Assembly: GCF_025837155.1 (NCBI RefSeq)
Contig: NZ_CP107549.1
Coordinates: forward strand, 2,914,001 to 2,978,000
Length of the DNA stretch: 64,000 nt
From: Pseudomonas sp. Z8(2022)
GTDB lineage: Bacteria; Pseudomonadota; Gammaproteobacteria; Pseudomonadales; Pseudomonadaceae
Direction: 5' to 3'
In this document: positions 1-64,000 of the stretch, piece after piece
How the letters are laid out: every line of letters starts with the position of its first letter
Numbering within the stretch: the first letter of the stretch is position 1
Made by a program: the position numbers and the translations under genes
Notes under the pieces: generated by a model
What the model was told of the DNA's origin: nothing
Databases searched by the model: none
What the model saw: only the letters and a program-made list of their open reading frames with translations

Positions 1-55
1 GCGCCAGCACGATGCCGGTGAACATGGCGATGGGCAGAATCAGATCAAAACTCAT
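1..55 (-). CDS. nqrF: Na+-translocating NADH:quinone reductase subunit F, N-terminal fragment (partial)
   Basis: Only the first 18 codons are inside the window; the rest lies off the left edge. They read MSFDLILPIAMFTGIVLA, the start of the single N-terminal membrane helix of NqrF, the NADH-oxidising subunit that carries FAD and a 2Fe-2S cluster and feeds electrons into the Nqr complex. It starts 13 bases after nqrE stops and is the last gene of the nqrABCDEF operon. Identity rests on this helix and on operon position; the catalytic domains cannot be seen. Confidence 0.85.
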   Translation of the reverse strand, partial: MSFDLILPIAMFTGIVLA

Positions 56-68
56 CGTGTCCCATTCC

Positions 69-677
69 TTACAGTTGCACGCCGGAGAAGGACATGAAGC
101 CCAGCGACATCAGACCGACGGTGATGAAGGTGATGCCCAGGCCCCGCAGGCCTTCGGGGACATCGCTGTACTTGAGCTTTTCGCGGATGGCAGCCAGCAG
201 CACGATAGCCAGCGCCCAGGAAAAACCCGAACCCACGCCGTAGACCAGACTTTCCGAGAAGTTGTAGTCACGCTCGACCATGAACAGGGTGCCGCCCATG
301 ATGGCGCAGTGCACAGTGATCAGCGGCAGGAAGATACCCAGCGCGTTGTAGAGCTTCGGCAGGTACTTGTCCAAGGTCATTTCCATGATCTGCACCACAG
401 CGGCGATCAGGCCGATGTAGGACAGCAGGCCGAGGAACGACAGGTCGACATCCGGCAATCCGGCCCAAGCCAGCGCACCGTCCTTGAGCAGATAGGTGTA
501 CAACAGGTTGTTCAGCGGCAGGGTAACCGTCTGCACAACGATCACGGTCAGACCCAGCATCAGCGAGGTTTCGACCTTCTTGGAGATTGCCAGGAAGGTA
601 CACATGCCGAGGAAGAACGCCAGCGCCATGTTCTCGACGAACACGGCCCTGACGAACAGGCTGATGTAGTGCTCCAT
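69..677 (-). CDS. nqrE: Na+-translocating NADH:quinone reductase subunit E
   Basis: A 202-residue integral membrane subunit of the Nqr complex. It begins [24 protein letters not shown]-like and has about six hydrophobic segments throughout, as expected for NqrE, which pairs with NqrD as an inverted-topology module and helps carry electrons and the coupling ion across the inner membrane. The conserved Cys in the first helix (FLGMCTFLA) and the one near residue 120 (VHCAIMGG) fit the cysteine pairs that bind the intramembrane iron centre in known complexes. Its ATG shares one base with the nqrD stop, so the two are probably translationally coupled. Confidence 0.96.
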
Positions 678-1345
678 TAGTAGGCCTCCTTATTGGATAC
701 CTGTGGTGCCATGCGGTATTCGGGCTTCTCCACCTGCTCCTTCTTGTAGGAACGCAGGGCCCAGATGAACAGGCCGATCAGGAAGAACGCCGACGGAGGC
801 AGCAACAGCAGGCCGTTGGGAACGTAGAAACCGCCATCGTTGACCACCGGAATGATGGTCTGGCCGAACAGCTTGCCGGCACCGAACAGCTCGCGAACGA
901 AGCCCAGGGCGATCAGCATGGCGCTGTAGCCCAGGCCGTTACCGATACCGTCGAGGAACGACATCATCGGCGGATTCTGCATGGCGAACGCTTCGGCACG
1001 GCCCATCACGATGCAGTTGGTGATGATCAGGCCGACGAATACCGACAGCTGCTTGGACAGCGAGTAGGCAAAGGCCTTGAGCACCTGATCCACCACGATC
1101 ACCAGCGAGGCGATGATTACCACCTGCACGATCATGCGGATCGCGCTGGGGATCTGGGTACGGATCATGGAGATGAACAGGTTGGAGAAGCCGGTCACCA
1201 GGGTCAGGGCGATGGACATCACCAGCGCGGTGTTCAGGTTCGAGGTCACCGCCAGAGCCGAGCAGATCCCGAGGATCTGCAGGCCGATGGGGTTGTTGTT
1301 CAGGATTGGTCCGAACAGGACGCCTTTTACGGTCAGTTTAGACAT
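677..1345 (-). CDS. nqrD: Na+-translocating NADH:quinone reductase subunit D
   Basis: A 222-residue membrane protein with about six helices, homologous to NqrE and to RnfE. Recognisable family segments include [17 protein letters not shown] near the N-terminus and [16 protein letters not shown] near residue 110; both Cys residues sit in helices, as in the iron-binding pair of the complex. It contributes to the membrane part of the NADH:ubiquinone oxidoreductase. It follows nqrC with 3 bases between and touches nqrE. Length is normal for the family. Confidence 0.96.
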
Positions 1346-1348
1346 GGA

Positions 1349-2129
1349 TCAAGCCTCCCCGTCACGCAGCTTGGCCAGGAACGGGCCGAAGCCGTTCTCG
1401 CCCAGCCAGAAATGCAGCAGGTTGTTTACACCGTTGCTGGTCAGGGTCGCGCCCGCCAGGGCATCGACCTGATGCACAGCCTTGTCGCTCTGCGGATCGA
1501 CACCGCCCTTGACAATCTGAACAACCAGCTCGCCGTTGTCGTTGAACACCTGTTTGCCAGGCCACAGGCCAATCCACTTGGGATTGTCGATTTCGCCACC
1601 CAGACCCGGCGTCTCACCGTGTTGGTAGAAGCCGAAGCCCTGGACAGTCTTCAGGTCGCTCTTCAGCGCCAAGAAACCATGCATGGTCGACCACAGACCG
1701 TAGCCGCGTACCGGCAGCACCACGGTTTCCGGACGGCCACCGCTTTCCACCATGAACACGGTGGAGAAGCGCTCGCGACGCTTGATCGAGGCGATGTCGT
1801 CCCGGCCGCTGAGGGTGTCGGACAGCGCCGGATCCTGCGCGGCCGCAGCCGGATCGAAGGTATCGGCATCGTAGGCATCGGTGAAGGTGCCGTTCTGCAG
1901 ATCCACGACTCGGGCGACGATGCGCTCCTCATAAACGGCGCGCACCTGGTCGCCGGACATGCCCGGCTCCAGCAGGCCCGCAATTCGCAGGATGCTGCGC
2001 TGCTTGTCGAGCATGCGGTTTTCCACCTGAGCCGGCTTCAGTGCCACCGCAGCACCGGCCACGAAGACCGAGCAGACCAGGCAGACAAGAACGGCGACCG
2101 TCAGGATACGGGCGGTAGATTCGGTTGGT

Positions 2130-2137
<8 letters not shown>
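1349..2137 (-). CDS. nqrC: Na+-translocating NADH:quinone reductase subunit C (FMN-carrying)
   Basis: A 262-residue subunit with one N-terminal membrane helix (about residues 10-33) and a large periplasmic domain. The FMN-attachment motif SGAT of the family is seen as AGATLTS, with the acceptor Thr at about residue 231; FMN would be bound covalently by phosphoester linkage, a reaction done by ApbE. No apbE gene is in the window (in P. aeruginosa one follows nqrF, which would be off the left edge). The gene overlaps the end of nqrB by 8 bases. Confidence 0.96.
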
Positions 2138-4923
<2,786 letters not shown>

Positions 4924-4953
4924 AAAAAACGGGAGCCGAGGCTCCCGTTTTTT
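4924..4953. terminator. Rho-independent terminator after the GAPDH gene
   Basis: A perfect inverted repeat with 14-base arms (AAAAAACGGGAGCC), a 2-base centre and a run of T on either side. It lies 15 bases beyond the stop codon of the minus-strand GAPDH gene. Because both flanks are A/T runs it can work in both orientations, but only the GAPDH transcript is known to reach it. Confidence 0.93.
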
Positions 4954-4968
4954 CACACTACCCGGCTA

Positions 4969-6435
4969 TCAACGCGGAAAAGCCGGCGGGTTGACCCCGG
5001 CCATGTCTTCCATCACGCGCACAACCTGGCAGCTGTAGCCGAACTCGTTGTCGTACCAGACGTACAGCACGACACGGTTATCGTTGCAGATAGTGGCTTC
5101 GGCATCGACTACGCCAGCATGGCGCGAACCGACGAAGTCGGTGGACACCACCTCCTGCGAGCTGACGAAGTCGATCTGCTTCTGCAGGTCCGAGTGCATG
5201 GCCATCTGGCGCAGATACTCGTTGATCTCGTCGCGGCTGGTGGCCTTCTCGAGGTTCAGGTTGAGGATCGCCATCGACACGTTCGGCGTCGGTACGCGAA
5301 TCGCGTTGCCGGTCAGCTTGCCTTTCAGAACCGGCAGCGCCTTGGCAGCAGCAGTGGCAGCGCCGGTCTCGGTGATGACCATGTTCAGCGCGGCGCTACG
5401 ACCACGACGACTGCCCTTGTGGAAGTTGTCGATCAGGTTCTGGTCGTTGGTGTAGGAGTGAACGGTCTCGACATGACCGTTGACGATGCCGAACTTGTCA
5501 TTGACCGCCTTGAGCACCGGCACGATGGCGTTGGTGGTGCAGGAAGCAGCGGAAATGATCTTGTCTTCAGCGGTGATTTCGCTGTGGTTGATGCCATGCA
5601 CGATGTTCTTCAGCGCGCCCTTGCCGGGAGCGGTGAGCACCACACGATCGACGCCCGGGCACTTGAGATGCTGGCCGAGGCCTTCGGCATCACGCCATTT
5701 ACCGGTATTGTCGACCAGCAACGCATCCTTGATGCCGTACTGGGTGTAGTCGATCGACGCAGGATCGTTGGAGTAGATGACCTGAATCAGATTGCCGTTG
5801 GCAGTGATGGTGTTGTTGGCCTCATCAATGGTGATGGTGCCATTGAACTTGCCATGCACCGAGTCACGACGCAGCAGGCTCGCACGCTTGACCAGATCGT
5901 TCTCCGCACCCTTGCGCACGACGATGGCACGCAGGCGCAGGCCGTCGCCACCACCGGTCTTCTCGATCAGGATGCGCGCCAGCAGGCGACCGATGCGGCC
6001 GAAGCCATAGAGCACCACGTCAGTGCCTTCACGCGCCGAGCCGTTCTGCTTGCCGACCACATCGGCCAGCTCGTCCTTGACGAACTGCTCGATGCTGCGG
6101 CCAGCGCCTTCGGCCTTGAACTTGGCAACCAGCTTGCCCAGATCCACGGAAGCGGCGCCCAGCTTGAGCTCGCTCATGGCCTTGAGCATGGGGAAGGTGT
6201 CGTGCACCGACAGCTCGGCATCGCCAACCAGACGGTGACGGGCAAAACGGTGAGCCTTGAGGATGTCAATGACCGAACGGTTGATCAGGCCACGGCCGTA
6301 GACCGAGGTCACCACATTGTTGTTGCGATAGAGCTGACCAATCAGCGGAATCATCGCTTCCGCGAGAGCTTCACGATCGATCCATTCACCGAGACACTGG
6401 TCGGGCTTCTGAGTCACGGGCAGTACCTTCCACAT
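4969..6435 (-). CDS. gap: Glyceraldehyde-3-phosphate dehydrogenase, N-terminally extended type
   Basis: Oxidises glyceraldehyde-3-phosphate with phosphate and NAD(P) to 1,3-bisphosphoglycerate, or runs the reverse direction in gluconeogenesis. The dinucleotide motif GFGRIGR sits at residues 144-150 and the catalytic Cys at 299 in SAASCTTNA. The protein is 488 residues, about 140 more than classical GAPDH, owing to an all-helical N-terminal extension. The same extended form sits beside mfd in P. aeruginosa (PA3001, from memory). The first ATG gives MWKVLPVTQKPD; a GTG seven codons in gives the commonly annotated start V/MTQKPDQ. It is divergent from mfd and has its own terminator. Confidence 0.95.
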   Translation of the reverse strand: MWKVLPVTQKPDQCLGEWIDREALAEAMIPLIGQLYRNNNVVTSVYGRGLINRSVIDILKAHRFARHRLVGDAELSVHDTFPMLKAMSELKLGAASVDLGKLVAKFKAEGAGRSIEQFVKDELADVVGKQNGSAREGTDVVLYGFGRIGRLLARILIEKTGGGDGLRLRAIVVRKGAENDLVKRASLLRRDSVHGKFNGTITIDEANNTITANGNLIQVIYSNDPASIDYTQYGIKDALLVDNTGKWRDAEGLGQHLKCPGVDRVVLTAPGKGALKNIVHGINHSEITAEDKIISAASCTTNAIVPVLKAVNDKFGIVNGHVETVHSYTNDQNLIDNFHKGSRRGRSAALNMVITETGAATAAAKALPVLKGKLTGNAIRVPTPNVSMAILNLNLEKATSRDEINEYLRQMAMHSDLQKQIDFVSSQEVVSTDFVGSRHAGVVDAEATICNDNRVVLYVWYDNEFGYSCQVVRVMEDMAGVNPPAFPR

Positions 6436-6566
6436 GTAGGGGCTGAAAAAAGGGGCTACATTATGACGGCGCTCGCGAGCGGGAGCAATGCGTGCCTGTC
6501 GTGACTGACATTGACCACCAAGCCCCGCTACAATTCCCGGCCCTTCGTAATGATCGTGAGCCGCCC

Positions 6567-9500
6567 GTGTCCGTACTGCGTCTTCCGTCTCTGCCGGCCA
6601 GCGCCGGCAAACAGCAATGGGGCAATCTGCCCGGCGCCGCCCTCTCCCTGGCGATCGCCGAAGCGGCCAGCAGTGCCGGGCGTTTCACCCTGGTATTGAC
6701 CGAGGGCAGCCAGAGCGCCGAACGCCTGCAGGAAGAACTGGCCTTCTTCGCCCCGGACCTTCCGGTGCTGCATTTCCCCGACTGGGAAACCCTGCCCTAC
6801 GACGTGTTCTCACCGCATCAGGACATCATTTCCCAGCGTATCGCCGCGCTATACCGGCTGCCGCAACTGAGCCGCGGCATTCTCGTAGTGCCGATTGCCA
6901 CCGCCCTACACCGCCTGGCGCCGAAACGTTTCCTGCTGGGCAGCAGCCTGGTACTGGATGTCGGCCAGAAGCTGGACGTCGAGCAGATGCGCACACGCCT
7001 GGAGGCCGCCGGCTACCGCTGCGTCGATACGGTGTACGAACACGGCGAGTTCGCCGTACGTGGCGCACTGATCGATCTGTTCCCGATGGGCAGCGAAGTC
7101 CCCTACCGCATTGATCTGTTCGACGACGAAATCGAGACCCTGCGTACCTTCGACCCGGAAAACCAGCGCTCGGTGGACAAGGTCGAGTCGATCCGCCTGC
7201 TGCCGGCGCGTGAGTTTCCGCTGGAAAAAAAGACCGTTACCGACTTCCGCGGGCGCTTTCGCGAGCGCTTCGACGTGGATTTCCGCCGCTGCCCCATCTA
7301 TCAGGACCTCTCCTCGGGCATTACGCCGGCCGGCATAGAGTACTACCTGCCGTTGTTCTTCGAGGAAACCGACACCCTGTTCGACTACCTGCCAGGCGAC
7401 ACCCAGGTGTTCTCCCTGCCCGGTATCGAGAAAGCCGCTGAACAGTTCTGGCAGGATGCACGCAACCGCTACGAGGATCGCCGCGTCGACCCCGAGCGGC
7501 CACTGCTGCCTCCGGCCGATATCTTCTTGCCGGTAGAGGACTGCTTCGCCCGCCTGAAGAACTGGCCGCGAGTGATGGTCAACCAGGACGACATCGAACC
7601 CGGCGTCGGCCAGACCCGCTTCGACGCCCGCGCCCTGCCCGACCTGGCGATCCAGGCCAAGGCTGGCGAGCCACTGGCGGCGCTGCGCCGCTTCATCGAG
7701 GAATATCAGGGCCGCGTGCTGTTCTGCGCCGAATCGGCCGGCCGCCGCGAAGTACTGCTGGAACTGCTCGCCCGCCTCAAGCTCAAGCCCAGGGAAGTCG
7801 AAGGCTGGCCGGGATTCGTCGCCAGCAGCGAGCGGCTGAACATCTGCATAGCACCGCTGGACGAAGGCCTGCTGCTCGACGACCTCGCGCTGATCCCGGA
7901 AAACCCGCTGTTCGGCCAACGCGTGATGCAGCGTCGTCGTCGCGAGAAAGGACGCGACGGCGGCGACAACGTGATCAAGAACCTCACCGAGCTGCGCGAA
8001 GGCTCGCCGGTGGTGCACATCGATCACGGCGTCGGCCGCTACCTGGGCCTGGTGACCATGGAATTCGACGGCCAGGCCGCCGAGTTCCTTGCCCTGCAGT
8101 ACGCCGACGACGCCAAACTCTATGTACCGGTGGCCAGCCTGCACCTGATTGCCCGCTACAGCGGCAGCGACGATGCCCTGGCACCACTGCACCGGCTCGG
8201 CTCGGAAGTCTGGCAGAAGGCCAAGCGCAAGGCCGCCGAACAGGTGCGCGACGTCGCTGCCGAGCTGCTCGACATCTATGCCCGCCGCGCCGCCCGCGAA
8301 GGCTTCGCCTTCCGTGACCCGGCCGTCGACTACGCCACCTTCAGCGCCGGCTTCCCCTTCGAGGAAACCCCGGATCAGCAGGCAGCCATCGATGCCGTGC
8401 GCGCCGACATGCTCGCCGGCAAGCCGATGGATCGCCTGGTCTGCGGCGACGTCGGCTTCGGCAAGACCGAGGTGGCGATGCGCGCGGCCTTCATCGCCGT
8501 GCATAGCGGCAAGCAGGTGGCCGTGCTGGTACCCACCACCCTGCTCGCCCAACAGCACTACAACAGCTTCCGCGACCGCTTCGCCGACTGGCCGGTGAAG
8601 GTCGAGGTAATGAGCCGCTTCAAGAGCGCCAAGGAAGTCGAAGGTGCGGTGCAGCAGCTGGCCGAAGGCAAGGTGGATATCGTCATCGGTACTCACAAGC
8701 TGCTGCAGGAGGATGTGAAGTTCCACAACCTCGGCCTGGTGATCATCGACGAGGAACACCGTTTCGGCGTACGCCAGAAGGAGCAGCTCAAGGCCCTGCG
8801 CAGCGAGGTGGACATCCTCACCCTCACCGCGACACCGATCCCGCGCACCCTGAACATGGCCGTGGCCGGCATGCGCGACCTGTCGATCATCGCCACACCA
8901 CCGGCGCGGCGCCTGTCGGTGCGCACCTTCGTCATGGAGGAGAACAAGCCGACCATCAAGGAGGCGCTGCTGCGCGAGCTGCTGCGCGGCGGCCAGGTGT
9001 ACTACCTGCACAACGATGTGAAGACCATCGACAAATGCGCCGCCGACCTCGCCGAGCTGGTGCCGGAAGCCCGTATCGGCATCGGCCACGGGCAGATGCG
9101 CGAGCGCGAGCTGGAACAGGTGATGAGCGACTTCTACCACAAGCGCTTCAACGTGCTGGTGGCCTCGACCATCATCGAGACCGGCATCGACGTGCCCAGC
9201 GCCAACACCATCATCATCGAGCGCGCCGACAAGTTCGGCCTGGCCCAGCTGCACCAGTTGCGCGGCCGCGTCGGCCGCAGTCACCACCAGGCCTACGCCT
9301 ACCTGCTAACGCCTCCGCGCAAGAGCATGACCGAGGACGCGCAGAAGCGCCTGGAGGCCATCGCCGGCGCGCAGGATCTCGGCGCCGGCTTCATCCTGGC
9401 GACGCACGATCTGGAGATCCGCGGCGCCGGCGAACTGCTCGGCGACGGCCAGAGCGGACAGATCCAGGCCGTCGGCTTCACCCTGTACATGGAAATGCTC

Positions 9501-10004
9501 GAGCGCGCGGTAAAGGCCATCCAGAAAGGCGAGCAACCCAACCTCGACCAGCCGCTGGGCGGCGGCCCGGAGATCAATCTGCGCGTACCGGCGCTGATTC
9601 CCGAGGACTACCTGCCCGACGTGCATGCCCGCCTGATCCTCTACAAGCGCATCGCCTCGGCTACCGACGAGGATGGCCTGAAGGAACTGCAGGTGGAGAT
9701 GATCGACCGCTTCGGTCTGCTGCCGGAGCCGACCAAGCACCTGATGCGCCTGACCCTGCTCAAGTTGCAGGCAGATAAGCTCGGCATCACCAAGGTCGAC
9801 GTCGGCCCGCAGGGCGGCCGTATCGAATTTGCCGCGGAAACCTGCGTCGACCCGCTGACGCTGATCAAACTGATCCAGGCCCAACCGAAACGCTACAAGT
9901 TCGAAGGCGCTACCGCCTTCAAGATCCAGGTTCCCATGGAGCGTGCGGAAGAACGTTTCAACACCCTGGAAGCCCTGTTCGAGCGCCTCGCGCCCACCAC
10001 ATGA
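6567..10004 (+). CDS. mfd: Transcription-repair coupling factor Mfd
   Basis: DNA translocase that removes RNA polymerase stalled at lesions and recruits UvrA. Domains in order: UvrB-homology region (first ~330 residues), RNA-polymerase interaction domain (HIDHGVGRYLGL region near residue 480), RecG-like helicase with Walker A GDVGFGKTE and DEEH box IDEEHRFGV, and a C-terminal TRCF domain. I place the start at the GTG of 6567, giving VSVLRLPSLPASAGKQQWGN and 1145 residues, because family members begin at this point; an upstream start at 6492 would add 25 residues that look unlike the family. It is divergent from the GAPDH gene. Confidence 0.96.
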   Translation: MSVLRLPSLPASAGKQQWGNLPGAALSLAIAEAASSAGRFTLVLTEGSQSAERLQEELAFFAPDLPVLHFPDWETLPYDVFSPHQDIISQRIAALYRLPQLSRGILVVPIATALHRLAPKRFLLGSSLVLDVGQKLDVEQMRTRLEAAGYRCVDTVYEHGEFAVRGALIDLFPMGSEVPYRIDLFDDEIETLRTFDPENQRSVDKVESIRLLPAREFPLEKKTVTDFRGRFRERFDVDFRRCPIYQDLSSGITPAGIEYYLPLFFEETDTLFDYLPGDTQVFSLPGIEKAAEQFWQDARNRYEDRRVDPERPLLPPADIFLPVEDCFARLKNWPRVMVNQDDIEPGVGQTRFDARALPDLAIQAKAGEPLAALRRFIEEYQGRVLFCAESAGRREVLLELLARLKLKPREVEGWPGFVASSERLNICIAPLDEGLLLDDLALIPENPLFGQRVMQRRRREKGRDGGDNVIKNLTELREGSPVVHIDHGVGRYLGLVTMEFDGQAAEFLALQYADDAKLYVPVASLHLIARYSGSDDALAPLHRLGSEVWQKAKRKAAEQVRDVAAELLDIYARRAAREGFAFRDPAVDYATFSAGFPFEETPDQQAAIDAVRADMLAGKPMDRLVCGDVGFGKTEVAMRAAFIAVHSGKQVAVLVPTTLLAQQHYNSFRDRFADWPVKVEVMSRFKSAKEVEGAVQQLAEGKVDIVIGTHKLLQEDVKFHNLGLVIIDEEHRFGVRQKEQLKALRSEVDILTLTATPIPRTLNMAVAGMRDLSIIATPPARRLSVRTFVMEENKPTIKEALLRELLRGGQVYYLHNDVKTIDKCAADLAELVPEARIGIGHGQMRERELEQVMSDFYHKRFNVLVASTIIETGIDVPSANTIIIERADKFGLAQLHQLRGRVGRSHHQAYAYLLTPPRKSMTEDAQKRLEAIAGAQDLGAGFILATHDLEIRGAGELLGDGQSGQIQAVGFTLYMEMLERAVKAIQKGEQPNLDQPLGGGPEINLRVPALIPEDYLPDVHARLILYKRIASATDEDGLKELQVEMIDRFGLLPEPTKHLMRLTLLKLQADKLGITKVDVGPQGGRIEFAAETCVDPLTLIKLIQAQPKRYKFEGATAFKIQVPMERAEERFNTLEALFERLAPTT

Positions 10005-10015
10005 AGGACTCTCAC

Positions 10016-10540
10016 ATGACGCGCCCATTGCACCTGATCGCCCTGCTGCTCTGCCTGCTCGCCCCAAGCGCCTTCGCCGAACGTCTGTATCAGGTGGAAC
10101 TGCTGGTATTCCGCCAGGCGGGTGAACCGGTCATCGCGCCGAAGATCGCGCCGGACGACTGGGCAGGCACCGCACTGCCGATTGCCGGCAGCGAGCGCCC
10201 TACCCGCCTCGACAATGAAGCCGCCAAGCTCAATCCGGGCAACGGCTATCAGGTTCTACTGCACAAGGCCTGGAGCCAGACGCTGAGCAGCACGCCGAGC
10301 CGCGTTGCGATCAGCAGTGGTGATGCCCATCTCGGCCACCATCCGGTCGAAGGCACCCTCGCCTTCACCCAGGATCGTTTTGCCGATCTGGATCTGGAAC
10401 TGTGGATCAATCACTTCAGCGCCGACGGCCTGCTGGAAAGCAGCGAGCACATGAAGGTCGCCCAGCGCCTCAAGGACAACAGCCTGACCTATCTGGACCA
10501 TGGCAGCCTGGGAGCACTGGTACGCATCAGCCCGCTTTAA
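10016..10540 (+). CDS. csiV: CsiV-family periplasmic protein
   Basis: A 174-residue exported protein: signal peptide MTRPLHLIALLLCLLAPSAFA then mature sequence starting ERLYQVELLVFRQ, which is the family signature of CsiV (peptidoglycan-binding periplasmic protein, first described in Vibrio). The ATG at 10016 is chosen because GAAGGA lies 8 bases upstream; an alternative ATG at 10001 overlaps the mfd stop by 4 bases and adds MKDSH. It directly follows mfd and is probably cotranscribed. The role in Pseudomonas is not established. Confidence 0.8.
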   Translation: MTRPLHLIALLLCLLAPSAFAERLYQVELLVFRQAGEPVIAPKIAPDDWAGTALPIAGSERPTRLDNEAAKLNPGNGYQVLLHKAWSQTLSSTPSRVAISSGDAHLGHHPVEGTLAFTQDRFADLDLELWINHFSADGLLESSEHMKVAQRLKDNSLTYLDHGSLGALVRISPL

Positions 10541-10550
10541 GCAAGCGGGC
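10530..10550. terminator. Hairpin between csiV and nagZ
   Basis: An 8-bp perfect stem (GCCCGCTT / AAGCGGGC) that includes the csiV stop codon, with a 5-base loop. It lies between convergent genes and may stop both, but there is no clear T run. Confidence 0.45.
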
Positions 10551-10570
10551 CCGGGTGAAGGTCTTTCGTC

Positions 10571-11569
10571 TCAGTCAATCAGCTGTGCAGCCCTGAGCGC
10601 AGCTACGGCCGCCGACCAGCGCGGCGCCTGGCGGTAATCGGTACAGGCATGTCCACGTCCGCGCATGCGCTGCAGACGCTCGGCAGACCTGACCTGCAGG
10701 CGCTGCAACGCGCTGAGGGCCAGTTCGGCAGAACCACGGTCATTACAAACCAGACCCATGTCGCAGCCGGCCGCGAGCGCCGCTTCAATGCGCTTGCCGG
10801 CATCGCCGACCACATGCGCGCCAGCCATGGACAGGTCATCACTGAATATCACCCCGTCGAAACCCAGTTCGCCACGCAGGATGTCCTGCAGCCAGCGACG
10901 AGAAAACCCTGCCGGCTGCTCATCGATCTGCGGATAGATGACGTGCGCCGGCATCACCGCATCCAGCTCGCCCGCCAGACGTTTGAATGGCTGCATGTCG
11001 CAGGCGCGGATCTCATCAAGGCTGCGCTCGTCAACCGGAATGGCAACGTGGGAGTCCGCCTCTGCCCAGCCGTGACCGGGAAAGTGCTTGCCGGTGGCAG
11101 CCATACCGGCCAGATGCATGCCACGGATGAAGGCGCCAGCGAGCATGGCGGCGCGTTGCGGGTCGCCGTCGAAGGCACGACTGCCGACCACGGCACTGCG
11201 CTGATGGTCGAGGTCCAGCACCGGAGCGAAGCTCAGATCCAGCCCGACCGCCAGCACTTCGGTCGCCATCAGCCAGCCACAGTGCTCGGCCAGTTCTTCG
11301 GCATTGTGGTTATCGGCGATAGCACGCATCGCCGGCAGCCGCAGGAACCCCTGACGCAGGCGCTGCACCCGGCCGCCCTCCTGATCCACCGCCAGCAACA
11401 GATCCGGCCGCACCGCACGAATGCTCTGACACAGCTCTCGCACCTGACGCGGCGATTCGATATTGCGGGCAAAAATGATCAGACCGCCCACCTCGGGCTG
11501 GCGCAGCATCTGGCGATCCTCGGCGGTCAGCCAGGTACCGGCGATGTCCATCATCAAAGAGCCTTGCAT
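10571..11569 (-). CDS. nagZ: Beta-N-acetylhexosaminidase NagZ
   Basis: Cytoplasmic family 3 glycosidase that removes GlcNAc from GlcNAc-anhydroMurNAc-peptides during cell-wall recycling; its products influence AmpC beta-lactamase induction. The family signature KHFPGHG with following DSH(V) is present near residue 165, and VDQEGGRVQRL near residue 65 is the substrate-binding segment. It is 332 residues, the usual length, starting MQGSLMMDIAG. A nucleoside phosphorylase gene that I recall beside nagZ in P. aeruginosa is absent; an L,D-transpeptidase gene sits upstream instead. Confidence 0.95.
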   Translation of the reverse strand: MQGSLMMDIAGTWLTAEDRQMLRQPEVGGLIIFARNIESPRQVRELCQSIRAVRPDLLLAVDQEGGRVQRLRQGFLRLPAMRAIADNHNAEELAEHCGWLMATEVLAVGLDLSFAPVLDLDHQRSAVVGSRAFDGDPQRAAMLAGAFIRGMHLAGMAATGKHFPGHGWAEADSHVAIPVDERSLDEIRACDMQPFKRLAGELDAVMPAHVIYPQIDEQPAGFSRRWLQDILRGELGFDGVIFSDDLSMAGAHVVGDAGKRIEAALAAGCDMGLVCNDRGSAELALSALQRLQVRSAERLQRMRGRGHACTDYRQAPRWSAAVAALRAAQLID

Positions 11570-11580
11570 GAACCTGTTCC

Positions 11581-12102
11581 TTATTTGAAATCCTGATTTG
11601 CAGCCGGGTACGGTGCTTCATCGATACGCACCTTGCAGTGAGGCGGCACAAGGTCGAAGAGCGCCAGCATGTCGGCATTGCGCAAGCGAATGCAGCCATG
11701 GGACAACGGCTCGCCCATGGGTTCCGTATCCGGCGTGCCGTGCAGATAGATGTAGCGACGGAAGGTGTCGACCTCGCCCATGCGATTGCGCCCCGGCTCG
11801 AGACCGCTTAACCAGAGAATGCGGGTGAGAATCCAGTCACGACCGGGAAACTGCGCGTGCAACTGCGGCGACCACACCTCGCCAGTCCAGCGGCGGCCAC
11901 GCAGCACGGCAGCCAGAGGCAAACCGCCACCAATCTTCGCACGCACCTGATGCAGGCCACACGGCGTGCAACCCGAACCGTTGCGCTCACCCGGCCCGTT
12001 GAGCGCGGTGGAGACAGACAGGCTGAGCACCGGCTGCCCGGCACAAAAGCCGTAAAGCCTCTGATCGGCAATGGAGATATGGAGTAGATCGAGATCGGGC
12101 AT
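11581..12102 (-). CDS. L,D-transpeptidase (YkuD family) without signal peptide
   Basis: A 173-residue YkuD-domain protein. The catalytic signature HGTPDTEPMGEPLSHGCIRL is complete with nucleophile Cys137 and the preceding His. The family makes 3-3 cross-links in peptidoglycan or attaches proteins to it. It starts MPDLDLLHIS and lacks a signal peptide or lipobox, so export is not evident; short unsignalled YkuD proteins of this kind are common in proteobacteria and of unclear location. It stands 11 bases upstream of nagZ on the same strand, so the two are likely cotranscribed and linked to wall turnover. Confidence 0.88.
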   Translation of the reverse strand: MPDLDLLHISIADQRLYGFCAGQPVLSLSVSTALNGPGERNGSGCTPCGLHQVRAKIGGGLPLAAVLRGRRWTGEVWSPQLHAQFPGRDWILTRILWLSGLEPGRNRMGEVDTFRRYIYLHGTPDTEPMGEPLSHGCIRLRNADMLALFDLVPPHCKVRIDEAPYPAANQDFK

Positions 12103-12151
12103 GGGCCGCTAGCTTAGCCGAAGGGAGAAGCCAAGCCCACCTGCGACCAAG

Positions 12152-12859
12152 TCAAACCTTGGACGCAGTGCTCGGCGTCTTGCTTCGCGGCTTGAGTTGC
12201 GCCTCGGCCAAGGCCGGGTCGCTGATGCCGGTTTCCGAACGCATGCCTGCGGCCAGAAACGGCACCATCATGCGCATCACCTGCTCGATCGAGGTATTGA
12301 CGCCGAAATCGGTCTCGGACATCGCACGCAAGGCCTTGATACCGGACATGCTGAACGCTGCGGCGCCAAGCATGAAGTGCACACGCCAGAACAGTTCCAG
12401 CGGCGGAATGCGCGGCGCGGCGTCGTGCACCAGCAGCATGTAGCGACGGAACACCTTGCCGTAGACCTCTTCCAGGTATTTGCGCAGGTGCCCCTGACTC
12501 TGGCTGAAAGCCAGGCCCAGCAGACGCATGAAGATGGAAAGGTCGTTACCACTACGCGGTTTCACCGCCAGCGCCTGCTCGACCAGCAGTTCGAGCAGCT
12601 CTTCCAGGGAAGCCTGGGTTTCGGACTTGGCCTGACGGCGATCCAGTTCCTTTTCCAGACTGGCGCAGAATGGCCCGAGGAAGCGCGAGAAGACCGCCTG
12701 AATAAGCGCCTTCTTGGAACCGAAGTGGTAGTTGACGGCCGCCAGGTTGACCCCTGCCTTGCTGGTAATCAGCCGCAGCGAGGTCTCGGCGAAGCCTTTC
12801 TCCGCGAACAGCTGTTCCGCAGCATCGAGAATGCGTTCAACGGTTTCCGACTGAGCCAT
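12152..12859 (-). CDS. psrA: TetR-family regulator PsrA
   Basis: A 235-residue TetR-type regulator that senses long-chain fatty acids and in Pseudomonas controls rpoS, fadBA and its own gene. The N-terminal HTH ([20 protein letters not shown]... through [10 protein letters not shown], residues 6-52) is clear. The neighbouring lexA and nagZ match the PsrA locus of P. aeruginosa. Two PsrA-type palindromes sit just upstream of its start at 12874-12900, consistent with autorepression. Since fadB-fadA is 6 kb away, this window holds both the regulator and a known class of its targets. Confidence 0.92.
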
Positions 12860-12873
12860 GAGCTATCACCTGA

Positions 12874-12900
12874 CAAACACTTGTTTGAAACATACGTTTC
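12874..12900. promoter_or_regulatory. Two abutting PsrA-type operator palindromes
   Basis: Sequence shows CAAAC-ACTT-GTTTG at 12874-12887 and GAAAC-ATAC-GTTTC at 12887-12900; the two 14-base palindromes share one G. Both match the published PsrA consensus (G/C)AAAC-N2-4-GTTT(G/C). They lie 15-41 bases upstream of the psrA ATG on the minus strand, the expected place for autorepression. Confidence 0.85.
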
Positions 12901-13027
12901 AGGCAGTCAGATTGTCAAGTCGCGTAAGGCGTCTTTTGGCCGGCGGGTCACAGCTTACAACAAGCAGAGACGCAGACTCACCAGCACGGGTAACAAGCCG
13001 GGCGACAGCGCACTACGAAATTGAGCG

Positions 13028-13055
13028 TTGCCAAGCCCGCCTTACTGTATATAAT
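13028..13055 (+). promoter_or_regulatory. Sigma-70 promoter of lexA-sulA
   Basis: A -35 element TTGCCA (13028-13033), a 16-base spacer and a perfect -10 element TATAAT (13050-13055). The -10 is inside the first LexA box, so bound LexA would block polymerase. It lies 34 bases upstream of the lexA ATG. Confidence 0.75.
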
Positions 13056-13079
13056 CCCAGTCACTGTATAAAAAGACAG
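13045..13079 (+). promoter_or_regulatory. lexA: Two LexA (SOS) boxes upstream of lexA
   Basis: Box 1 is CTGTATATAATCCCAG (13045-13060) and box 2 CTGTATAAAAAGACAG (13064-13079); both keep the CTG-N10-CAG frame of the gamma-proteobacterial LexA operator. They are 3 bases apart and end 9 bases before the lexA ATG, so lexA and sulA should be self-repressed and DNA-damage induced. Confidence 0.92.
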
Positions 13080-13088
13080 AGCCCAGCC

Positions 13089-13703
13089 ATGCTGAAACTG
13101 ACGCCACGCCAAGCCGAGATTCTCGCCTTCATCAAGCGCTGCCTGGAAGACAACGGCTACCCCCCTACCCGCGCGGAAATCGCCCAGGAGCTGGGGTTCA
13201 AATCACCCAACGCAGCCGAAGAGCACCTCAAGGCCCTCGCGCGCAAGGGTGCCATCGAGATGACTCCTGGCGCTTCTCGCGGTATCCGCATACCCGGTTT
13301 CGAGGCAGGCGCCGCGAACGAGGATGAAGGCCTGCCGGTAATCGGCCGTGTCGCTGCAGGCGCGCCGATCCTCGCCCAGCAGCATGTCGAAGAATCCTGC
13401 CAGATCAACCCTTCCTTCTTTCAGCCCAAGGCCGACTACTTGCTACGCGTACGCGGCATGAGCATGAAGGACATCGGCATTTTCGATGGCGACCTGCTCG
13501 CCGTACACACCACTCGAGAGGCACGCAACGGCCAGATCGTCGTCGCCCGTATCGATGACGAAGTAACGGTCAAGCGTTTCAAGCGCGAGGGCAACAAGGT
13601 CTGGCTGATTGCAGAGAACCCTGAGTTCGCCCCGATCGAAGTGGACCTGGAACACCAGGACCTAGTCATCGAAGGTTTGAGTGTCGGTGTAATCCGCCGC
13701 TGA
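13089..13703 (+). CDS. lexA: SOS response repressor LexA
   Basis: A 204-residue repressor of the SOS regulon. It has the N-terminal winged HTH ([16 protein letters not shown]...[17 protein letters not shown]), the self-cleavage site Ala90-Gly91 in VAAGAP, and the catalytic dyad Ser125 (GMSMKD) and Lys162 (TVKRF). RecA-stimulated autocleavage would derepress its targets. The ATG at 13089 gives the standard family length; longer upstream extensions run through the operators and are rejected. sulA follows 9 bases after the stop. Confidence 0.98.
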
Positions 13704-13712
13704 GGAAACGCC

Positions 13713-14183
13713 ATGCAGATGCAGCAGTCGCTCGAGCGTCCACAACTTCCCCTTTTCGACGCCTTTCTTGCCGGTGTCGCAGGCGAGCCCCAGGTTACCG
13801 ATGACATTGCCCGCCGCGAGGATGATCAGGCATTCAGCGAACTGGCTCTGCGCGGCGCCGCCGGCCATTGCCTGCACCTGCTGGCGCCGATTCTGCGCGA
13901 ACTGAGCCAGAACCAGGACGCACGCTGGCTGACCCTAGTGGCGCCGCCCGCCAGCCTCACACAAAGCTGGTTGCGTGAAGCCGGACTCAATCGCGAACGC
14001 ATCCTCCTGCTGCAACCACGGCAAGGGCAAAGCGCTCTGGAGCTCGCCGAGGATGCACTCAAGCTGGGCCGCAGCCATACCGTGATCAGCTGGCTGCACC
14101 CGGTCGAGCGCAGCACTCGCCAACGTCTGGCACAGGCTGCCCAGACCGGCGGCGCGCAAAGCCTGAACATCAGCCTGGGCTGA
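13713..14183 (+). CDS. sulA: SOS-induced cell division inhibitor SulA
   Basis: A 156-residue SulA-family protein that blocks FtsZ polymerisation during DNA damage. Family segments seen are LLAPILRELSQNQDARWLTLVAPP and the central ERILLLQP/HTVISWL region, which resemble the RecA-like fold of SulA. It is the second gene of the lexA operon in pseudomonads, and this order and the 9-base spacing are kept here. Expression should follow the two LexA boxes. Confidence 0.9.
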   Translation: MQMQQSLERPQLPLFDAFLAGVAGEPQVTDDIARREDDQAFSELALRGAAGHCLHLLAPILRELSQNQDARWLTLVAPPASLTQSWLREAGLNRERILLLQPRQGQSALELAEDALKLGRSHTVISWLHPVERSTRQRLAQAAQTGGAQSLNISLG

Positions 14184-14200
14184 ACCATTCCCGCAAATGA

Positions 14201-14227
14201 AAACGGAGCTCCACTGGAGCCCCGTTT
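14201..14227. terminator. Bidirectional terminator between sulA and a convergent small gene
   Basis: A 12-base stem with one mismatch (AAACGGAGCTCC against GGAGCCCCGTTT) and a 3-base loop. It lies 17 bases after the sulA stop and 19 bases beyond the stop of the convergent gene at 14247. Confidence 0.75.
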
Positions 14228-14246
14228 ACGTTGTGTGGCAGCGTTT

Positions 14247-14483
14247 TCAGTGCAGGACGCGCGGCCCTTCTTCCTCGCTGCTGAAATCACCCTCGGCCAT
14301 ACGACCGGCCATCTGCACTCCGACATTGAGCATGGCCTTGGCCACCTCGATGTGCTGCCCCTGCAGAAAAGCCTTGGCATCAGCGGAGAAGTCCAGAGTC
14401 ACGAGCGCCTCTTCATCCTCTGCACGACGCAGGGCAATACGCCCATCGGGCAGTTCGACGATTTCCAGAAAGGATGTTGGCAT
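14247..14483 (-). CDS. Conserved small protein of unknown function
   Basis: A 78-residue acidic protein starting MPTSFLEIVELPDGRIALRRAEDE. I recall a nearly identical protein (PA3009) at this site in P. aeruginosa; no domain function is known to me. The sequence suggests a short beta-rich start followed by a helix (AKAFLQGQHIEVAKAMLNVG). No signal peptide or membrane segment. Conservation of position beside sulA and topA supports that it is a real gene. Confidence 0.75.
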   Translation of the reverse strand: MPTSFLEIVELPDGRIALRRAEDEEALVTLDFSADAKAFLQGQHIEVAKAMLNVGVQMAGRMAEGDFSSEEEGPRVLH

Positions 14484-14563
14484 GGCTCAGTCTCTGTGCA
14501 AAAACACGACATTGTAACAGTCAGCCGGGGTCATCCCCAGCCCACTGGTCCAGTTAAACGCAA

Positions 14564-15082
14564 TCAGCACTCGCTGAGACCTTCACGGAAACGCAGCACC
14601 AGAGCCTTGAGTTGCTGGCGCCAGGACTCGATATCGTCGAGGCTCAGCTCGACCGGCTCCGGGCCAATGCTGACGGCCGTGATCAACGGCATCGACGGGT
14701 CGACCTTGGCCTTGCGTTCCTCGCGCGGCGGCTGGAACAGCTCAGCATAGGCAGCCAGCAATTGCGCCAGCCAGGTTTCCCGCTGCTGAGCGAGCTCGAC
14801 CAGTTCAGCCAGCTCCGGGCTGGGCGAACCTTCGAGTACAGCCTGCTGAACGAATGCCTCGACACGCGAAGGCGCAAGGTCGCTCATGCGGTAATAGCCG
14901 GCAATCTCGTGGCACAACCCAAGCAGCCCGCCATACAGGTGGAACAGCGCAGCCTCACGCTCGGCTTGCACCAGTGCCTGCACGTTGAACGCGGAGGAGT
15001 CTTCTGCCTTGCGCCAGTTCTCCAGAGCAATACCGGCGAAGAAGATTTTCTGATTGGTGCGGGTGTAGATTTCTTTGGCCAT
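14564..15082 (-). CDS. Conserved protein of unknown function (DUF6586-like)
   Basis: A 172-residue soluble protein, MAKEIYTRTNQKIFFAGIALE..., matching the PA3010 position of P. aeruginosa; I believe it falls in DUF6586. It looks mostly helical with no catalytic motif. An ATG at 15097 would add five residues, but MAKEIYTR is preceded by a better-spaced GGAGG on the minus strand (15088-15092) and matches relatives. It lies upstream of the 14247 gene on the same strand and may be cotranscribed with it. Confidence 0.75.
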   Translation of the reverse strand: MAKEIYTRTNQKIFFAGIALENWRKAEDSSAFNVQALVQAEREAALFHLYGGLLGLCHEIAGYYRMSDLAPSRVEAFVQQAVLEGSPSPELAELVELAQQRETWLAQLLAAYAELFQPPREERKAKVDPSMPLITAVSIGPEPVELSLDDIESWRQQLKALVLRFREGLSEC

Positions 15083-15117
15083 TATGGCGACCTCCACAGC
15101 AGATCAGGTCATGATAC

Positions 15118-15143
15118 GCGCCTCAGCCAGTAGCCAGAGGCGC
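15118..15143. terminator. Hairpin downstream of topA
   Basis: Inverted repeat GCGCCTC / GAGGCGC with a 12-base loop between topA and the next minus-strand gene. No clear T run, so termination is uncertain. Confidence 0.4.
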
Positions 15144-15231
15144 ATCTCGTCAGCCTTTCAGGGTCTTTCCCGCGAGCTGGAGCCAAGCCTGCAACGAGGC
15201 CAGGCCGGGCGCAGCAGATGATGAACAGGCT

Positions 15232-17838
15232 CTAGCGCTTGTCCTCGACCTTCCATTTACCGCCATCGTAGAACGCACGCCAGCCGGTCGGCTTGCCGTC
15301 GACCTCGGACTGCACGTACTGCTCCTTGGTCTTGCGGCTGTAGCGAATCACCGCCGGACGACCGTCCGGATCCTTCTGCGGGGCCTCGCAGAGGAAGTGG
15401 TACTTCGGATCGATCTCGTGCTTGTGCGGGACGATTTCCAGCACCAGTGGAGCGCGAGTCTCGCGGTTCTTGGGGAACTGGCTGGCTGCGAGGAACAGCC
15501 CGGATGCACCGTCACGCAGTACGTAGGTGTCGTCCACCTTCTCGCACTTGAGCTCGGGCATCTCCACCTTGTCCATCTTCGGTGGCGCCGCCTCACCATT
15601 CTTCAGCAGCTTGCGGGTGTTCTTGCAGCTGGGATTCGTACAACCGAAGAACTTGCCGAAACGACCGGTCTTGAGCTGCATCTCGCTGCCGCACTTGTCG
15701 CATTCCAGGCTCGGGCCTTCGTAGCCCTTGATACGGTACTGCCCCTGTTCGATCTCGTAGCCCGTACAGTCCGGGTTGTTGCCACAGATGTGCAGTTTGC
15801 GGGTTTCATCCAGCAGATAGGCATCCATCGCGGTGGAACAGATCGGACAGCGGTGCTTGCCGAGCAACACGCGGGATTCGGACTCGCCCTCGTCGTCCGC
15901 AGCGATCTCGTCGCCCGGTACCAGGTTGATGGTGGCCTTGCAGCGCTCCTTCGGCGGCAGCGCATAGCCGGAGCAACCGAGGAACACGCCGGTGGAGGCG
16001 GTACGAATCATCATCGGCCGGCCGCACTCGCGGCACGGAATGTCAGTCAGGGTCGGCTGGTTGGCACGCATGCCGCCCTCGCCTGCTTCGGCAGCTTCGA
16101 GCTTCTTCTTGAAGTCGCCATAGAACTCGTCGAGCAGGTTCTTCCACTCGCGCTCACCCTGGGCCACATCGTCGAGATGCTCCTCCATGGTGGCGGTGAA
16201 GCTGTAATCCATCAGGTTGGCGAAGCTCTCGTCGAGACGCTCGGTGACGATGTCGCCCATCTTCTCGGCATAGAAGCGGCGGTTGTGCACCGTCACGTAG
16301 CCGCGATCCTGAATGGTGGAAATGATCGCAGCGTAGGTCGACGGACGGCCGATGCCGCGTTTTTCCAGCTCCTTGACCAGGCTGGCTTCGGAATAGCGCG
16401 CCGGCGGCTTGGTGAAGTGCTGGCTGGGGTCGAGCTGAATCAGCTTGAGGCCCTCGCCTTCCTTCATTTCCGGCAACACGTCGTCCTCACCCGGCTTGCT
16501 CTGCTGCGGCAGAACACGGGTATAACCGTCGAACTTGAGGATACGGCCCTTGGCACGCAGTTCGAAATCACCAGCGGCCACGGTGACGCTGGTGGACAGG
16601 TACTCGGCTGGCGGCATCTGACAGGCGACGAACTGGCGCCAGATCAGGTCATACAGGCGTTCGGCGTCACGCTCCATCCCCGACAGCTGAGTCGGGCGCA
16701 GGTTGACGTCGGACGGACGAATCGCTTCGTGCGCCTCCTGGGCGCCTTCCTTGCTCGAATACAGGTTGGGCTTGCCCGGCAGGTACTTGTCACCGTACTC
16801 GCTGCCGATGAAGCCGCGCACCATCTCCACAGCGTCATTGGACAGGTTGGTCGAGTCGGTACGCATATAGGTGATGTAGCCGGCCTCGTAGAGACGCTGG
16901 GCCATCATCATGGTCTTCTTCACCCCGAAGCCCAGGCGGTTGCTTGCCGCCTGCTGCAGGGTGGAGGTGATGAAGGGAGCCGACGGCTTGCTGCTGGTCG
17001 GACGGTCTTCACGCTTGACCACGCTGTAGCTGGAAGCCTTGAGCTTCTCCAGCGCGGCCATGGCCTGGGCTTCGTTGACCGGCTTGAAGGCAGCACCACC
17101 TTCACGCACCACCTCGAAACGCACCTTGGCGTTCTTCGCAGTACCGAGGTCGGCATGCACTTCCCAGTATTCTTCCGGGACGAAGGCACGAATTTCCTTT
17201 TCGCGCTCGACCACCAGCTTCACCGCCACCGACTGCACGCGACCGGCAGACAGGCCGCGGGCGATCTTGGCCCACAGCAGCGGCGAGACCATGTAGCCCA
17301 CCACGCGATCGAGGAAGCGACGCGCCTGCTGGGCATTGACGCGGTTGATGTCCAGCTCGCCGGGCTTGGAGAAGGCTTCCTGAATGGCCTTCTTGGTGAT
17401 CTCGTTGAACACCACGCGCTTGTAGCGGCTGTCATCGCCGCCGATGGACTCGCGCAGGTGCCAGGCGATGGCTTCCCCTTCGCGGTCCAAGTCGGTTGCG
17501 AGATAGATGGTGTCGGCATCCTTGGCCAGGCGACGCAGTTCCTCGATCACCTTTTCCTTGCCGGGCAGGATCTCGTACTTGGCCTTCCAGCCGTGCTCGG
17601 GATCGACGCCCATGCGGGCGAACAGCTGACGTTTGGCCTTTTCCTTGGGCGACAGTGCCGGCGCCTCGGCGGCAGCCTTGCCGCGCTTGGCCGGCTCCTT
17701 GGTGGCGCTTGCCGAGCCGCTGGTAGGCAGGTCACGGATATGGCCGATGCTCGACTTCACCACGTACTGGCTGCCCAGGTACTTGTTGATGGTCTTGGCC
17801 TTGGCCGGGGATTCCACGATGACCAGCGATTTGCCCAT
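15232..17838 (-). CDS. topA: DNA topoisomerase I
   Basis: Type IA topoisomerase of 868 residues that relaxes negative supercoils. Seen in order: Toprim domain with Glu9 ([16 protein letters not shown]) and acidic motif [15 protein letters not shown] near residue 115, catalytic Tyr324 in [10 protein letters not shown], and C-terminal four-cysteine zinc fingers ([24 protein letters not shown], with CTNPSCKN). An inserted Lys/Ala-rich linker near residues 42-66 ([13 protein letters not shown]) is common in pseudomonads. The start is fixed by [14 protein letters not shown]. Confidence 0.98.
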
Positions 17839-17943
17839 GGATCAGAGAATTCCTAAAAATGCGAAATATAGAAGGCAGGGAGCCTTGAGGCCCCGCTATA
17901 TATAGTGGTGACCAAGCGAAGGTCAAGCGCAGGGGCTGCGCTC

Positions 17944-18186
17944 TCAGACTTCCGAACCTCCGATAGGGCTGACTTCAGCCTGTATCAAAGCAAAGCGTGG
18001 AACCCGCTTGCCGTCCACCTCGATCTCTTCGCAGAACATGCTCAGCGGCCGCACCCACAGGCCAAACTCGCCGTACAGCGCCTGATAGACGACTACGTCT
18101 TCCTCGCTCTCGGAATGGCGTGCCACACCGAATACGCGGTACTGCGGGCCTTTGTAATGGCGATAGAGTCCTGGCTGCAACTGCAT
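17944..18186 (-). CDS. DUF1653 domain protein
   Basis: An 80-residue protein, MQLQPGLYRHYKGPQYRVFG..., which is the DUF1653 signature (short beta-barrel-like domain with Y(R/K)HYKG and the end motif F). Function unknown. The ATG at 18186 is used since it gives the domain start and family length; upstream in-frame codons run through the fadA terminator. It lies between topA and fadA as in P. aeruginosa (PA3012). Confidence 0.85.
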   Translation of the reverse strand: MQLQPGLYRHYKGPQYRVFGVARHSESEEDVVVYQALYGEFGLWVRPLSMFCEEIEVDGKRVPRFALIQAEVSPIGGSEV

Positions 18187-18220
18187 GAGCGATTCCCGAA
18201 ATAAAAAGCCGTAAAAAGCA

Positions 18221-18245
18221 AAACCGGGGCACTGGGCCCCGGTTT
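18221..18245 (-). terminator. Rho-independent terminator of the fadBA operon
   Basis: Stem AAACCGGGGC / GCCCCGGTTT with a 5-base loop, 15 bases after the fadA stop on the minus strand; on that strand the stem is followed by TTTTGCTTTTT. Confidence 0.85.
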
Positions 18246-18259
18246 CTGTCCATTGACGC

Positions 18260-21613
<3,354 letters not shown>

Positions 21614-22081
21614 CAACTGATCTCCACGGTATGGAAGCTGAACAGTACACATCGGAGCCAACCGGCAGGCCAGCCCGCGGCACAGCCGTCGAGCATAGCT
21701 CCAATCGGTAAGACACACCCACCGACGCGATATTCGGGCTGTAATGGCGCGCCTAACCAGGCAAACGCTCAATTCATACGCCCGTTTGATTTGGGTGTGC
21801 ACACCTTCAGGGAAAAGCCCGCGCTTGTCAATTGGCCTCTTTTCGTCGTTTTCCCGACGTTTTCCGCAGGCCTGGTCATTCGCGGGCTCCAGCGCTTATC
21901 GATAAACCGCATCAATATCACGCCATTGCGCGCCTTTTCCCCGCCCGTTGGCGACATATCCAAGCGCCTAGCCAAACGGTGAAGCTCGGGGTACAGTCGT
22001 CTCACCTTCAGGTGGCACAGGGCCATCCGGGAGCAATACAACAACAAATCGAGCCCCATGATGGGCCACACGGAGTCGCCA
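21614..22081. other. Intergenic region between divergent fadB and a secreted-protein gene
   Basis: A 468-base stretch with no convincing gene; a 100-codon minus-strand frame at 21769-22071 and short plus-strand frames lack any family features. It must hold the fadBA promoter. I found no close-packed PsrA palindrome, only half-sites CAAACG and CGTTTG (21760-21790 region) 15 bases apart. Confidence 0.5.
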
Positions 22082-22903
22082 ATGTCGAGCCGCCGTTCGC
22101 TTGAATTCCCCCTGAGCGCTCTGCTCGTTTTTCTCTTTACGCTTTTCTTCCCGCCCCTGCTCAGCGCAGCCCCGACCGATGATCTGCTCCGCCTGCACCA
22201 GCTGCGCCTGGCTACCCAGAAGAGCCTGGGCGACTTCTATATGTACAACGGCATGGAAGGCGATCAGCGCTACGCCCGCATGATTGGCGAGTCGCTGCAG
22301 GAGGGCCAGGCGTACCTGGACGGCCTGGGCGAAATGCCCGGCGAGGCGAGCAAGGCGCTGCGCGGCCAGCTGCAAGCCAACTGGCAGAGTTATCGCAGCG
22401 CACTACAGGCGCTGATGGAAGCCATGCGCAGCCAGGGCTATACCGACCTGCAACCGGTTGCCGACCTGGCCGACAACAATCAGCGCCTCATGGCCATCAG
22501 CGACGAGCTTTACCAGAAGATTCAGCAGGAAAGCGGTTTCAGCGTGCCGCCGCTGACCCAGAAGAGCCGCGACCAGAGCCTGCTGATGCAGAATATCGCG
22601 GTGGACTATGCCTCGCGCAGTGCCTCGGTCGGCACCAGCTTCTTCGGCGGCGGCGAAGAGCGCGGAATCGATGAGCTGGTCGGCGAGTTCGCCAACCAGC
22701 TCGGCAGCCTCAGCAGCGCCCAGCAGAACACCCCGCAGATCAGCGCCGCACTGAACTCCATCGAGACCAAATGGCGTTACATCGAGAAATCCCTGCGCAA
22801 CTACAATGAGAACACCGTACCGTTCCTGATCAGCAAGTATTCCGACAGCATCATCGAGGGTCTGGAAGGCGTTTCCGCACAGTACGCCGCCAATCAACTG
22901 TAA
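22082..22903 (+). CDS. Exported protein of unknown function
   Basis: A 273-residue protein with an N-terminal hydrophobic signal (residues ~8-30, ending LLSAAPTDD), then an almost wholly helical domain. Seen repeats of heptad-like spacing and FYMYNGMEGDQRYARMIGES and DNNQRLMAISDELYQKI segments. It matches the position of PA3016 in P. aeruginosa, a conserved hypothetical. The helical pattern recalls ligand-binding four-helix bundles of chemoreceptor periplasmic domains, but this is only a resemblance. The ATG at 22082 is preferred to one at 22058 since it puts the charged MSSRR before the hydrophobic core. Confidence 0.7.
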   Translation: MSSRRSLEFPLSALLVFLFTLFFPPLLSAAPTDDLLRLHQLRLATQKSLGDFYMYNGMEGDQRYARMIGESLQEGQAYLDGLGEMPGEASKALRGQLQANWQSYRSALQALMEAMRSQGYTDLQPVADLADNNQRLMAISDELYQKIQQESGFSVPPLTQKSRDQSLLMQNIAVDYASRSASVGTSFFGGGEERGIDELVGEFANQLGSLSSAQQNTPQISAALNSIETKWRYIEKSLRNYNENTVPFLISKYSDSIIEGLEGVSAQYAANQL

Positions 22904-22939
22904 TTACCCCCTGTTTTCCGGCCTGCCTGGCCAGCCATC

Positions 22940-22967
22940 GCCCGGTGCTCGCATCGGGCTTTTCTTT
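22940..22967 (+). terminator. Rho-independent terminator
   Basis: Stem GCCCGGTG / CATCGGGC (one G-T pair) with loop CTCG, followed by TTTTCTTT; 36 bases after the stop of the exported-protein gene. Confidence 0.85.
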
Positions 22968-23051
22968 GCCCGTTCAGACCAGTCGCCCTATCGCGCACAA
23001 TGGGGCCATACTTGGGACAGAGCCATTTGCTTCCTTAAGGAGGAGTTCACC

Positions 23052-23501
23052 ATGCCTTACCAGCACATTCTGGTCGCCGTCGATCTGACAGAGGAATGCG
23101 ACCCCGTAGTGGTTCGCGCGCAGAAGCTGGCCCAGGCCAGCGGTGCCAAGATGTCCCTGGTGCATATCGTCGAGCCGATGGCCATGGCCTTTGGTGGTGA
23201 CGTGCCGATGGACCTGTCGATGCTGCAGCAACAGCAGTTCGAGCAGGCCCGCGAGCGCCTGGACAGCTTCACCGGCAAGTACCCGGAACTCACCGCCGAT
23301 CAGCGCCACCTGGCTTATGGCCAACCCCGCCAGGAAATCCACCGCCTGGCCGCAGAGCAGGGTTGCGATCTGATCGTGGTTGGCAGCCATGGCCGCCACG
23401 GCCTGGCGCTGCTGCTCGGCTCCACCGCCAATGACGTGCTGCACGGAGCGCCCTGCGATGTGCTCGCCGTGCGTCTGAAGAAGGTGGAAAAAAGCGCCTG
23501 A
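23052..23501 (+). CDS. Universal stress protein, UspA family
   Basis: A 149-residue single-domain Usp protein starting MPYQHILVAVDLTEE. The ATP-binding signature G-2X-G-9X-G(S/T) appears as GSHGRHGLALLLGSTANDVL near residues 115-134, so it probably belongs to the nucleotide-binding class. These proteins support survival under starvation or anoxia. A strong ribosome site, AAGGAGGAG, lies 9 bases before the ATG, predicting high translation. Confidence 0.92.
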   Translation: MPYQHILVAVDLTEECDPVVVRAQKLAQASGAKMSLVHIVEPMAMAFGGDVPMDLSMLQQQQFEQARERLDSFTGKYPELTADQRHLAYGQPRQEIHRLAAEQGCDLIVVGSHGRHGLALLLGSTANDVLHGAPCDVLAVRLKKVEKSA

Positions 23502-23552
23502 TGTGCCAGAGGCCGACAAGGCCTGACGCACCAGAAGACCGCTGACGGGCAA

Positions 23553-23571
23553 GGGGCGCGCGCGGCGCCCC
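23553..23571. terminator. Hairpin between convergent genes
   Basis: A 7-bp GC stem (GGGGCGC / GCGCCCC) with a 5-base loop between the convergent usp gene and the 23577 gene; no T run. Confidence 0.45.
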
Positions 23572-23576
23572 TGCCA

Positions 23577-24263
23577 TCACTCGAACGAATCGCCCGCGCT
23601 CATCACCAGCGGGCGGATCTTCTGCAACTGGGTTTCCAGGGACACCGTCATGCTTGACGACATCGAGAAGAAGGTCAGGAAGGCCTTCAGATTGGAGTCG
23701 CCTTCGCAGGTGTCGTGAATACGCTGCCAGAAGGCCTGGTTGACCAGCTTGAGTTGCTGGAAGAGGCGCACCAGCCCCTTAAGTTCCCAGTCAGCCAGAC
23801 GCCCCTCGCGCATATTGAAATACTGCCGCGCCAGGTACAGCGACACCGCACGCAGGATGAACTCCTGGTTGTTGGCAAACGGCAGATGCTGCTGCGCCAT
23901 CGGCCTCAGGCGCGCCAGCACCGGGCAGGCGCTGGTGGCCATGATCACCCCAAGCAGCGCACGCAACCCCTCCTCCAAACCGACCTGCTTGGTGTATTCG
24001 CGATCAGGCGTGCGCACCCAGACACTGGCCTTCTTGAAAGCCGGCAGGCCACGGAAGTCCTCGATCACCCGATGCAGATCGACTGCAGCCGGGCAATGGC
24101 TGAACTGCTCGCGGCTGAGCGGGCAATTGCTGCACTGCTGATGCGCGAGACGGGTCCAGGCAGGCGCCTGTTGCGCTTCGGCGGGGTCGTATTCGCGACT
24201 CAGTTCGATCCGATAGCTGAACTGATGATTATCGTCGAGGGTAATGCGGTACTCGATGGCCAT
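23577..24263 (-). CDS. Conserved protein of unknown function with a cysteine cluster
   Basis: A 228-residue soluble protein starting MAIEYRITLDDNHQFSYRIEL. A CSNCPLSREQFSHCP motif at about residues 45-59, with a further Cys near 113 (SACPVLARL), could bind a metal. The N-terminal part looks beta-rich and the rest helical. It matches the PA3018 position in P. aeruginosa; I think it belongs to a DUF6901-type family, but this is from memory. No role is known to me. It lies just downstream of the ABC-F gene. Confidence 0.75.
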   Translation of the reverse strand: MAIEYRITLDDNHQFSYRIELSREYDPAEAQQAPAWTRLAHQQCSNCPLSREQFSHCPAAVDLHRVIEDFRGLPAFKKASVWVRTPDREYTKQVGLEEGLRALLGVIMATSACPVLARLRPMAQQHLPFANNQEFILRAVSLYLARQYFNMREGRLADWELKGLVRLFQQLKLVNQAFWQRIHDTCEGDSNLKAFLTFFSMSSSMTVSLETQLQKIRPLVMSAGDSFE

Positions 24264-24281
24264 TGCCCGTTCGTTCCTTCG

Positions 24282-26207
<1,926 letters not shown>

Positions 26208-26443
26208 GAGCATCTCCAGAAACAGGCGGCGCATTCTACCCGAGTTGCCAGTCGGCTGTTGCCGTTTCCACCGAGCGGGCAGGCGGCGCATCGTCACGCC
26301 AGCAGGCGCAGGCGCGCGCTTTTTTGCCGCATGTGTCCGACCCGCCAGGCGGCATTCACCGCGCCCCGCCGAAACGCTAAGCTAGAGGTATGCAACGACA
26401 CGGATCGTGTTGCCCCATACCTCTGCTTGCCCCCGGAAATGCC

Positions 26444-28372
26444 ATGCGCAGTCGCTTTTTCTCCGTTGTTTCCTGTCTGATCCTTGCCACCACCGGCATC
26501 GCCAGCGTCGAAGCCGCCAGCCTCACCCAGCAGCGTCAGTACTACGATGAAGCCAAGCGCGCCCTGGCAAAGGGGGACAGCGGCCCTTACCGCCAGTACG
26601 CCAGTGCCCTGCGCGACTACCCGCTGACGCCTTATCTGGCCTATGACGAGCTGACCAATCGCCTCAAATCGGCAAGCAACGCCGAGATCGAGAAATTCCT
26701 CGCCGACCATGGCGACCTGCCCCAGGCCAACTGGATGAAGCTGCGCTGGTTGCGCTGGCTGGCCGAACGAGGCGAATGGAAGCCCTTCCTCGACCATTAC
26801 GACCCGGCACTCAATTTCACCGAACTGGACTGTCTGTACGGCCAATACCTGTTGAGCCATGGCCAGACCGCCGAAGGCAATGCCACTGCCGAGAAGCTCT
26901 GGCTGGTCGGCAAATCCCAGCCCAATGCCTGCGACCCGCTTTTCGAGCGCTGGGCCGCCAGCGGCCAACTCACCGAGCAGCGTCGCTGGCAGCGCACCAA
27001 GCTGGCCGTGGAAAGCGGCAACTACGGCCTGGCGAACTTCCTGATCAAGGGCATGCCAACGCTCGGCGAGCGCGGCAAGCTGATGGTCGAAGTCGCACAG
27101 AAACCGCAACTGCTGAAGAACACAGCGCGCTTCGCTCCCGCCGACGAGGCCATGAGCGATGTGGTCGGCATTGGTCTGCGTCGTCTGGCCCGGCAGGAGC
27201 CCGAAGAAGCCCTGGCCCTGCTCGACGGTTACGCCCAACGCATGAAATTTTCCGCCGATGAACAGGTCGCCATCGCCCGCCAGGTCGGTCTGCGCCTGGC
27301 ACAACGCTTCGACCTGCGCGGCCTGCAGGTCATGGCCAAGTACGATCCGCAACTGCGTGACAACACCGTCAGCGAGTGGCGCGCCCGCCTGCTGCTGCGC
27401 CATGGCCGCTGGGAAGAGGCCTATCAGCTGACCCAGAAGATGCCGGCCGAACTGGCCAGTAGCAACCGCTGGCGTTACTGGAACGCGCGCAGCCTGCAAC
27501 TGGCGCAGCCCAACAGCCAGCAACCGGCAGTGCTGTACCAGGCATTGGCCAAGGAGCGCGATTTCTACGGGTTCATGGCCGCCGATCAGGTCAAGGCGCC
27601 CTACTCCCTGAACAACCAGCCACTGGTGCTCGATCCCAAGGTGGTGCAGAAAGTGCGCAACACCGCCGGCATCAAGCGAGCCATGGAGTTTCATGCGCGC
27701 GGCCAGATCGTCGACGGCCGTCGCGAGTGGTATCACGTCAGCCGTCTGTTCAGCCGTGACGAACTGGTGGCGCAGGCGCGCCTGGCCTACGAAATGGAAT
27801 GGTATTTCCCGGCCATCCGCACCATCAGCCAGGCCCAGTACTGGGACGATCTGGACGTGCGCTTCCCCATGGCCCATCGCGACGAACTGGTCCGCGAAGC
27901 CAGACGCCGCGACCTGCACTCGAGCTGGGTGTTCGCCATCACCCGCCAGGAAAGCGCCTTCATGGCCGACGCCCGCTCTCACGTCGGTGCCATGGGCCTG
28001 ATGCAACTGATGCCGGCAACGGCCAAGGAAACCGCGCGCAAGTTCGGCATCCCCCTGGCCTCACCGCAGCAGGCGCTCAACCCGGACCTCAACATCCAGC
28101 TCGGCGCTGCCTACCTGAGCCAGGTGTATGGCCAGTTCAACGGCAACCGCATTCTCGCCTCGGCTGCCTACAACGCAGGCCCCGGCCGGGTACGCCAGTG
28201 GTTGCGCGGCGCCAACCACCTCAGTTACGACGTCTGGGTGGAGAACATCCCGTTCGACGAAACCCGCCAGTACGTGCAGAACGTGCTGTCCTACTCGGTG
28301 ATCTACGGCCAGAAGCTGGGCGCGCCGCACCCGCTAGTGGCGTGGAACGAGCGCTTCTTCGACGATCAGTAA
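26444..28372 (+). CDS. slt: Soluble lytic murein transglycosylase
   Basis: A 642-residue periplasmic enzyme that cleaves peptidoglycan to 1,6-anhydro-muropeptides. Signal peptide MRSRFFSVVSCLILATTGIASVEA is followed by a long helical superhelical domain (to about residue 450) and a C-terminal lysozyme-like domain with catalytic Glu in RQESAF, then GAMGLMQLMPATA and AYNAGPGRV. Its products are those handled by NagZ, encoded earlier in the window. The ATG at 26444 is chosen for the signal peptide. Confidence 0.95.
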   Translation: MRSRFFSVVSCLILATTGIASVEAASLTQQRQYYDEAKRALAKGDSGPYRQYASALRDYPLTPYLAYDELTNRLKSASNAEIEKFLADHGDLPQANWMKLRWLRWLAERGEWKPFLDHYDPALNFTELDCLYGQYLLSHGQTAEGNATAEKLWLVGKSQPNACDPLFERWAASGQLTEQRRWQRTKLAVESGNYGLANFLIKGMPTLGERGKLMVEVAQKPQLLKNTARFAPADEAMSDVVGIGLRRLARQEPEEALALLDGYAQRMKFSADEQVAIARQVGLRLAQRFDLRGLQVMAKYDPQLRDNTVSEWRARLLLRHGRWEEAYQLTQKMPAELASSNRWRYWNARSLQLAQPNSQQPAVLYQALAKERDFYGFMAADQVKAPYSLNNQPLVLDPKVVQKVRNTAGIKRAMEFHARGQIVDGRREWYHVSRLFSRDELVAQARLAYEMEWYFPAIRTISQAQYWDDLDVRFPMAHRDELVREARRRDLHSSWVFAITRQESAFMADARSHVGAMGLMQLMPATAKETARKFGIPLASPQQALNPDLNIQLGAAYLSQVYGQFNGNRILASAAYNAGPGRVRQWLRGANHLSYDVWVENIPFDETRQYVQNVLSYSVIYGQKLGAPHPLVAWNERFFDDQ

Positions 28373-28375
28373 TGC

Positions 28376-28412
28376 AAAAGCCCCGGTCAGACAATATCTG
28401 ACCGGGGCTTTT
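28376..28412. terminator. Strong bidirectional terminator
   Basis: Perfect 16-base arms (AAAAGCCCCGGTCAGA and its complement) with a 5-base loop, between convergent slt and the MOSC gene; A and T runs on both sides. Confidence 0.93.
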
Positions 28413-28427
28413 CATGACGCCCGCCTG

Positions 28428-29234
28428 CTATTCCAGCACCTGCACCGTCATACCCAGCTGCAATTCGCCGACACCGCGCGGCAGCAGGTTCTGCCCGAAG
28501 AACACATCACCGCCGCGCTCACGATAGGTCTTGAGCGTGGCCAGCGGTTCGCGCCGTGCATCGCGCTCACCGGTCTGCGGATCGACGGTGGTAAGGATGC
28601 AACGGGCGCAGCCCTTGGCCACTTCGAACTCCAGCTCTCCGATGCGGATGCGCTTCCAGCTGTCTTCGGCGTAAGGCTCGCTGCCGGTGACCACCAGATT
28701 GGGGCGGAAACGCAGCATCGAGAGCGGCTGACCGACACGTTGGGACAGATCGTCCAGCGAGGCCTGGCCGATCAGCAGCAGCGGGAAACCATCGGCGAAG
28801 GCCACACGGTCACCCGGCTGGGCATAGCCGGTATCGACCTGACGAGCGCGTCCTTCGGGCACCTGCACCAGACGGCAGGCCTTGCCCAGCAGGGCGCTGA
28901 GCCATTCGGCAGCCTCGTCGCCGGCATCCGGCACCCGCAGGCTGTCGCGCCAGATGATGACGCCGCGCAGGTCCTGGTCGGGGTCGGGAAGTGCCACGGA
29001 AAGATCGTCCTGACCGGGTGCACTCAGGATGAGGCCTCCGCGCGCATCATATACGGCGCTCAACTGACTCATCTGCGGTAGCAGGCGTTGGGTGATGAAA
29101 CGGCCGTTGTCGGCGTCGACCAGCATCCAGCGCCGATCACCATGCAGCCCGAGGGCGTCGACCGCGCTGCGCTGCAAGGCCTCGCCACGACCGGACTTGA
29201 GCGGATAACGGTACAGCCCCGAGAGACTCGGCAT
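28428..29234 (-). CDS. MOSC domain protein (YcbX-like)
   Basis: A 268-residue protein with an N-terminal MOSC beta-barrel region (MPSLSGLYRYPLKSGRGEAL...GDRRWMLVD) and a C-terminal MOSC domain whose conserved Cys lies in KGCARCILTTVDP. The family includes molybdenum cofactor sulfurases and the YcbX N-hydroxylated-base reductase system; YcbX itself also has a C-terminal ferredoxin domain that is missing here. Likely a Moco-linked detoxifying oxidoreductase needing a separate electron donor (inference). Confidence 0.88.
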   Translation of the reverse strand: MPSLSGLYRYPLKSGRGEALQRSAVDALGLHGDRRWMLVDADNGRFITQRLLPQMSQLSAVYDARGGLILSAPGQDDLSVALPDPDQDLRGVIIWRDSLRVPDAGDEAAEWLSALLGKACRLVQVPEGRARQVDTGYAQPGDRVAFADGFPLLLIGQASLDDLSQRVGQPLSMLRFRPNLVVTGSEPYAEDSWKRIRIGELEFEVAKGCARCILTTVDPQTGERDARREPLATLKTYRERGGDVFFGQNLLPRGVGELQLGMTVQVLE

Positions 29235-29256
29235 GGTTCAGCTTCCTGTCGGCAAA

Positions 29257-29283
29257 AACGCCGTTATACGAGTTGACGGCGTT
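29257..29283 (-). terminator. Rho-independent terminator after cheV
   Basis: Stem AACGCCGT / ACGGCGTT with an 11-base loop; on the minus strand it is followed by TTTTT, 29 bases beyond the cheV stop. Confidence 0.75.
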
Positions 29284-29312
29284 GCTCACAAGCTCTGCGG
29301 GGCGTAGAGGAC

Positions 29313-30245
29313 TCAGCGAGGTTCGTCCAGCTCAAGGCGCTGACGGATCACATCCACCAGTTTGTCCGGCTGAAATTTGGAGAGGAAGTTGTCGCAGCCG
29401 ACCTTCTTCACCATGGCCTCGTTGAAGCTGCCGGACAGCGAGGTATGCAGCACCACGTAGAGGTCCTTGAGACGCGGGTCGTGGCGGATTTCACTGGTGA
29501 GGCGATAACCATCCATCTCCGGCATCTCGGCATCGGTGAAGACCATCAGCAGCTTGTCGGTCATCACCTCGCCGGTATCGGCCCATTTCTTCAGCAGATT
29601 GAGCGCCTTCAGACCGTCACTGGCCATGTGCATACGGATGCCCAGCTGCGACAGGGTATCGCGCAACTGGCTGAGCGCGACGCTGGAGTCGTCCACCAGC
29701 AGCACTTCACGACCGCGCGCCTTTTCCAGCAGAGGGTCGGCGAGTTTTTCCGCGGACACTCTGGTACTCATCGGTACGATCTCGGCCAGCACTTTTTCCA
29801 CGTCGATGACCTCGACGATCTGCTCATCAACCTTGGTGATCGCAGTCAGGTAATGCTGGCGGCCGGCACCGCCGGGCGGTGGCTGGATCGACTCCCAGTT
29901 GAGGTTGAGGATGCGATCCACGCTGCCAACCAGAAAGGCCTGCACAGAGCGGTTGTACTCGGTAACGATGATGGTGCTGCGCTCATCCGGCACCAGCGGG
30001 CGCATGCCGATGGCCTGTGACAGGTCGATCACCGGCAGGGTCTGGCCACGCAGGTTGACCACGCCACAGACGAAGCGATGACGTTGCGGCATCAGCGTCA
30101 GCTTGGGCATCTGCAGGACTTCCTGCACCTTGAACACGTTGATGGCGAACAACTGCCGGCCGGCCAGGCGGAACATGAGAATTTCCAGACGGTTCTCGCC
30201 GACCAGTTGCGTGCGTTGATCCACTGAATCGAGAATGCCGGCCAT
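29313..30245 (-). CDS. cheV: Chemotaxis protein CheV
   Basis: A 310-residue coupling protein with an N-terminal CheW domain (residues ~20-160; LFAINVFKVQEVLQMP and VVNLRGQTLPVIDLS) and a C-terminal receiver domain (~175-300) with the acidic pocket LLVDDSSVAL, phospho-acceptor Asp in MVFTDAEMPEMDG and Lys in NFLSKFQPD. It links chemoreceptors to CheA, with phosphorylation tuning the response. Two ATGs stand in tandem; the second (30245) gives MAGILDSVDQRTQLVGENRLE. Confidence 0.94.
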   Translation of the reverse strand: MAGILDSVDQRTQLVGENRLEILMFRLAGRQLFAINVFKVQEVLQMPKLTLMPQRHRFVCGVVNLRGQTLPVIDLSQAIGMRPLVPDERSTIIVTEYNRSVQAFLVGSVDRILNLNWESIQPPPGGAGRQHYLTAITKVDEQIVEVIDVEKVLAEIVPMSTRVSAEKLADPLLEKARGREVLLVDDSSVALSQLRDTLSQLGIRMHMASDGLKALNLLKKWADTGEVMTDKLLMVFTDAEMPEMDGYRLTSEIRHDPRLKDLYVVLHTSLSGSFNEAMVKKVGCDNFLSKFQPDKLVDVIRQRLELDEPR

Positions 30246-30338
30246 CATGGGCTCCAGGGTATATGGGGGTGAGTCTAGTCTGCCTTATGGGTTATCGGCC
30301 GACTGCCGGCAGACTGAAGCACTGCTGGCGTACAGCCA

Positions 30339-31256
30339 TCATGCCTCAGCCCCAGGCGCCTGACCAGTGAGCAACGGCGAATGGTCGGGCAGATGCAGAC
30401 GCAAGGCGCCGGGTTGTGCGCTGAAGCGCAGACGCTTGCTTTCCATGGGCTCACCGTCGAGGTTCAAATCCAGTCCCTCCAGTGCCTCGACCTCCAGCCA
30501 GGGCAGCCGTGCACTGATGGCCACACTCTGCAGGCCGCGCATGCCGCCCGTAAGCAGCGTGCCGAGGGTACTCACCACATCCTGCGCCGCCGGCACGATG
30601 CAGACATCCAGCAAGCCATCATCGATGGTCGCATCCGGACAGAGCAGATGCCCGCCGCCGGCCTGACGGCCATTACCAATACCCAGGGCTAGAAATTCGC
30701 CCTGCCACTCAAAGTCTGGCCCGTGAAAACGCCCCGCAGCGGCACGCACTTCAGAGAAGCGACTGAGCCCGGTCAACAGATAGGCGGCGCCACCCAGGAC
30801 TTTCTTGAGATCTTCCGAGGTATTGGCCGTGACATTGGAACCGAAGCCGCCGGTGGCCATATTGAGGAAGGCGCGCTCACCCGCCATGCCCACGTCCACC
30901 GCTACCGGCTCCACATCGAGCAGCGTCAGCGCCGCAGCCGGCGTCAGTGGCACACCGGCTGCGTTGGCGAAGTCGTTGGCCGTACCCAGTGGCAACAAGG
31001 CCAGGCTGGCCGCCCCCCGCACCTTGATCAACGCCTCGACCACATCGCGCAGGGTACCGTCACCGCCACCGGCGATCAGGGTCGGATAACCCGCCGCCAG
31101 CCCTTCACGCACCAGACGTTCGGCATCGCCGCCTTCCCAAGTCAGGCGAACCGCCAGATCCCAGCCACGCTCACGCAGGCCGTTCACGGCCGCCCTCACT
31201 TCCTCATTCAACGCCTGCTTGCCATGCAGGATCAGCCATGCCTTGCGTTCGCGCAT
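30339..31256 (-). CDS. yegS: Lipid kinase, YegS/diacylglycerol kinase family
   Basis: A 305-residue kinase of the DAGK/YegS fold. The nucleotide-binding motif GGGDGT (LIAGGGDGTLRDVVEAL) near residue 65 and the GTANDFA segment near 95 are complete. YegS phosphorylates phosphatidylglycerol in vitro; the true substrate here is unknown. The ATG at 31256 (MRERKAWLILHGKQALN) is chosen; upstream in-frame codons to 31469 overlap the divergent pirin gene and are not family-like. A GGAGAC ribosome site lies upstream on the minus strand. Confidence 0.9.
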   Translation of the reverse strand: MRERKAWLILHGKQALNEEVRAAVNGLRERGWDLAVRLTWEGGDAERLVREGLAAGYPTLIAGGGDGTLRDVVEALIKVRGAASLALLPLGTANDFANAAGVPLTPAAALTLLDVEPVAVDVGMAGERAFLNMATGGFGSNVTANTSEDLKKVLGGAAYLLTGLSRFSEVRAAAGRFHGPDFEWQGEFLALGIGNGRQAGGGHLLCPDATIDDGLLDVCIVPAAQDVVSTLGTLLTGGMRGLQSVAISARLPWLEVEALEGLDLNLDGEPMESKRLRFSAQPGALRLHLPDHSPLLTGQAPGAEA

Positions 31257-31390
31257 TGTCGTCTCCTTGAAAATCAACGAATGCCTAATGCGAGGCTTTC
31301 GCTCAATAAATCGAATAAACAGATAATTAAACCGCACAAAATGCGCTTTTAAATCGATCCACCCAAATAGATCATGCGCCCATCGCATCT

Positions 31391-31410
31391 GCACGGGGCT
31401 GAACCCGTGC
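31391..31410. promoter_or_regulatory. Hairpin just before the pirin ribosome site
   Basis: Perfect 7-bp stem GCACGGG / CCCGTGC with a 6-base loop, ending 6 bases before the AGGAGG of the pirin gene. It could be a remnant terminator or affect translation; there is no T run. The 31290-31380 stretch upstream is strikingly AT-rich for this genome and likely holds the yegS/pirin promoters. Confidence 0.4.
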
Positions 31411-31428
31411 ACGACAGGAGGATTGACC

Positions 31429-32127
31429 ATGATCGATGTACGTCCGTTCGAACAACTCGGTGGCGCCAACCACGGCTGGCTGAATGCCCGCCATCACTTT
31501 TCCTTCGCCGAATACTACGACGCCGAGCGAATGAACTGGGGGCGCCTGCGCGTCTGGAATGACGACGAGATCGCCCCGCACTCGGGCTTTCCGCCGCATC
31601 CGCATCGCGACATGGAGATCATCACCTACGTACGCGAAGGGGCCATCAGCCATGAGGACAACCTGGGCAACAAGGGCCGTACCGAGGCCGGCGACGTGCA
31701 GGTGATGAGCGCCGGTACCGGTATCGCTCACAGCGAGTACAACCTGGAGGACGAAACCACCAAGATCTTCCAGATCTGGATTCAGCCGAACCAGGCCGGC
31801 CTGCCGCCTTCCTGGGGAGCCAAACCGTTTCCCAAAGGCGACCGTTCGGGTTCCTTCGTCACCCTGGCCAGCGGCTTCGAAGAAGATATTGACGCCCTGC
31901 GCATCCGCACCGATGCCAGGCTGGTGGCTGCCACCATCAACGCGGGAGAGAGCGCCGAATACCGCCTACAGCCGGGTCGCAAGGCCTATCTGGTCGGCGC
32001 GACCGGGGTATTCAGCGTCAACGGTGTGGCCGCCAAAGCACGTGACGGCGTGGCCGTTGCGGATGTCGAGGTGATCCGCGTCGAAGCACAGGAAGACAGC
32101 GAGATCGTACTGGTGGATGTCGCCTGA
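31429..32127 (+). CDS. Pirin family protein (bicupin)
   Basis: A 232-residue pirin: N-terminal cupin with metal ligands in FPPHPHRDMEIITYV (His57/59/61-like) and the glutamate/histidine of HSEYN near residue 100, then a second, shorter cupin. Some bacterial pirins have quercetin dioxygenase activity, others regulate metabolic enzymes; no specific partner is visible. AGGAGG is 8 bases before the ATG at 31429. Confidence 0.9.
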   Translation: MIDVRPFEQLGGANHGWLNARHHFSFAEYYDAERMNWGRLRVWNDDEIAPHSGFPPHPHRDMEIITYVREGAISHEDNLGNKGRTEAGDVQVMSAGTGIAHSEYNLEDETTKIFQIWIQPNQAGLPPSWGAKPFPKGDRSGSFVTLASGFEEDIDALRIRTDARLVAATINAGESAEYRLQPGRKAYLVGATGVFSVNGVAAKARDGVAVADVEVIRVEAQEDSEIVLVDVA

Positions 32128-32138
32128 GGCCAAAGACG

Positions 32139-32166
32139 TCGCCCTCCGTCTGGAGGGCGATTTTTT
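32139..32166 (+). terminator. Rho-independent terminator after pirin
   Basis: Perfect stem TCGCCCTCC / GGAGGGCGA with loop GTCT and six T; 11 bases after the pirin stop and 11 before the convergent kinase stop. Confidence 0.93.
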
Positions 32167-32177
32167 GTCGGAGCGTT

Positions 32178-33737
32178 TTACGCCGGATAACCGGTGATCT
32201 TGCGAATGCGCTGGTACAGCGGCTTGAGCTGGCGATACATGCGCTGGTAGACCTGTCCGTAGAGTTGCTCGTAAGTACGCTGTGCAGCCGGGTTGGGCAG
32301 GAACACCTGGCCGACCCGGGTCATGGCGGCGATGGCGCTCGGGTAATCGGCATGCAACCCCAGGCCCACCGCGCAGTTGATCGCCGCGCCCAGGCCGCTG
32401 GTTTCGTACAGATGCGGTCGCTCGGCGGGCAGGCCGAAGATGTCGGCCGTCAGTTGCATCGCCGCATCGCTCTGCGCGCCCCCGCCAGATACACGCAGGC
32501 GCTTGATACGTGTGCCGGAGCGTTTTTCGATACGTTCCCTGCCCTGACACAGGGCGTAGGCCAGGCCTTCGAGAATGGCGCGGTAGAGATGCGCGCGGGT
32601 GTGCACATCACCAAAACCGATGATCGAGCCCTTGGCCTCCAGTCCCGGTTCGCGGATGCCCGGCGTCCAGTATGGCTGCAACATCAGCCCCATTGAGCCG
32701 GGCGGCACGGCGTTGACCAGTTCGTCGAACAGCGCCTCGGGCGACACACCCAGCGCCTCGGCACGCTGCATCTCACGCAGGCCGAACTCGCGCTTGAACC
32801 AGCTGACCATCCAGAAGCCGCGGTAGATCATCACCTCGGTATTGAAGTGATCCGGCAGGGCCGCCGGATAGGGTGGAATCAGGCGAACGGTTTCCAGATA
32901 ACGACTGCGTGTGGTGTTGATGGTCGCGGTGGTGCCGTACGAAAGGCAGGCAGTGCCGGGCTCCATAGCACCGGAACCCAGCACCTCGCAGGCCTTGTCG
33001 GCACCGGCGGCAATCAGCGGCAGGCCCTCGGGAATGCCGGTATGACGGCTGGCCTCGGCGCTGATCTGGCCCAGTCTCTCTCCCGGCCTGAACAGCTCCG
33101 GCAGTTGCTCGGGGCGTACGGAAAGTGCCTGCCACTTCCAGTCGCCGGGCGCAGCCCAGCGCAGGCGCTTGTAGTCGAACGGCAGGTAGGCCACGCAACT
33201 GCTGGTCGAATCGACGAAGCGACCACACAGACGATGGGTGAGAAACCCCGAAAGCAACAGCACCTTGTGCGTGCGCGCAGCGATGTCCGGCTGATGCTGG
33301 GCAACCCAGTTGACCTCGGCCTGACCACGGAAGTGATTCACTGCCTCCTCGGCCCGCGCCAGCTTGAACAGCCAGCCCCACAGGCCCTTGATGCGCCCCT
33401 TTACCTCGGCACGACGCTGATCGAGCCAGAGAATCGCCGGACGCAACGGCGCGCCCTGCTCGTCGACATGGATGATGCTGCCGCGCTGGGTTGTCACGGC
33501 GACGCCCTTGATCTGACTGCGATCGATGTCCACCTGCTGCCACAGCAACCGGCAGGCCTCGCCGAGGCTGGCCCAGTAGTACTCCGGGTCCTGCTCGGCC
33601 CACCCCGGCTCGCTGGAGAAATAGGGGTCGAGTTCGACCTTGCCCTTGGCGAGCAGATTGCCCTTGGTATCGAACAGCAGCGCACGCACGCTCTGGGTGC
33701 CGTTGTCGATGCTCAGCAGGTAGCTTGGTTCGCTCAA
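32178..33737 (-). CDS. FGGY-family carbohydrate kinase
   Basis: A 519-residue sugar kinase of the FGGY (hexokinase/actin-like) fold. N-terminal LLSIDNGTQSVRALLFD, central PAILWLDQRRAE, and C-terminal adenosine motif VSGGGAQSDAAMQLTADIFG are clear. The substrate is not evident; glycerol and xylulose kinases belong to this family. Its partners are a GlpD-like dehydrogenase and an AGPS-like oxidase on the same strand, so a glycerol- or polyol-type substrate is a reasonable guess. It is third in the putative operon 37001-32178. Confidence 0.9.
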   Translation of the reverse strand: MSEPSYLLSIDNGTQSVRALLFDTKGNLLAKGKVELDPYFSSEPGWAEQDPEYYWASLGEACRLLWQQVDIDRSQIKGVAVTTQRGSIIHVDEQGAPLRPAILWLDQRRAEVKGRIKGLWGWLFKLARAEEAVNHFRGQAEVNWVAQHQPDIAARTHKVLLLSGFLTHRLCGRFVDSTSSCVAYLPFDYKRLRWAAPGDWKWQALSVRPEQLPELFRPGERLGQISAEASRHTGIPEGLPLIAAGADKACEVLGSGAMEPGTACLSYGTTATINTTRSRYLETVRLIPPYPAALPDHFNTEVMIYRGFWMVSWFKREFGLREMQRAEALGVSPEALFDELVNAVPPGSMGLMLQPYWTPGIREPGLEAKGSIIGFGDVHTRAHLYRAILEGLAYALCQGRERIEKRSGTRIKRLRVSGGGAQSDAAMQLTADIFGLPAERPHLYETSGLGAAINCAVGLGLHADYPSAIAAMTRVGQVFLPNPAAQRTYEQLYGQVYQRMYRQLKPLYQRIRKITGYPA

Positions 33738-33774
33738 GGTACGGTCCTTCTTACTTGAAATGGAGCATCCTCCA

Positions 33775-33794
33775 CTCTCCCGCTTGCGGGAGAG
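33775..33794. repeat. Intra-operon palindrome
   Basis: CTCTCCCG-CTTG-CGGGAGAG, a perfect 8-bp stem, in the 85-base space between the GlpD-like gene and the kinase gene. This motif type is widespread as a small interspersed repeat in pseudomonads and could stabilise or attenuate the transcript. Confidence 0.6.
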
Positions 33795-33822
33795 GGAGCC
33801 GATCGGAGCTGCCGCAAGCTAG

Positions 33823-35403
33823 TCATCCCCCCTGCGGCAGGCTGTAACAGCGCTGCCACAGCGCCAGGTAATCACCCTCTTCCTGCTGCCAGCGCGCATC
33901 ACTCCAGCCCAGGCGCGGCTGGCACAGTGCGCGGATACGTGGCAGTTCTGCACGACCGCCTTCAGCCAGCAGCAGGCCGAGGCGCGTGCGGCGTAGCAGC
34001 AGATCGTCCAGGTGCAGCACCAGTTCGCCTTCGGCAGCCCAGGCCAGTTCGGTCCACAGGGTATCGGTGCCGGCGACGCAGTCGCCGCCAATCTCCGTAA
34101 TCAGGCGCAGCACCTCCTTCAGTTGCCGGCCATGGCGGCCAAGCAGGCGGCGTTGCTGCGCCTGGCTCAGGTGCGGCATGGCCGGCGGCGTACCGTCACG
34201 AAATACGGCGCAACCACGATCATCCACCGCTTTGCCGACGAATCCCGCACAGGCCCGCAGCACCTCCAGCGCCAGCAAGCGGAAGGTGGTCAGCTTGCCG
34301 CCAGCCAGGGTCACGCTACCCGGTTCGATCCACAGCGCATGCTCGCGCTTTTCATCCGAGGGTTTCAGTGCGCTGTCGTCATCGCTCACCACCGGCCTTA
34401 CGCCCGCCCAGGTCGACAGCACATCGCCACGCCCCACCTGAGCAGCGGGGAACTGCTGGGAACAGGCGGCCAGCAGGTAATCGACTTCTTCGTTGCCGAT
34501 CGCTGCCTCGGCATCCAGGTCAGCGGTGTGATCCAGATCGGTGGTGCCGATCACCGTTGCCCCCTCCCAGGGGAAAACGAATACCGGCCGGCCATCGCTT
34601 GCATGCATGAAGCTGAAGGCATGTGCTACCGGCAGGCGCCAGCCTGGCAGCAGCAGATGACTGCCACGCAGCGGACGGACACGACCATTGCCTGACTGGC
34701 GCAGACGGTCGGCCCAGGCACCGGTGGCCTGCGCCACGGCGCGGCTGCGCAGGCGATACTGCCTGCCCGTTTCCACATCCTCGGCGAGCACACCGACCAC
34801 CCTGCCCGCCTCGCGCAGCAGCTCGACCACGCGCATGCCATTGAGCGCCTCGCCGCCTTCGGCGCGCGCCTCGCCGAGCACGCGCTGCACCAGACGCGCA
34901 TCGTCGGTCACCGCATCGAAGAAACGCGTTCCCCCCAGCAGGCCATCTTCACGTATGCCCGGTGCCAGGTAACGCAGCTGCTGCAGCGGGTAGAACAGAT
35001 GATTGCGCTTGCCGGCCAGAGCGTCATACAGACTGAGCAGGCCGCCGAACACCTTCGGCCCGGGAAAACCGCCGCGATAATGCGGCATGACGAAGCTCAA
35101 CGGCTCCACCAGCCCCGGCGCCTCGCCGAGCAGACGCTGGCGCTCGCGCACCGAGTCGCGAGTCAGCCGTAGCTGGCCCTTGGCGACGTAGCGCAAGCCG
35201 CCGTGCACCATCTTCGAGGAGCGGCTGGAGGTGCCCCAGGCGAAGTCGCGCTGTTCCAGCAGCAGGCAGCGCCAGCCACGCCGCGCCGCCTCACGGAGGA
35301 TACCGGCGCCGCAGATGCCGCCGCCGATTACCAGCAGATCCCAGTCGCGAGCAGCCAGCTCAGGCAGCGCGCGCGTGCGCCAGGCGGCGTTCCAGGGCTC
35401 CAT
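33823..35403 (-). CDS. FAD-dependent glycerol-3-phosphate dehydrogenase family protein
   Basis: A 526-residue flavoprotein of the GlpD/GlpA type that would oxidise glycerol-3-phosphate to DHAP and pass electrons to quinone. The FAD motif VIGGGICGAGILREAARRG is at residues 25-45, SRSSKMVHGGLRY near 60, and GGKLTTFR near 370, followed by the C-terminal DAO_C helical domain. It starts 2 bases after the AGPS-like gene stops. It is unlikely to be the main GlpD, whose gene normally sits with glpF/glpK (family knowledge); the cluster suggests a special route. Confidence 0.92.
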   Translation of the reverse strand: MEPWNAAWRTRALPELAARDWDLLVIGGGICGAGILREAARRGWRCLLLEQRDFAWGTSSRSSKMVHGGLRYVAKGQLRLTRDSVRERQRLLGEAPGLVEPLSFVMPHYRGGFPGPKVFGGLLSLYDALAGKRNHLFYPLQQLRYLAPGIREDGLLGGTRFFDAVTDDARLVQRVLGEARAEGGEALNGMRVVELLREAGRVVGVLAEDVETGRQYRLRSRAVAQATGAWADRLRQSGNGRVRPLRGSHLLLPGWRLPVAHAFSFMHASDGRPVFVFPWEGATVIGTTDLDHTADLDAEAAIGNEEVDYLLAACSQQFPAAQVGRGDVLSTWAGVRPVVSDDDSALKPSDEKREHALWIEPGSVTLAGGKLTTFRLLALEVLRACAGFVGKAVDDRGCAVFRDGTPPAMPHLSQAQQRRLLGRHGRQLKEVLRLITEIGGDCVAGTDTLWTELAWAAEGELVLHLDDLLLRRTRLGLLLAEGGRAELPRIRALCQPRLGWSDARWQQEEGDYLALWQRCYSLPQGG

Positions 35404-35405
35404 GC

Positions 35406-37001
35406 TCAGTCCTGCAGCAACACGCCGGGAGCCAGGCGCTGATCAGGGTCGAAATGCATGGCAAGACTGCGCAGCGTGGCCATGCCCAGCTCCCCCTTCT
35501 CCGCCGCCAGATACGGAGCGTGGTCGCGACCGACACCATGCTGGTGGCTGATGGTGCCGCGGTTTTCTGCGATGGCGCGGCTGGCCGCGGCCTTGAGCCG
35601 CCGCCAGCGCAGCATGGCCTCGGTGTAGTCGTTACCGGGACGGAACACGTAGGTGGTGTAGATGCTCGACCCTTCACCATAAACGTGCGACAGGTGAGTG
35701 AATACGTGCACTCGCTCGTCATCGCCGGCCAGCTCTTCACGCAGGCTGGCCTCGACCCTGTTCAACAGGTTGTCGACATTCGACCAGTCGGTGGCGGTTT
35801 CCAGGGTGTCCACCAGGTAGCCGCGCTCCCACAGGCCATGGCGCAGATAAGGGAAACGGAAACGGTTCTGCTCCCACTTCTTGCCCAGCAGAGTGCCGGT
35901 GAACACGCCGCCAAAGCCTTTCAGCAGGCGCCGCGCCTGTTTCAGCGAGGCGGTGTTCTGCGTCCGGCTGCCAGTGACGCCGAAAGTCAGCATGCACTTG
36001 CTGTCACGGGCGCCGCGCAGGGCCAGGTATTTCTCCAGCAGGGCGATCTGTTGCGGGTGACCAGCCAGGGCCAGCTGGGTACGGGTTTCGATGGCGTTGG
36101 ACAGGCGCAGCATGGACAGCGGCACACGCGCCTGGGCCAGGCTGCGAATGGCGCTCAGCGCCTGCTGCCAGTCGGGCAGGAACACCGCATAGAAACGCTC
36201 CTGCTCAGCCAGGCGACTGATGCGTACGCGTACTTCGGAGATCACCCCGAAGCGCCCTTCCGAGCCCATTACCAGCTCGCGCAGGTCGGGTCCGGCGGCC
36301 GAAGCCGGGAATGTGGGTATGTTCAGAGTTCCTGCGAAGGTTTCCAGCTTGCCGCCGGCAAACAGCTGCTCGATGCGTCCATAGCGCAACGACTGCTGAC
36401 CACTGGAACGACTGGCGACCCAGCCGCCAAGGGTCGACAACTCCCAGGACTGCGGAAAATGTCCCAGGGTATAGCCGCGCGCGCGCAGCTGGCTTTCCAC
36501 TTGCGGGCCGTTGGCGCCGGGGCCGAAGGTGGCGATCAGGCTGTCCTCGTCGACTTCCAGCAGGCGCGTCATGCGCTCCAGCGACAGGGTCAGCACCGGG
36601 CGCTGACCGGCCTGCGGGTTGATATGGCCGGCCACCGAGGTGCCGCCGCCGTAGGGAATCAGGGTCACGTCATGCTGCTGCGCCCAGGCCAGCAGATCAC
36701 GAATCTGCTCGGCGCTTTCAGGGCAGGCGACACCATCGGGAAACTGGCCAAAATCGCCCGAGCGCATGGCCAGCCAGTCCGGCAGGCTCTGACCACGGGC
36801 GTGACGCACACGCACTTCGGCATCAACGCTGATCAGCGGATGCGGCGACAGGCGCGAGGCCGGCACACGCGCCAGCACAGCCTCCAGGCTGGCATCGGCC
36901 AGACGCTGACCAGGCCCTACCAGGTCGGCGAGAAACGCCTCACCATGGGCCGGCAGTTCCACTTCGGTCGCCTCGTCACCCCATCCGTTCCAGCGTCGCA
37001 T
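35406..37001 (-). CDS. FAD-binding oxidase, alkyldihydroxyacetonephosphate synthase-like
   Basis: A 531-residue VAO/PCMH-type flavoprotein. The FAD pyrophosphate loop is PYGGGTSVAGH near residue 125; FAD-linked C-terminal domain shows GTLLGKKWEQNRFRFPYLR, VFTHLSHVYGEG and the His-rich SHQHGVGRDHAPYL near the end, all typical of AGPS, the enzyme that makes ether-lipid precursors from acyl-DHAP. Start MRRWNGWGDEATEVELP (37001) has GGGGGA upstream. First gene of a three-gene minus-strand group divergent from an AraC regulator. True substrate unknown in bacteria of this group. Confidence 0.9.
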   Translation of the reverse strand: MRRWNGWGDEATEVELPAHGEAFLADLVGPGQRLADASLEAVLARVPASRLSPHPLISVDAEVRVRHARGQSLPDWLAMRSGDFGQFPDGVACPESAEQIRDLLAWAQQHDVTLIPYGGGTSVAGHINPQAGQRPVLTLSLERMTRLLEVDEDSLIATFGPGANGPQVESQLRARGYTLGHFPQSWELSTLGGWVASRSSGQQSLRYGRIEQLFAGGKLETFAGTLNIPTFPASAAGPDLRELVMGSEGRFGVISEVRVRISRLAEQERFYAVFLPDWQQALSAIRSLAQARVPLSMLRLSNAIETRTQLALAGHPQQIALLEKYLALRGARDSKCMLTFGVTGSRTQNTASLKQARRLLKGFGGVFTGTLLGKKWEQNRFRFPYLRHGLWERGYLVDTLETATDWSNVDNLLNRVEASLREELAGDDERVHVFTHLSHVYGEGSSIYTTYVFRPGNDYTEAMLRWRRLKAAASRAIAENRGTISHQHGVGRDHAPYLAAEKGELGMATLRSLAMHFDPDQRLAPGVLLQD

Positions 37002-37123
37002 CGCATCCCCCATTCCGATCAGCACTTATGGCTGCCTATACTAGCCAGCCGCCGATTTCCGTCACTGTCGAATCGGGACAGGCACTATCGCCAATCAAGA
37101 CAGGCATCCCAGAACAAGAATCC

Positions 37124-38158
37124 ATGGATAACCTCGGCTATACCTCCGTTCCCGCCCTGCTCAAGTATCTGCGCCAGGCCGAACAGCTCGGCCTGGACAC
37201 CGACCGCGCCCTGGCCGCCGCGGGCATCGACGCTCAGGACCTGGCCGACAATGGCAAGCGCATGCCCAGCGAGGTGCATGAGCGCCTGCTGGCGCATCTG
37301 ATCGAGGTTTCCGGTGATCCCTTATTCGGCCTGCACTCAGCGCGTTTCGTGCAGCCCGGCTCGTGGAGCGTGCTCGGTTACATCGCAATGAACTGCGCCA
37401 CCCTGGGTGAGGCCATGGGCCGCATCGTGCCGTACGAGAAACTGGTGGGCGACATGGGCACCAGCCGTCTCGAAGCCGCCGAGGATCACGTGCGGCTGAT
37501 CTGGAGTTGCCGTCATCAGGCGCCGGACGTACGCCGCCATATGGTCGAGAACGTGCTCGCCTCCTGGCTGCTGTACGCCCGCTGGATCGCCGACTCCGAG
37601 CATTCGCCGCGCGAAGTGTGGTTCGAGCATGCGCAACCGGCCGACACCGACCTGGCCGAATACCAGCAGCTGTTCGGCTGCCCGGTGCTGTTCGAACAGC
37701 CCTGCAACGCCCTGCTGGTGCCGCTGGATTACCTCGGCGTGCCGCTGCGCCAGGCCGATGCCAACCTGCTGCGCACGCTGGAAGAACATGCCCTGACCCT
37801 GATGGCCGGGCTGGACGATAACGAGCCACTGCCGCGCCGGGTGAAGAACTCCCTGCGCCTGCTGCTCAAGGACGGCCTGCCACGCAAGGAACGAGTGGCG
37901 GAGAAGTTCGACATGACCGTGCGCACCCTGCAGCGCCACCTGCAGCAGGCCGGCACCAGCTATCAGCAGATACTCGACGAACTGCGCCAGGAGCTGGCCG
38001 AGCATTACCTGCTGCGCAGCGACCTGGCGATCCAGGACATCGCCTGTTACCTGGGTTTCACCGAATCACGCTCATTCCACCGCAGCTTCAAAAGCTGGAC
38101 CGGGCAAACGCCGGGCGAGTTTCGCGAAAGCAGGCGCCGGGACAATCCGCTGGGTTAG
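37124..38158 (+). CDS. AraC-family transcriptional regulator
   Basis: A 344-residue regulator with an N-terminal Arabinose_bd (OruR/ArgR-like) domain (VSGDPLFGLHSARFVQPGSWSVLGYIAMN) and a C-terminal double HTH (ERVAEKFDMTVRTLQRHLQQAGTSYQQ and IQDIACYLGFTESRSFHRSFKSWTG). The divergent AGPS-like operon is the most likely target, as in the same arrangement in P. aeruginosa (PA3027, from memory). The ATG at 37124 starts MDNLGYTSVPALLKYL; an upstream start at 37028 adds a poor sequence. Confidence 0.92.
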   Translation: MDNLGYTSVPALLKYLRQAEQLGLDTDRALAAAGIDAQDLADNGKRMPSEVHERLLAHLIEVSGDPLFGLHSARFVQPGSWSVLGYIAMNCATLGEAMGRIVPYEKLVGDMGTSRLEAAEDHVRLIWSCRHQAPDVRRHMVENVLASWLLYARWIADSEHSPREVWFEHAQPADTDLAEYQQLFGCPVLFEQPCNALLVPLDYLGVPLRQADANLLRTLEEHALTLMAGLDDNEPLPRRVKNSLRLLLKDGLPRKERVAEKFDMTVRTLQRHLQQAGTSYQQILDELRQELAEHYLLRSDLAIQDIACYLGFTESRSFHRSFKSWTGQTPGEFRESRRRDNPLG

Positions 38159-38256
38159 CGTTCCGGCGAGCGGCGCACTCTGTTACCGGTACGCCTTGGG
38201 AGAAGGGGCGGAAACGTCGGCGGCCTGCGCCTCCGGGCAGGCCGCCGATAACGTTC

Positions 38257-39384
38257 TCAACGCTTGCGCAGAATCACACTGCCGATCGAATAACCGGCAC
38301 CGAAGGAACTCAGGACACCCAGGCTGCCCGCCGGCAGGTCGTCCTGATACTTGTGCAGGGCGATCACCGAGCCGGCCGAGCTGGTGTTGGCGTATGTGTC
38401 GAGAATCACCGGCGCCTCGTGCGGCTCGGCATCGCGCCCCAGCAGCTTGCGGGTGATCAGCAGGTTCATGTTGAGGTTGGCCTGGTGCAGCCAGAAGCGC
38501 CGAACCTGAGAAGGCTCCAGCTGGTTTTCCGCCAGATGGGCAGCGATCAGCTCGGCAACCATCGGGCAGACTTCCTTGAACACCTTGCGCCCTTCCTGCA
38601 CGAACAGCTTGTCGCGGGTGCCGATACCTTCCTCGGCCGCCCGGTTGAGGAAACCGAAGTTGTTGCGGATGTTATTGGAGAACTGCGTCAGCAGCTTGGT
38701 ACTGACCACATCGAACTGATGGGCAGAGGTGGCCTGATCGGCGCGTTCGAGAATCACCGCGGTGGCGGCGTCACCGAAGATGAAGTGGCTGTCGCGGTCA
38801 CGGAAGTTGAGGTGGCCGGTGCAGATTTCCGGGTTGACCATGAGAATCGCACGGGCCTGGCCGGTCTGAATCGCAGTAGCTGCAGCCTGAATGCCGAATG
38901 TGGCCGAGGAACAGGCCACGTTCATGTCGTAACCCCAGCCCTGAATGCCGAGCGCCGCCTGCACTTCGATGGCCACCGCCGGGTAGGCACGCTGCAGATT
39001 CGAGCAGGCGACGATCACCCCGTCGATATCGGCGACGGTCTTGCCGGCACGCTCCAGCGCCTCTTTGGCAGCGCCGACGGCCATCTCGCAGAGGATGCCC
39101 CACTCGTCGTTGGAGCGCTCGGGAATGCGCGGCACCATGCGCTGCGGATCGAGGATCCCGTCCTTGTCGATGACGAAGCGGCTCTTGATGCCGGAAGCCT
39201 TCTCGATGAAGGCGCTGCTGGACTCGTTCAGCGCCTCGACCTCGCCACGGGCGATGGCGTCGGCATTGTCGGCATTGAACTGCTGCACGTAGGCATTGAA
39301 GGATGCCACCAGCTCGTCGTTGGAAATGCTGTTGGCCGGGGTATAGAGGCCGGTACCACTGATCACGACGTTATGCACGCTCAT
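38257..39384 (-). CDS. Beta-ketoacyl-ACP synthase III-like condensing enzyme
   Basis: A 375-residue FabH-type thiolase-fold enzyme. Catalytic triad residues are Cys158 ([10 protein letters not shown]), His in FWLHQANLN and Asn in [11 protein letters not shown]. It closely resembles P. aeruginosa PA3286, which joins octanoyl-CoA from beta-oxidation with malonyl-ACP, feeding it into synthesis (established for that protein, from memory). The ~50-residue insertion near residues 30-75 ([18 protein letters not shown]) sets this subgroup apart from housekeeping FabH. Start [16 protein letters not shown] at 39384. Confidence 0.9.
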
Positions 39385-39613
39385 TCCTCTTCTCGGCCAC
39401 TGGCGGCCTAGGCAGTAGGCCGGCGACGATGGCGCAGGCCAAAAAATCGGGATATGGGCCAAACTCTGACGATGGTTGGCTCCGGGCCACTGAGTGTGCC
39501 ACAGGGCAATGGGGTTCGTCCTCAGCCCGTGCATGTGTCCAGGCGGACAGAACATGACCCGATATAGCCGCTTGGTCTAAAGTCCTATCTCGACCCACTC
39601 ATCTGGAGCTTGA

Positions 39614-41224
39614 ATGAACTTTTCCCTGCTCAGCCGCTATGCATTTTTCGTGTTCTGCGTGCTGTTCACCCTGGCCAGCCTGCCCTTCCTCGCTCATGAA
39701 TGGATATGGCCGGTCACCCTGCTCACCGGTGTGCTCAGCCTGATTGGTATCGGCGACCTGTTGCAGACCCGCCATGCAGTACGCCGCAACTACCCGATCC
39801 TGGGCAATATCCGCTATCTGGTCGAAGGCATCCGTCCGGAAATCCGTCAGTACCTGCTCGAAGGCGATGCCGAACAGCTGCCCTTCTCCCGCGCCCAGCG
39901 CTCACTGGTCTACGCCCGCGCCAAGAATGAAGGTTCGGACAAACCCTTCGGCACCCTGAGCGATGTCTACCAGAACGGTTTCGAGTTCGTCAGCCACTCG
40001 ATGCGCCCAGCGCCGCTGACTGATCCATGCAGCTTTCGTGTGGAGATCGGCGGGCCGCAATGTCGCCAGCCGTACTCGGCATCCCTGTTCAACATCTCGG
40101 CGATGAGCTTCGGCTCACTCAGTGCCAACGCCATTCGCGCCCTCAACGAAGGGGCGAAACTCGGTGAGTTCTACCATGACACCGGCGAAGGCAGCATCAG
40201 CCCCTACCACCGTGAACACGGTGGCGATCTGGTCTGGGAGCTGGGCAGCGGCTACTTCGGCTGCCGCACTTCGGACGGCCGCTTCGACCCCGAGCGGTTC
40301 GCAGCTCAGGCAGCCAGCCCGCAGGTGAAGATGATCGAGATCAAGCTCAGCCAGGGCGCCAAGCCGGGCCACGGCGGCATCCTGCCCAAGCACAAGGTCA
40401 CCGAGGAAATCGCCAACACCCGTGGCGTGCCGATGGGCGAGGACTGCATCTCGCCGTCGCGCCATAGCGCCTTCTCCACACCAACCGAGCTGCTGCAGTT
40501 CATTGCCCAATTGCGCGAGCTCTCTGATGGCAAACCGGTGGGCTTCAAGTTCTGCCTGGGCCACCCGTGGGAATTCATGGGCATCGTCAAGGCCATGCTG
40601 GAGACCGGCATCCTGCCCGACTTCATCGTCGTCGACGGCAAGGAAGGCGGCACCGGCGCCGCACCACTGGAGTTCACCGATCACCTCGGAGTGCCGCTGC
40701 GTGAAGGCCTGCTGTTTGTACACAACACCCTGGTCGGCAGCAACCTGCGCGACAAGATCAAGCTCGGCGCCAGTGGCAAGATCGTCAGTGCCTTCGATAT
40801 AGCCCGGGTTCTGGCCATCGGCGCCGACTGGGCCAACTCGGCGCGCGGCTTCATGTTCGCCATCGGCTGCATCCAGTCGCAGTCCTGCCACACCAACAAG
40901 TGCCCCACCGGCGTCGCTACCCAGGACCCGCTGCGCCAGCGCGCGCTGGTGGTCGAGGACAAGGCCCAGCGCGTCTACAACTTCCATCGCAACACGCTCA
41001 AGGCACTGGCCGAGATGCTTGCCGCCGCCGGCCTCGACCACCCGTCGCAAATCGATGCCAAGCATCTGGTGCAGCGCCTGTCGGCCACCGAGATCAAGCT
41101 GTTCTCCCAGCAGCATGTGTTCCTCGCGCCGGGGGAGCTGCTCGGTGGCCAGATCGATGGCGAGTTCTATGACCGCATGTGGCGCATGGCCCGCGCCGAC
41201 AGCTTCGAGCCGGCACCGGCTTGA
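39614..41224 (+). CDS. Membrane-anchored FMN-binding glutamate synthase-like protein
   Basis: A 536-residue protein: two N-terminal membrane helices (residues ~8-25 and ~32-55) then a GltB-like TIM-barrel domain with FNISAMSFGSLSANAI, KLSQGAKPGHGGILP, DGKEGGTGAAPLEF and the Cys cluster CIQSQSCHTNKCPTGVAT that in glutamate synthase holds a 3Fe-4S cluster. There is no glutaminase domain, so it is not GOGAT itself; archaeal and bacterial stand-alone proteins of this type are of uncertain function. Its 3' end overlaps the convergent nadR by 58 bases. Confidence 0.9.
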   Translation: MNFSLLSRYAFFVFCVLFTLASLPFLAHEWIWPVTLLTGVLSLIGIGDLLQTRHAVRRNYPILGNIRYLVEGIRPEIRQYLLEGDAEQLPFSRAQRSLVYARAKNEGSDKPFGTLSDVYQNGFEFVSHSMRPAPLTDPCSFRVEIGGPQCRQPYSASLFNISAMSFGSLSANAIRALNEGAKLGEFYHDTGEGSISPYHREHGGDLVWELGSGYFGCRTSDGRFDPERFAAQAASPQVKMIEIKLSQGAKPGHGGILPKHKVTEEIANTRGVPMGEDCISPSRHSAFSTPTELLQFIAQLRELSDGKPVGFKFCLGHPWEFMGIVKAMLETGILPDFIVVDGKEGGTGAAPLEFTDHLGVPLREGLLFVHNTLVGSNLRDKIKLGASGKIVSAFDIARVLAIGADWANSARGFMFAIGCIQSQSCHTNKCPTGVATQDPLRQRALVVEDKAQRVYNFHRNTLKALAEMLAAAGLDHPSQIDAKHLVQRLSATEIKLFSQQHVFLAPGELLGGQIDGEFYDRMWRMARADSFEPAPA

Positions 41225-42258
41225 GTCCGGCGACTCGCCAGATAACTCAGCGCCTGGTCGACTCGCTGCTGCAGCGAACCGGTCAGGCGTGTGAAGCCCA
41301 GGCCCCGACACTGCAGCTGCTGCTCGTACCACTGGTTCTGCCGGCGGCGAAAGGTCTCGTCCTGGCGCGTGCCGTCCTGTACGAAAGGAAAGTCATCGGC
41401 GCACAAAAACAGATGGTGGTAGTGCCGCTCGGCCAGTTGCTCCAGCTCAACCTCGGCACGGCCGAACAGCTCGCGGCAGTAGAACAAGGTGGTCAGGGGT
41501 GTAGTGTCGCAGACCAGATAGCGCCTGCACTGCCCGGCCAGCGCCTGCTCGCGTGCGACCTGGGTGCGGCCGATGCGCAGCAGATCGTCATAGGTGAGTA
41601 CGCCGCCCTGCTCTTCCCACAGTTCGCGGCCGTATTCCGCGGCATACCGAGTGCCCAATGCCTCGCCCAGCGCCAGGGCGAGGCTGCTCTTGCCCGTGGA
41701 CTCGCCGCCTAGCAAGGCAATGCGCTCGACGAAATCGCCATAGACCTGCGGCGCCAGGTAGTGATGCAGACCATGGATATCGGCGCGCAGGCGCGTGGCA
41801 CAGATCGGTACGTGCTGACGCGCCCGATCCACTTCGACATGCGCCACCGGCCGCTGGAAGCGCTCCGCCAGATGCGCGGCGAAACCATCACCATAGGCCT
41901 CGCTGGTAAACACCGCATCCACTGGCTGCCCCAGCACGGCGAGGCAGAACGCCGCGACGAATTCGCGCTGCATGGCATCCGCCTCGGACTCGTGCGGCAG
42001 ATCCGGCAGCCTCAGCCCCGCCAGCTGTTGGGCAGCCACCCATTCGGGCGTCACCACCCAGCTGCGCTGCTCGGGAAAACGCATCCGCAACCAGTTCGTC
42101 CGGCGTTCGGGTTCGCAACCCGCCACTTCGGGGTATGACCAACTGAGCAGCACCAGCTGCTCGCACTGGGCCTGAGCCTGCTGGATCAGCCATTCATGAC
42201 CCAGATGCAACGGCGCGAACTTGCCCACCACCAGGCCGACCGCGAATCGCTTGCTCAT
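41167..42258 (-). CDS. nadR: NadR-type NMN adenylyltransferase / ribosylnicotinamide kinase
   Basis: A 363-residue bifunctional NAD-salvage enzyme. N-terminal nucleotidyltransferase has GKFAPLHLGHEWLI (HxGH motif, residues 12-25); C-terminal kinase has Walker A LGGESTGKSSLA near residue 185 and DTTPLTTLFYC. There is no N-terminal HTH, so it would not be the repressor form of enterics. pnuC lies one base upstream: import of nicotinamide riboside, phosphorylation, then adenylation to NAD. The C-terminal ~20 codons overlap the convergent GltB-like gene. Confidence 0.92.
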   Translation of the reverse strand: MSKRFAVGLVVGKFAPLHLGHEWLIQQAQAQCEQLVLLSWSYPEVAGCEPERRTNWLRMRFPEQRSWVVTPEWVAAQQLAGLRLPDLPHESEADAMQREFVAAFCLAVLGQPVDAVFTSEAYGDGFAAHLAERFQRPVAHVEVDRARQHVPICATRLRADIHGLHHYLAPQVYGDFVERIALLGGESTGKSSLALALGEALGTRYAAEYGRELWEEQGGVLTYDDLLRIGRTQVAREQALAGQCRRYLVCDTTPLTTLFYCRELFGRAEVELEQLAERHYHHLFLCADDFPFVQDGTRQDETFRRRQNQWYEQQLQCRGLGFTRLTGSLQQRVDQALSYLASRRTQAGAGSKLSARAMRHMRS

Positions 42259-42259
42259 A

Positions 42260-42826
42260 TCAGACCATCCGAACCTTCAGTTCGCTGCGCCAGCGGTACA
42301 GGCCATACCAGGCATTGCACCAGAACAGCAGGTAGATGAAGGCGGTCAGGTACAGCTCACGCGATGCGAACAGCGGCACCGCGAGGGTGTTGACCAGCAG
42401 CCAGCCGTACCAGGTTTCCAGCCTGCGGCGCATCAGCAGTAGCTGCGCCAGTACGCTGAAGGTCAGCACCAGCGAGTCGATGAAGGGCGCGTAGGCATCG
42501 GTGAAATGATGCAGCAACGCGCCATAGGCCAGCGCCACCAGCACCGCCACACCAAGCGCGAGGGAAAGTCCCGGCCAGGCTGTGCGGCTGATCGCCATGG
42601 GTTCGCCGCCGCGTCCACGCAACCAGCTCCACCAGCCGATCAGACTGGTCAGAATGAAGAAGCCCTGCAGGGTGACGTCCGCATACAACTGCACGCTGAA
42701 GAACAGCCAGCCGAACAGCACGCAACCGACCAGCCCGACCGCCCAGGTATGCACTGAGTTGCGCGCCGCCAGCAGCACCGAAACCAGATAGAAAAGGTTG
42801 GCGAAGATCTCCAGCGACGACGGCAT
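42260..42826 (-). CDS. pnuC: Nicotinamide riboside transporter PnuC
   Basis: A 188-residue membrane protein with about seven helices and the family pattern WAVGLVGCVLFGWLFFSVQLYADVTLQ..., including WW...LRG near residue 70 and NTLAVPLFASRELYLTA near residue 148. It moves nicotinamide riboside by facilitated diffusion driven by the kinase NadR, encoded immediately downstream. The pair forms a two-gene NAD-salvage operon. Confidence 0.93.
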   Translation of the reverse strand: MPSSLEIFANLFYLVSVLLAARNSVHTWAVGLVGCVLFGWLFFSVQLYADVTLQGFFILTSLIGWWSWLRGRGGEPMAISRTAWPGLSLALGVAVLVALAYGALLHHFTDAYAPFIDSLVLTFSVLAQLLLMRRRLETWYGWLLVNTLAVPLFASRELYLTAFIYLLFWCNAWYGLYRWRSELKVRMV

Positions 42827-42966
42827 GCACGCATCCTTATGAACATGGAATCAGCCGCGCAGCCTATCACGTGACGCATGCCACAGCCGTGCATGGCTCA
42901 CCTGACAAGCGGGCCGAAGCATGCTTTGATAGCCACCTCTAGCATTCCAAAGGACTGGATCGCACC

Positions 42967-43719
42967 ATGCCTCTGCTCGCCGTTCTCGTCATCGCCTGCC
43001 AAGTCACCTGCGGCTTGCATGTGGTTCGCAGCGGCCAGGATCGCTACTGGCTGTATCTGATCATCGCCCTGCCAGGTCTCGGCTGCCTGATCTACTTTCT
43101 CGGCATCATGCTGCCGGAGCTGCTCGGCAGTCGTCGCGGCCGCCGCACGCTCAACCGCCTGCACGACAGCATCGACCCGCAGCGTCATCTGCGCACCCTG
43201 CGTGACGAGCTGGAGATTCGCGACACCCGCGATACCCGCGTCAACCTGGCCGACGAGCTGCTGCGCATGGGGCAGGCCGAAGAAGCGGCTCAGCACTATC
43301 AGGCGGCTCTGCGGGGTATCCACAGCGACGCCCCGGACATCCTCCTCGGCCTGGCCAGAGCCCGTTTCGCCCTGGGCGATTTCGCCGGTTGCCAGGCAAG
43401 CCTCGACCAACTGATCGCCCAAAATCCCGACTTCCGCTCCACCGACGGTCACCTGCTTTACGCCCGGGCGCTGGAAGGCCAGGGCAACGACCTCAAGGCC
43501 GAGGAGGAGTACCGCGCGCTTGGCAGCTACAGCACCAGCCCGGAAGCCAACTACCGCTATGCCCTGCTGCTGCGCCGGCTGGGGCGCCAGCGCGAAGCCA
43601 TCGAACTGTTGCAGCAGATCCACACCCACGCCCGACGCTCCGCCAGGCATTACCGGGTTCTGCACAAGGAGTGGCTGGACCTGAGTCAGAAGGCGCTGCT
43701 CGACCTGCAGCGCAACTGA
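42967..43719 (+). CDS. TPR-repeat membrane protein
   Basis: A 250-residue protein with two short N-terminal hydrophobic segments (residues ~1-15 and ~28-48: YLIIALPGLGCLIYFLGIMLP) and a tetratricopeptide region from about residue 85 to 235 (VNLADELLRMGQAEEAAQHYQAAL; ILLGLARARFALGDFAGCQASL; LLYARALEGQGNDLKAEEEYRAL; YRYALLLRRLGRQREAIELL). It is likely a membrane-tethered protein-protein interaction module; no partner is evident. It ends shortly before the polymorphic toxin island. Confidence 0.8.
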   Translation: MPLLAVLVIACQVTCGLHVVRSGQDRYWLYLIIALPGLGCLIYFLGIMLPELLGSRRGRRTLNRLHDSIDPQRHLRTLRDELEIRDTRDTRVNLADELLRMGQAEEAAQHYQAALRGIHSDAPDILLGLARARFALGDFAGCQASLDQLIAQNPDFRSTDGHLLYARALEGQGNDLKAEEEYRALGSYSTSPEANYRYALLLRRLGRQREAIELLQQIHTHARRSARHYRVLHKEWLDLSQKALLDLQRN

Positions 43720-43869
43720 GCGGCGAACGCCACTATTTGCGTGCATCGCTCACAAAACAGAAACGCCGCGTGCCACTGCGCAAGACTTTGCTCATGGGTC
43801 ATTGGTTAGCATCGGACGCTGACGAAGGAACTTGCCGGCATCCGCCGGCTGCAGCAGGGATGCAACAAG

Positions 43870-45426
43870 ATGAGCGGCTACGTCCCCAACAACCGCAACG
43901 ACCGCCCGGCTCCAACGCCGGAACCCTATAACGGCGATTTCCACCGCCAGCCCCCCAGGCCACTGGAAGGTGGCAGCACCCAGACTTCCAGTTGCCTGAT
44001 CGGGCTGCGTTTCGTCTGGGACAACGGCGAGTGCCTCGGCGCCAATCTGCCCTACAGCCTCTCGCCGGCCGGCGGCAACCCCGTGCGCGGCAGCCTGGAC
44101 GCCCGAAGCAGTCTGATTCAGACCATTCCCAGCGGCGAGTACGAAGCACAGTTGCTCGCCGACGCTGATATCGATACCGACATCAGCAGTGCCCACGCCG
44201 AGCTGCAGACCGTACTGGACGAAATTCTCGCCGCCGAACGCGCAGAGGCGGCACGGTTACAGTCCATTCAGGATCAGCGCAGCGCCTTCTCCAACTACAT
44301 GCACCGCCGACTCGCGGTGGGCAAAGGTTTCTTCCTCGGCGCCTGGGGGCTGCTCAAGACCGCCAAGGAATTCTCCGACCTGGTCAATCCCTCCACCGCC
44401 TTCTCCAATGCCCTACGCAGTGCCTGGCAGGCGCGCGCCAGCGAGGGAGAAACCTGGCTGGCCGCATACAATCGCCAGTTCAGCGCTGAACAGCATCGAG
44501 AGCTGGTGGAGGCACTGGGTTTCGACCCGAGCAGCATCACCCGCGAGCAACTGGCCGAAGCCTACGAACTGGCCTGTTTCATCTACGAAGACGCGCCCAG
44601 CAAGATCATGCTCGGCCGCTTCGCCATCGACTACGCCAAGGCACAGAACGTCGAGGAGGTCGCCGAGTTCAGCGGCGGCGCACTGTTCGAAATCGTGCTT
44701 GCAGCCCTGCTGATCGTCTTCACCGGCGGCGTCGGCCTGGCCGCTCGCGGAGCGGCCTCGGTAAGCTATCTGGACAAGCTTGCACGTCTGGGCAATGCCT
44801 TCAGACGACTGGGCGCGGCCTTGAAGCGCGCAAGGATCAGGCGTGGAGGCAGGGCGAGAGGGAGCGGGACTGGGGCACGGACGGTAGAGGTGGAAAGGCC
44901 AAAGGCAGTCGAACCGTCAAGAGTCCACCCCGTACCCCCGCCTTATAAAGTAGAAAACTTTATTGCTCCAACGACAGGCAAACAGGTTGTCGCTGCAGTG
45001 GATCGCAACGCGATCGTGCCCTTGGACAAAGTTAATATTTATGCACGGGGCAAAGTACCTGACGTAAGGGCAGAACTGCGAGACCTACAACGTCTAAAAC
45101 AAAGCGATAGAAAGCTATTTGATTCATCGCCCGACAATGCAAAACGCCTGGAACAGCTAAAAAGCCAAAAGCACAATCTAGAGCGGTCACAGGACATGAG
45201 CAGGCACTTGGACAATATTGGACTTCCGGACACTCCGGCGAACAATGAAACACTGATAAAACACCTTCTGGATGTCGGAAACAAAGTCACCCCTGAACAG
45301 CGCATATGGGTACCCAGCACCCTACAGGGTCCTGACGGAACCTTGAAAGTGGAAAGCACATGGAAAATACTCGACGATCAACGAGCCTATCTCACGACCT
45401 TGAAGCTTATCCCAACCTCTCCATGA
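43870..45426 (+). CDS. Polymorphic toxin 1: TTR-like N-terminus, shared middle region, variable C-terminal tip
   Basis: A 518-residue protein. Residues ~40-100 (CLIGLRFVWDNGECLGANLPYSL... with GSLDARS and IPSGEYEAQL) resemble the transthyretin-like domains found on VgrG and type VI effectors. Residues ~109-345 form a helical region with a coiled-coil start, a hydrophobic stretch (VLAALLIVFTGGVGLAARG near 285-305) and an Arg-rich linker; this region is repeated in the next toxin gene. Residues ~346-518 are a unique, AT-richer tip with no family I recognise. No signal peptide. The stop overlaps the next gene by 4 bases (ATGA), the classic toxin/immunity link. Toxin role is inferred from architecture. 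Confidence 0.75.
   Translation: MSGYVPNNRNDRPAPTPEPYNGDFHRQPPRPLEGGSTQTSSCLIGLRFVWDNGECLGANLPYSLSPAGGNPVRGSLDARSSLIQTIPSGEYEAQLLADADIDTDISSAHAELQTVLDEILAAERAEAARLQSIQDQRSAFSNYMHRRLAVGKGFFLGAWGLLKTAKEFSDLVNPSTAFSNALRSAWQARASEGETWLAAYNRQFSAEQHRELVEALGFDPSSITREQLAEAYELACFIYEDAPSKIMLGRFAIDYAKAQNVEEVAEFSGGALFEIVLAALLIVFTGGVGLAARGAASVSYLDKLARLGNAFRRLGAALKRARIRRGGRARGSGTGARTVEVERPKAVEPSRVHPVPPPYKVENFIAPTTGKQVVAAVDRNAIVPLDKVNIYARGKVPDVRAELRDLQRLKQSDRKLFDSSPDNAKRLEQLKSQKHNLERSQDMSRHLDNIGLPDTPANNETLIKHLLDVGNKVTPEQRIWVPSTLQGPDGTLKVESTWKILDDQRAYLTTLKLIPTSP
44196..44905 (+). repeat. Long direct repeat, copy 1 (middle region of toxin 1)
   Basis: Starts at CGCCGAGCTGCAG and runs to about 44905, nearly identical with 45983-46692 at a constant offset of 1787 bases, with only scattered substitutions. 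Both copies are in the same reading frame of their genes. Confidence 0.92.
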
Positions 45427-45878
45427 CGAAACCGATGACAACCACCGAGCAAGCCTTGGAAAAAGAGATTACCGAGCTCAGCGACTACGACGCGGCGGCG
45501 GAAGCACTGCGCCAACTGAGTCACCTAAACAAGCCCATCGCAGAAGATCTGGCAGCAAATATCCTGTGCAATAACAAGGGTGACGAATACTTCCAGGCAT
45601 CAGTTTTCGAGACGCTTTACTCAGTCAATCGGCATAAAGGCATCGAATTAATAAAAAAACCACCCATGCCCCTGAACACAGCGACACTGAGCGCCATGAT
45701 CGAATGCGTCACCGAAGACTCCGGCATTGTGATGGATCACCCTGAAATATTTGAAGCGATAGAATCGTTAAAAGAGAGAATCAGGAACCTGAATTCACAG
45801 GATAGCCACCGAATCCAGGACACCATCGAATGGTTTCTGGAAACCTACCCGAATACCTTACCCCCTTTGATTCAATGA
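45423..45878 (+). CDS. Putative immunity protein for toxin 1
   Basis: A 151-residue acidic, apparently all-helical protein (MTKPMTTTEQALEKEITELSD...) with no signal peptide. The ATG at 45423 overlaps the toxin stop as ATGA, indicating translational coupling; a longer frame from 45360 lies inside the toxin gene and is rejected. It is AT-richer than the backbone, like the toxin tip. No family recognised; the immunity role is inferred purely from its position behind a variable toxin tip. Confidence 0.65.
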   Translation: MTKPMTTTEQALEKEITELSDYDAAAEALRQLSHLNKPIAEDLAANILCNNKGDEYFQASVFETLYSVNRHKGIELIKKPPMPLNTATLSAMIECVTEDSGIVMDHPEIFEAIESLKERIRNLNSQDSHRIQDTIEWFLETYPNTLPPLIQ

Positions 45879-45935
45879 ATAGGGACGCTCGATTCGCGAA
45901 ACCTCTTCCCACGCCTCCCGCTCGCCCTTCCAGGC

Positions 45936-47042
45936 ATGCAGCTCGCGCTTCTGCGTTCCCGACCACAGCCAGCCATTGCGCGCGCCGAGCTGCAGACCGT
46001 ACTGGACGAAATTCTCGCCGCCGAACGCGCAGAGGCGGCGCGGTTACAGTTCATTCAGGATCAGCGCAGCGCCTTCTCCAACTACATGCACCGCCGACTC
46101 GCGGTGGGCAAAGGTTTCTTCCTCGGCGCCTGGGGGCTGCTCAAGACCGCCAAGGAATTCTCCGACCTGGTCAATCCCTCCACCGCCTTCTCCAATGCCC
46201 TACGCAGTGCCTGGCAGGCGCGCGCCAGCGAGGGAGAAACCTGGCTGGCCGCATACAATCGCCAGTTCAGCGCCGAGCAACATCGCGAACTGGTCGAAGC
46301 ACTGGGCTTCGACCCGAGCAGCATCACCCGCGAACAATTGGCCGAAGCCTACGAACTGGCCTGCTTCATCTACGAAGACGCGCCCAGCAAGGCCATGCTC
46401 GGCCGTTTCGCCGTCGACTACGCCAAGGCGCAGAACATCGAGGAGGTCGCCGAGTTCAGCGGCGGCGCACTGTTCGAAATCGTACTTGCAGCCCTGCTAA
46501 TCGTCTTCACCGGCGGCGTCGGCCTGGCCGCTCGTGGTGCAGCATCGGTAAGCTATCTGGACAAGCTTGCACGTCTGGGCAATGCCTTCAGACGCCTGGG
46601 CGCGGCGCTGAAACGGGCAAGGATCAGACGAGGTGGCAGGGCGAGAGGGAGCGGGACTGGGGCGCGGACGGTTGAGGTGCAACGCCCGAAGAGCATCACT
46701 CCATTGACCGTGGATACCCCACCCACAACGCCAAGAAAACCTGTAATCGTAGAGAATGAGATTCTTGGAAAAGAACGGACTGGCAGTGCCAACAAAACAG
46801 ACCCGACACATAGCTTCAACGACCTGATCGACAACTACGCAGGCGATGCTCAAAAATTTGAGATACCGACCAAGGGCCCTGGTGGCATCACGGCGAGAAC
46901 GTCAGAACTCTATCAAATAGAAGGCAGCCTGAATGGTAAAGACGGTGTTTTCGAGTGGATCGTCGATCAAGACCGGGTTACTCATAGACGCTTCATTCCC
47001 GGTGGAAAAATAACCGGTTTCCCCAATCAGGTCCCCAGATAG
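45936..47042 (+). CDS. Polymorphic toxin 2: orphan module lacking the N-terminal docking domain
   Basis: A 368-residue frame. Residues ~16-252 repeat the middle region of toxin 1 almost exactly; the first ~15 codons (MQLALLRSRPQPAIA) are unrelated junk-like sequence with a weak ribosome site, so the gene may be silent. Residues ~253-368 are a new tip with HSFNDLIDNYAGDAQKFEIP, TKGPGG, SELYQIEGSLNG and FEWIVDQDRVTHRRFIPGG, a pattern I recall from tips of CDI/Rhs-type toxins, though its activity is not known to me. It looks like a displaced spare cassette that could be joined to the upstream gene by recombination. Confidence 0.7.
   Translation: MQLALLRSRPQPAIARAELQTVLDEILAAERAEAARLQFIQDQRSAFSNYMHRRLAVGKGFFLGAWGLLKTAKEFSDLVNPSTAFSNALRSAWQARASEGETWLAAYNRQFSAEQHRELVEALGFDPSSITREQLAEAYELACFIYEDAPSKAMLGRFAVDYAKAQNIEEVAEFSGGALFEIVLAALLIVFTGGVGLAARGAASVSYLDKLARLGNAFRRLGAALKRARIRRGGRARGSGTGARTVEVQRPKSITPLTVDTPPTTPRKPVIVENEILGKERTGSANKTDPTHSFNDLIDNYAGDAQKFEIPTKGPGGITARTSELYQIEGSLNGKDGVFEWIVDQDRVTHRRFIPGGKITGFPNQVPR
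45983..46692 (+). repeat. Long direct repeat, copy 2 (middle region of toxin 2)
   Basis: Second copy of the ~710-base repeat, 1787 bases downstream of copy 1, ending where the two toxin tips diverge (GTTGAGGTGC here against GTAGAGGTGG in copy 1). Confidence 0.92.
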
Positions 47043-47054
47043 CAAGGGATAATC

Positions 47055-47531
47055 ATGAACAAATATCTCGCCGAACTCGCCAAGCTCAACCTGATTGACT
47101 GGCCTACCCTTGTAACCGGAATAAACAACAGCTGGATCGATAAAGACGCGATATCGAGTTACGCCTTCGAGCTCCTCCATAGCGGCGAAACCGACGAAGA
47201 CATAGCGCTTCTGGCCGGGAGCGACTCTCTCAGCGAAGACGAAGTTTCCGAGCTACTGGCAAAATTATGCAAAAAAAACAGTATTAGCGCCCAAGCAACA
47301 AAGCCACTTGCCCTCGAAAAATGGCGACTGGCAATACTTTCAGAACTCCAGAACTCCTCACTCACCCCTGACGAAAAACTCGAACGGTTACAGGAGCTCT
47401 ACGCAGACTTCGGTTACCCAGAGGACATGGCATCTTGCAGCATCTACGCACAAGATGGAACCGACCCCATGGCCGCACTACAAAAGACCATCAACTCTCT
47501 TGAGGAGCGACTCACCTCCAATAATAAATGA
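47055..47531 (+). CDS. Putative immunity protein for toxin 2 (DUF2247-like)
   Basis: A 158-residue acidic helical protein, MNKYLAELAKLNLIDWPTLVTGI..., starting 12 bases after the toxin 2 stop with AAGGGA just upstream. The first half and the pattern NSWIDKDAISSYAFELL recall the DUF2247 family, whose members often sit next to toxin tips; this is from memory. The role as antidote is inferred from position. Low GC content matches the tip of toxin 2. Confidence 0.65.
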   Translation: MNKYLAELAKLNLIDWPTLVTGINNSWIDKDAISSYAFELLHSGETDEDIALLAGSDSLSEDEVSELLAKLCKKNSISAQATKPLALEKWRLAILSELQNSSLTPDEKLERLQELYADFGYPEDMASCSIYAQDGTDPMAALQKTINSLEERLTSNNK

Positions 47532-47626
47532 ATTCATTACGCCAAGGACTCCGTCCTTTTCGCCACAACGGCCAACAAACTTCCCGATAGTGAATAAGGG
47601 CACAGCAAGAAACCCGTAAATTCATC

Positions 47627-47788
47627 ATGATAGGAATTAAATGGATGGCAGAACACTCTGCGACGAATACGCGAGTACGATTGACGAAAGTGAATGCGGA
47701 GCACCAGAAAGACATCATCATCGTCGCCCCGAAGAACCTAATCGTGGTCCAAGATCAGTCCATCTCCTTGCTATACACAGGCCAATGA
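47627..47788 (+). CDS. Short orphan frame, likely remnant of a third toxin tip
   Basis: A 53-codon frame (MIGIKWMAEHSATNTRVRLTK... ending SISLLYTGQ) whose composition, hydrophobic/charged alternation and IIIVAPKNLIVVQ strand-like segments look like real protein. It ends one base before the ATG of a disrupted small gene, the spacing seen for toxin/immunity pairs here. There is no good ribosome site, so I read it as the 3' end of a lost toxin tip rather than an active gene. Confidence 0.4.
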   Translation: MIGIKWMAEHSATNTRVRLTKVNAEHQKDIIIVAPKNLIVVQDQSISLLYTGQ

Positions 47789-47863
47789 CATGTCGATCTG
47801 TAGTGGTCTACTAACCCCAGACACCCATTTAGGGCGAGAATGCTCGCCATACAGAGGTGTTCG

Positions 47864-49032
<1,169 letters not shown>

Positions 49033-49384
49033 CCACTACAATCGACTACCAGTTCTATCTAGTCCCCCTACCGTATACGTCCGTCATGACATCAATTGAT
49101 TTCAGGACACTGAAGATAGGGAACATGTCGTTCAGGGCGAGATTAGCAACAGCGGCCTGACGGCATGTCTGGTGAAAAACCCAACGCCCGATGAGTTCCG
49201 CAGGGATGAATTACAGTTCAGCCCCACCTGCCAGCACATTCTGTCTCCCGACCGGAGCAACTACGAGCAGAGCATGAGCGCTCTGATAGCGACCATCAAC
49301 CAGTTGGTGCCCGCGGGAAAAGCCTCGGCGCTGTACATGAACAACGAGTTGCTGCCACTCGACAAGCTGGATAACCGGTCGGCA

Positions 49385-49956
49385 TCAGCCCGAACAGTTC
49401 CCGACAACCGCGATACCACTGGCGCAGCTCACCACAGCCGGCGTTCGCCGACGTCGGCAACATGCTCCACAGGGCGCCCCTGGGATAAGGCTTCAACCAC
49501 TGACGTACCTGCATCCCTCGCCATTATCGTCCTGCCGCAGCAGTCGGATATGGCCCCCGGCCTGCTCGAAACGACTGATAGTGACACCGGTTTCCACCTG
49601 CATGCCGGCACGTTGCGCAGCATGCAGCAATGCCGTCATCAGTAGGCCCCGGGGATGCCAAGGCCAAAGCTGCCCGACTGCCAGTCGTGATAACACGTGT
49701 CGAGGATCGTCCGCCCCTGGCAACTGGTGCCGTGCAGCCGGCTGACCGGAGCGCCCAGTGCGTGCACTCAGCCGGCAGGCCAAGGCGCTGCAATACCGCC
49801 AGATCGCACGGCTGCAGCAGGATGCCCGCACCCACTGGCTGCAACTGCCCTACCCGCTCTAGCAGGCGTACCGCGTAGCCCTGGCGGGCCAGAAAAACTG
49901 CACTGGCCAGTGCCGGCCGTACCTGCCCCCACTATCGCTATCGGCAATCCGTTCAC
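49385..49956 (-). pseudogene. FAD-dependent monooxygenase pseudogene
   Basis: The minus strand begins VNGLPIAIVGAGTAG (Rossmann FAD motif, GTG at 49956), then after a frameshift reads ALASAVFLARQGYAVRLLER and VGAGILLQPCDLAVLQRLGL, then ALGAPVSRLHGTSCQGRT, a further shift to TALLHAAQRAGMQVETGV and ISRFEQAGGHIRLLRQDD, and finally WLKPYPRGALWSMLP and GELRQWYRGCRELFGLMPTG. These are segments of a UbiH/PHBH-type hydroxylase. At least three frameshifts and internal and C-terminal losses leave under 200 of the usual ~380 residues. Confidence 0.8.
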
Positions 49957-50037
49957 CCTCAGGCGCCGTGGAATACTAACCGTGTGGCATCACTCTCGGC
50001 ATGAACCTTCGCACAGCGACACCCTCGTGCTGGAGGG

Positions 50038-50463
50038 TCAGGGATTGTCCGGGCGGATATCGAAGCCACCCTTGTTCTCACTGACGATGCGCAGGTAATG
50101 AACCTCTCCACTTTTTACCGGCACCGCCACTTCACGCAGCAGTCGGCCCATGCCGCACAGGGTGTCGTCCATTCGATCCGGCGTGATACCGACCACGCGG
50201 GTGCCCGCCGGCACCTGGAAGGTGGCGACCTCCCCTATGCCGATGCGTGCAGCGACCTTGCGGTCTACTTCGATGGCCACGTAGCAGCCGCCCCCCATCA
50301 AGCCGAAGTCGCGATTGACGACGATCTGCGCGCCGTTCTCCTGTGCTTCCTGAAACGCCAGCAGGCGATCTTCCGGTACCGGTTTGACGTGCTCGGGATC
50401 ACCTCGAAACGACGAACAGCCAGCCAGCAGCATCAGAGGTAGAGCGATGAGGATCGAACGCAT
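50038..50463 (-). CDS. Lipoprotein of unknown function (DUF2846-like)
   Basis: A 141-residue protein with a lipoprotein signal MRSILIALPLMLLAGCSSF; the lipobox is LAGC with Cys16. The mature part shows GGCYVAIEVDRKVAARIGIGEVATFQVPAGTRVVGI, like DUF2846 domains. Gly and Phe after the Cys region do not give an inner-membrane retention signal, so outer-membrane sorting is likely. The ATG at 50463 is chosen because the signal peptide starts there; the frame continues to 50532. Confidence 0.8.
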   Translation of the reverse strand: MRSILIALPLMLLAGCSSFRGDPEHVKPVPEDRLLAFQEAQENGAQIVVNRDFGLMGGGCYVAIEVDRKVAARIGIGEVATFQVPAGTRVVGITPDRMDDTLCGMGRLLREVAVPVKSGEVHYLRIVSENKGGFDIRPDNP

Positions 50464-50646
50464 GTAGCCCTCCATGGGCAGATGAGTGCCGGCTGAGTAT
50501 TGGGCCTGGCGCGTCTGCGGGCAAGGTATCAATGGCAGCGATGTTTGCTAGCACAAACATCGATTTCTGTAATGAAAGGCGCGATGTTTTCATCTCTCCC
50601 GAACCCAAGCCGCTCACACCGGCGCAACTGATCGGAGACAATCACC

Positions 50647-50913
50647 ATGAAACTCGCAGCAATCACCACCACCCTCATCGCCGCTTTCGCCCCCATGGCT
50701 TTCGCCAGCGAAAAAGCACCTGACATCAGCAAGCTGCAAGTGCAGCAATACCAGTACGGTATGCAGCTGGATATCGACCAGGTTCTGAAACGCACCGACA
50801 ACAGTCACAAGAGCGGCGTAGTACCCAGCGTGCTGGTCTACCGCGACAGCCAGGGTGAAGTGCATGCCGTGCGTTTCATGGAATGGGGTGGGCTGAACAA
50901 CCAGAACGGTTGA
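50647..50913 (+). CDS. DUF2790 family periplasmic protein
   Basis: An 88-residue protein with signal peptide MKLAAITTTLIAAFAPMAFA and a mature DUF2790 domain (SKLQVQQYQYGMQLDIDQVL...VPSVLVYRDSQGEVHAVRFMEWG). This family is almost confined to Pseudomonas, often several copies per genome, and some members respond to stress or copper; function is unknown. GGAGAC lies 10 bases before the ATG. It is followed by a terminator-like hairpin. Confidence 0.88.
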   Translation: MKLAAITTTLIAAFAPMAFASEKAPDISKLQVQQYQYGMQLDIDQVLKRTDNSHKSGVVPSVLVYRDSQGEVHAVRFMEWGGLNNQNG

Positions 50914-50928
50914 AAGCACACCAATGAA

Positions 50929-50961
50929 GATGCCCCGACCGATTAAGCAGGCTGGGGCATT
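50929..50961. terminator. Hairpin between the DUF2790 and HIT genes
   Basis: ATGCCCC pairs with GGGGCAT around a GACC/GGCT inner region, ending in TTGTCGTTT. It lies between convergent genes; termination in both directions is likely. Confidence 0.6.
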
Positions 50962-50967
50962 GTCGTT

Positions 50968-51405
50968 TCAGCCCTGCAGACGCTTGGCCAGACGCGCCTG
51001 CAGCGCCTCCAGCTCGGCCGGATCGGCCTTGTTGGCCGCGTGAATGCCCAGGCCTTCACCCTCGAAGCGCGGAATCACGTGCATGTGGATATGAAACACC
51101 GTCTGACCGGCAGGCGCGCCGTTGAATTGCGCGATCTGCACGCCAGCCGGCTGCAGTTCGTCGACGACAGCCTGGGTAACCTTCTTCACCACAGCCATGA
51201 CCTTGGCCAGACTGGCATCGTCGATCTCCAGGATATTGCGTGCCGCAGCGCGCTTGGGAATGACCAGGCTGTGGCCCTTGGACTGCGGGAACAGATCGAG
51301 GAACGCCAGCACGTCGTCGTCCTCGTAGAGTTTGTAGCAAGGCAGGTCGCCGCGAATGATCTGGGCGAATATGTTCTGGGTATCGTAGGTACCGTGCAGG
51401 CTCAT
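50968..51405 (-). CDS. HIT-family nucleotide hydrolase
   Basis: A 145-residue histidine-triad protein with the motif HIHMHV (His105, 107, 109), the preceding NGAPAGQTVF, and the N-terminal NIFAQIIRGDLPCYKLYED typical of HinT/Fhit-like branch-II proteins. Likely hydrolyses nucleoside phosphoramidates or related mononucleotides. The ATG at 51405 (MSLHGTYDTQ) is chosen; 43 upstream codons run into the divergent GST region. Confidence 0.93.
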   Translation of the reverse strand: MSLHGTYDTQNIFAQIIRGDLPCYKLYEDDDVLAFLDLFPQSKGHSLVIPKRAAARNILEIDDASLAKVMAVVKKVTQAVVDELQPAGVQIAQFNGAPAGQTVFHIHMHVIPRFEGEGLGIHAANKADPAELEALQARLAKRLQG

Positions 51406-51581
51406 GCCGATGGGCTCCGTGCCGGGTGGATGAAAACTCGCACCATACCGCCTGGCTCGCGTACAGGGAACCGGGCAGGATCGCCCGAGTCGATGACTAC
51501 TAGCAGCCGGATCGATTTCCTGCACATCCGCCACCGTGTTCTGATCACACCTTCTTCGGCCCCATTCGACCTGGAACCCAC

Positions 51582-52283
51582 ATGACCGACCTCAGCGCCT
51601 TCCCAATCACCCGCAAATGGCCCGCTCAGCATCCCGAACGCCTGCAGCTCTATTCGCTGCCCACGCCCAATGGCGTCAAGGTCTCGATCATGCTGGAGGA
51701 AATCGGCCTGCCCTACGAGCCTCATCTGGTCAGCTTCGACAGCAACGACCAGTTCAGCCCCGAGTTCCTCTCGCTGGCGCCGAACAACAAGATTCCCGCC
51801 ATCCTCGATCCCGACGGGCCGAATGGCCATCCGCTGCCGCTGTTCGAATCCGGGGCGATTCTGATCTATCTGGCAGAGAAGACCGGCCGGCTGCTGTCCA
51901 GCGATCCGGCCCGCCGCTACGAAACCCTGCAGTGGCTGATGTGGCAGATGGGCGGCCTGGGGCCGATGTTCGGCCAGCTCGGTTTCTTCCACAAATTCGC
52001 CGGAGCCCAGTACGAAGACAAGCGCCCGCGTGATCGCTACGTCGCCGAGTCCGCGCGCCTGCTCGGCGTGCTCGACCAGCACCTGCAGGGACGTGACTGG
52101 ATCGCCGGCGAGTACAGCATCGCCGACATCGCCGTATTCCCCTGGATTCGCAACCTGATAGGTTTCTACGAGGCCGGCGAGCTGGTGCAGTTCGAGCGTT
52201 TCACCAACGTGCGCCGTGTACTCGATGCCTTCCTCGCCCGTCCAGCCGTACAGCGTGGTCTGACCATTCCGTCTCGCGGCTGA
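51582..52283 (+). CDS. Glutathione S-transferase (YghU/YfcG-like)
   Basis: A 233-residue protein with N-terminal thioredoxin-fold domain (RLQLYSLPTPNGVKVSIMLEEIGLPYEPHLV; NNKIPAILDPDG; FESGAILIYLAEKTG) and C-terminal helical domain (GRDWIAGEYSIADIAVFPWI). The PTPNGxK pattern and Asn-type active site put it with the disulfide-reductase-like YfcG/YghU group. It is divergent from the HIT gene and convergent with the transporter gene. Confidence 0.92.
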   Translation: MTDLSAFPITRKWPAQHPERLQLYSLPTPNGVKVSIMLEEIGLPYEPHLVSFDSNDQFSPEFLSLAPNNKIPAILDPDGPNGHPLPLFESGAILIYLAEKTGRLLSSDPARRYETLQWLMWQMGGLGPMFGQLGFFHKFAGAQYEDKRPRDRYVAESARLLGVLDQHLQGRDWIAGEYSIADIAVFPWIRNLIGFYEAGELVQFERFTNVRRVLDAFLARPAVQRGLTIPSRG

Positions 52284-52327
52284 CGAAACTGGCAGGAGCC
52301 GTGCTTGCGGCTCCTGCATGGCCCGAC

Positions 52328-53635
52328 CTATGTCACCCGCTCCTGCTGCTCGGCCGCCTTGCGATCCGCCTGGGTTCCCAGGTACCAGCCGAGCAGGCCC
52401 CATAACGCCGCGCTGACAGCGCCCACCAGGGCAACCAGCCAGGCGCCCTGGGCGAGCATGTCCAGCAGGCTCTTGAGCCAGCCACTGACGGCATCACCGG
52501 CGCGATAGACCACGGTGTCGATAAAGTTCTTCGCCTTGTATTTGCTCTCGGCATCCAGCGGTGCGAAGAGCATCTCCCGCCCAGGCCGCACGAAGGCGTA
52601 TTCACCGATACGACGCACGATCATCAATGCAGCCAGCATCGCGAAAGTCGGCATCAACGCCAGGCCGAGGAAACCGACGCATACCAGCAGCGGCACACAG
52701 GCCAGCAGCACACGCACGCCCAGACGCCGCGCGATGCGCCCGGTGATGAACACCTGGGCAACCAGCGCCCCGGCCTGCACTACGAAATCGATCACCCCGA
52801 ACACCCGCACCTGCGCGGCGCGATCCGGGAACAGCTCGGCCACCAGACGGGCCTGCTCGAAGTAGAGAAAGGTGCTGGCCGTGGCCAGGAGGATCACGAA
52901 ACCGGCGATGCCCAGCAGGTAAGGCGAAGTCAGTACACGCATCAGACCACTGAACGGGTTGCCCGGCACCGGACGCCGCGGGCTTTCCGCCCGCACGGCA
53001 CCGGCACGCCCCGCACCGCCCTGCTCACGCCAGCGCATCAACACCTGCTTGAGCGACAGCGCCACCGCCAGCAGCACCGCAGCCAGCAGGATCAACCCGC
53101 TCTGTCCGAGCACGCCCACCAGCAACGCACTCAGCGCCGGCCCGACCAGACCGCCGACACTGGCGCCGGCGGCGATGAAGGCGAACAGACGCTTGGCCTG
53201 TTCACTGTCGAACACGTCGGCCATGAGGCTCCACGCCACCGAAACGACGAACAGGTTGTAGACCGAAATCCACACGTAGAAGCTGCGCGCCAGCCACACG
53301 CTTTCATCTGCGCGAAAGAAAAGCAGGGCGAACAGCGCAAGATTCAGGGTGAAGAAGCCGTACACCCAGTCGATGAAATGGATTCGCGGCACGTGCGAGC
53401 TCAGCCAGGCGAACAGCGGCACCGCAATCAGCATCACCACGAAGGTGGCGGTGAACAGCCACTGCAGATTCTCCACGCCCGAGACGATGCCCATGGCCTC
53501 GCGGATCGGCCGCAGCATGAAGTAGCCCGAGAACAGGCAGAAGAACAAAGCAAAACCGGCCAAAGCCGGCCACAGCTCGTTGCGCTGCGCATTGATGGCC
53601 ACGGCCACGCGCTGCGCCATCGTTGACGATGACAT
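52328..53635 (-). CDS. NTP/NDP exchange transporter-like MFS protein
   Basis: A 435-residue protein with about 12 membrane helices. Segments such as GYFMLRPIREAMGIVSG, SWSLMADVFDSEQAKRLFAFIAAGASVGGLVGP and VRRIGEYAFVRPGREMLFAPLDAESKYKAKNFIDTVVYRAGD match the bacterial group related to NTT-type ATP/ADP translocases of plastids and intracellular parasites. In free-living bacteria the substrate is unknown. Start MSSSTMAQRVAVAINAQ at 53635. It follows the SDR gene by 43 bases on the same strand. Confidence 0.85.
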   Translation of the reverse strand: MSSSTMAQRVAVAINAQRNELWPALAGFALFFCLFSGYFMLRPIREAMGIVSGVENLQWLFTATFVVMLIAVPLFAWLSSHVPRIHFIDWVYGFFTLNLALFALLFFRADESVWLARSFYVWISVYNLFVVSVAWSLMADVFDSEQAKRLFAFIAAGASVGGLVGPALSALLVGVLGQSGLILLAAVLLAVALSLKQVLMRWREQGGAGRAGAVRAESPRRPVPGNPFSGLMRVLTSPYLLGIAGFVILLATASTFLYFEQARLVAELFPDRAAQVRVFGVIDFVVQAGALVAQVFITGRIARRLGVRVLLACVPLLVCVGFLGLALMPTFAMLAALMIVRRIGEYAFVRPGREMLFAPLDAESKYKAKNFIDTVVYRAGDAVSGWLKSLLDMLAQGAWLVALVGAVSAALWGLLGWYLGTQADRKAAEQQERVT

Positions 53636-53678
53636 GGGAGACTCCTTGAAATGGCGCGCCAGCACGGCGCGCCGGTAC

Positions 53679-54728
53679 TCAGCCGTATCTGACACCCGTC
53701 AGGCGTTCGGCCACCGACCACAAGCGCTTCGCATCATCGGCGTCCATCGCAGCCTCGGGCACCTTGGCCAGACCCAGTGGGCCGCGCTTCTCCTCTTCGC
53801 CGGTAGGGCCATAGTAGCGGCCGCCCTCGGCCTCGGCAGCCGTCGCCGCGAACAGTGAGGACAACGCCCCCTGCGCGGCCGAGTGATAGACCTCGCGATC
53901 CTTCGCCCACTGGCGGGCGAACTCGCTTTCAAGCCCTGGCCCGCGCTCGACCAGCTCGGTAACGGCCACGCCAGGATGCGCGGCGACGCTGCGCACGCCC
54001 CAGTTGTTGGCCAGGCTGCGTCGCTGCAGCTCGAAGGCCATCATCAGACAGGCCAGCTTCGACTGGGCGTAGGCCGCATAGGGGTCGTAGCTGCGCTCGG
54101 ACTGCAGGTCGTCGAAATTGATCCGACCACGATTGACCGCGATGCTCGCCAGCGTCACCACGCGCGGATCGGATGACTTGCGCAGCGACGACAGGAGCAA
54201 ACCGGTCAGGGCGAAATGGCCGAGAAAATTGGTCGCCAGCTGCATCTCGAAACCGTCGCGAGACACGCCGCGCTGCGGCGGCGCCATGATCGCGGCATTG
54301 TTGATCAGCACGTCCAACACCTCGCCCTCGGCATTCAGGCGCTGAGCCAGGCTGCGCACCGAGGCCAGATCGGCCAGGTCCAATTGTTCGAAACGCACCT
54401 GCGCATCCGGCACCTGGGCACGAATACGTTCGATGCTTTCGGCGCCACGCTGCGCATTACGCGCGGCGATGATCACCCGTGCGCCGGCCCGACTCAGGGC
54501 CAGGGCGTCCTCGAAGCCCATACCGCTGGTGCCACCGGTGATCAACATGCGCTTGCCAGCCAGCGAGGGCATGTCGCTCACCTGCCAACCCGACGCGCTG
54601 CTGGCCCAGGCGAATGTAGGCACACCGCCCAGCACGCCTTGCAAAGCAAGGCTGCCGCCCACCATGCCAAACAGTTTCAGGGCATCACGACGCGTATGGC
54701 CTTGCCCCACAGCATGCTTCTTGTCCAT
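53679..54728 (-). CDS. Tat-exported short-chain dehydrogenase/reductase
   Basis: A 349-residue SDR. A twin-arginine signal (RRDALKLFG at residues 13-21, then a hydrophobic stretch to about 44) precedes a Rossmann domain with TGGTSGMG (64-71), NNAAIM and active-site YAQSK near residue 219. It is related to retinol/protochlorophyllide-type SDRs. Export of an NAD(P)-dependent enzyme in folded form is what the Tat pathway allows, but the cofactor must then be tightly bound. It is upstream of and probably cotranscribed with the transporter gene. Confidence 0.88.
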   Translation of the reverse strand: MDKKHAVGQGHTRRDALKLFGMVGGSLALQGVLGGVPTFAWASSASGWQVSDMPSLAGKRMLITGGTSGMGFEDALALSRAGARVIIAARNAQRGAESIERIRAQVPDAQVRFEQLDLADLASVRSLAQRLNAEGEVLDVLINNAAIMAPPQRGVSRDGFEMQLATNFLGHFALTGLLLSSLRKSSDPRVVTLASIAVNRGRINFDDLQSERSYDPYAAYAQSKLACLMMAFELQRRSLANNWGVRSVAAHPGVAVTELVERGPGLESEFARQWAKDREVYHSAAQGALSSLFAATAAEAEGGRYYGPTGEEEKRGPLGLAKVPEAAMDADDAKRLWSVAERLTGVRYG

Positions 54729-54883
54729 CGGCTAATTCCTCGTGTCCGTTGACTCGATGCGCCAGAGCAGGCGCAGTTACAGGACATAGGGTGCGGGCAG
54801 AGAGCGCGTACGATAAGCCGTCCAAAGCCGAACAGCGCATACGCTCAGGCGGACAGTTACCTGGTGTTTCAAAGACGCGAAGC

Positions 54884-54941
54884 GTAGCCCGGATGAAATC
54901 CGGGACCGTTGGTATGCCCTCCCGGATTTCATCCGGGCTAC
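54884..54941. repeat. REP-like long palindrome
   Basis: Inverted repeat with 22-base arms beginning GTAGCCCGGATGAAATCCGG and a 14-base centre. It lies between divergent promoters, so it is not a terminator of either gene. The GTAGCCCGGATGAAATCCGGG unit is a common interspersed element in several Pseudomonas genomes (from memory). Confidence 0.85.
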
Positions 54942-55024
54942 ATCGCGGAAGGCGCCCCTTCAGGATTGGCAAACCCGCCACGGCACCGCATTATCGGACG
55001 CTTCGCCATTAGCCGGTCGCCGCC

Positions 55025-55948
55025 ATGCGCCAACCGAATCTGTCCGATATCGCCCTGTTCGCTGCCGTGGTCGAAGCGGGTGGCTTTCGTGCGGCAGCGC
55101 AACGTCGCGGCATATCGGCCTCATCACTGAGCGATTGCGTACGCCGACTGGAAAGGGAGCTGGGCGTACGCCTGCTCAACCGCACCACGCGCGGCCTGAC
55201 GCCGACGGAAATCGGCGCGCGCCTGTTGCAGCGCTTGCGCCCGGCGCTGGAGGAAATCAACGCCGCACTCAACGACCTGCAGGAAGATCCGCAGAACCCC
55301 GTGGGCTCGCTGCGTCTGCATGTGCCCGGGGTGATCGCCCGCCATATCCTGCCGCCATTGCTCGACGGCTTCCTCGCCCGTTACCCCGGCATCGCGCTGG
55401 AGGTGAACATGGACAACGCCTTCATCGACGTCATCGGTGCCGGTTACGACGCCGGTATCCGTTACGAGGAAAGCCTGGCCAAGGACATGATCGCCATCCC
55501 CATCGGGCCGCGCCGACAGCGTTTCATGGCAGTCGCCGCACCCGACTATCTGCAGCGCCATGGCACGCCGCAGCATCCCGGCGAGCTGAACGAGCATCGC
55601 CTGCTCGGCTACCGTTTCGCCAGCGGCAAGCTGGGCGTCTGGGAATTCGAGCAGGATGGTCGCACCTTGCGCATCGCCCCCGAGGGTCGCCTGGTCAGCT
55701 CCTCGCAGGACCTGCTGATTGCCGCAGCCTGCGCCGGCCACGGCATTCTCTACACCTTCGAGGAATACATCGCGACCCAGCTCGCCAGCGGCCAGCTGCA
55801 ACCCATCCTGCACGACTGGTGGCAACACTTCGAAGGCCCCTATCTGTACTACCACAGCCGGCGCCACGTGCCGGCGCCACTGCGTGCCTTCGTCGACTAC
55901 GTAAAGGCTCTGAACAGCGCAGACCAGTCATCTTCAAGCCCGAAATAG
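55025..55948 (+). CDS. LysR-family transcriptional regulator
   Basis: A 307-residue LysR protein: HTH at residues 6-65 (DIALFAAVVEAGGFRAAAQRRGISASSLSDCVRRLERELGVRLLNRTTRGLTPT) and a substrate-binding domain to residue ~295. It belongs to the broad CrgA/DsdC-like group. It is divergent from the Tat-SDR gene and 75 bases upstream of an MFS gene, so either could be its target. Confidence 0.93.
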   Translation: MRQPNLSDIALFAAVVEAGGFRAAAQRRGISASSLSDCVRRLERELGVRLLNRTTRGLTPTEIGARLLQRLRPALEEINAALNDLQEDPQNPVGSLRLHVPGVIARHILPPLLDGFLARYPGIALEVNMDNAFIDVIGAGYDAGIRYEESLAKDMIAIPIGPRRQRFMAVAAPDYLQRHGTPQHPGELNEHRLLGYRFASGKLGVWEFEQDGRTLRIAPEGRLVSSSQDLLIAAACAGHGILYTFEEYIATQLASGQLQPILHDWWQHFEGPYLYYHSRRHVPAPLRAFVDYVKALNSADQSSSSPK

Positions 55949-56023
55949 AGCGGACGCCAATACCCAGCACGGCACTGGGAGATTATAATTCCGCGCTCGC
56001 TTCTCCCCCCTTCCAGGTCATTC

Positions 56024-57223
56024 ATGAACACGCCTTCCCCCAGCGCCGCGACGCATCTGTCGCCGGGCGCGATCCTTCTCATTCAACTCGCCCTGGCCCT
56101 CGGCGGCTTCGCCATCGGCACCGGCGAGTTCGCCATCATGGGACTGATGCCCAACGTCACCGCCGACCTTGGCGTCAGCGAGCCACAAGTCGGTCATGTG
56201 ATCAGCGCCTATGCACTCGGCGTAGTGGTCGGTGCGCCGCTGCTGGCCCTGCTCGGTGCGCGTCTGCCACGGCGTATCCTGCTTTTGCTGCTGATGGGCT
56301 GCTTCGCCCTCGGCAACTTTGCCAGCGCCCTGGCTCCGAGCTATGAGCCGTTGCTGATCTTCCGCTTCATCGCCGGCCTGCCGCATGGTGCCTACTTCGG
56401 CATCGCCATGCTGGTGGCGGCCTCCATGGCGCCGCCGCACAAGCGCGCCAAGGCGGTGAGCCGGGTGCTCGCCGGCCTGACCGTGGCCATTCTGATCGGC
56501 AACCCGCTGGCCACCTGGCTCGGCCAGTTCATGAGCTGGCGCTACGCCTTCGCCCTGGTCGGCATCATCGCCATCACCACCATCGCCATGGTGGCGATCT
56601 TCCTGCCGGCCGATCCCGACGAAGAACGCAGCAGCCCTATGGGTGAGTTGCGCGCCTTCAACCGCGCACCGATCTGGCTGGCCCTGGGCATCGGTGCCAT
56701 CGGCTTCGCCGGCATGTTCTGCGTGTTCAGCTACATGGCGCCGACCCTGCTTCACGTCACCCAGGTCGGCCCCGGCTGGATTCCCCTGGCCATGGGCGTG
56801 TTCGGCGCCGGCTGCATCGTCGGCAACGGCGCCGGCGGCTGGCTGTTCGACCGCCTGCGCCTGCGCGCCGTAGCCTGGATCCTGGCTTGGAGCACGTTGG
56901 TGCTGCTGGTCTTCCCATTCGCCGCACACAGCCTGTGGACCATCCTGCCGTCGATCTTCGCCCTCGGCACCATGATCGCCCTCGGCCCGGCGCTGCAAAC
57001 CCACCTGATGGACGTCGCCAGCGGCGCACAGACCCTGGCGGCCGCCTCCAACCATGCCGCGTTCAACATCGCCAACGCACTTGGCCCATGGCTCGGCGGC
57101 CTGGCCATCAGCGCCGGCATGGGCTGGACGATCACCGGTTACATCGGCGCCGCCACGGCCATCGGCGGCCTGCTTTTGTTCGTCTGGGCGTGGCAGGTGC
57201 AACAAAAGAACGTCGCTATCTGA
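56024..57223 (+). CDS. MFS exporter, DHA1 family (AraJ/PbuE-like)
   Basis: A 399-residue protein with 12 predicted helices. Motif A-type GARLPRRILL after helix 2 and the opening LALGGFAIGTGEFAIMGLMPNVTADLGVS are typical of DHA1 exporters such as AraJ, SotB and YdhP, which export sugars, purines or drugs. The substrate is not evident. It follows the LysR gene and is followed by a long perfect hairpin. Confidence 0.92.
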   Translation: MNTPSPSAATHLSPGAILLIQLALALGGFAIGTGEFAIMGLMPNVTADLGVSEPQVGHVISAYALGVVVGAPLLALLGARLPRRILLLLLMGCFALGNFASALAPSYEPLLIFRFIAGLPHGAYFGIAMLVAASMAPPHKRAKAVSRVLAGLTVAILIGNPLATWLGQFMSWRYAFALVGIIAITTIAMVAIFLPADPDEERSSPMGELRAFNRAPIWLALGIGAIGFAGMFCVFSYMAPTLLHVTQVGPGWIPLAMGVFGAGCIVGNGAGGWLFDRLRLRAVAWILAWSTLVLLVFPFAAHSLWTILPSIFALGTMIALGPALQTHLMDVASGAQTLAAASNHAAFNIANALGPWLGGLAISAGMGWTITGYIGAATAIGGLLLFVWAWQVQQKNVAI

Positions 57224-57235
57224 ACAGGTGCGTGA

Positions 57236-57274
57236 GGTGGCTCGGGCAAGGTATCTTCTACCTCCCGAGCCACC
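57236..57274. terminator. Stem-loop after the MFS gene
   Basis: Perfect 11-bp stem (GGTGGCTCGGG / CCCGAGCCACC) with a 17-base loop, 13 bases after the MFS stop and 14 bases before the next ATG. No T run, so it could equally be a 5'-leader structure of the next gene. Confidence 0.55.
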
Positions 57275-57288
57275 AACGAACCCACCTG

Positions 57289-57846
57289 ATGATTGCCCTG
57301 CGTTTACGCTTCGCCCTGTCCGCGACCATCCTGCTCACTGCTCTGACCGCCCACGCTCAGGTCGCGGTCGAGGCCCATGCCGGCATGCTGGCGGCGAAGA
57401 TCTCCGAAGAGATCGTGCCGGGTGATTACGAAAAACTGCTGCAGGGCCTGCGTGCCAATCCGGGTCAGTACCAACGCAAGGTCGTCCTGCTCGACAGCAT
57501 CGGCGGCAGCACGCCAGAGGCCATCCGCATGGGGCGCCTGCTGCGCGAAACCGGTTTCGAGGCGCTGGTGCCTTCCGGTGGCATGTGCCAGGGCAGTTGC
57601 ATCTATCTGCTGGCAGCGGGAAAAAAACGCACGATCAACGGCCCGGTCGCTCTGCGCCGCCCTCCCTTCCCTGCAGGCGACTCGGCGCTTGCGCAGGCAG
57701 CTCACGGCCGCCAGCCGTTCAGCCCGGCCAGGTACTTTCGCGACATGGGCGTCGATATAGGCCTGGCCGAAGCGATCTACCAGACCGAGCCCGGGCGCTT
57801 GCGCCTGCTGAGCCAGGATGACCTTCGCCGTTACCGACTGAAATAG
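57289..57846 (+). CDS. Exported ClpP/crotonase-fold-like protein
   Basis: A 185-residue protein with signal peptide MIALRLRFALSATILLTALTAHAQ. The mature part has VVLLDSIGGSTPEAIRMGRLLRETG and SGGMCQGSCIYLLAAGKKRTINGPVALRRPPF, a pattern of the ClpP/crotonase superfamily found in periplasmic proteins of proteobacteria; the usual ClpP Ser is replaced in the CQGSCIYLLAAG stretch, with two Cys near residue 100-104 that may form a disulfide. Enzyme activity is uncertain. Confidence 0.75.
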   Translation: MIALRLRFALSATILLTALTAHAQVAVEAHAGMLAAKISEEIVPGDYEKLLQGLRANPGQYQRKVVLLDSIGGSTPEAIRMGRLLRETGFEALVPSGGMCQGSCIYLLAAGKKRTINGPVALRRPPFPAGDSALAQAAHGRQPFSPARYFRDMGVDIGLAEAIYQTEPGRLRLLSQDDLRRYRLK

Positions 57847-57876
57847 CAAAAGTCTTCGCTCGCGACAGAAGATGCC

Positions 57877-58638
57877 ATGACCGACCTCGATATCTGCGCC
57901 GCCCAATACGTCGCCATCGCAGGCGACCTCGATGCCAACCTTGATCGACATCTGCGAGTCATGCGGCTCGCCGCCAGGCACGACATCGAATTCCTGCTGT
58001 TCCCCGAGCTGTCTCTGACCGGCTATGAGCTCGCACTGGCCGGCGAACTGGCACTGTCAGCGAACGCGGCACAGCTCGAACCTCTGCGCGAAATGGCCAG
58101 GCGCTTACGCATGACCACTCTGATCGGTCTGCCCCTGCTGAGCGATCGAGATGACAGCATCCTGATCGGCTCGCTGCTTTTCGGCGCCGACGGTTCGCAG
58201 ACGATCTACACCAAGCAGCACCTGCATGCGGGTGAACAACAGGTTTTCAGCGTAGGCACAGGCGGCGCAGCACTGCAAATCGGCGAAGAGCGCATTGCGC
58301 TATCGATCTGCGCTGACTTCACCCATGCCAGCCATGTACGGGCTGCAGCCGAGAGTGGCGCAGGAATCTACGCGACCAGTGTGCTGATCAGCGAGAAGGG
58401 CTACCCGCACGACAGCGAACTGCTGAGCGGCCATGCTCGTGAGCACTCTCTGGGCGTACTGATGGCCAACCATGGTGGCCCTTCCGGCGCTTGGAACAGT
58501 GCCGGGCGCAGCGCGTTCTGGGCTCCAGGCGGACGTTTGGTGGTTAGTGCAGCAGGCACGGGCGATTGCCTGGTAATCGCCCGCCGCCGTCGAGGTGACT
58601 GGCAGGGCCACACTGAGGATCTGGCACTGGACGACTGA
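57877..58638 (+). CDS. Carbon-nitrogen hydrolase (nitrilase superfamily)
   Basis: A 253-residue nitrilase-fold amidohydrolase. The catalytic Glu44 (LFPELSLTGYE), Lys113 (YTKQHLHAGE) and Cys145 (LSICADFTH) are all present. The family hydrolyses amides, carbamoyl compounds or nitriles in the cytoplasm; the substrate cannot be told. It starts 30 bases after the preceding gene, on the same strand, with GAAGATG near the ATG. Confidence 0.92.
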   Translation: MTDLDICAAQYVAIAGDLDANLDRHLRVMRLAARHDIEFLLFPELSLTGYELALAGELALSANAAQLEPLREMARRLRMTTLIGLPLLSDRDDSILIGSLLFGADGSQTIYTKQHLHAGEQQVFSVGTGGAALQIGEERIALSICADFTHASHVRAAAESGAGIYATSVLISEKGYPHDSELLSGHAREHSLGVLMANHGGPSGAWNSAGRSAFWAPGGRLVVSAAGTGDCLVIARRRRGDWQGHTEDLALDD

Positions 58639-58653
58639 TCAAACTGCGGCCTC

Positions 58654-59181
58654 TCAGGCCTTGAACGCCTTCACCCGTTCCAGCCAGGCAGGATCGAGTC
58701 GCGTCTGCTCGATATCCAGCCCGCGCTGCTCCATCGCCTCACGGTGAGCGTCGATCTCGCGCACCATCTGGCTCAGCTCGCTGGAGTTGCCATCGAGCTG
58801 ATGCATCTGGGTGACTCCCAGGTGATAGAAACGCAGCAGTTTCATCGCGCTTTCGTCCCCCTGCGTCACCCCCGCCTTGACGTGATGCATGACGTTGGTA
58901 ACGCGCATCAGGCTGCGCTTGAGCCGCCAACCATAAACGGCCGCCGCCATGAATGGTCGCGGCCAGAGCTGCAGGCGAACCAGGGCGATGGTCAGTACAA
59001 GGCCCGCCGCCACACCAAGCAGATTCCATTTGAAATTATCGCCACCGGGCGTGCCGAGCAGCTGCGTGCTCAACGTGGCGCACAGCATCGCCAGCGCGAC
59101 GAAGATGACCGCGATTATCGCGGTGCTGCGGCGGGTCTGCTGACGGTAATAGGCGGGATCGATGCTTTGAATCTCGAACAT
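58654..59181 (-). CDS. DUF3087 membrane protein
   Basis: A 175-residue protein with two adjacent N-terminal membrane helices (residues ~20-42 and ~52-70) and a cytoplasmic helical C-terminus (VTNVMHHVKAGVTQGDESAMKLLRFYHLGVTQMHQLDGN). It matches DUF3087, a conserved family of gamma-proteobacteria without known function. Convergent with the nitrilase gene, 15 bases apart. Confidence 0.85.
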   Translation of the reverse strand: MFEIQSIDPAYYRQQTRRSTAIIAVIFVALAMLCATLSTQLLGTPGGDNFKWNLLGVAAGLVLTIALVRLQLWPRPFMAAAVYGWRLKRSLMRVTNVMHHVKAGVTQGDESAMKLLRFYHLGVTQMHQLDGNSSELSQMVREIDAHREAMEQRGLDIEQTRLDPAWLERVKAFKA

Positions 59182-59396
59182 GAAGCGACTCTCGAAACGG
59201 ACGGCGTGGGGGCGTCACCTTACCATCACGAGACGACGGTCGACCCCGTTCGAAGGCCGCTTGCTCCCCCTCAAAACCAATCTCAGGGATACTTGCCCCA
59301 TCACGAGGGCCGGCACCCACGCTGTTGCCAGGCCAGCGCAACGCCCTGCGCAACGACACGCGACGGATCTGTCGCAGCTGGACAAGCTGACGGGCG

Positions 59397-60845
59397 TCAG
59401 CGGAGATCGTCCTCGATACGCTGCAGCAGGTAATCATAGAAGGGGGTCGAGGTCGCCCGCTGCAAGCTGTCCAACCCTATCACCAGCACGCCGTGCTCAC
59501 CCCGCGGCGCCAGAGTACCCAGCGCCACCCCATAGTTTTCGTCCGCAGCCGGATCACTGCCATACAGCGGATCACTGGGCGGGAACGGCAAGGCGACATG
59601 CGACAGCGAGAACAGTTGGCCCGGATAATCCATGTCCAGCGGCTGACGCTGCACCTGCTGGCTGCCGGCGGGGATGCGCCGAGCTTCGACTGCACGCCCC
59701 TGGCCGGGCACCACGCCGACCACTGTCAGGTCGTAGTCACGTTCGGTCGGCGGCAGCAGCCGCTCGAGCAAGCCACTCATGTCCGCGCGCAGCAAGGTGC
59801 TGGCCGCACGCGAGCGGTTGATGTCGAAGATGACCAGTTCGCTGCCGTTGGCCGGCAGACGCTCGAACAACTGACGAACCACCGCCGGTGTACTCACGGT
59901 GCTGTCGGCCAGCGACTGGAAGGCCAGTACCGGTGGCAGGCGCGAAAGGCGGCCATCGGCATCGGCAGCATCGAAGGCATTCTGTACCTCGCGAGTCAGC
60001 TCATAGGTCTGCCGAGCGGCCTGTACCGGGAAGGAGTTGTACTTGAACGGATTGAACTCCGGCAGCACATTCATCCAGGCCGACTTGGCGAACGCCGGCA
60101 GTACCGCCGGCAAGGCGGCCAGACCGGCGTATCGGGCATAGCTGGTCACGCCGATCATCGGTGAAATCAGTACCAGACGCTGCGGCATGGCCAGGTGTTC
60201 ATCATCCAGCGCCGCCAGGCTGTATCGCAAGGCCAGTGCGCCGCCATTGGAATAGCCGACCATATACAGCGGCCCGTCCGGTACCTGGCGCCGCGCTTCG
60301 CGTACAGCCAGGCGCGTGGTGGTCAGCCATTGCTCCCATTGCGCGGCGGTGAGCGCCGCAGGCACCGTACCGTGACCGGGCATGCGCGGCACCACGGCGA
60401 GCAGCCCCTGCTCGCTCAGGTGCCGAGCGATGTGGCGCAGACTGTAGGGTGAGTCGGTCAGCCCATGCAGCAACACCACCACACCGCGCGCAGAGCCTGG
60501 CGGCTGCAGGATGAAGGAGCGGTTCCAGTCGTGAGGCAGATTGCCGGGATAGACCGGACTGTCGCTGGCGTAGCGGCTGTAAGGTGCTCTACCGGAAGCC
60601 GTAACCGGCTCGATCAGTTCATGCCGCAGCCGTTCGAACAGGGCTGCTTCGGCAACCACGTAGGCCTGCCAGTCGCCGTCGTCCAACTCGCCGACATCCA
60701 GTTCCTGCGGCACCAGGCGGTGCCAGAGTTCCAGCTCGGGCAACGCCGACAGCCCGGCAATACGAATGCCGAGCAAAGCCACCACGATCGACAACAGCAC
60801 CACCAGCGTCCAGGCCATCACGTTGCGCAAGCGCGGTAAACGCAT
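59397..60845 (-). CDS. Membrane-anchored alpha/beta hydrolase
   Basis: A 482-residue protein with an N-terminal anchor helix (residues ~10-30: MAWTLVVLLSIVVALLGIRIAG) and an alpha/beta hydrolase domain. VVLLHGLTDSPYSLR holds the oxyanion region and MVGYSNGGALALRYSL the nucleophile Ser (GYSNGG), an elbow variant of GxSxG. It resembles carboxylesterase/monoglyceride lipase-like enzymes; the C-terminal ~100 residues are an extra region. It is divergent from the ars operon; no functional link is evident. Start at 60845 chosen for the anchor. Confidence 0.82.
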   Translation of the reverse strand: MRLPRLRNVMAWTLVVLLSIVVALLGIRIAGLSALPELELWHRLVPQELDVGELDDGDWQAYVVAEAALFERLRHELIEPVTASGRAPYSRYASDSPVYPGNLPHDWNRSFILQPPGSARGVVVLLHGLTDSPYSLRHIARHLSEQGLLAVVPRMPGHGTVPAALTAAQWEQWLTTTRLAVREARRQVPDGPLYMVGYSNGGALALRYSLAALDDEHLAMPQRLVLISPMIGVTSYARYAGLAALPAVLPAFAKSAWMNVLPEFNPFKYNSFPVQAARQTYELTREVQNAFDAADADGRLSRLPPVLAFQSLADSTVSTPAVVRQLFERLPANGSELVIFDINRSRAASTLLRADMSGLLERLLPPTERDYDLTVVGVVPGQGRAVEARRIPAGSQQVQRQPLDMDYPGQLFSLSHVALPFPPSDPLYGSDPAADENYGVALGTLAPRGEHGVLVIGLDSLQRATSTPFYDYLLQRIEDDLR

Positions 60846-60937
60846 CAAGCGCCCCCTCGAAATCTCTGGCCGGGAAAAACCGTCCCGGCGTTCGGCTTGG
60901 GGACTGTAGTGCAAAGCCCCGATGAGCTCCACCGGGT

Positions 60938-60982
60938 TTGCCAGGGATATATGTCAAACCGTATATTTGCCCAACCATATAT
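60938..60982 (+). promoter_or_regulatory. Promoter and probable ArsR operator of the ars operon
   Basis: A -35 TTGCCA (60938-60943), 18-base spacer and -10 TATATT (60962-60967). An inverted repeat ATATATG (60947-60953) ... CATATAT (60976-60982) straddles the -10, fitting the AT-rich dyads bound by ArsR repressors. It ends 14 bases before arsR. Confidence 0.6.
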
Positions 60983-60995
60983 AGAGGCTCGTCCA

Positions 60996-61352
60996 ATGCC
61001 CGCCGACCTGTCCCCACCCATGCTGTTCAAATCGCTGGCCGACGAGACCCGCGCCCGCGCCGTGCTGCTGATTGCCGAACAGGGCGAGCTGTGCGTCTGC
61101 GAACTGGTCTGTGCGCTGGACGACAGCCAGCCGAAGATCTCCCGCCACCTGGCGCAACTGCGCACCAGCGGCCTGCTGCAGGATCGCCGCCAGGGCCAGT
61201 GGGTCTACTACCGCCTGGCGCCGGACCTGCCGCAGTGGGCGCGCGACGTACTGGCCGCCACCCTGGCGGCCAACCGCGACTGGCTGGAGCAGGACAGCCG
61301 CCGCCTGGTCAATATGGGCGACCGTCCCACCCGCCTCGCCACCTGCTGCTGA
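60996..61352 (+). CDS. arsR: Arsenic-responsive repressor ArsR
   Basis: A 118-residue ArsR/SmtB-family winged-HTH repressor. The arsenite-binding motif ELCVCEL (Cys33, Cys35) lies at the start of the recognition helix region, and DSQPKISRHLAQLRTSGLLQDRRQGQWVYY is the HTH. Loss of DNA binding on arsenite or antimonite would turn on the operon. Additional C-terminal Cys pair (ATCC) may also bind metal. The ATG at 60996 gives MPADLSPPMLFKSLADETR. Confidence 0.96.
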   Translation: MPADLSPPMLFKSLADETRARAVLLIAEQGELCVCELVCALDDSQPKISRHLAQLRTSGLLQDRRQGQWVYYRLAPDLPQWARDVLAATLAANRDWLEQDSRRLVNMGDRPTRLATCC

Positions 61353-61361
61353 GCACACCGA

Positions 61362-62645
61362 ATGCTGATTGCTGTCGCCATCTTCCTGTTCACCCTGATT
61401 TTGGTCATCTGGCAGCCGCGCGGCCTCGGCGTCGGCTGGAGCGCCTCGCTCGGCGCCGTGCTGGCGCTGCTCGCCGGCGTGGTCAGCCTCTCCGACATCC
61501 CCACCGTGTGGGACATCGTATGGAACGCCACGGCGACCTTTATCGCGGTCATCATCATCAGCCTGCTGCTGGATGAAGCCGGCTTCTTCGAATGGGCCGC
61601 GCTGCACGTTGCGCGTTGGGCGGGCGGCAGCGGCGCACGCCTGTTCGCCTTCAGCATCCTGCTGGGTGCCGCGGTATCAGCGCTGTTCGCCAACGACGGC
61701 GCCGCGCTGATCCTCACCCCCATCGTCATCTCCATGCTGCTGGCACTGCGTTTTTCACCGGCCTCGACCCTGGCCTTCGTCATGGCCGCCGGCTTCATCG
61801 CCGATACCGCCAGCCTGCCGCTGGTGGTGTCCAATCTGGTCAACATCGTCTCGGCGGACTACTTCGGTATCAGCTTCGGCGCCTACGCCGCTGTGATGGT
61901 GCCGGTAAACCTGGTCAGCGTCGCCGCCACCCTGCTGGTGCTGTGGCTGTTCTTCCGCCGCGACATCCCGCTGCGCTACGAGGTGACGGCGCTGCGGGCG
62001 CCCAGCCAGGCGATCCGCGACGCCAGTACCTTCAAGGTGGGCTGGGCGGTGCTGCTGGCGCTGCTGGTCGGGCTGTTTGCCCTCGAACCACTGGGTATTC
62101 CCATCAGCGCCGTGGCCGCAGCCTGTGCCGCCGTGCTGCTTGCGGTCGCCGCACGTGGCAAGCGCATCGCCACCGGCAAGGTGCTGCGCGAGGCGCCCTG
62201 GCAGGTGGTGATCTTCTCCCTCGGCATGTACCTGGTGGTCTACGGCCTGAGCAATGCCGGCCTGACCACCGAGCTGACGCGCCTGCTCGACGCCTTCGCT
62301 GCTTACGGTATCTGGGGCGCTGCGCTGGGCACCGGTTTGCTCAGCGCGGTGCTGTCGTCACTGATGAACAACATGCCCAGCGTGCTGATCGGGGCGCTGG
62401 CCATCGACGCCAGCCAGGCCAGCGGCGCAGTGCGCGAGGCGATGATCTACGCCAACGTGATCGGCTGCGACCTCGGGCCGAAGATCACCCCCATCGGCAG
62501 CCTGGCCACCCTGCTCTGGCTGCACGTGCTGGCGCGCAAGGGCATCCGCGTGACCTGGGGTTACTACTTCAAGGTCGGCATCGTCCTCACCCTGCCGGTG
62601 CTGCTGCTCACTCTTTCGGCCCTGGCCCTGCGCCTGAGCCTCTGA
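61362..62645 (+). CDS. arsB: Arsenite efflux pump ArsB
   Basis: A 427-residue membrane protein with about 12 helices that exports arsenite/antimonite using the proton gradient. Family segments seen are [36 protein letters not shown] and [15 protein letters not shown]. It starts 9 bases after arsR. No arsA gene is present, so the pump would be secondary, not ATP-driven. Confidence 0.97.
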
Positions 62646-62660
62646 CCCGGAGCCTTCCCG

Positions 62661-63131
62661 ATGAAAGTGCTGTTCATGTGCACGGCCAACAGTTGCCGCA
62701 GCATCCTCTCCGAAGCCATGTTCAACCACCTGGCGCCGAGCGAGCACCAGGCGGTGAGTTCCGGCAGCTTCCCGCGTGGCGAGGTGCTGCCGCGCACCCT
62801 GCTGACGCTACGCGAGACCGGCATCGCCACCGAAGGTTTGAGCAGCAAGGGCAACGATGCCTTCGCAGGCTGCCCGCCGGACATCGTCATCACCGTCTGC
62901 GACAAGGCAGCCGGCGAAGCCTGCCCGGTTTACTTCGGCCCGGCGCTGAAAGCCCATTGGGGCTTGGCCGATCCGTCCGATGTCAGCGGCAGCGAAGCCG
63001 AGATCCGTTCCGCCTTCCACGCCACCCTGGCGAAGATAGAGGCGCGCTGCCGCGCGTTCTTCGCCCTACCCCTGGCCGACCTGAACCGCGAGGCGCTGCA
63101 ACAGGCGATCACGCGTATTGGCCAACACTGA
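62661..63131 (+). CDS. arsC: Arsenate reductase, low-molecular-weight phosphatase type
   Basis: A 156-residue enzyme that reduces arsenate to arsenite for export by ArsB. The P-loop CTANSCR (Cys7-X5-Arg13) and the extra redox cysteines Cys71, Cys80 and Cys88 mark the thioredoxin- or glutaredoxin-coupled LMW-PTP class; the general acid Asp lies in LADPSDVSG. It is third in the ars operon, 15 bases after arsB. Confidence 0.96.
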
Positions 63132-63141
63132 GGACACGTAC

Positions 63142-63831
63142 ATGAACGGCGATCTGCCCAATCTCGATCTCGCCCTGCTGCCTGCCCGGCGCAACGAATC
63201 CGCCCCGGCGCCGCGTATCCTGCTGCTGTACGGCTCCACCCGGCCGCGCTCGTTCAGCCGCCTGCTGGTGCAGGAAGCGGCGCACCTGCTGCAGCATCTT
63301 GGCTGCGAGACGCGCGTCTTTGACCCGTCCGGGCTGCCCCTGCCGGACGACGCCCCGGTCGAACACCCCAAGGTGCAGGAGTTGCGCGAACTGATGCAGT
63401 GGTCCGAAGGCCAGGTGTGGTGCTCACCGGAACGCCACGGCGCCATGTCGGCAGTGTTCAAGGCGCAGATCGACTGGGTGCCGCTGGCCATGGGCGCAGT
63501 GCGCCCGACTCAGGGCAAGACCCTGGCGGTGATGCAGGTCTGCGGTGGCTCGCAATCGTTCAACGTGGTCAACCAACTGCGCGTACTCGGCCGCTGGATG
63601 CGCATGTTCACCATCCCCAACCAGTCGTCGGTACCCAAGGCCTTTCTCGAATTCGGTGACGACGACCGCATGAAGCCATCGCCCTACTACGACCGCCTGG
63701 TGGACGTGACGGAGGAGCTGGTGCGCTTCACCTGGCTGCTGCGTGACCACCCCGAGCTGGTGGATCGCTACTCCGAGCGCAAGGAATCGGCCGAGGCGCT
63801 GTCACAGCGGGTCAATCAGCGCAGTATCTGA
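63142..63831 (+). CDS. arsH: ArsH organoarsenical oxidase / NADPH-FMN reductase
   Basis: A 229-residue flavodoxin-fold protein of the NADPH-dependent FMN reductase family. Segments [46 protein letters not shown] and [22 protein letters not shown] are typical of ArsH, which oxidises trivalent methyl- and aryl-arsenicals and helps against oxidative stress. Last gene of arsRBCH; the ATG at 63142 ([17 protein letters not shown]) is chosen over an upstream in-frame codon. Confidence 0.95.
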
Positions 63832-63894
63832 GCGTCAGGCAGACTCGTACTGACGCCTACAGCAGCTGAAGCCGTCGAGGCCGATCGGTGGAGA

Positions 63895-63918
63895 GCTCGC
63901 CCCGCCGCCGGGGCGAGC
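63895..63918. terminator. GC-rich hairpin between arsH and the edge gene
   Basis: Perfect 9-bp stem GCTCGCCCC / GGGGCGAGC with loop GCCGCC. It lies between convergent genes and is 8 bases beyond the stop of the edge gene; no T run. Confidence 0.6.
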
Positions 63919-63926
63919 GCCGATCA

Positions 63927-64000
63927 TCAACCTTCAACCAGCGTCCACTGCTTGCTCAGGCGCTTGTCCGATACCGCCATCTTCGTGCCCAGTTGCTGGG
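63927..64000 (-). CDS. 3' end of an unidentified gene (partial)
   Basis: The last 23 codons of a minus-strand gene, reading QQLGTKMAVSDKRLSKQWTLVEG then stop. Too short to identify; the frame is chosen because it is open to the window edge and ends just before a terminator-like hairpin. Confidence 0.45.
   Translation of the reverse strand, partial: QQLGTKMAVSDKRLSKQWTLVEG

Follow-up and report, generated by a model that had tools for sequence, protein, structure and literature searches.

Which glycerol compound is handled by an operon that joins an FGGY kinase, a homologue of glycerol-3-phosphate dehydrogenase and a homologue of the ether-lipid enzyme AGPS, and does it make a lipid or take one apart? 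The operon lies in a 64,000-nucleotide stretch of Pseudomonas DNA (called the window here). The host belongs to the mendocina/chengduensis group, and its AGPS-like protein is 94–96% identical to proteins of those species. An earlier note on this DNA had described the three genes as one operon with a divergent AraC-type regulator, and three same-strand genes with a divergent fourth were indeed present. The enzyme identities given there were borne out by domains and by profile and structure matches. Families in the window were assigned by Pfam and NCBIfam profile searches, with eight window proteins searched against Pfam. The features, in order of position, are as follows.

30339–31256, minus strand: YegS lipid kinase gene (PA3023 type), beyond the pirin gene; its P. 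aeruginosa counterpart responds to GliR
31429–32127, plus strand: pirin-family gene, between the kinase and YegS genes and on the strand opposite to both
32178–33737, minus strand: FGGY kinase gene (PA3024 type), 519 amino acids, TTG start; FGGY_N and FGGY_C domains
33823–35403, minus strand: gene of a GlpD-like, glycerol-3-phosphate-type dehydrogenase (PA3025 type), 526 amino acids; DAO and DAO_C domains
35406–37001, minus strand: AGPS-like flavoprotein gene (PA3026 type), first gene of the operon, 531 amino acids, N-terminal MRRWNGWGDE; FAD_binding_4 and FAD-oxidase_C domains
37034–37046, minus strand: −10-like promoter block GGCTAGTATAGGC, strongly conserved (73 promoters), downstream of the operator; ATACTA at 37038
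37066–37102, minus strand: predicted GliR operator, a direct repeat of TGTCTTGATTGGCGA, 7 bases and TGTCCCGATTCGACA, 64 bp before the AGPS-like start codon
37124–38158, plus strand, divergent: gene of GliR, an AraC-family activator (PA3027 type), 344 amino acids; Arabinose_bd and HTH_18 domains

The open reading frame listed for the AGPS-like gene starts with GTG at 37025; conservation points to the ATG at 37001 as the start. That listed for GliR opens at 37028, and the gene itself was placed at 37124–38158. The AGPS-like and GlpD-like genes are 2 bp apart, and 85 bp separate the GlpD-like gene from the kinase gene.

The locus was compared in the best 80 of 479 relatives from one scan. The full trio was found in 78 of these 80, the other two (L008 and L021) being cut by contig ends. 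GliR lies beside the AGPS gene in 78 of the 80 as well; the exceptions are L060, at a contig end, and L079, a Rhodanobacter record with the trio and no GliR. Because so many of the best 80 relatives share the trio and GliR, the arrangement is not a product of chance. The order AGPS, GlpD-like, kinase is kept in all eight relatives outside the family, in one of which (L115) a GliR-like gene (39%) adjoins the trio. In an even phylum sample, 16 of 398 genomes, our own included, carry a member of the AGPS clade (at least 54% identity; E up to 1e-60), and two have only a 33% relative. All 16 also have the kinase (E up to 1e-70); at the cut-offs used, three of the 19 genomes with the kinase (40–58%) lack the AGPS clade. 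One genome (G190) has GliR (77%), pirin and YegS genes side by side and no trio, a pattern that would fit loss of the three genes in one piece. The pirin gene, found in 38 of the best 80 relatives, is probably outside the pathway.

The cluster is thus real, conserved and previously published, and its function is unproven. In P. aeruginosa, GliR (PA3027) activates PA3026–PA3024 and binds the PA3026 promoter (Kotecka et al. 2021, PMC8151288). GliR overproduction raised PA3024 173-fold, PA3025 163-fold and PA3026 135-fold, together with PA3023, which encodes a lipid kinase (47-fold), and PA3464, which encodes a phospholipase (130-fold). In E. coli, GliR switched on its target promoter without an added ligand. 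Deletion of the operon in P. aeruginosa gave no phenotype, whether on rich medium, with citrate or glycerol, or on nine BIOLOG plates; the text of PMC8151288 nowhere uses the word "ether" and names no ether lipid among the growth tests. The earlier note knew of no assigned pathway. This holds in that none has been proven, but a role had already been proposed in the same 2021 paper. Searches of the literature on bacterial alkylglycerol breakdown, bacterial AGPS, and GliR and its genes, with few subscription journals covered, returned no paper that gives the locus a substrate or a phenotype. Passages in the literature mention PA3026 and PA3025 in other settings, neither indicating direction: PA3026 was scarcer on octadecane than on hexadecane (ratios of 0.5 and 0.57), and PA3025 appears in a gene list for cis-2-decenoic acid.

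The window locus has the same genes, the same order and the same divergent regulator as the P. aeruginosa regulon, and its regulator likewise passes the GliR model (669.9 bits against a cut-off of 570 for NCBIfam NF050186). It belongs to another species group, and its pirin/YegS layout is that given in PMC8151288 for P. mendocina, where a pirin gene precedes the PA3023 orthologue. The operator predicted here, from an alignment of 73 promoters, is also a longer direct repeat. This alignment used those of the 79 GliR–AGPS intergenic regions (78 relatives plus the window) that measure 100–160 bp, and it revealed three blocks: TGTCttGATTGGCGA, seven bases further TGTCccGATtCGACA, then the −10-like GGCTAGTATAGGC. 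A stretch at least 22/37 identical to the window operator is present in all 79 regions. With up to 3 mismatches allowed, the pattern has a single match in our genome, and its reversed control has none. A scan of 30000–38700 for sigma-70 promoters gave no match. Motif A of PMC8151288 fits the window promoter only with two mismatches (37049–37063), and motif B has no match there at one mismatch. Both motifs were set aside as too unspecific, with 95 matches in the window against 31 expected for A (up to 2 mismatches) and 20 against 6.7 for B (up to 1 mismatch).

Outside the family, weak operator-like sites were seen in four of the eight relatives, ranking first within the locus in L115, L117 and L118 and second in L113. 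They lie 67–91 bp before the AGPS RWNGWG codons, a distance of 70 in the window. With the matrix built from the 79 stretches themselves, the sites outside the family score between −1 and −10, where those in Pseudomonas reach about 60, and five shuffled loci gave top scores of −8 to −18; because their scores are weak, the outside sites rest on their position. No operator-like site was found at that distance in L114, L116, L119, L120 and L079. In the genome of L118 (G122), no GliR-like protein was found at E 1e-40, and that of L113 (G070) has only a 30% one; in two others (G193 and G003) a GliR-like gene is present and no operator-like site precedes the AGPS gene. Judged from these sequences, control of the operon by GliR has good support inside Pseudomonas; outside the genus it is no more than suggested. 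The earlier note had named a lack of coregulation as grounds for giving up its idea. The three P. aeruginosa genes rise together, 135- to 173-fold (PMC8151288), and given the conserved operator, such a lack is unlikely in the window genome.

Compared with PDB sequences, the AGPS-like protein scores highest with AGPS (230.2 and 195.1 bits), and the next kind, D-lactate dehydrogenase, reaches 66.5 bits; because the AGPS scores are so far above, the label is specific. The structure model (mean pLDDT 75.9) agrees. Among the structural matches listed, the first 37 PDB chains are all AGPS, with a TM score (query length) of 0.78–0.85 for 36 of them and 0.69 for one, and the next 13, all dehydrogenase chains, score 0.63–0.68. 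As modeled, the fold is closer to AGPS than to D-lactate dehydrogenase. In AGPS, the residues R352, R447 and Y508 (Dictyostelium numbering) have been reported as catalytically important (PMC3509576). All three are invariant in 80/80 close, 8/8 distant and 3/3 remote members. An ordinary FAD-linked lactate or glycolate dehydrogenase was ruled out by score, fold and residues.

The histidine motif differs. We take HHH (615–617 in the guinea pig enzyme) to be a mark of the AGPS family, as it was also seen in two AGPS sequences. In the window protein and in all 88 clade members it reads HQH, the middle histidine (H616) being Gln in 80/80 close and 8/8 distant members, and HHH itself is present in the three remote relatives. 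The protein thus shares with the eukaryotic enzyme (AGPS/ADPS) the fold, the FAD domains, R352/R447/Y508, the WNGWG motif found in two AGPS sequences and two of the three active-site histidines. It differs in the middle residue, in overall identity (24–27% in structure alignments) and in its genetic setting beside kinase and dehydrogenase genes.

For the GlpD-like dehydrogenase, 11 positions of E. coli GlpD were compared (position 350 is Val there), seven of which we presume to be the polar residues of its active site. These seven, R54, Y55, H233, T270, R317, R332 and K354, are kept in 78/78 close and 8/8 distant members, as is G11; I9, N14 and V350 vary. The protein scores 276.4 bits, short of the curated GlpD cut-off of 360 (NF008899).

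The kinase is a different case. We assume that glycerol in GlpK is contacted by R84, E85, W104, Y136, D246, Q247 and F271, and likewise the end of the glycerol molecule that each of them meets; the letters were checked on E. coli GlpK. Four of the seven are changed. The catalytic Asp (D246), R84 and W104 are kept in all 78 close and 8 distant members. At the position of E85, all close members (78/78) have G and the 8 distant ones S, A, G or Y, and Q247 → K and F271 → T are found in 78/78 and 8/8. At the position of Y136, where the alignment is weak and uncertain, 77/78 close members have F, the 8 distant ones have F, L or A, and Tyr never occurs. The kinase reaches 152.5 bits against a curated GlpK cut-off of 590; its structure model (mean pLDDT 50.4) was too poor for use. 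Compared with GlpK/GlpD glycerol utilisation, the operon has the same GlpD-type active site and the same FGGY family; it differs in the kinase pocket and in that neither curated cut-off is reached by its proteins.

A separate GlpK that scores above its curated cut-off and is encoded apart from the operon was found in 11/11 cluster genomes (three of the family and eight outside). GlpD above its cut-off was found in seven of the 11, one of which (G318) has a stop inside the match; of the other four, two have a second GlpD-type match below the cut-off and two (G193 and G074) the cluster copy only. In our genome (4.47 Mb, 2 contigs), both GlpK and GlpD above the cut-offs lie away from the operon. 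PMC8151288 reports cluster strains outside Pseudomonas without glpK or glpD homologues; for glpK this was not borne out in the genomes examined here, and the strains may differ. Because four GlpK contacts are changed and a separate GlpK is present in 11/11 genomes, glycerol is an unlikely substrate of the kinase. The earlier note began its path with a glycerol-type substrate; that glycerol itself is what is phosphorylated first is unlikely, also with GlpK and GlpD elsewhere in the genome. We infer that the lost contacts would fit a glycerol bearing a substituent.

Several links connect the regulator to lipids. Besides PA3464, PMC8151288 mentions a gene for a lipolytic enzyme in the Rhodoferax cluster. 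Four GliR-like genes away from a trio were examined (47–50% identity; the three that were scanned are all below the GliR cut-off). One, in G193 (L158), is followed by a gene for a patatin-type phospholipase. Another, in G003 (L155), is divergent from a gene for an alpha/beta-hydrolase-fold protein, for which Peptidase_S9 was the sole Pfam cut-off reached. Those in G138 and G174 have no lipase-type neighbour. Together, the phospholipase, patatin, hydrolase and Rhodoferax links lean towards lipid use over lipid making. No PF04185 phospholipase was found in our genome, so for this organism the phospholipase link is a presumed one. No DHAP acyltransferase, fatty-alcohol-forming enzyme or alkyl-DHAP reductase was found among the eight window proteins scanned. 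The neighbours of the trio in the eight relatives outside the family are mostly unrelated (20 proteins scanned); in L113, an alpha/beta hydrolase and a GMC oxidoreductase are encoded near the trio.

The reading we favour, with a probability of roughly 0.4, is a GliR-activated operon for the use of glycerol lipids with one ether-linked (or ester-linked) chain; an alkylglycerol or a monoacylglycerol is our best guess for the substrate from the residue patterns. Lipases or phospholipases would set free a 1-O-alkylglycerol, and the FGGY kinase would phosphorylate its free end to give 1-alkyl-glycerol-3-phosphate. The GlpD-like enzyme would then oxidise carbon 2, yielding alkyl-DHAP. The AGPS-like flavoenzyme, run toward cleavage, would form a flavin–DHAP adduct from alkyl-DHAP, in which the fatty alcohol is swapped for a fatty acid or water, so that acyl-DHAP or DHAP would result together with the fatty alcohol. 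What the operon acts on, which way its AGPS step would run and what it does for the cell are our inference. In its narrower form, true ether-lipid degradation by phosphorylation of an alkylglycerol, oxidation at C2 and reverse AGPS chemistry, with lipid-releasing enzymes co-induced by GliR, the proposal is possible and no stronger than tentative. The catabolic reading as a whole stays short of even odds; its main support is the residue pattern. Its direction is counted against it because AGPS is known as a synthase, and a useful reverse run would have to be assumed; so are the P. aeruginosa deletion without a phenotype and the activity of GliR without a ligand. The ether-lipid-type route of the earlier note, by synthesis or catabolism, agrees with the tests run.

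Synthesis could also start from a monoacylglycerol, the kinase giving lysophosphatidate, the GlpD-like enzyme acyl-DHAP, and the AGPS-like enzyme swapping the acyl group for a fatty alcohol. This would spare the DHAP acyltransferase and let the AGPS-like enzyme work in the direction known for AGPS; the opened kinase pocket would be explained as well. We consider it improbable, as a supply of fatty alcohol and a later ketone reductase are absent among the eight window proteins scanned and the regulon links point to lipid breakdown. About equally improbable is the route drawn by Kotecka et al., in which glycerol passes through glycerol-3-phosphate to DHAP, another enzyme does the acylation and the AGPS-like enzyme makes the alkyl-DHAP (alkylglycerone phosphate); the published proposal names PlsB-type candidates for the acylation step (PMC8151288). 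The catalytic residues and fold of AGPS fit it, but the kinase has lost its glycerol contacts, GlpK is encoded elsewhere in 11/11 cluster genomes, and acylation, fatty alcohol and ketone reduction are not supplied by the eight proteins scanned. We also know of no report of ether lipids in Pseudomonas, which we count against synthesis from glycerol.

That the operon breaks down glycerol itself or another small polyol, its AGPS-like protein working as a common flavin dehydrogenase, is unlikely. Such a route would suit the complete polar active-site positions of GlpD, a kinase of the FGGY sugar/polyol class and the cluster strains reported without glpK/glpD homologues (PMC8151288). Set against these are a kinase pocket unlike that of GlpK, the retained AGPS residues, the GlpK (11/11) and GlpD (7/11) found above the cut-offs in cluster genomes that may differ from those strains, and the normal growth of the operon deletion on glycerol (PMC8151288). 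We give the least weight to another substituted glycerol, such as an aryl or glycosyl glycerol, from which the AGPS-like enzyme would remove the substituent. The pocket change would admit any larger substituent and little can be read from most of the neighbours scanned in relatives, but the regulon is linked to lipids and the AGPS enzymes so far described work on long chains (PMC3509576), so this reading is very unlikely.

The favoured use of glycerol lipids would have the same outcome as alkylglycerol monooxygenase (AGMO), described as the only enzyme known to cleave the alkylglycerol ether (PMC7911779, PMC9192799). AGMO uses oxygen and tetrahydrobiopterin (PMC7911779); the route proposed here would proceed by phosphorylation, oxidation at C2 and flavin exchange, and no monooxygenase would take part. 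Our genome also has three FA_hydroxylase (PF04116) genes, which could offer another ether-cleaving route. The cluster was already known; what is added here are the residue patterns of the AGPS-like, GlpD-like and kinase proteins, the direct-repeat operator and the two GliR-like genes that adjoin a patatin phospholipase gene and an alpha/beta-hydrolase gene. The residue pattern makes alkylglycerols the direct feeding test for the function of the locus. If the proposal is true, glyceryl ether bonds would be cleaved in bacteria by a second mechanism, which would bear on ether-lipid turnover in soil, sediment and host environments, and AGPS would gain a natural relative with a catabolic role.

Spacing within the trio of AGPS-like, GlpD-like and kinase genes is variable. 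In the window, 85 bp (33738-33822) lie between the GlpD-like gene and the kinase gene; this distance widens to approximately 340-450 bp in close relatives (L009, L014, L016 and L017), where it looks as if an insertion had occurred. The gene of GliR, the divergent AraC-family activator, is adjoined by a gene with a strong match (675 bits) to NCBIfam PRK07515:

38257-39384, minus strand, beta-ketoacyl-ACP synthase III-type gene

Within the fetched flanks, a gene of this type was present in 6 of the 80 relatives (the best 80 of 479 matches).

A locus in genome G190 (L154, 8920-11847) has no trio, and the GliR, pirin and YegS genes adjoin one another; it looks like a naturally empty form of the GliR/trio locus. 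The Rhodanobacter thiooxydans LCS2 record (L079, 8001-12771) carries a Pseudomonas-like trio, 78-80% identical, and lacks GliR. Its contig is 22.8 kb long, and the trio there may reflect horizontal transfer or a stray contig.

Remoter kinase relatives at L152 and L153 (45% and 40%, respectively) each adjoin a dehydrogenase gene. The L152 neighbour is of the 6-phosphogluconate/3-hydroxyisobutyrate type, and that of L153 is similar in look (the family scan covered the L152 neighbour only). This kinase-dehydrogenase pair is a unit distinct from the trio.

L121, L122 and L123 belong to another AGPS-like family, a remote one with 31-33% identity; the L122 member lies in genome G174:

G174:C1:2774989-2776545, AGPS-like gene

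No kinase or GlpD-like gene was recognised near these three within the fetched stretch. The HHH motif of AGPS is intact in all three, which are possibly true ether-lipid synthases.
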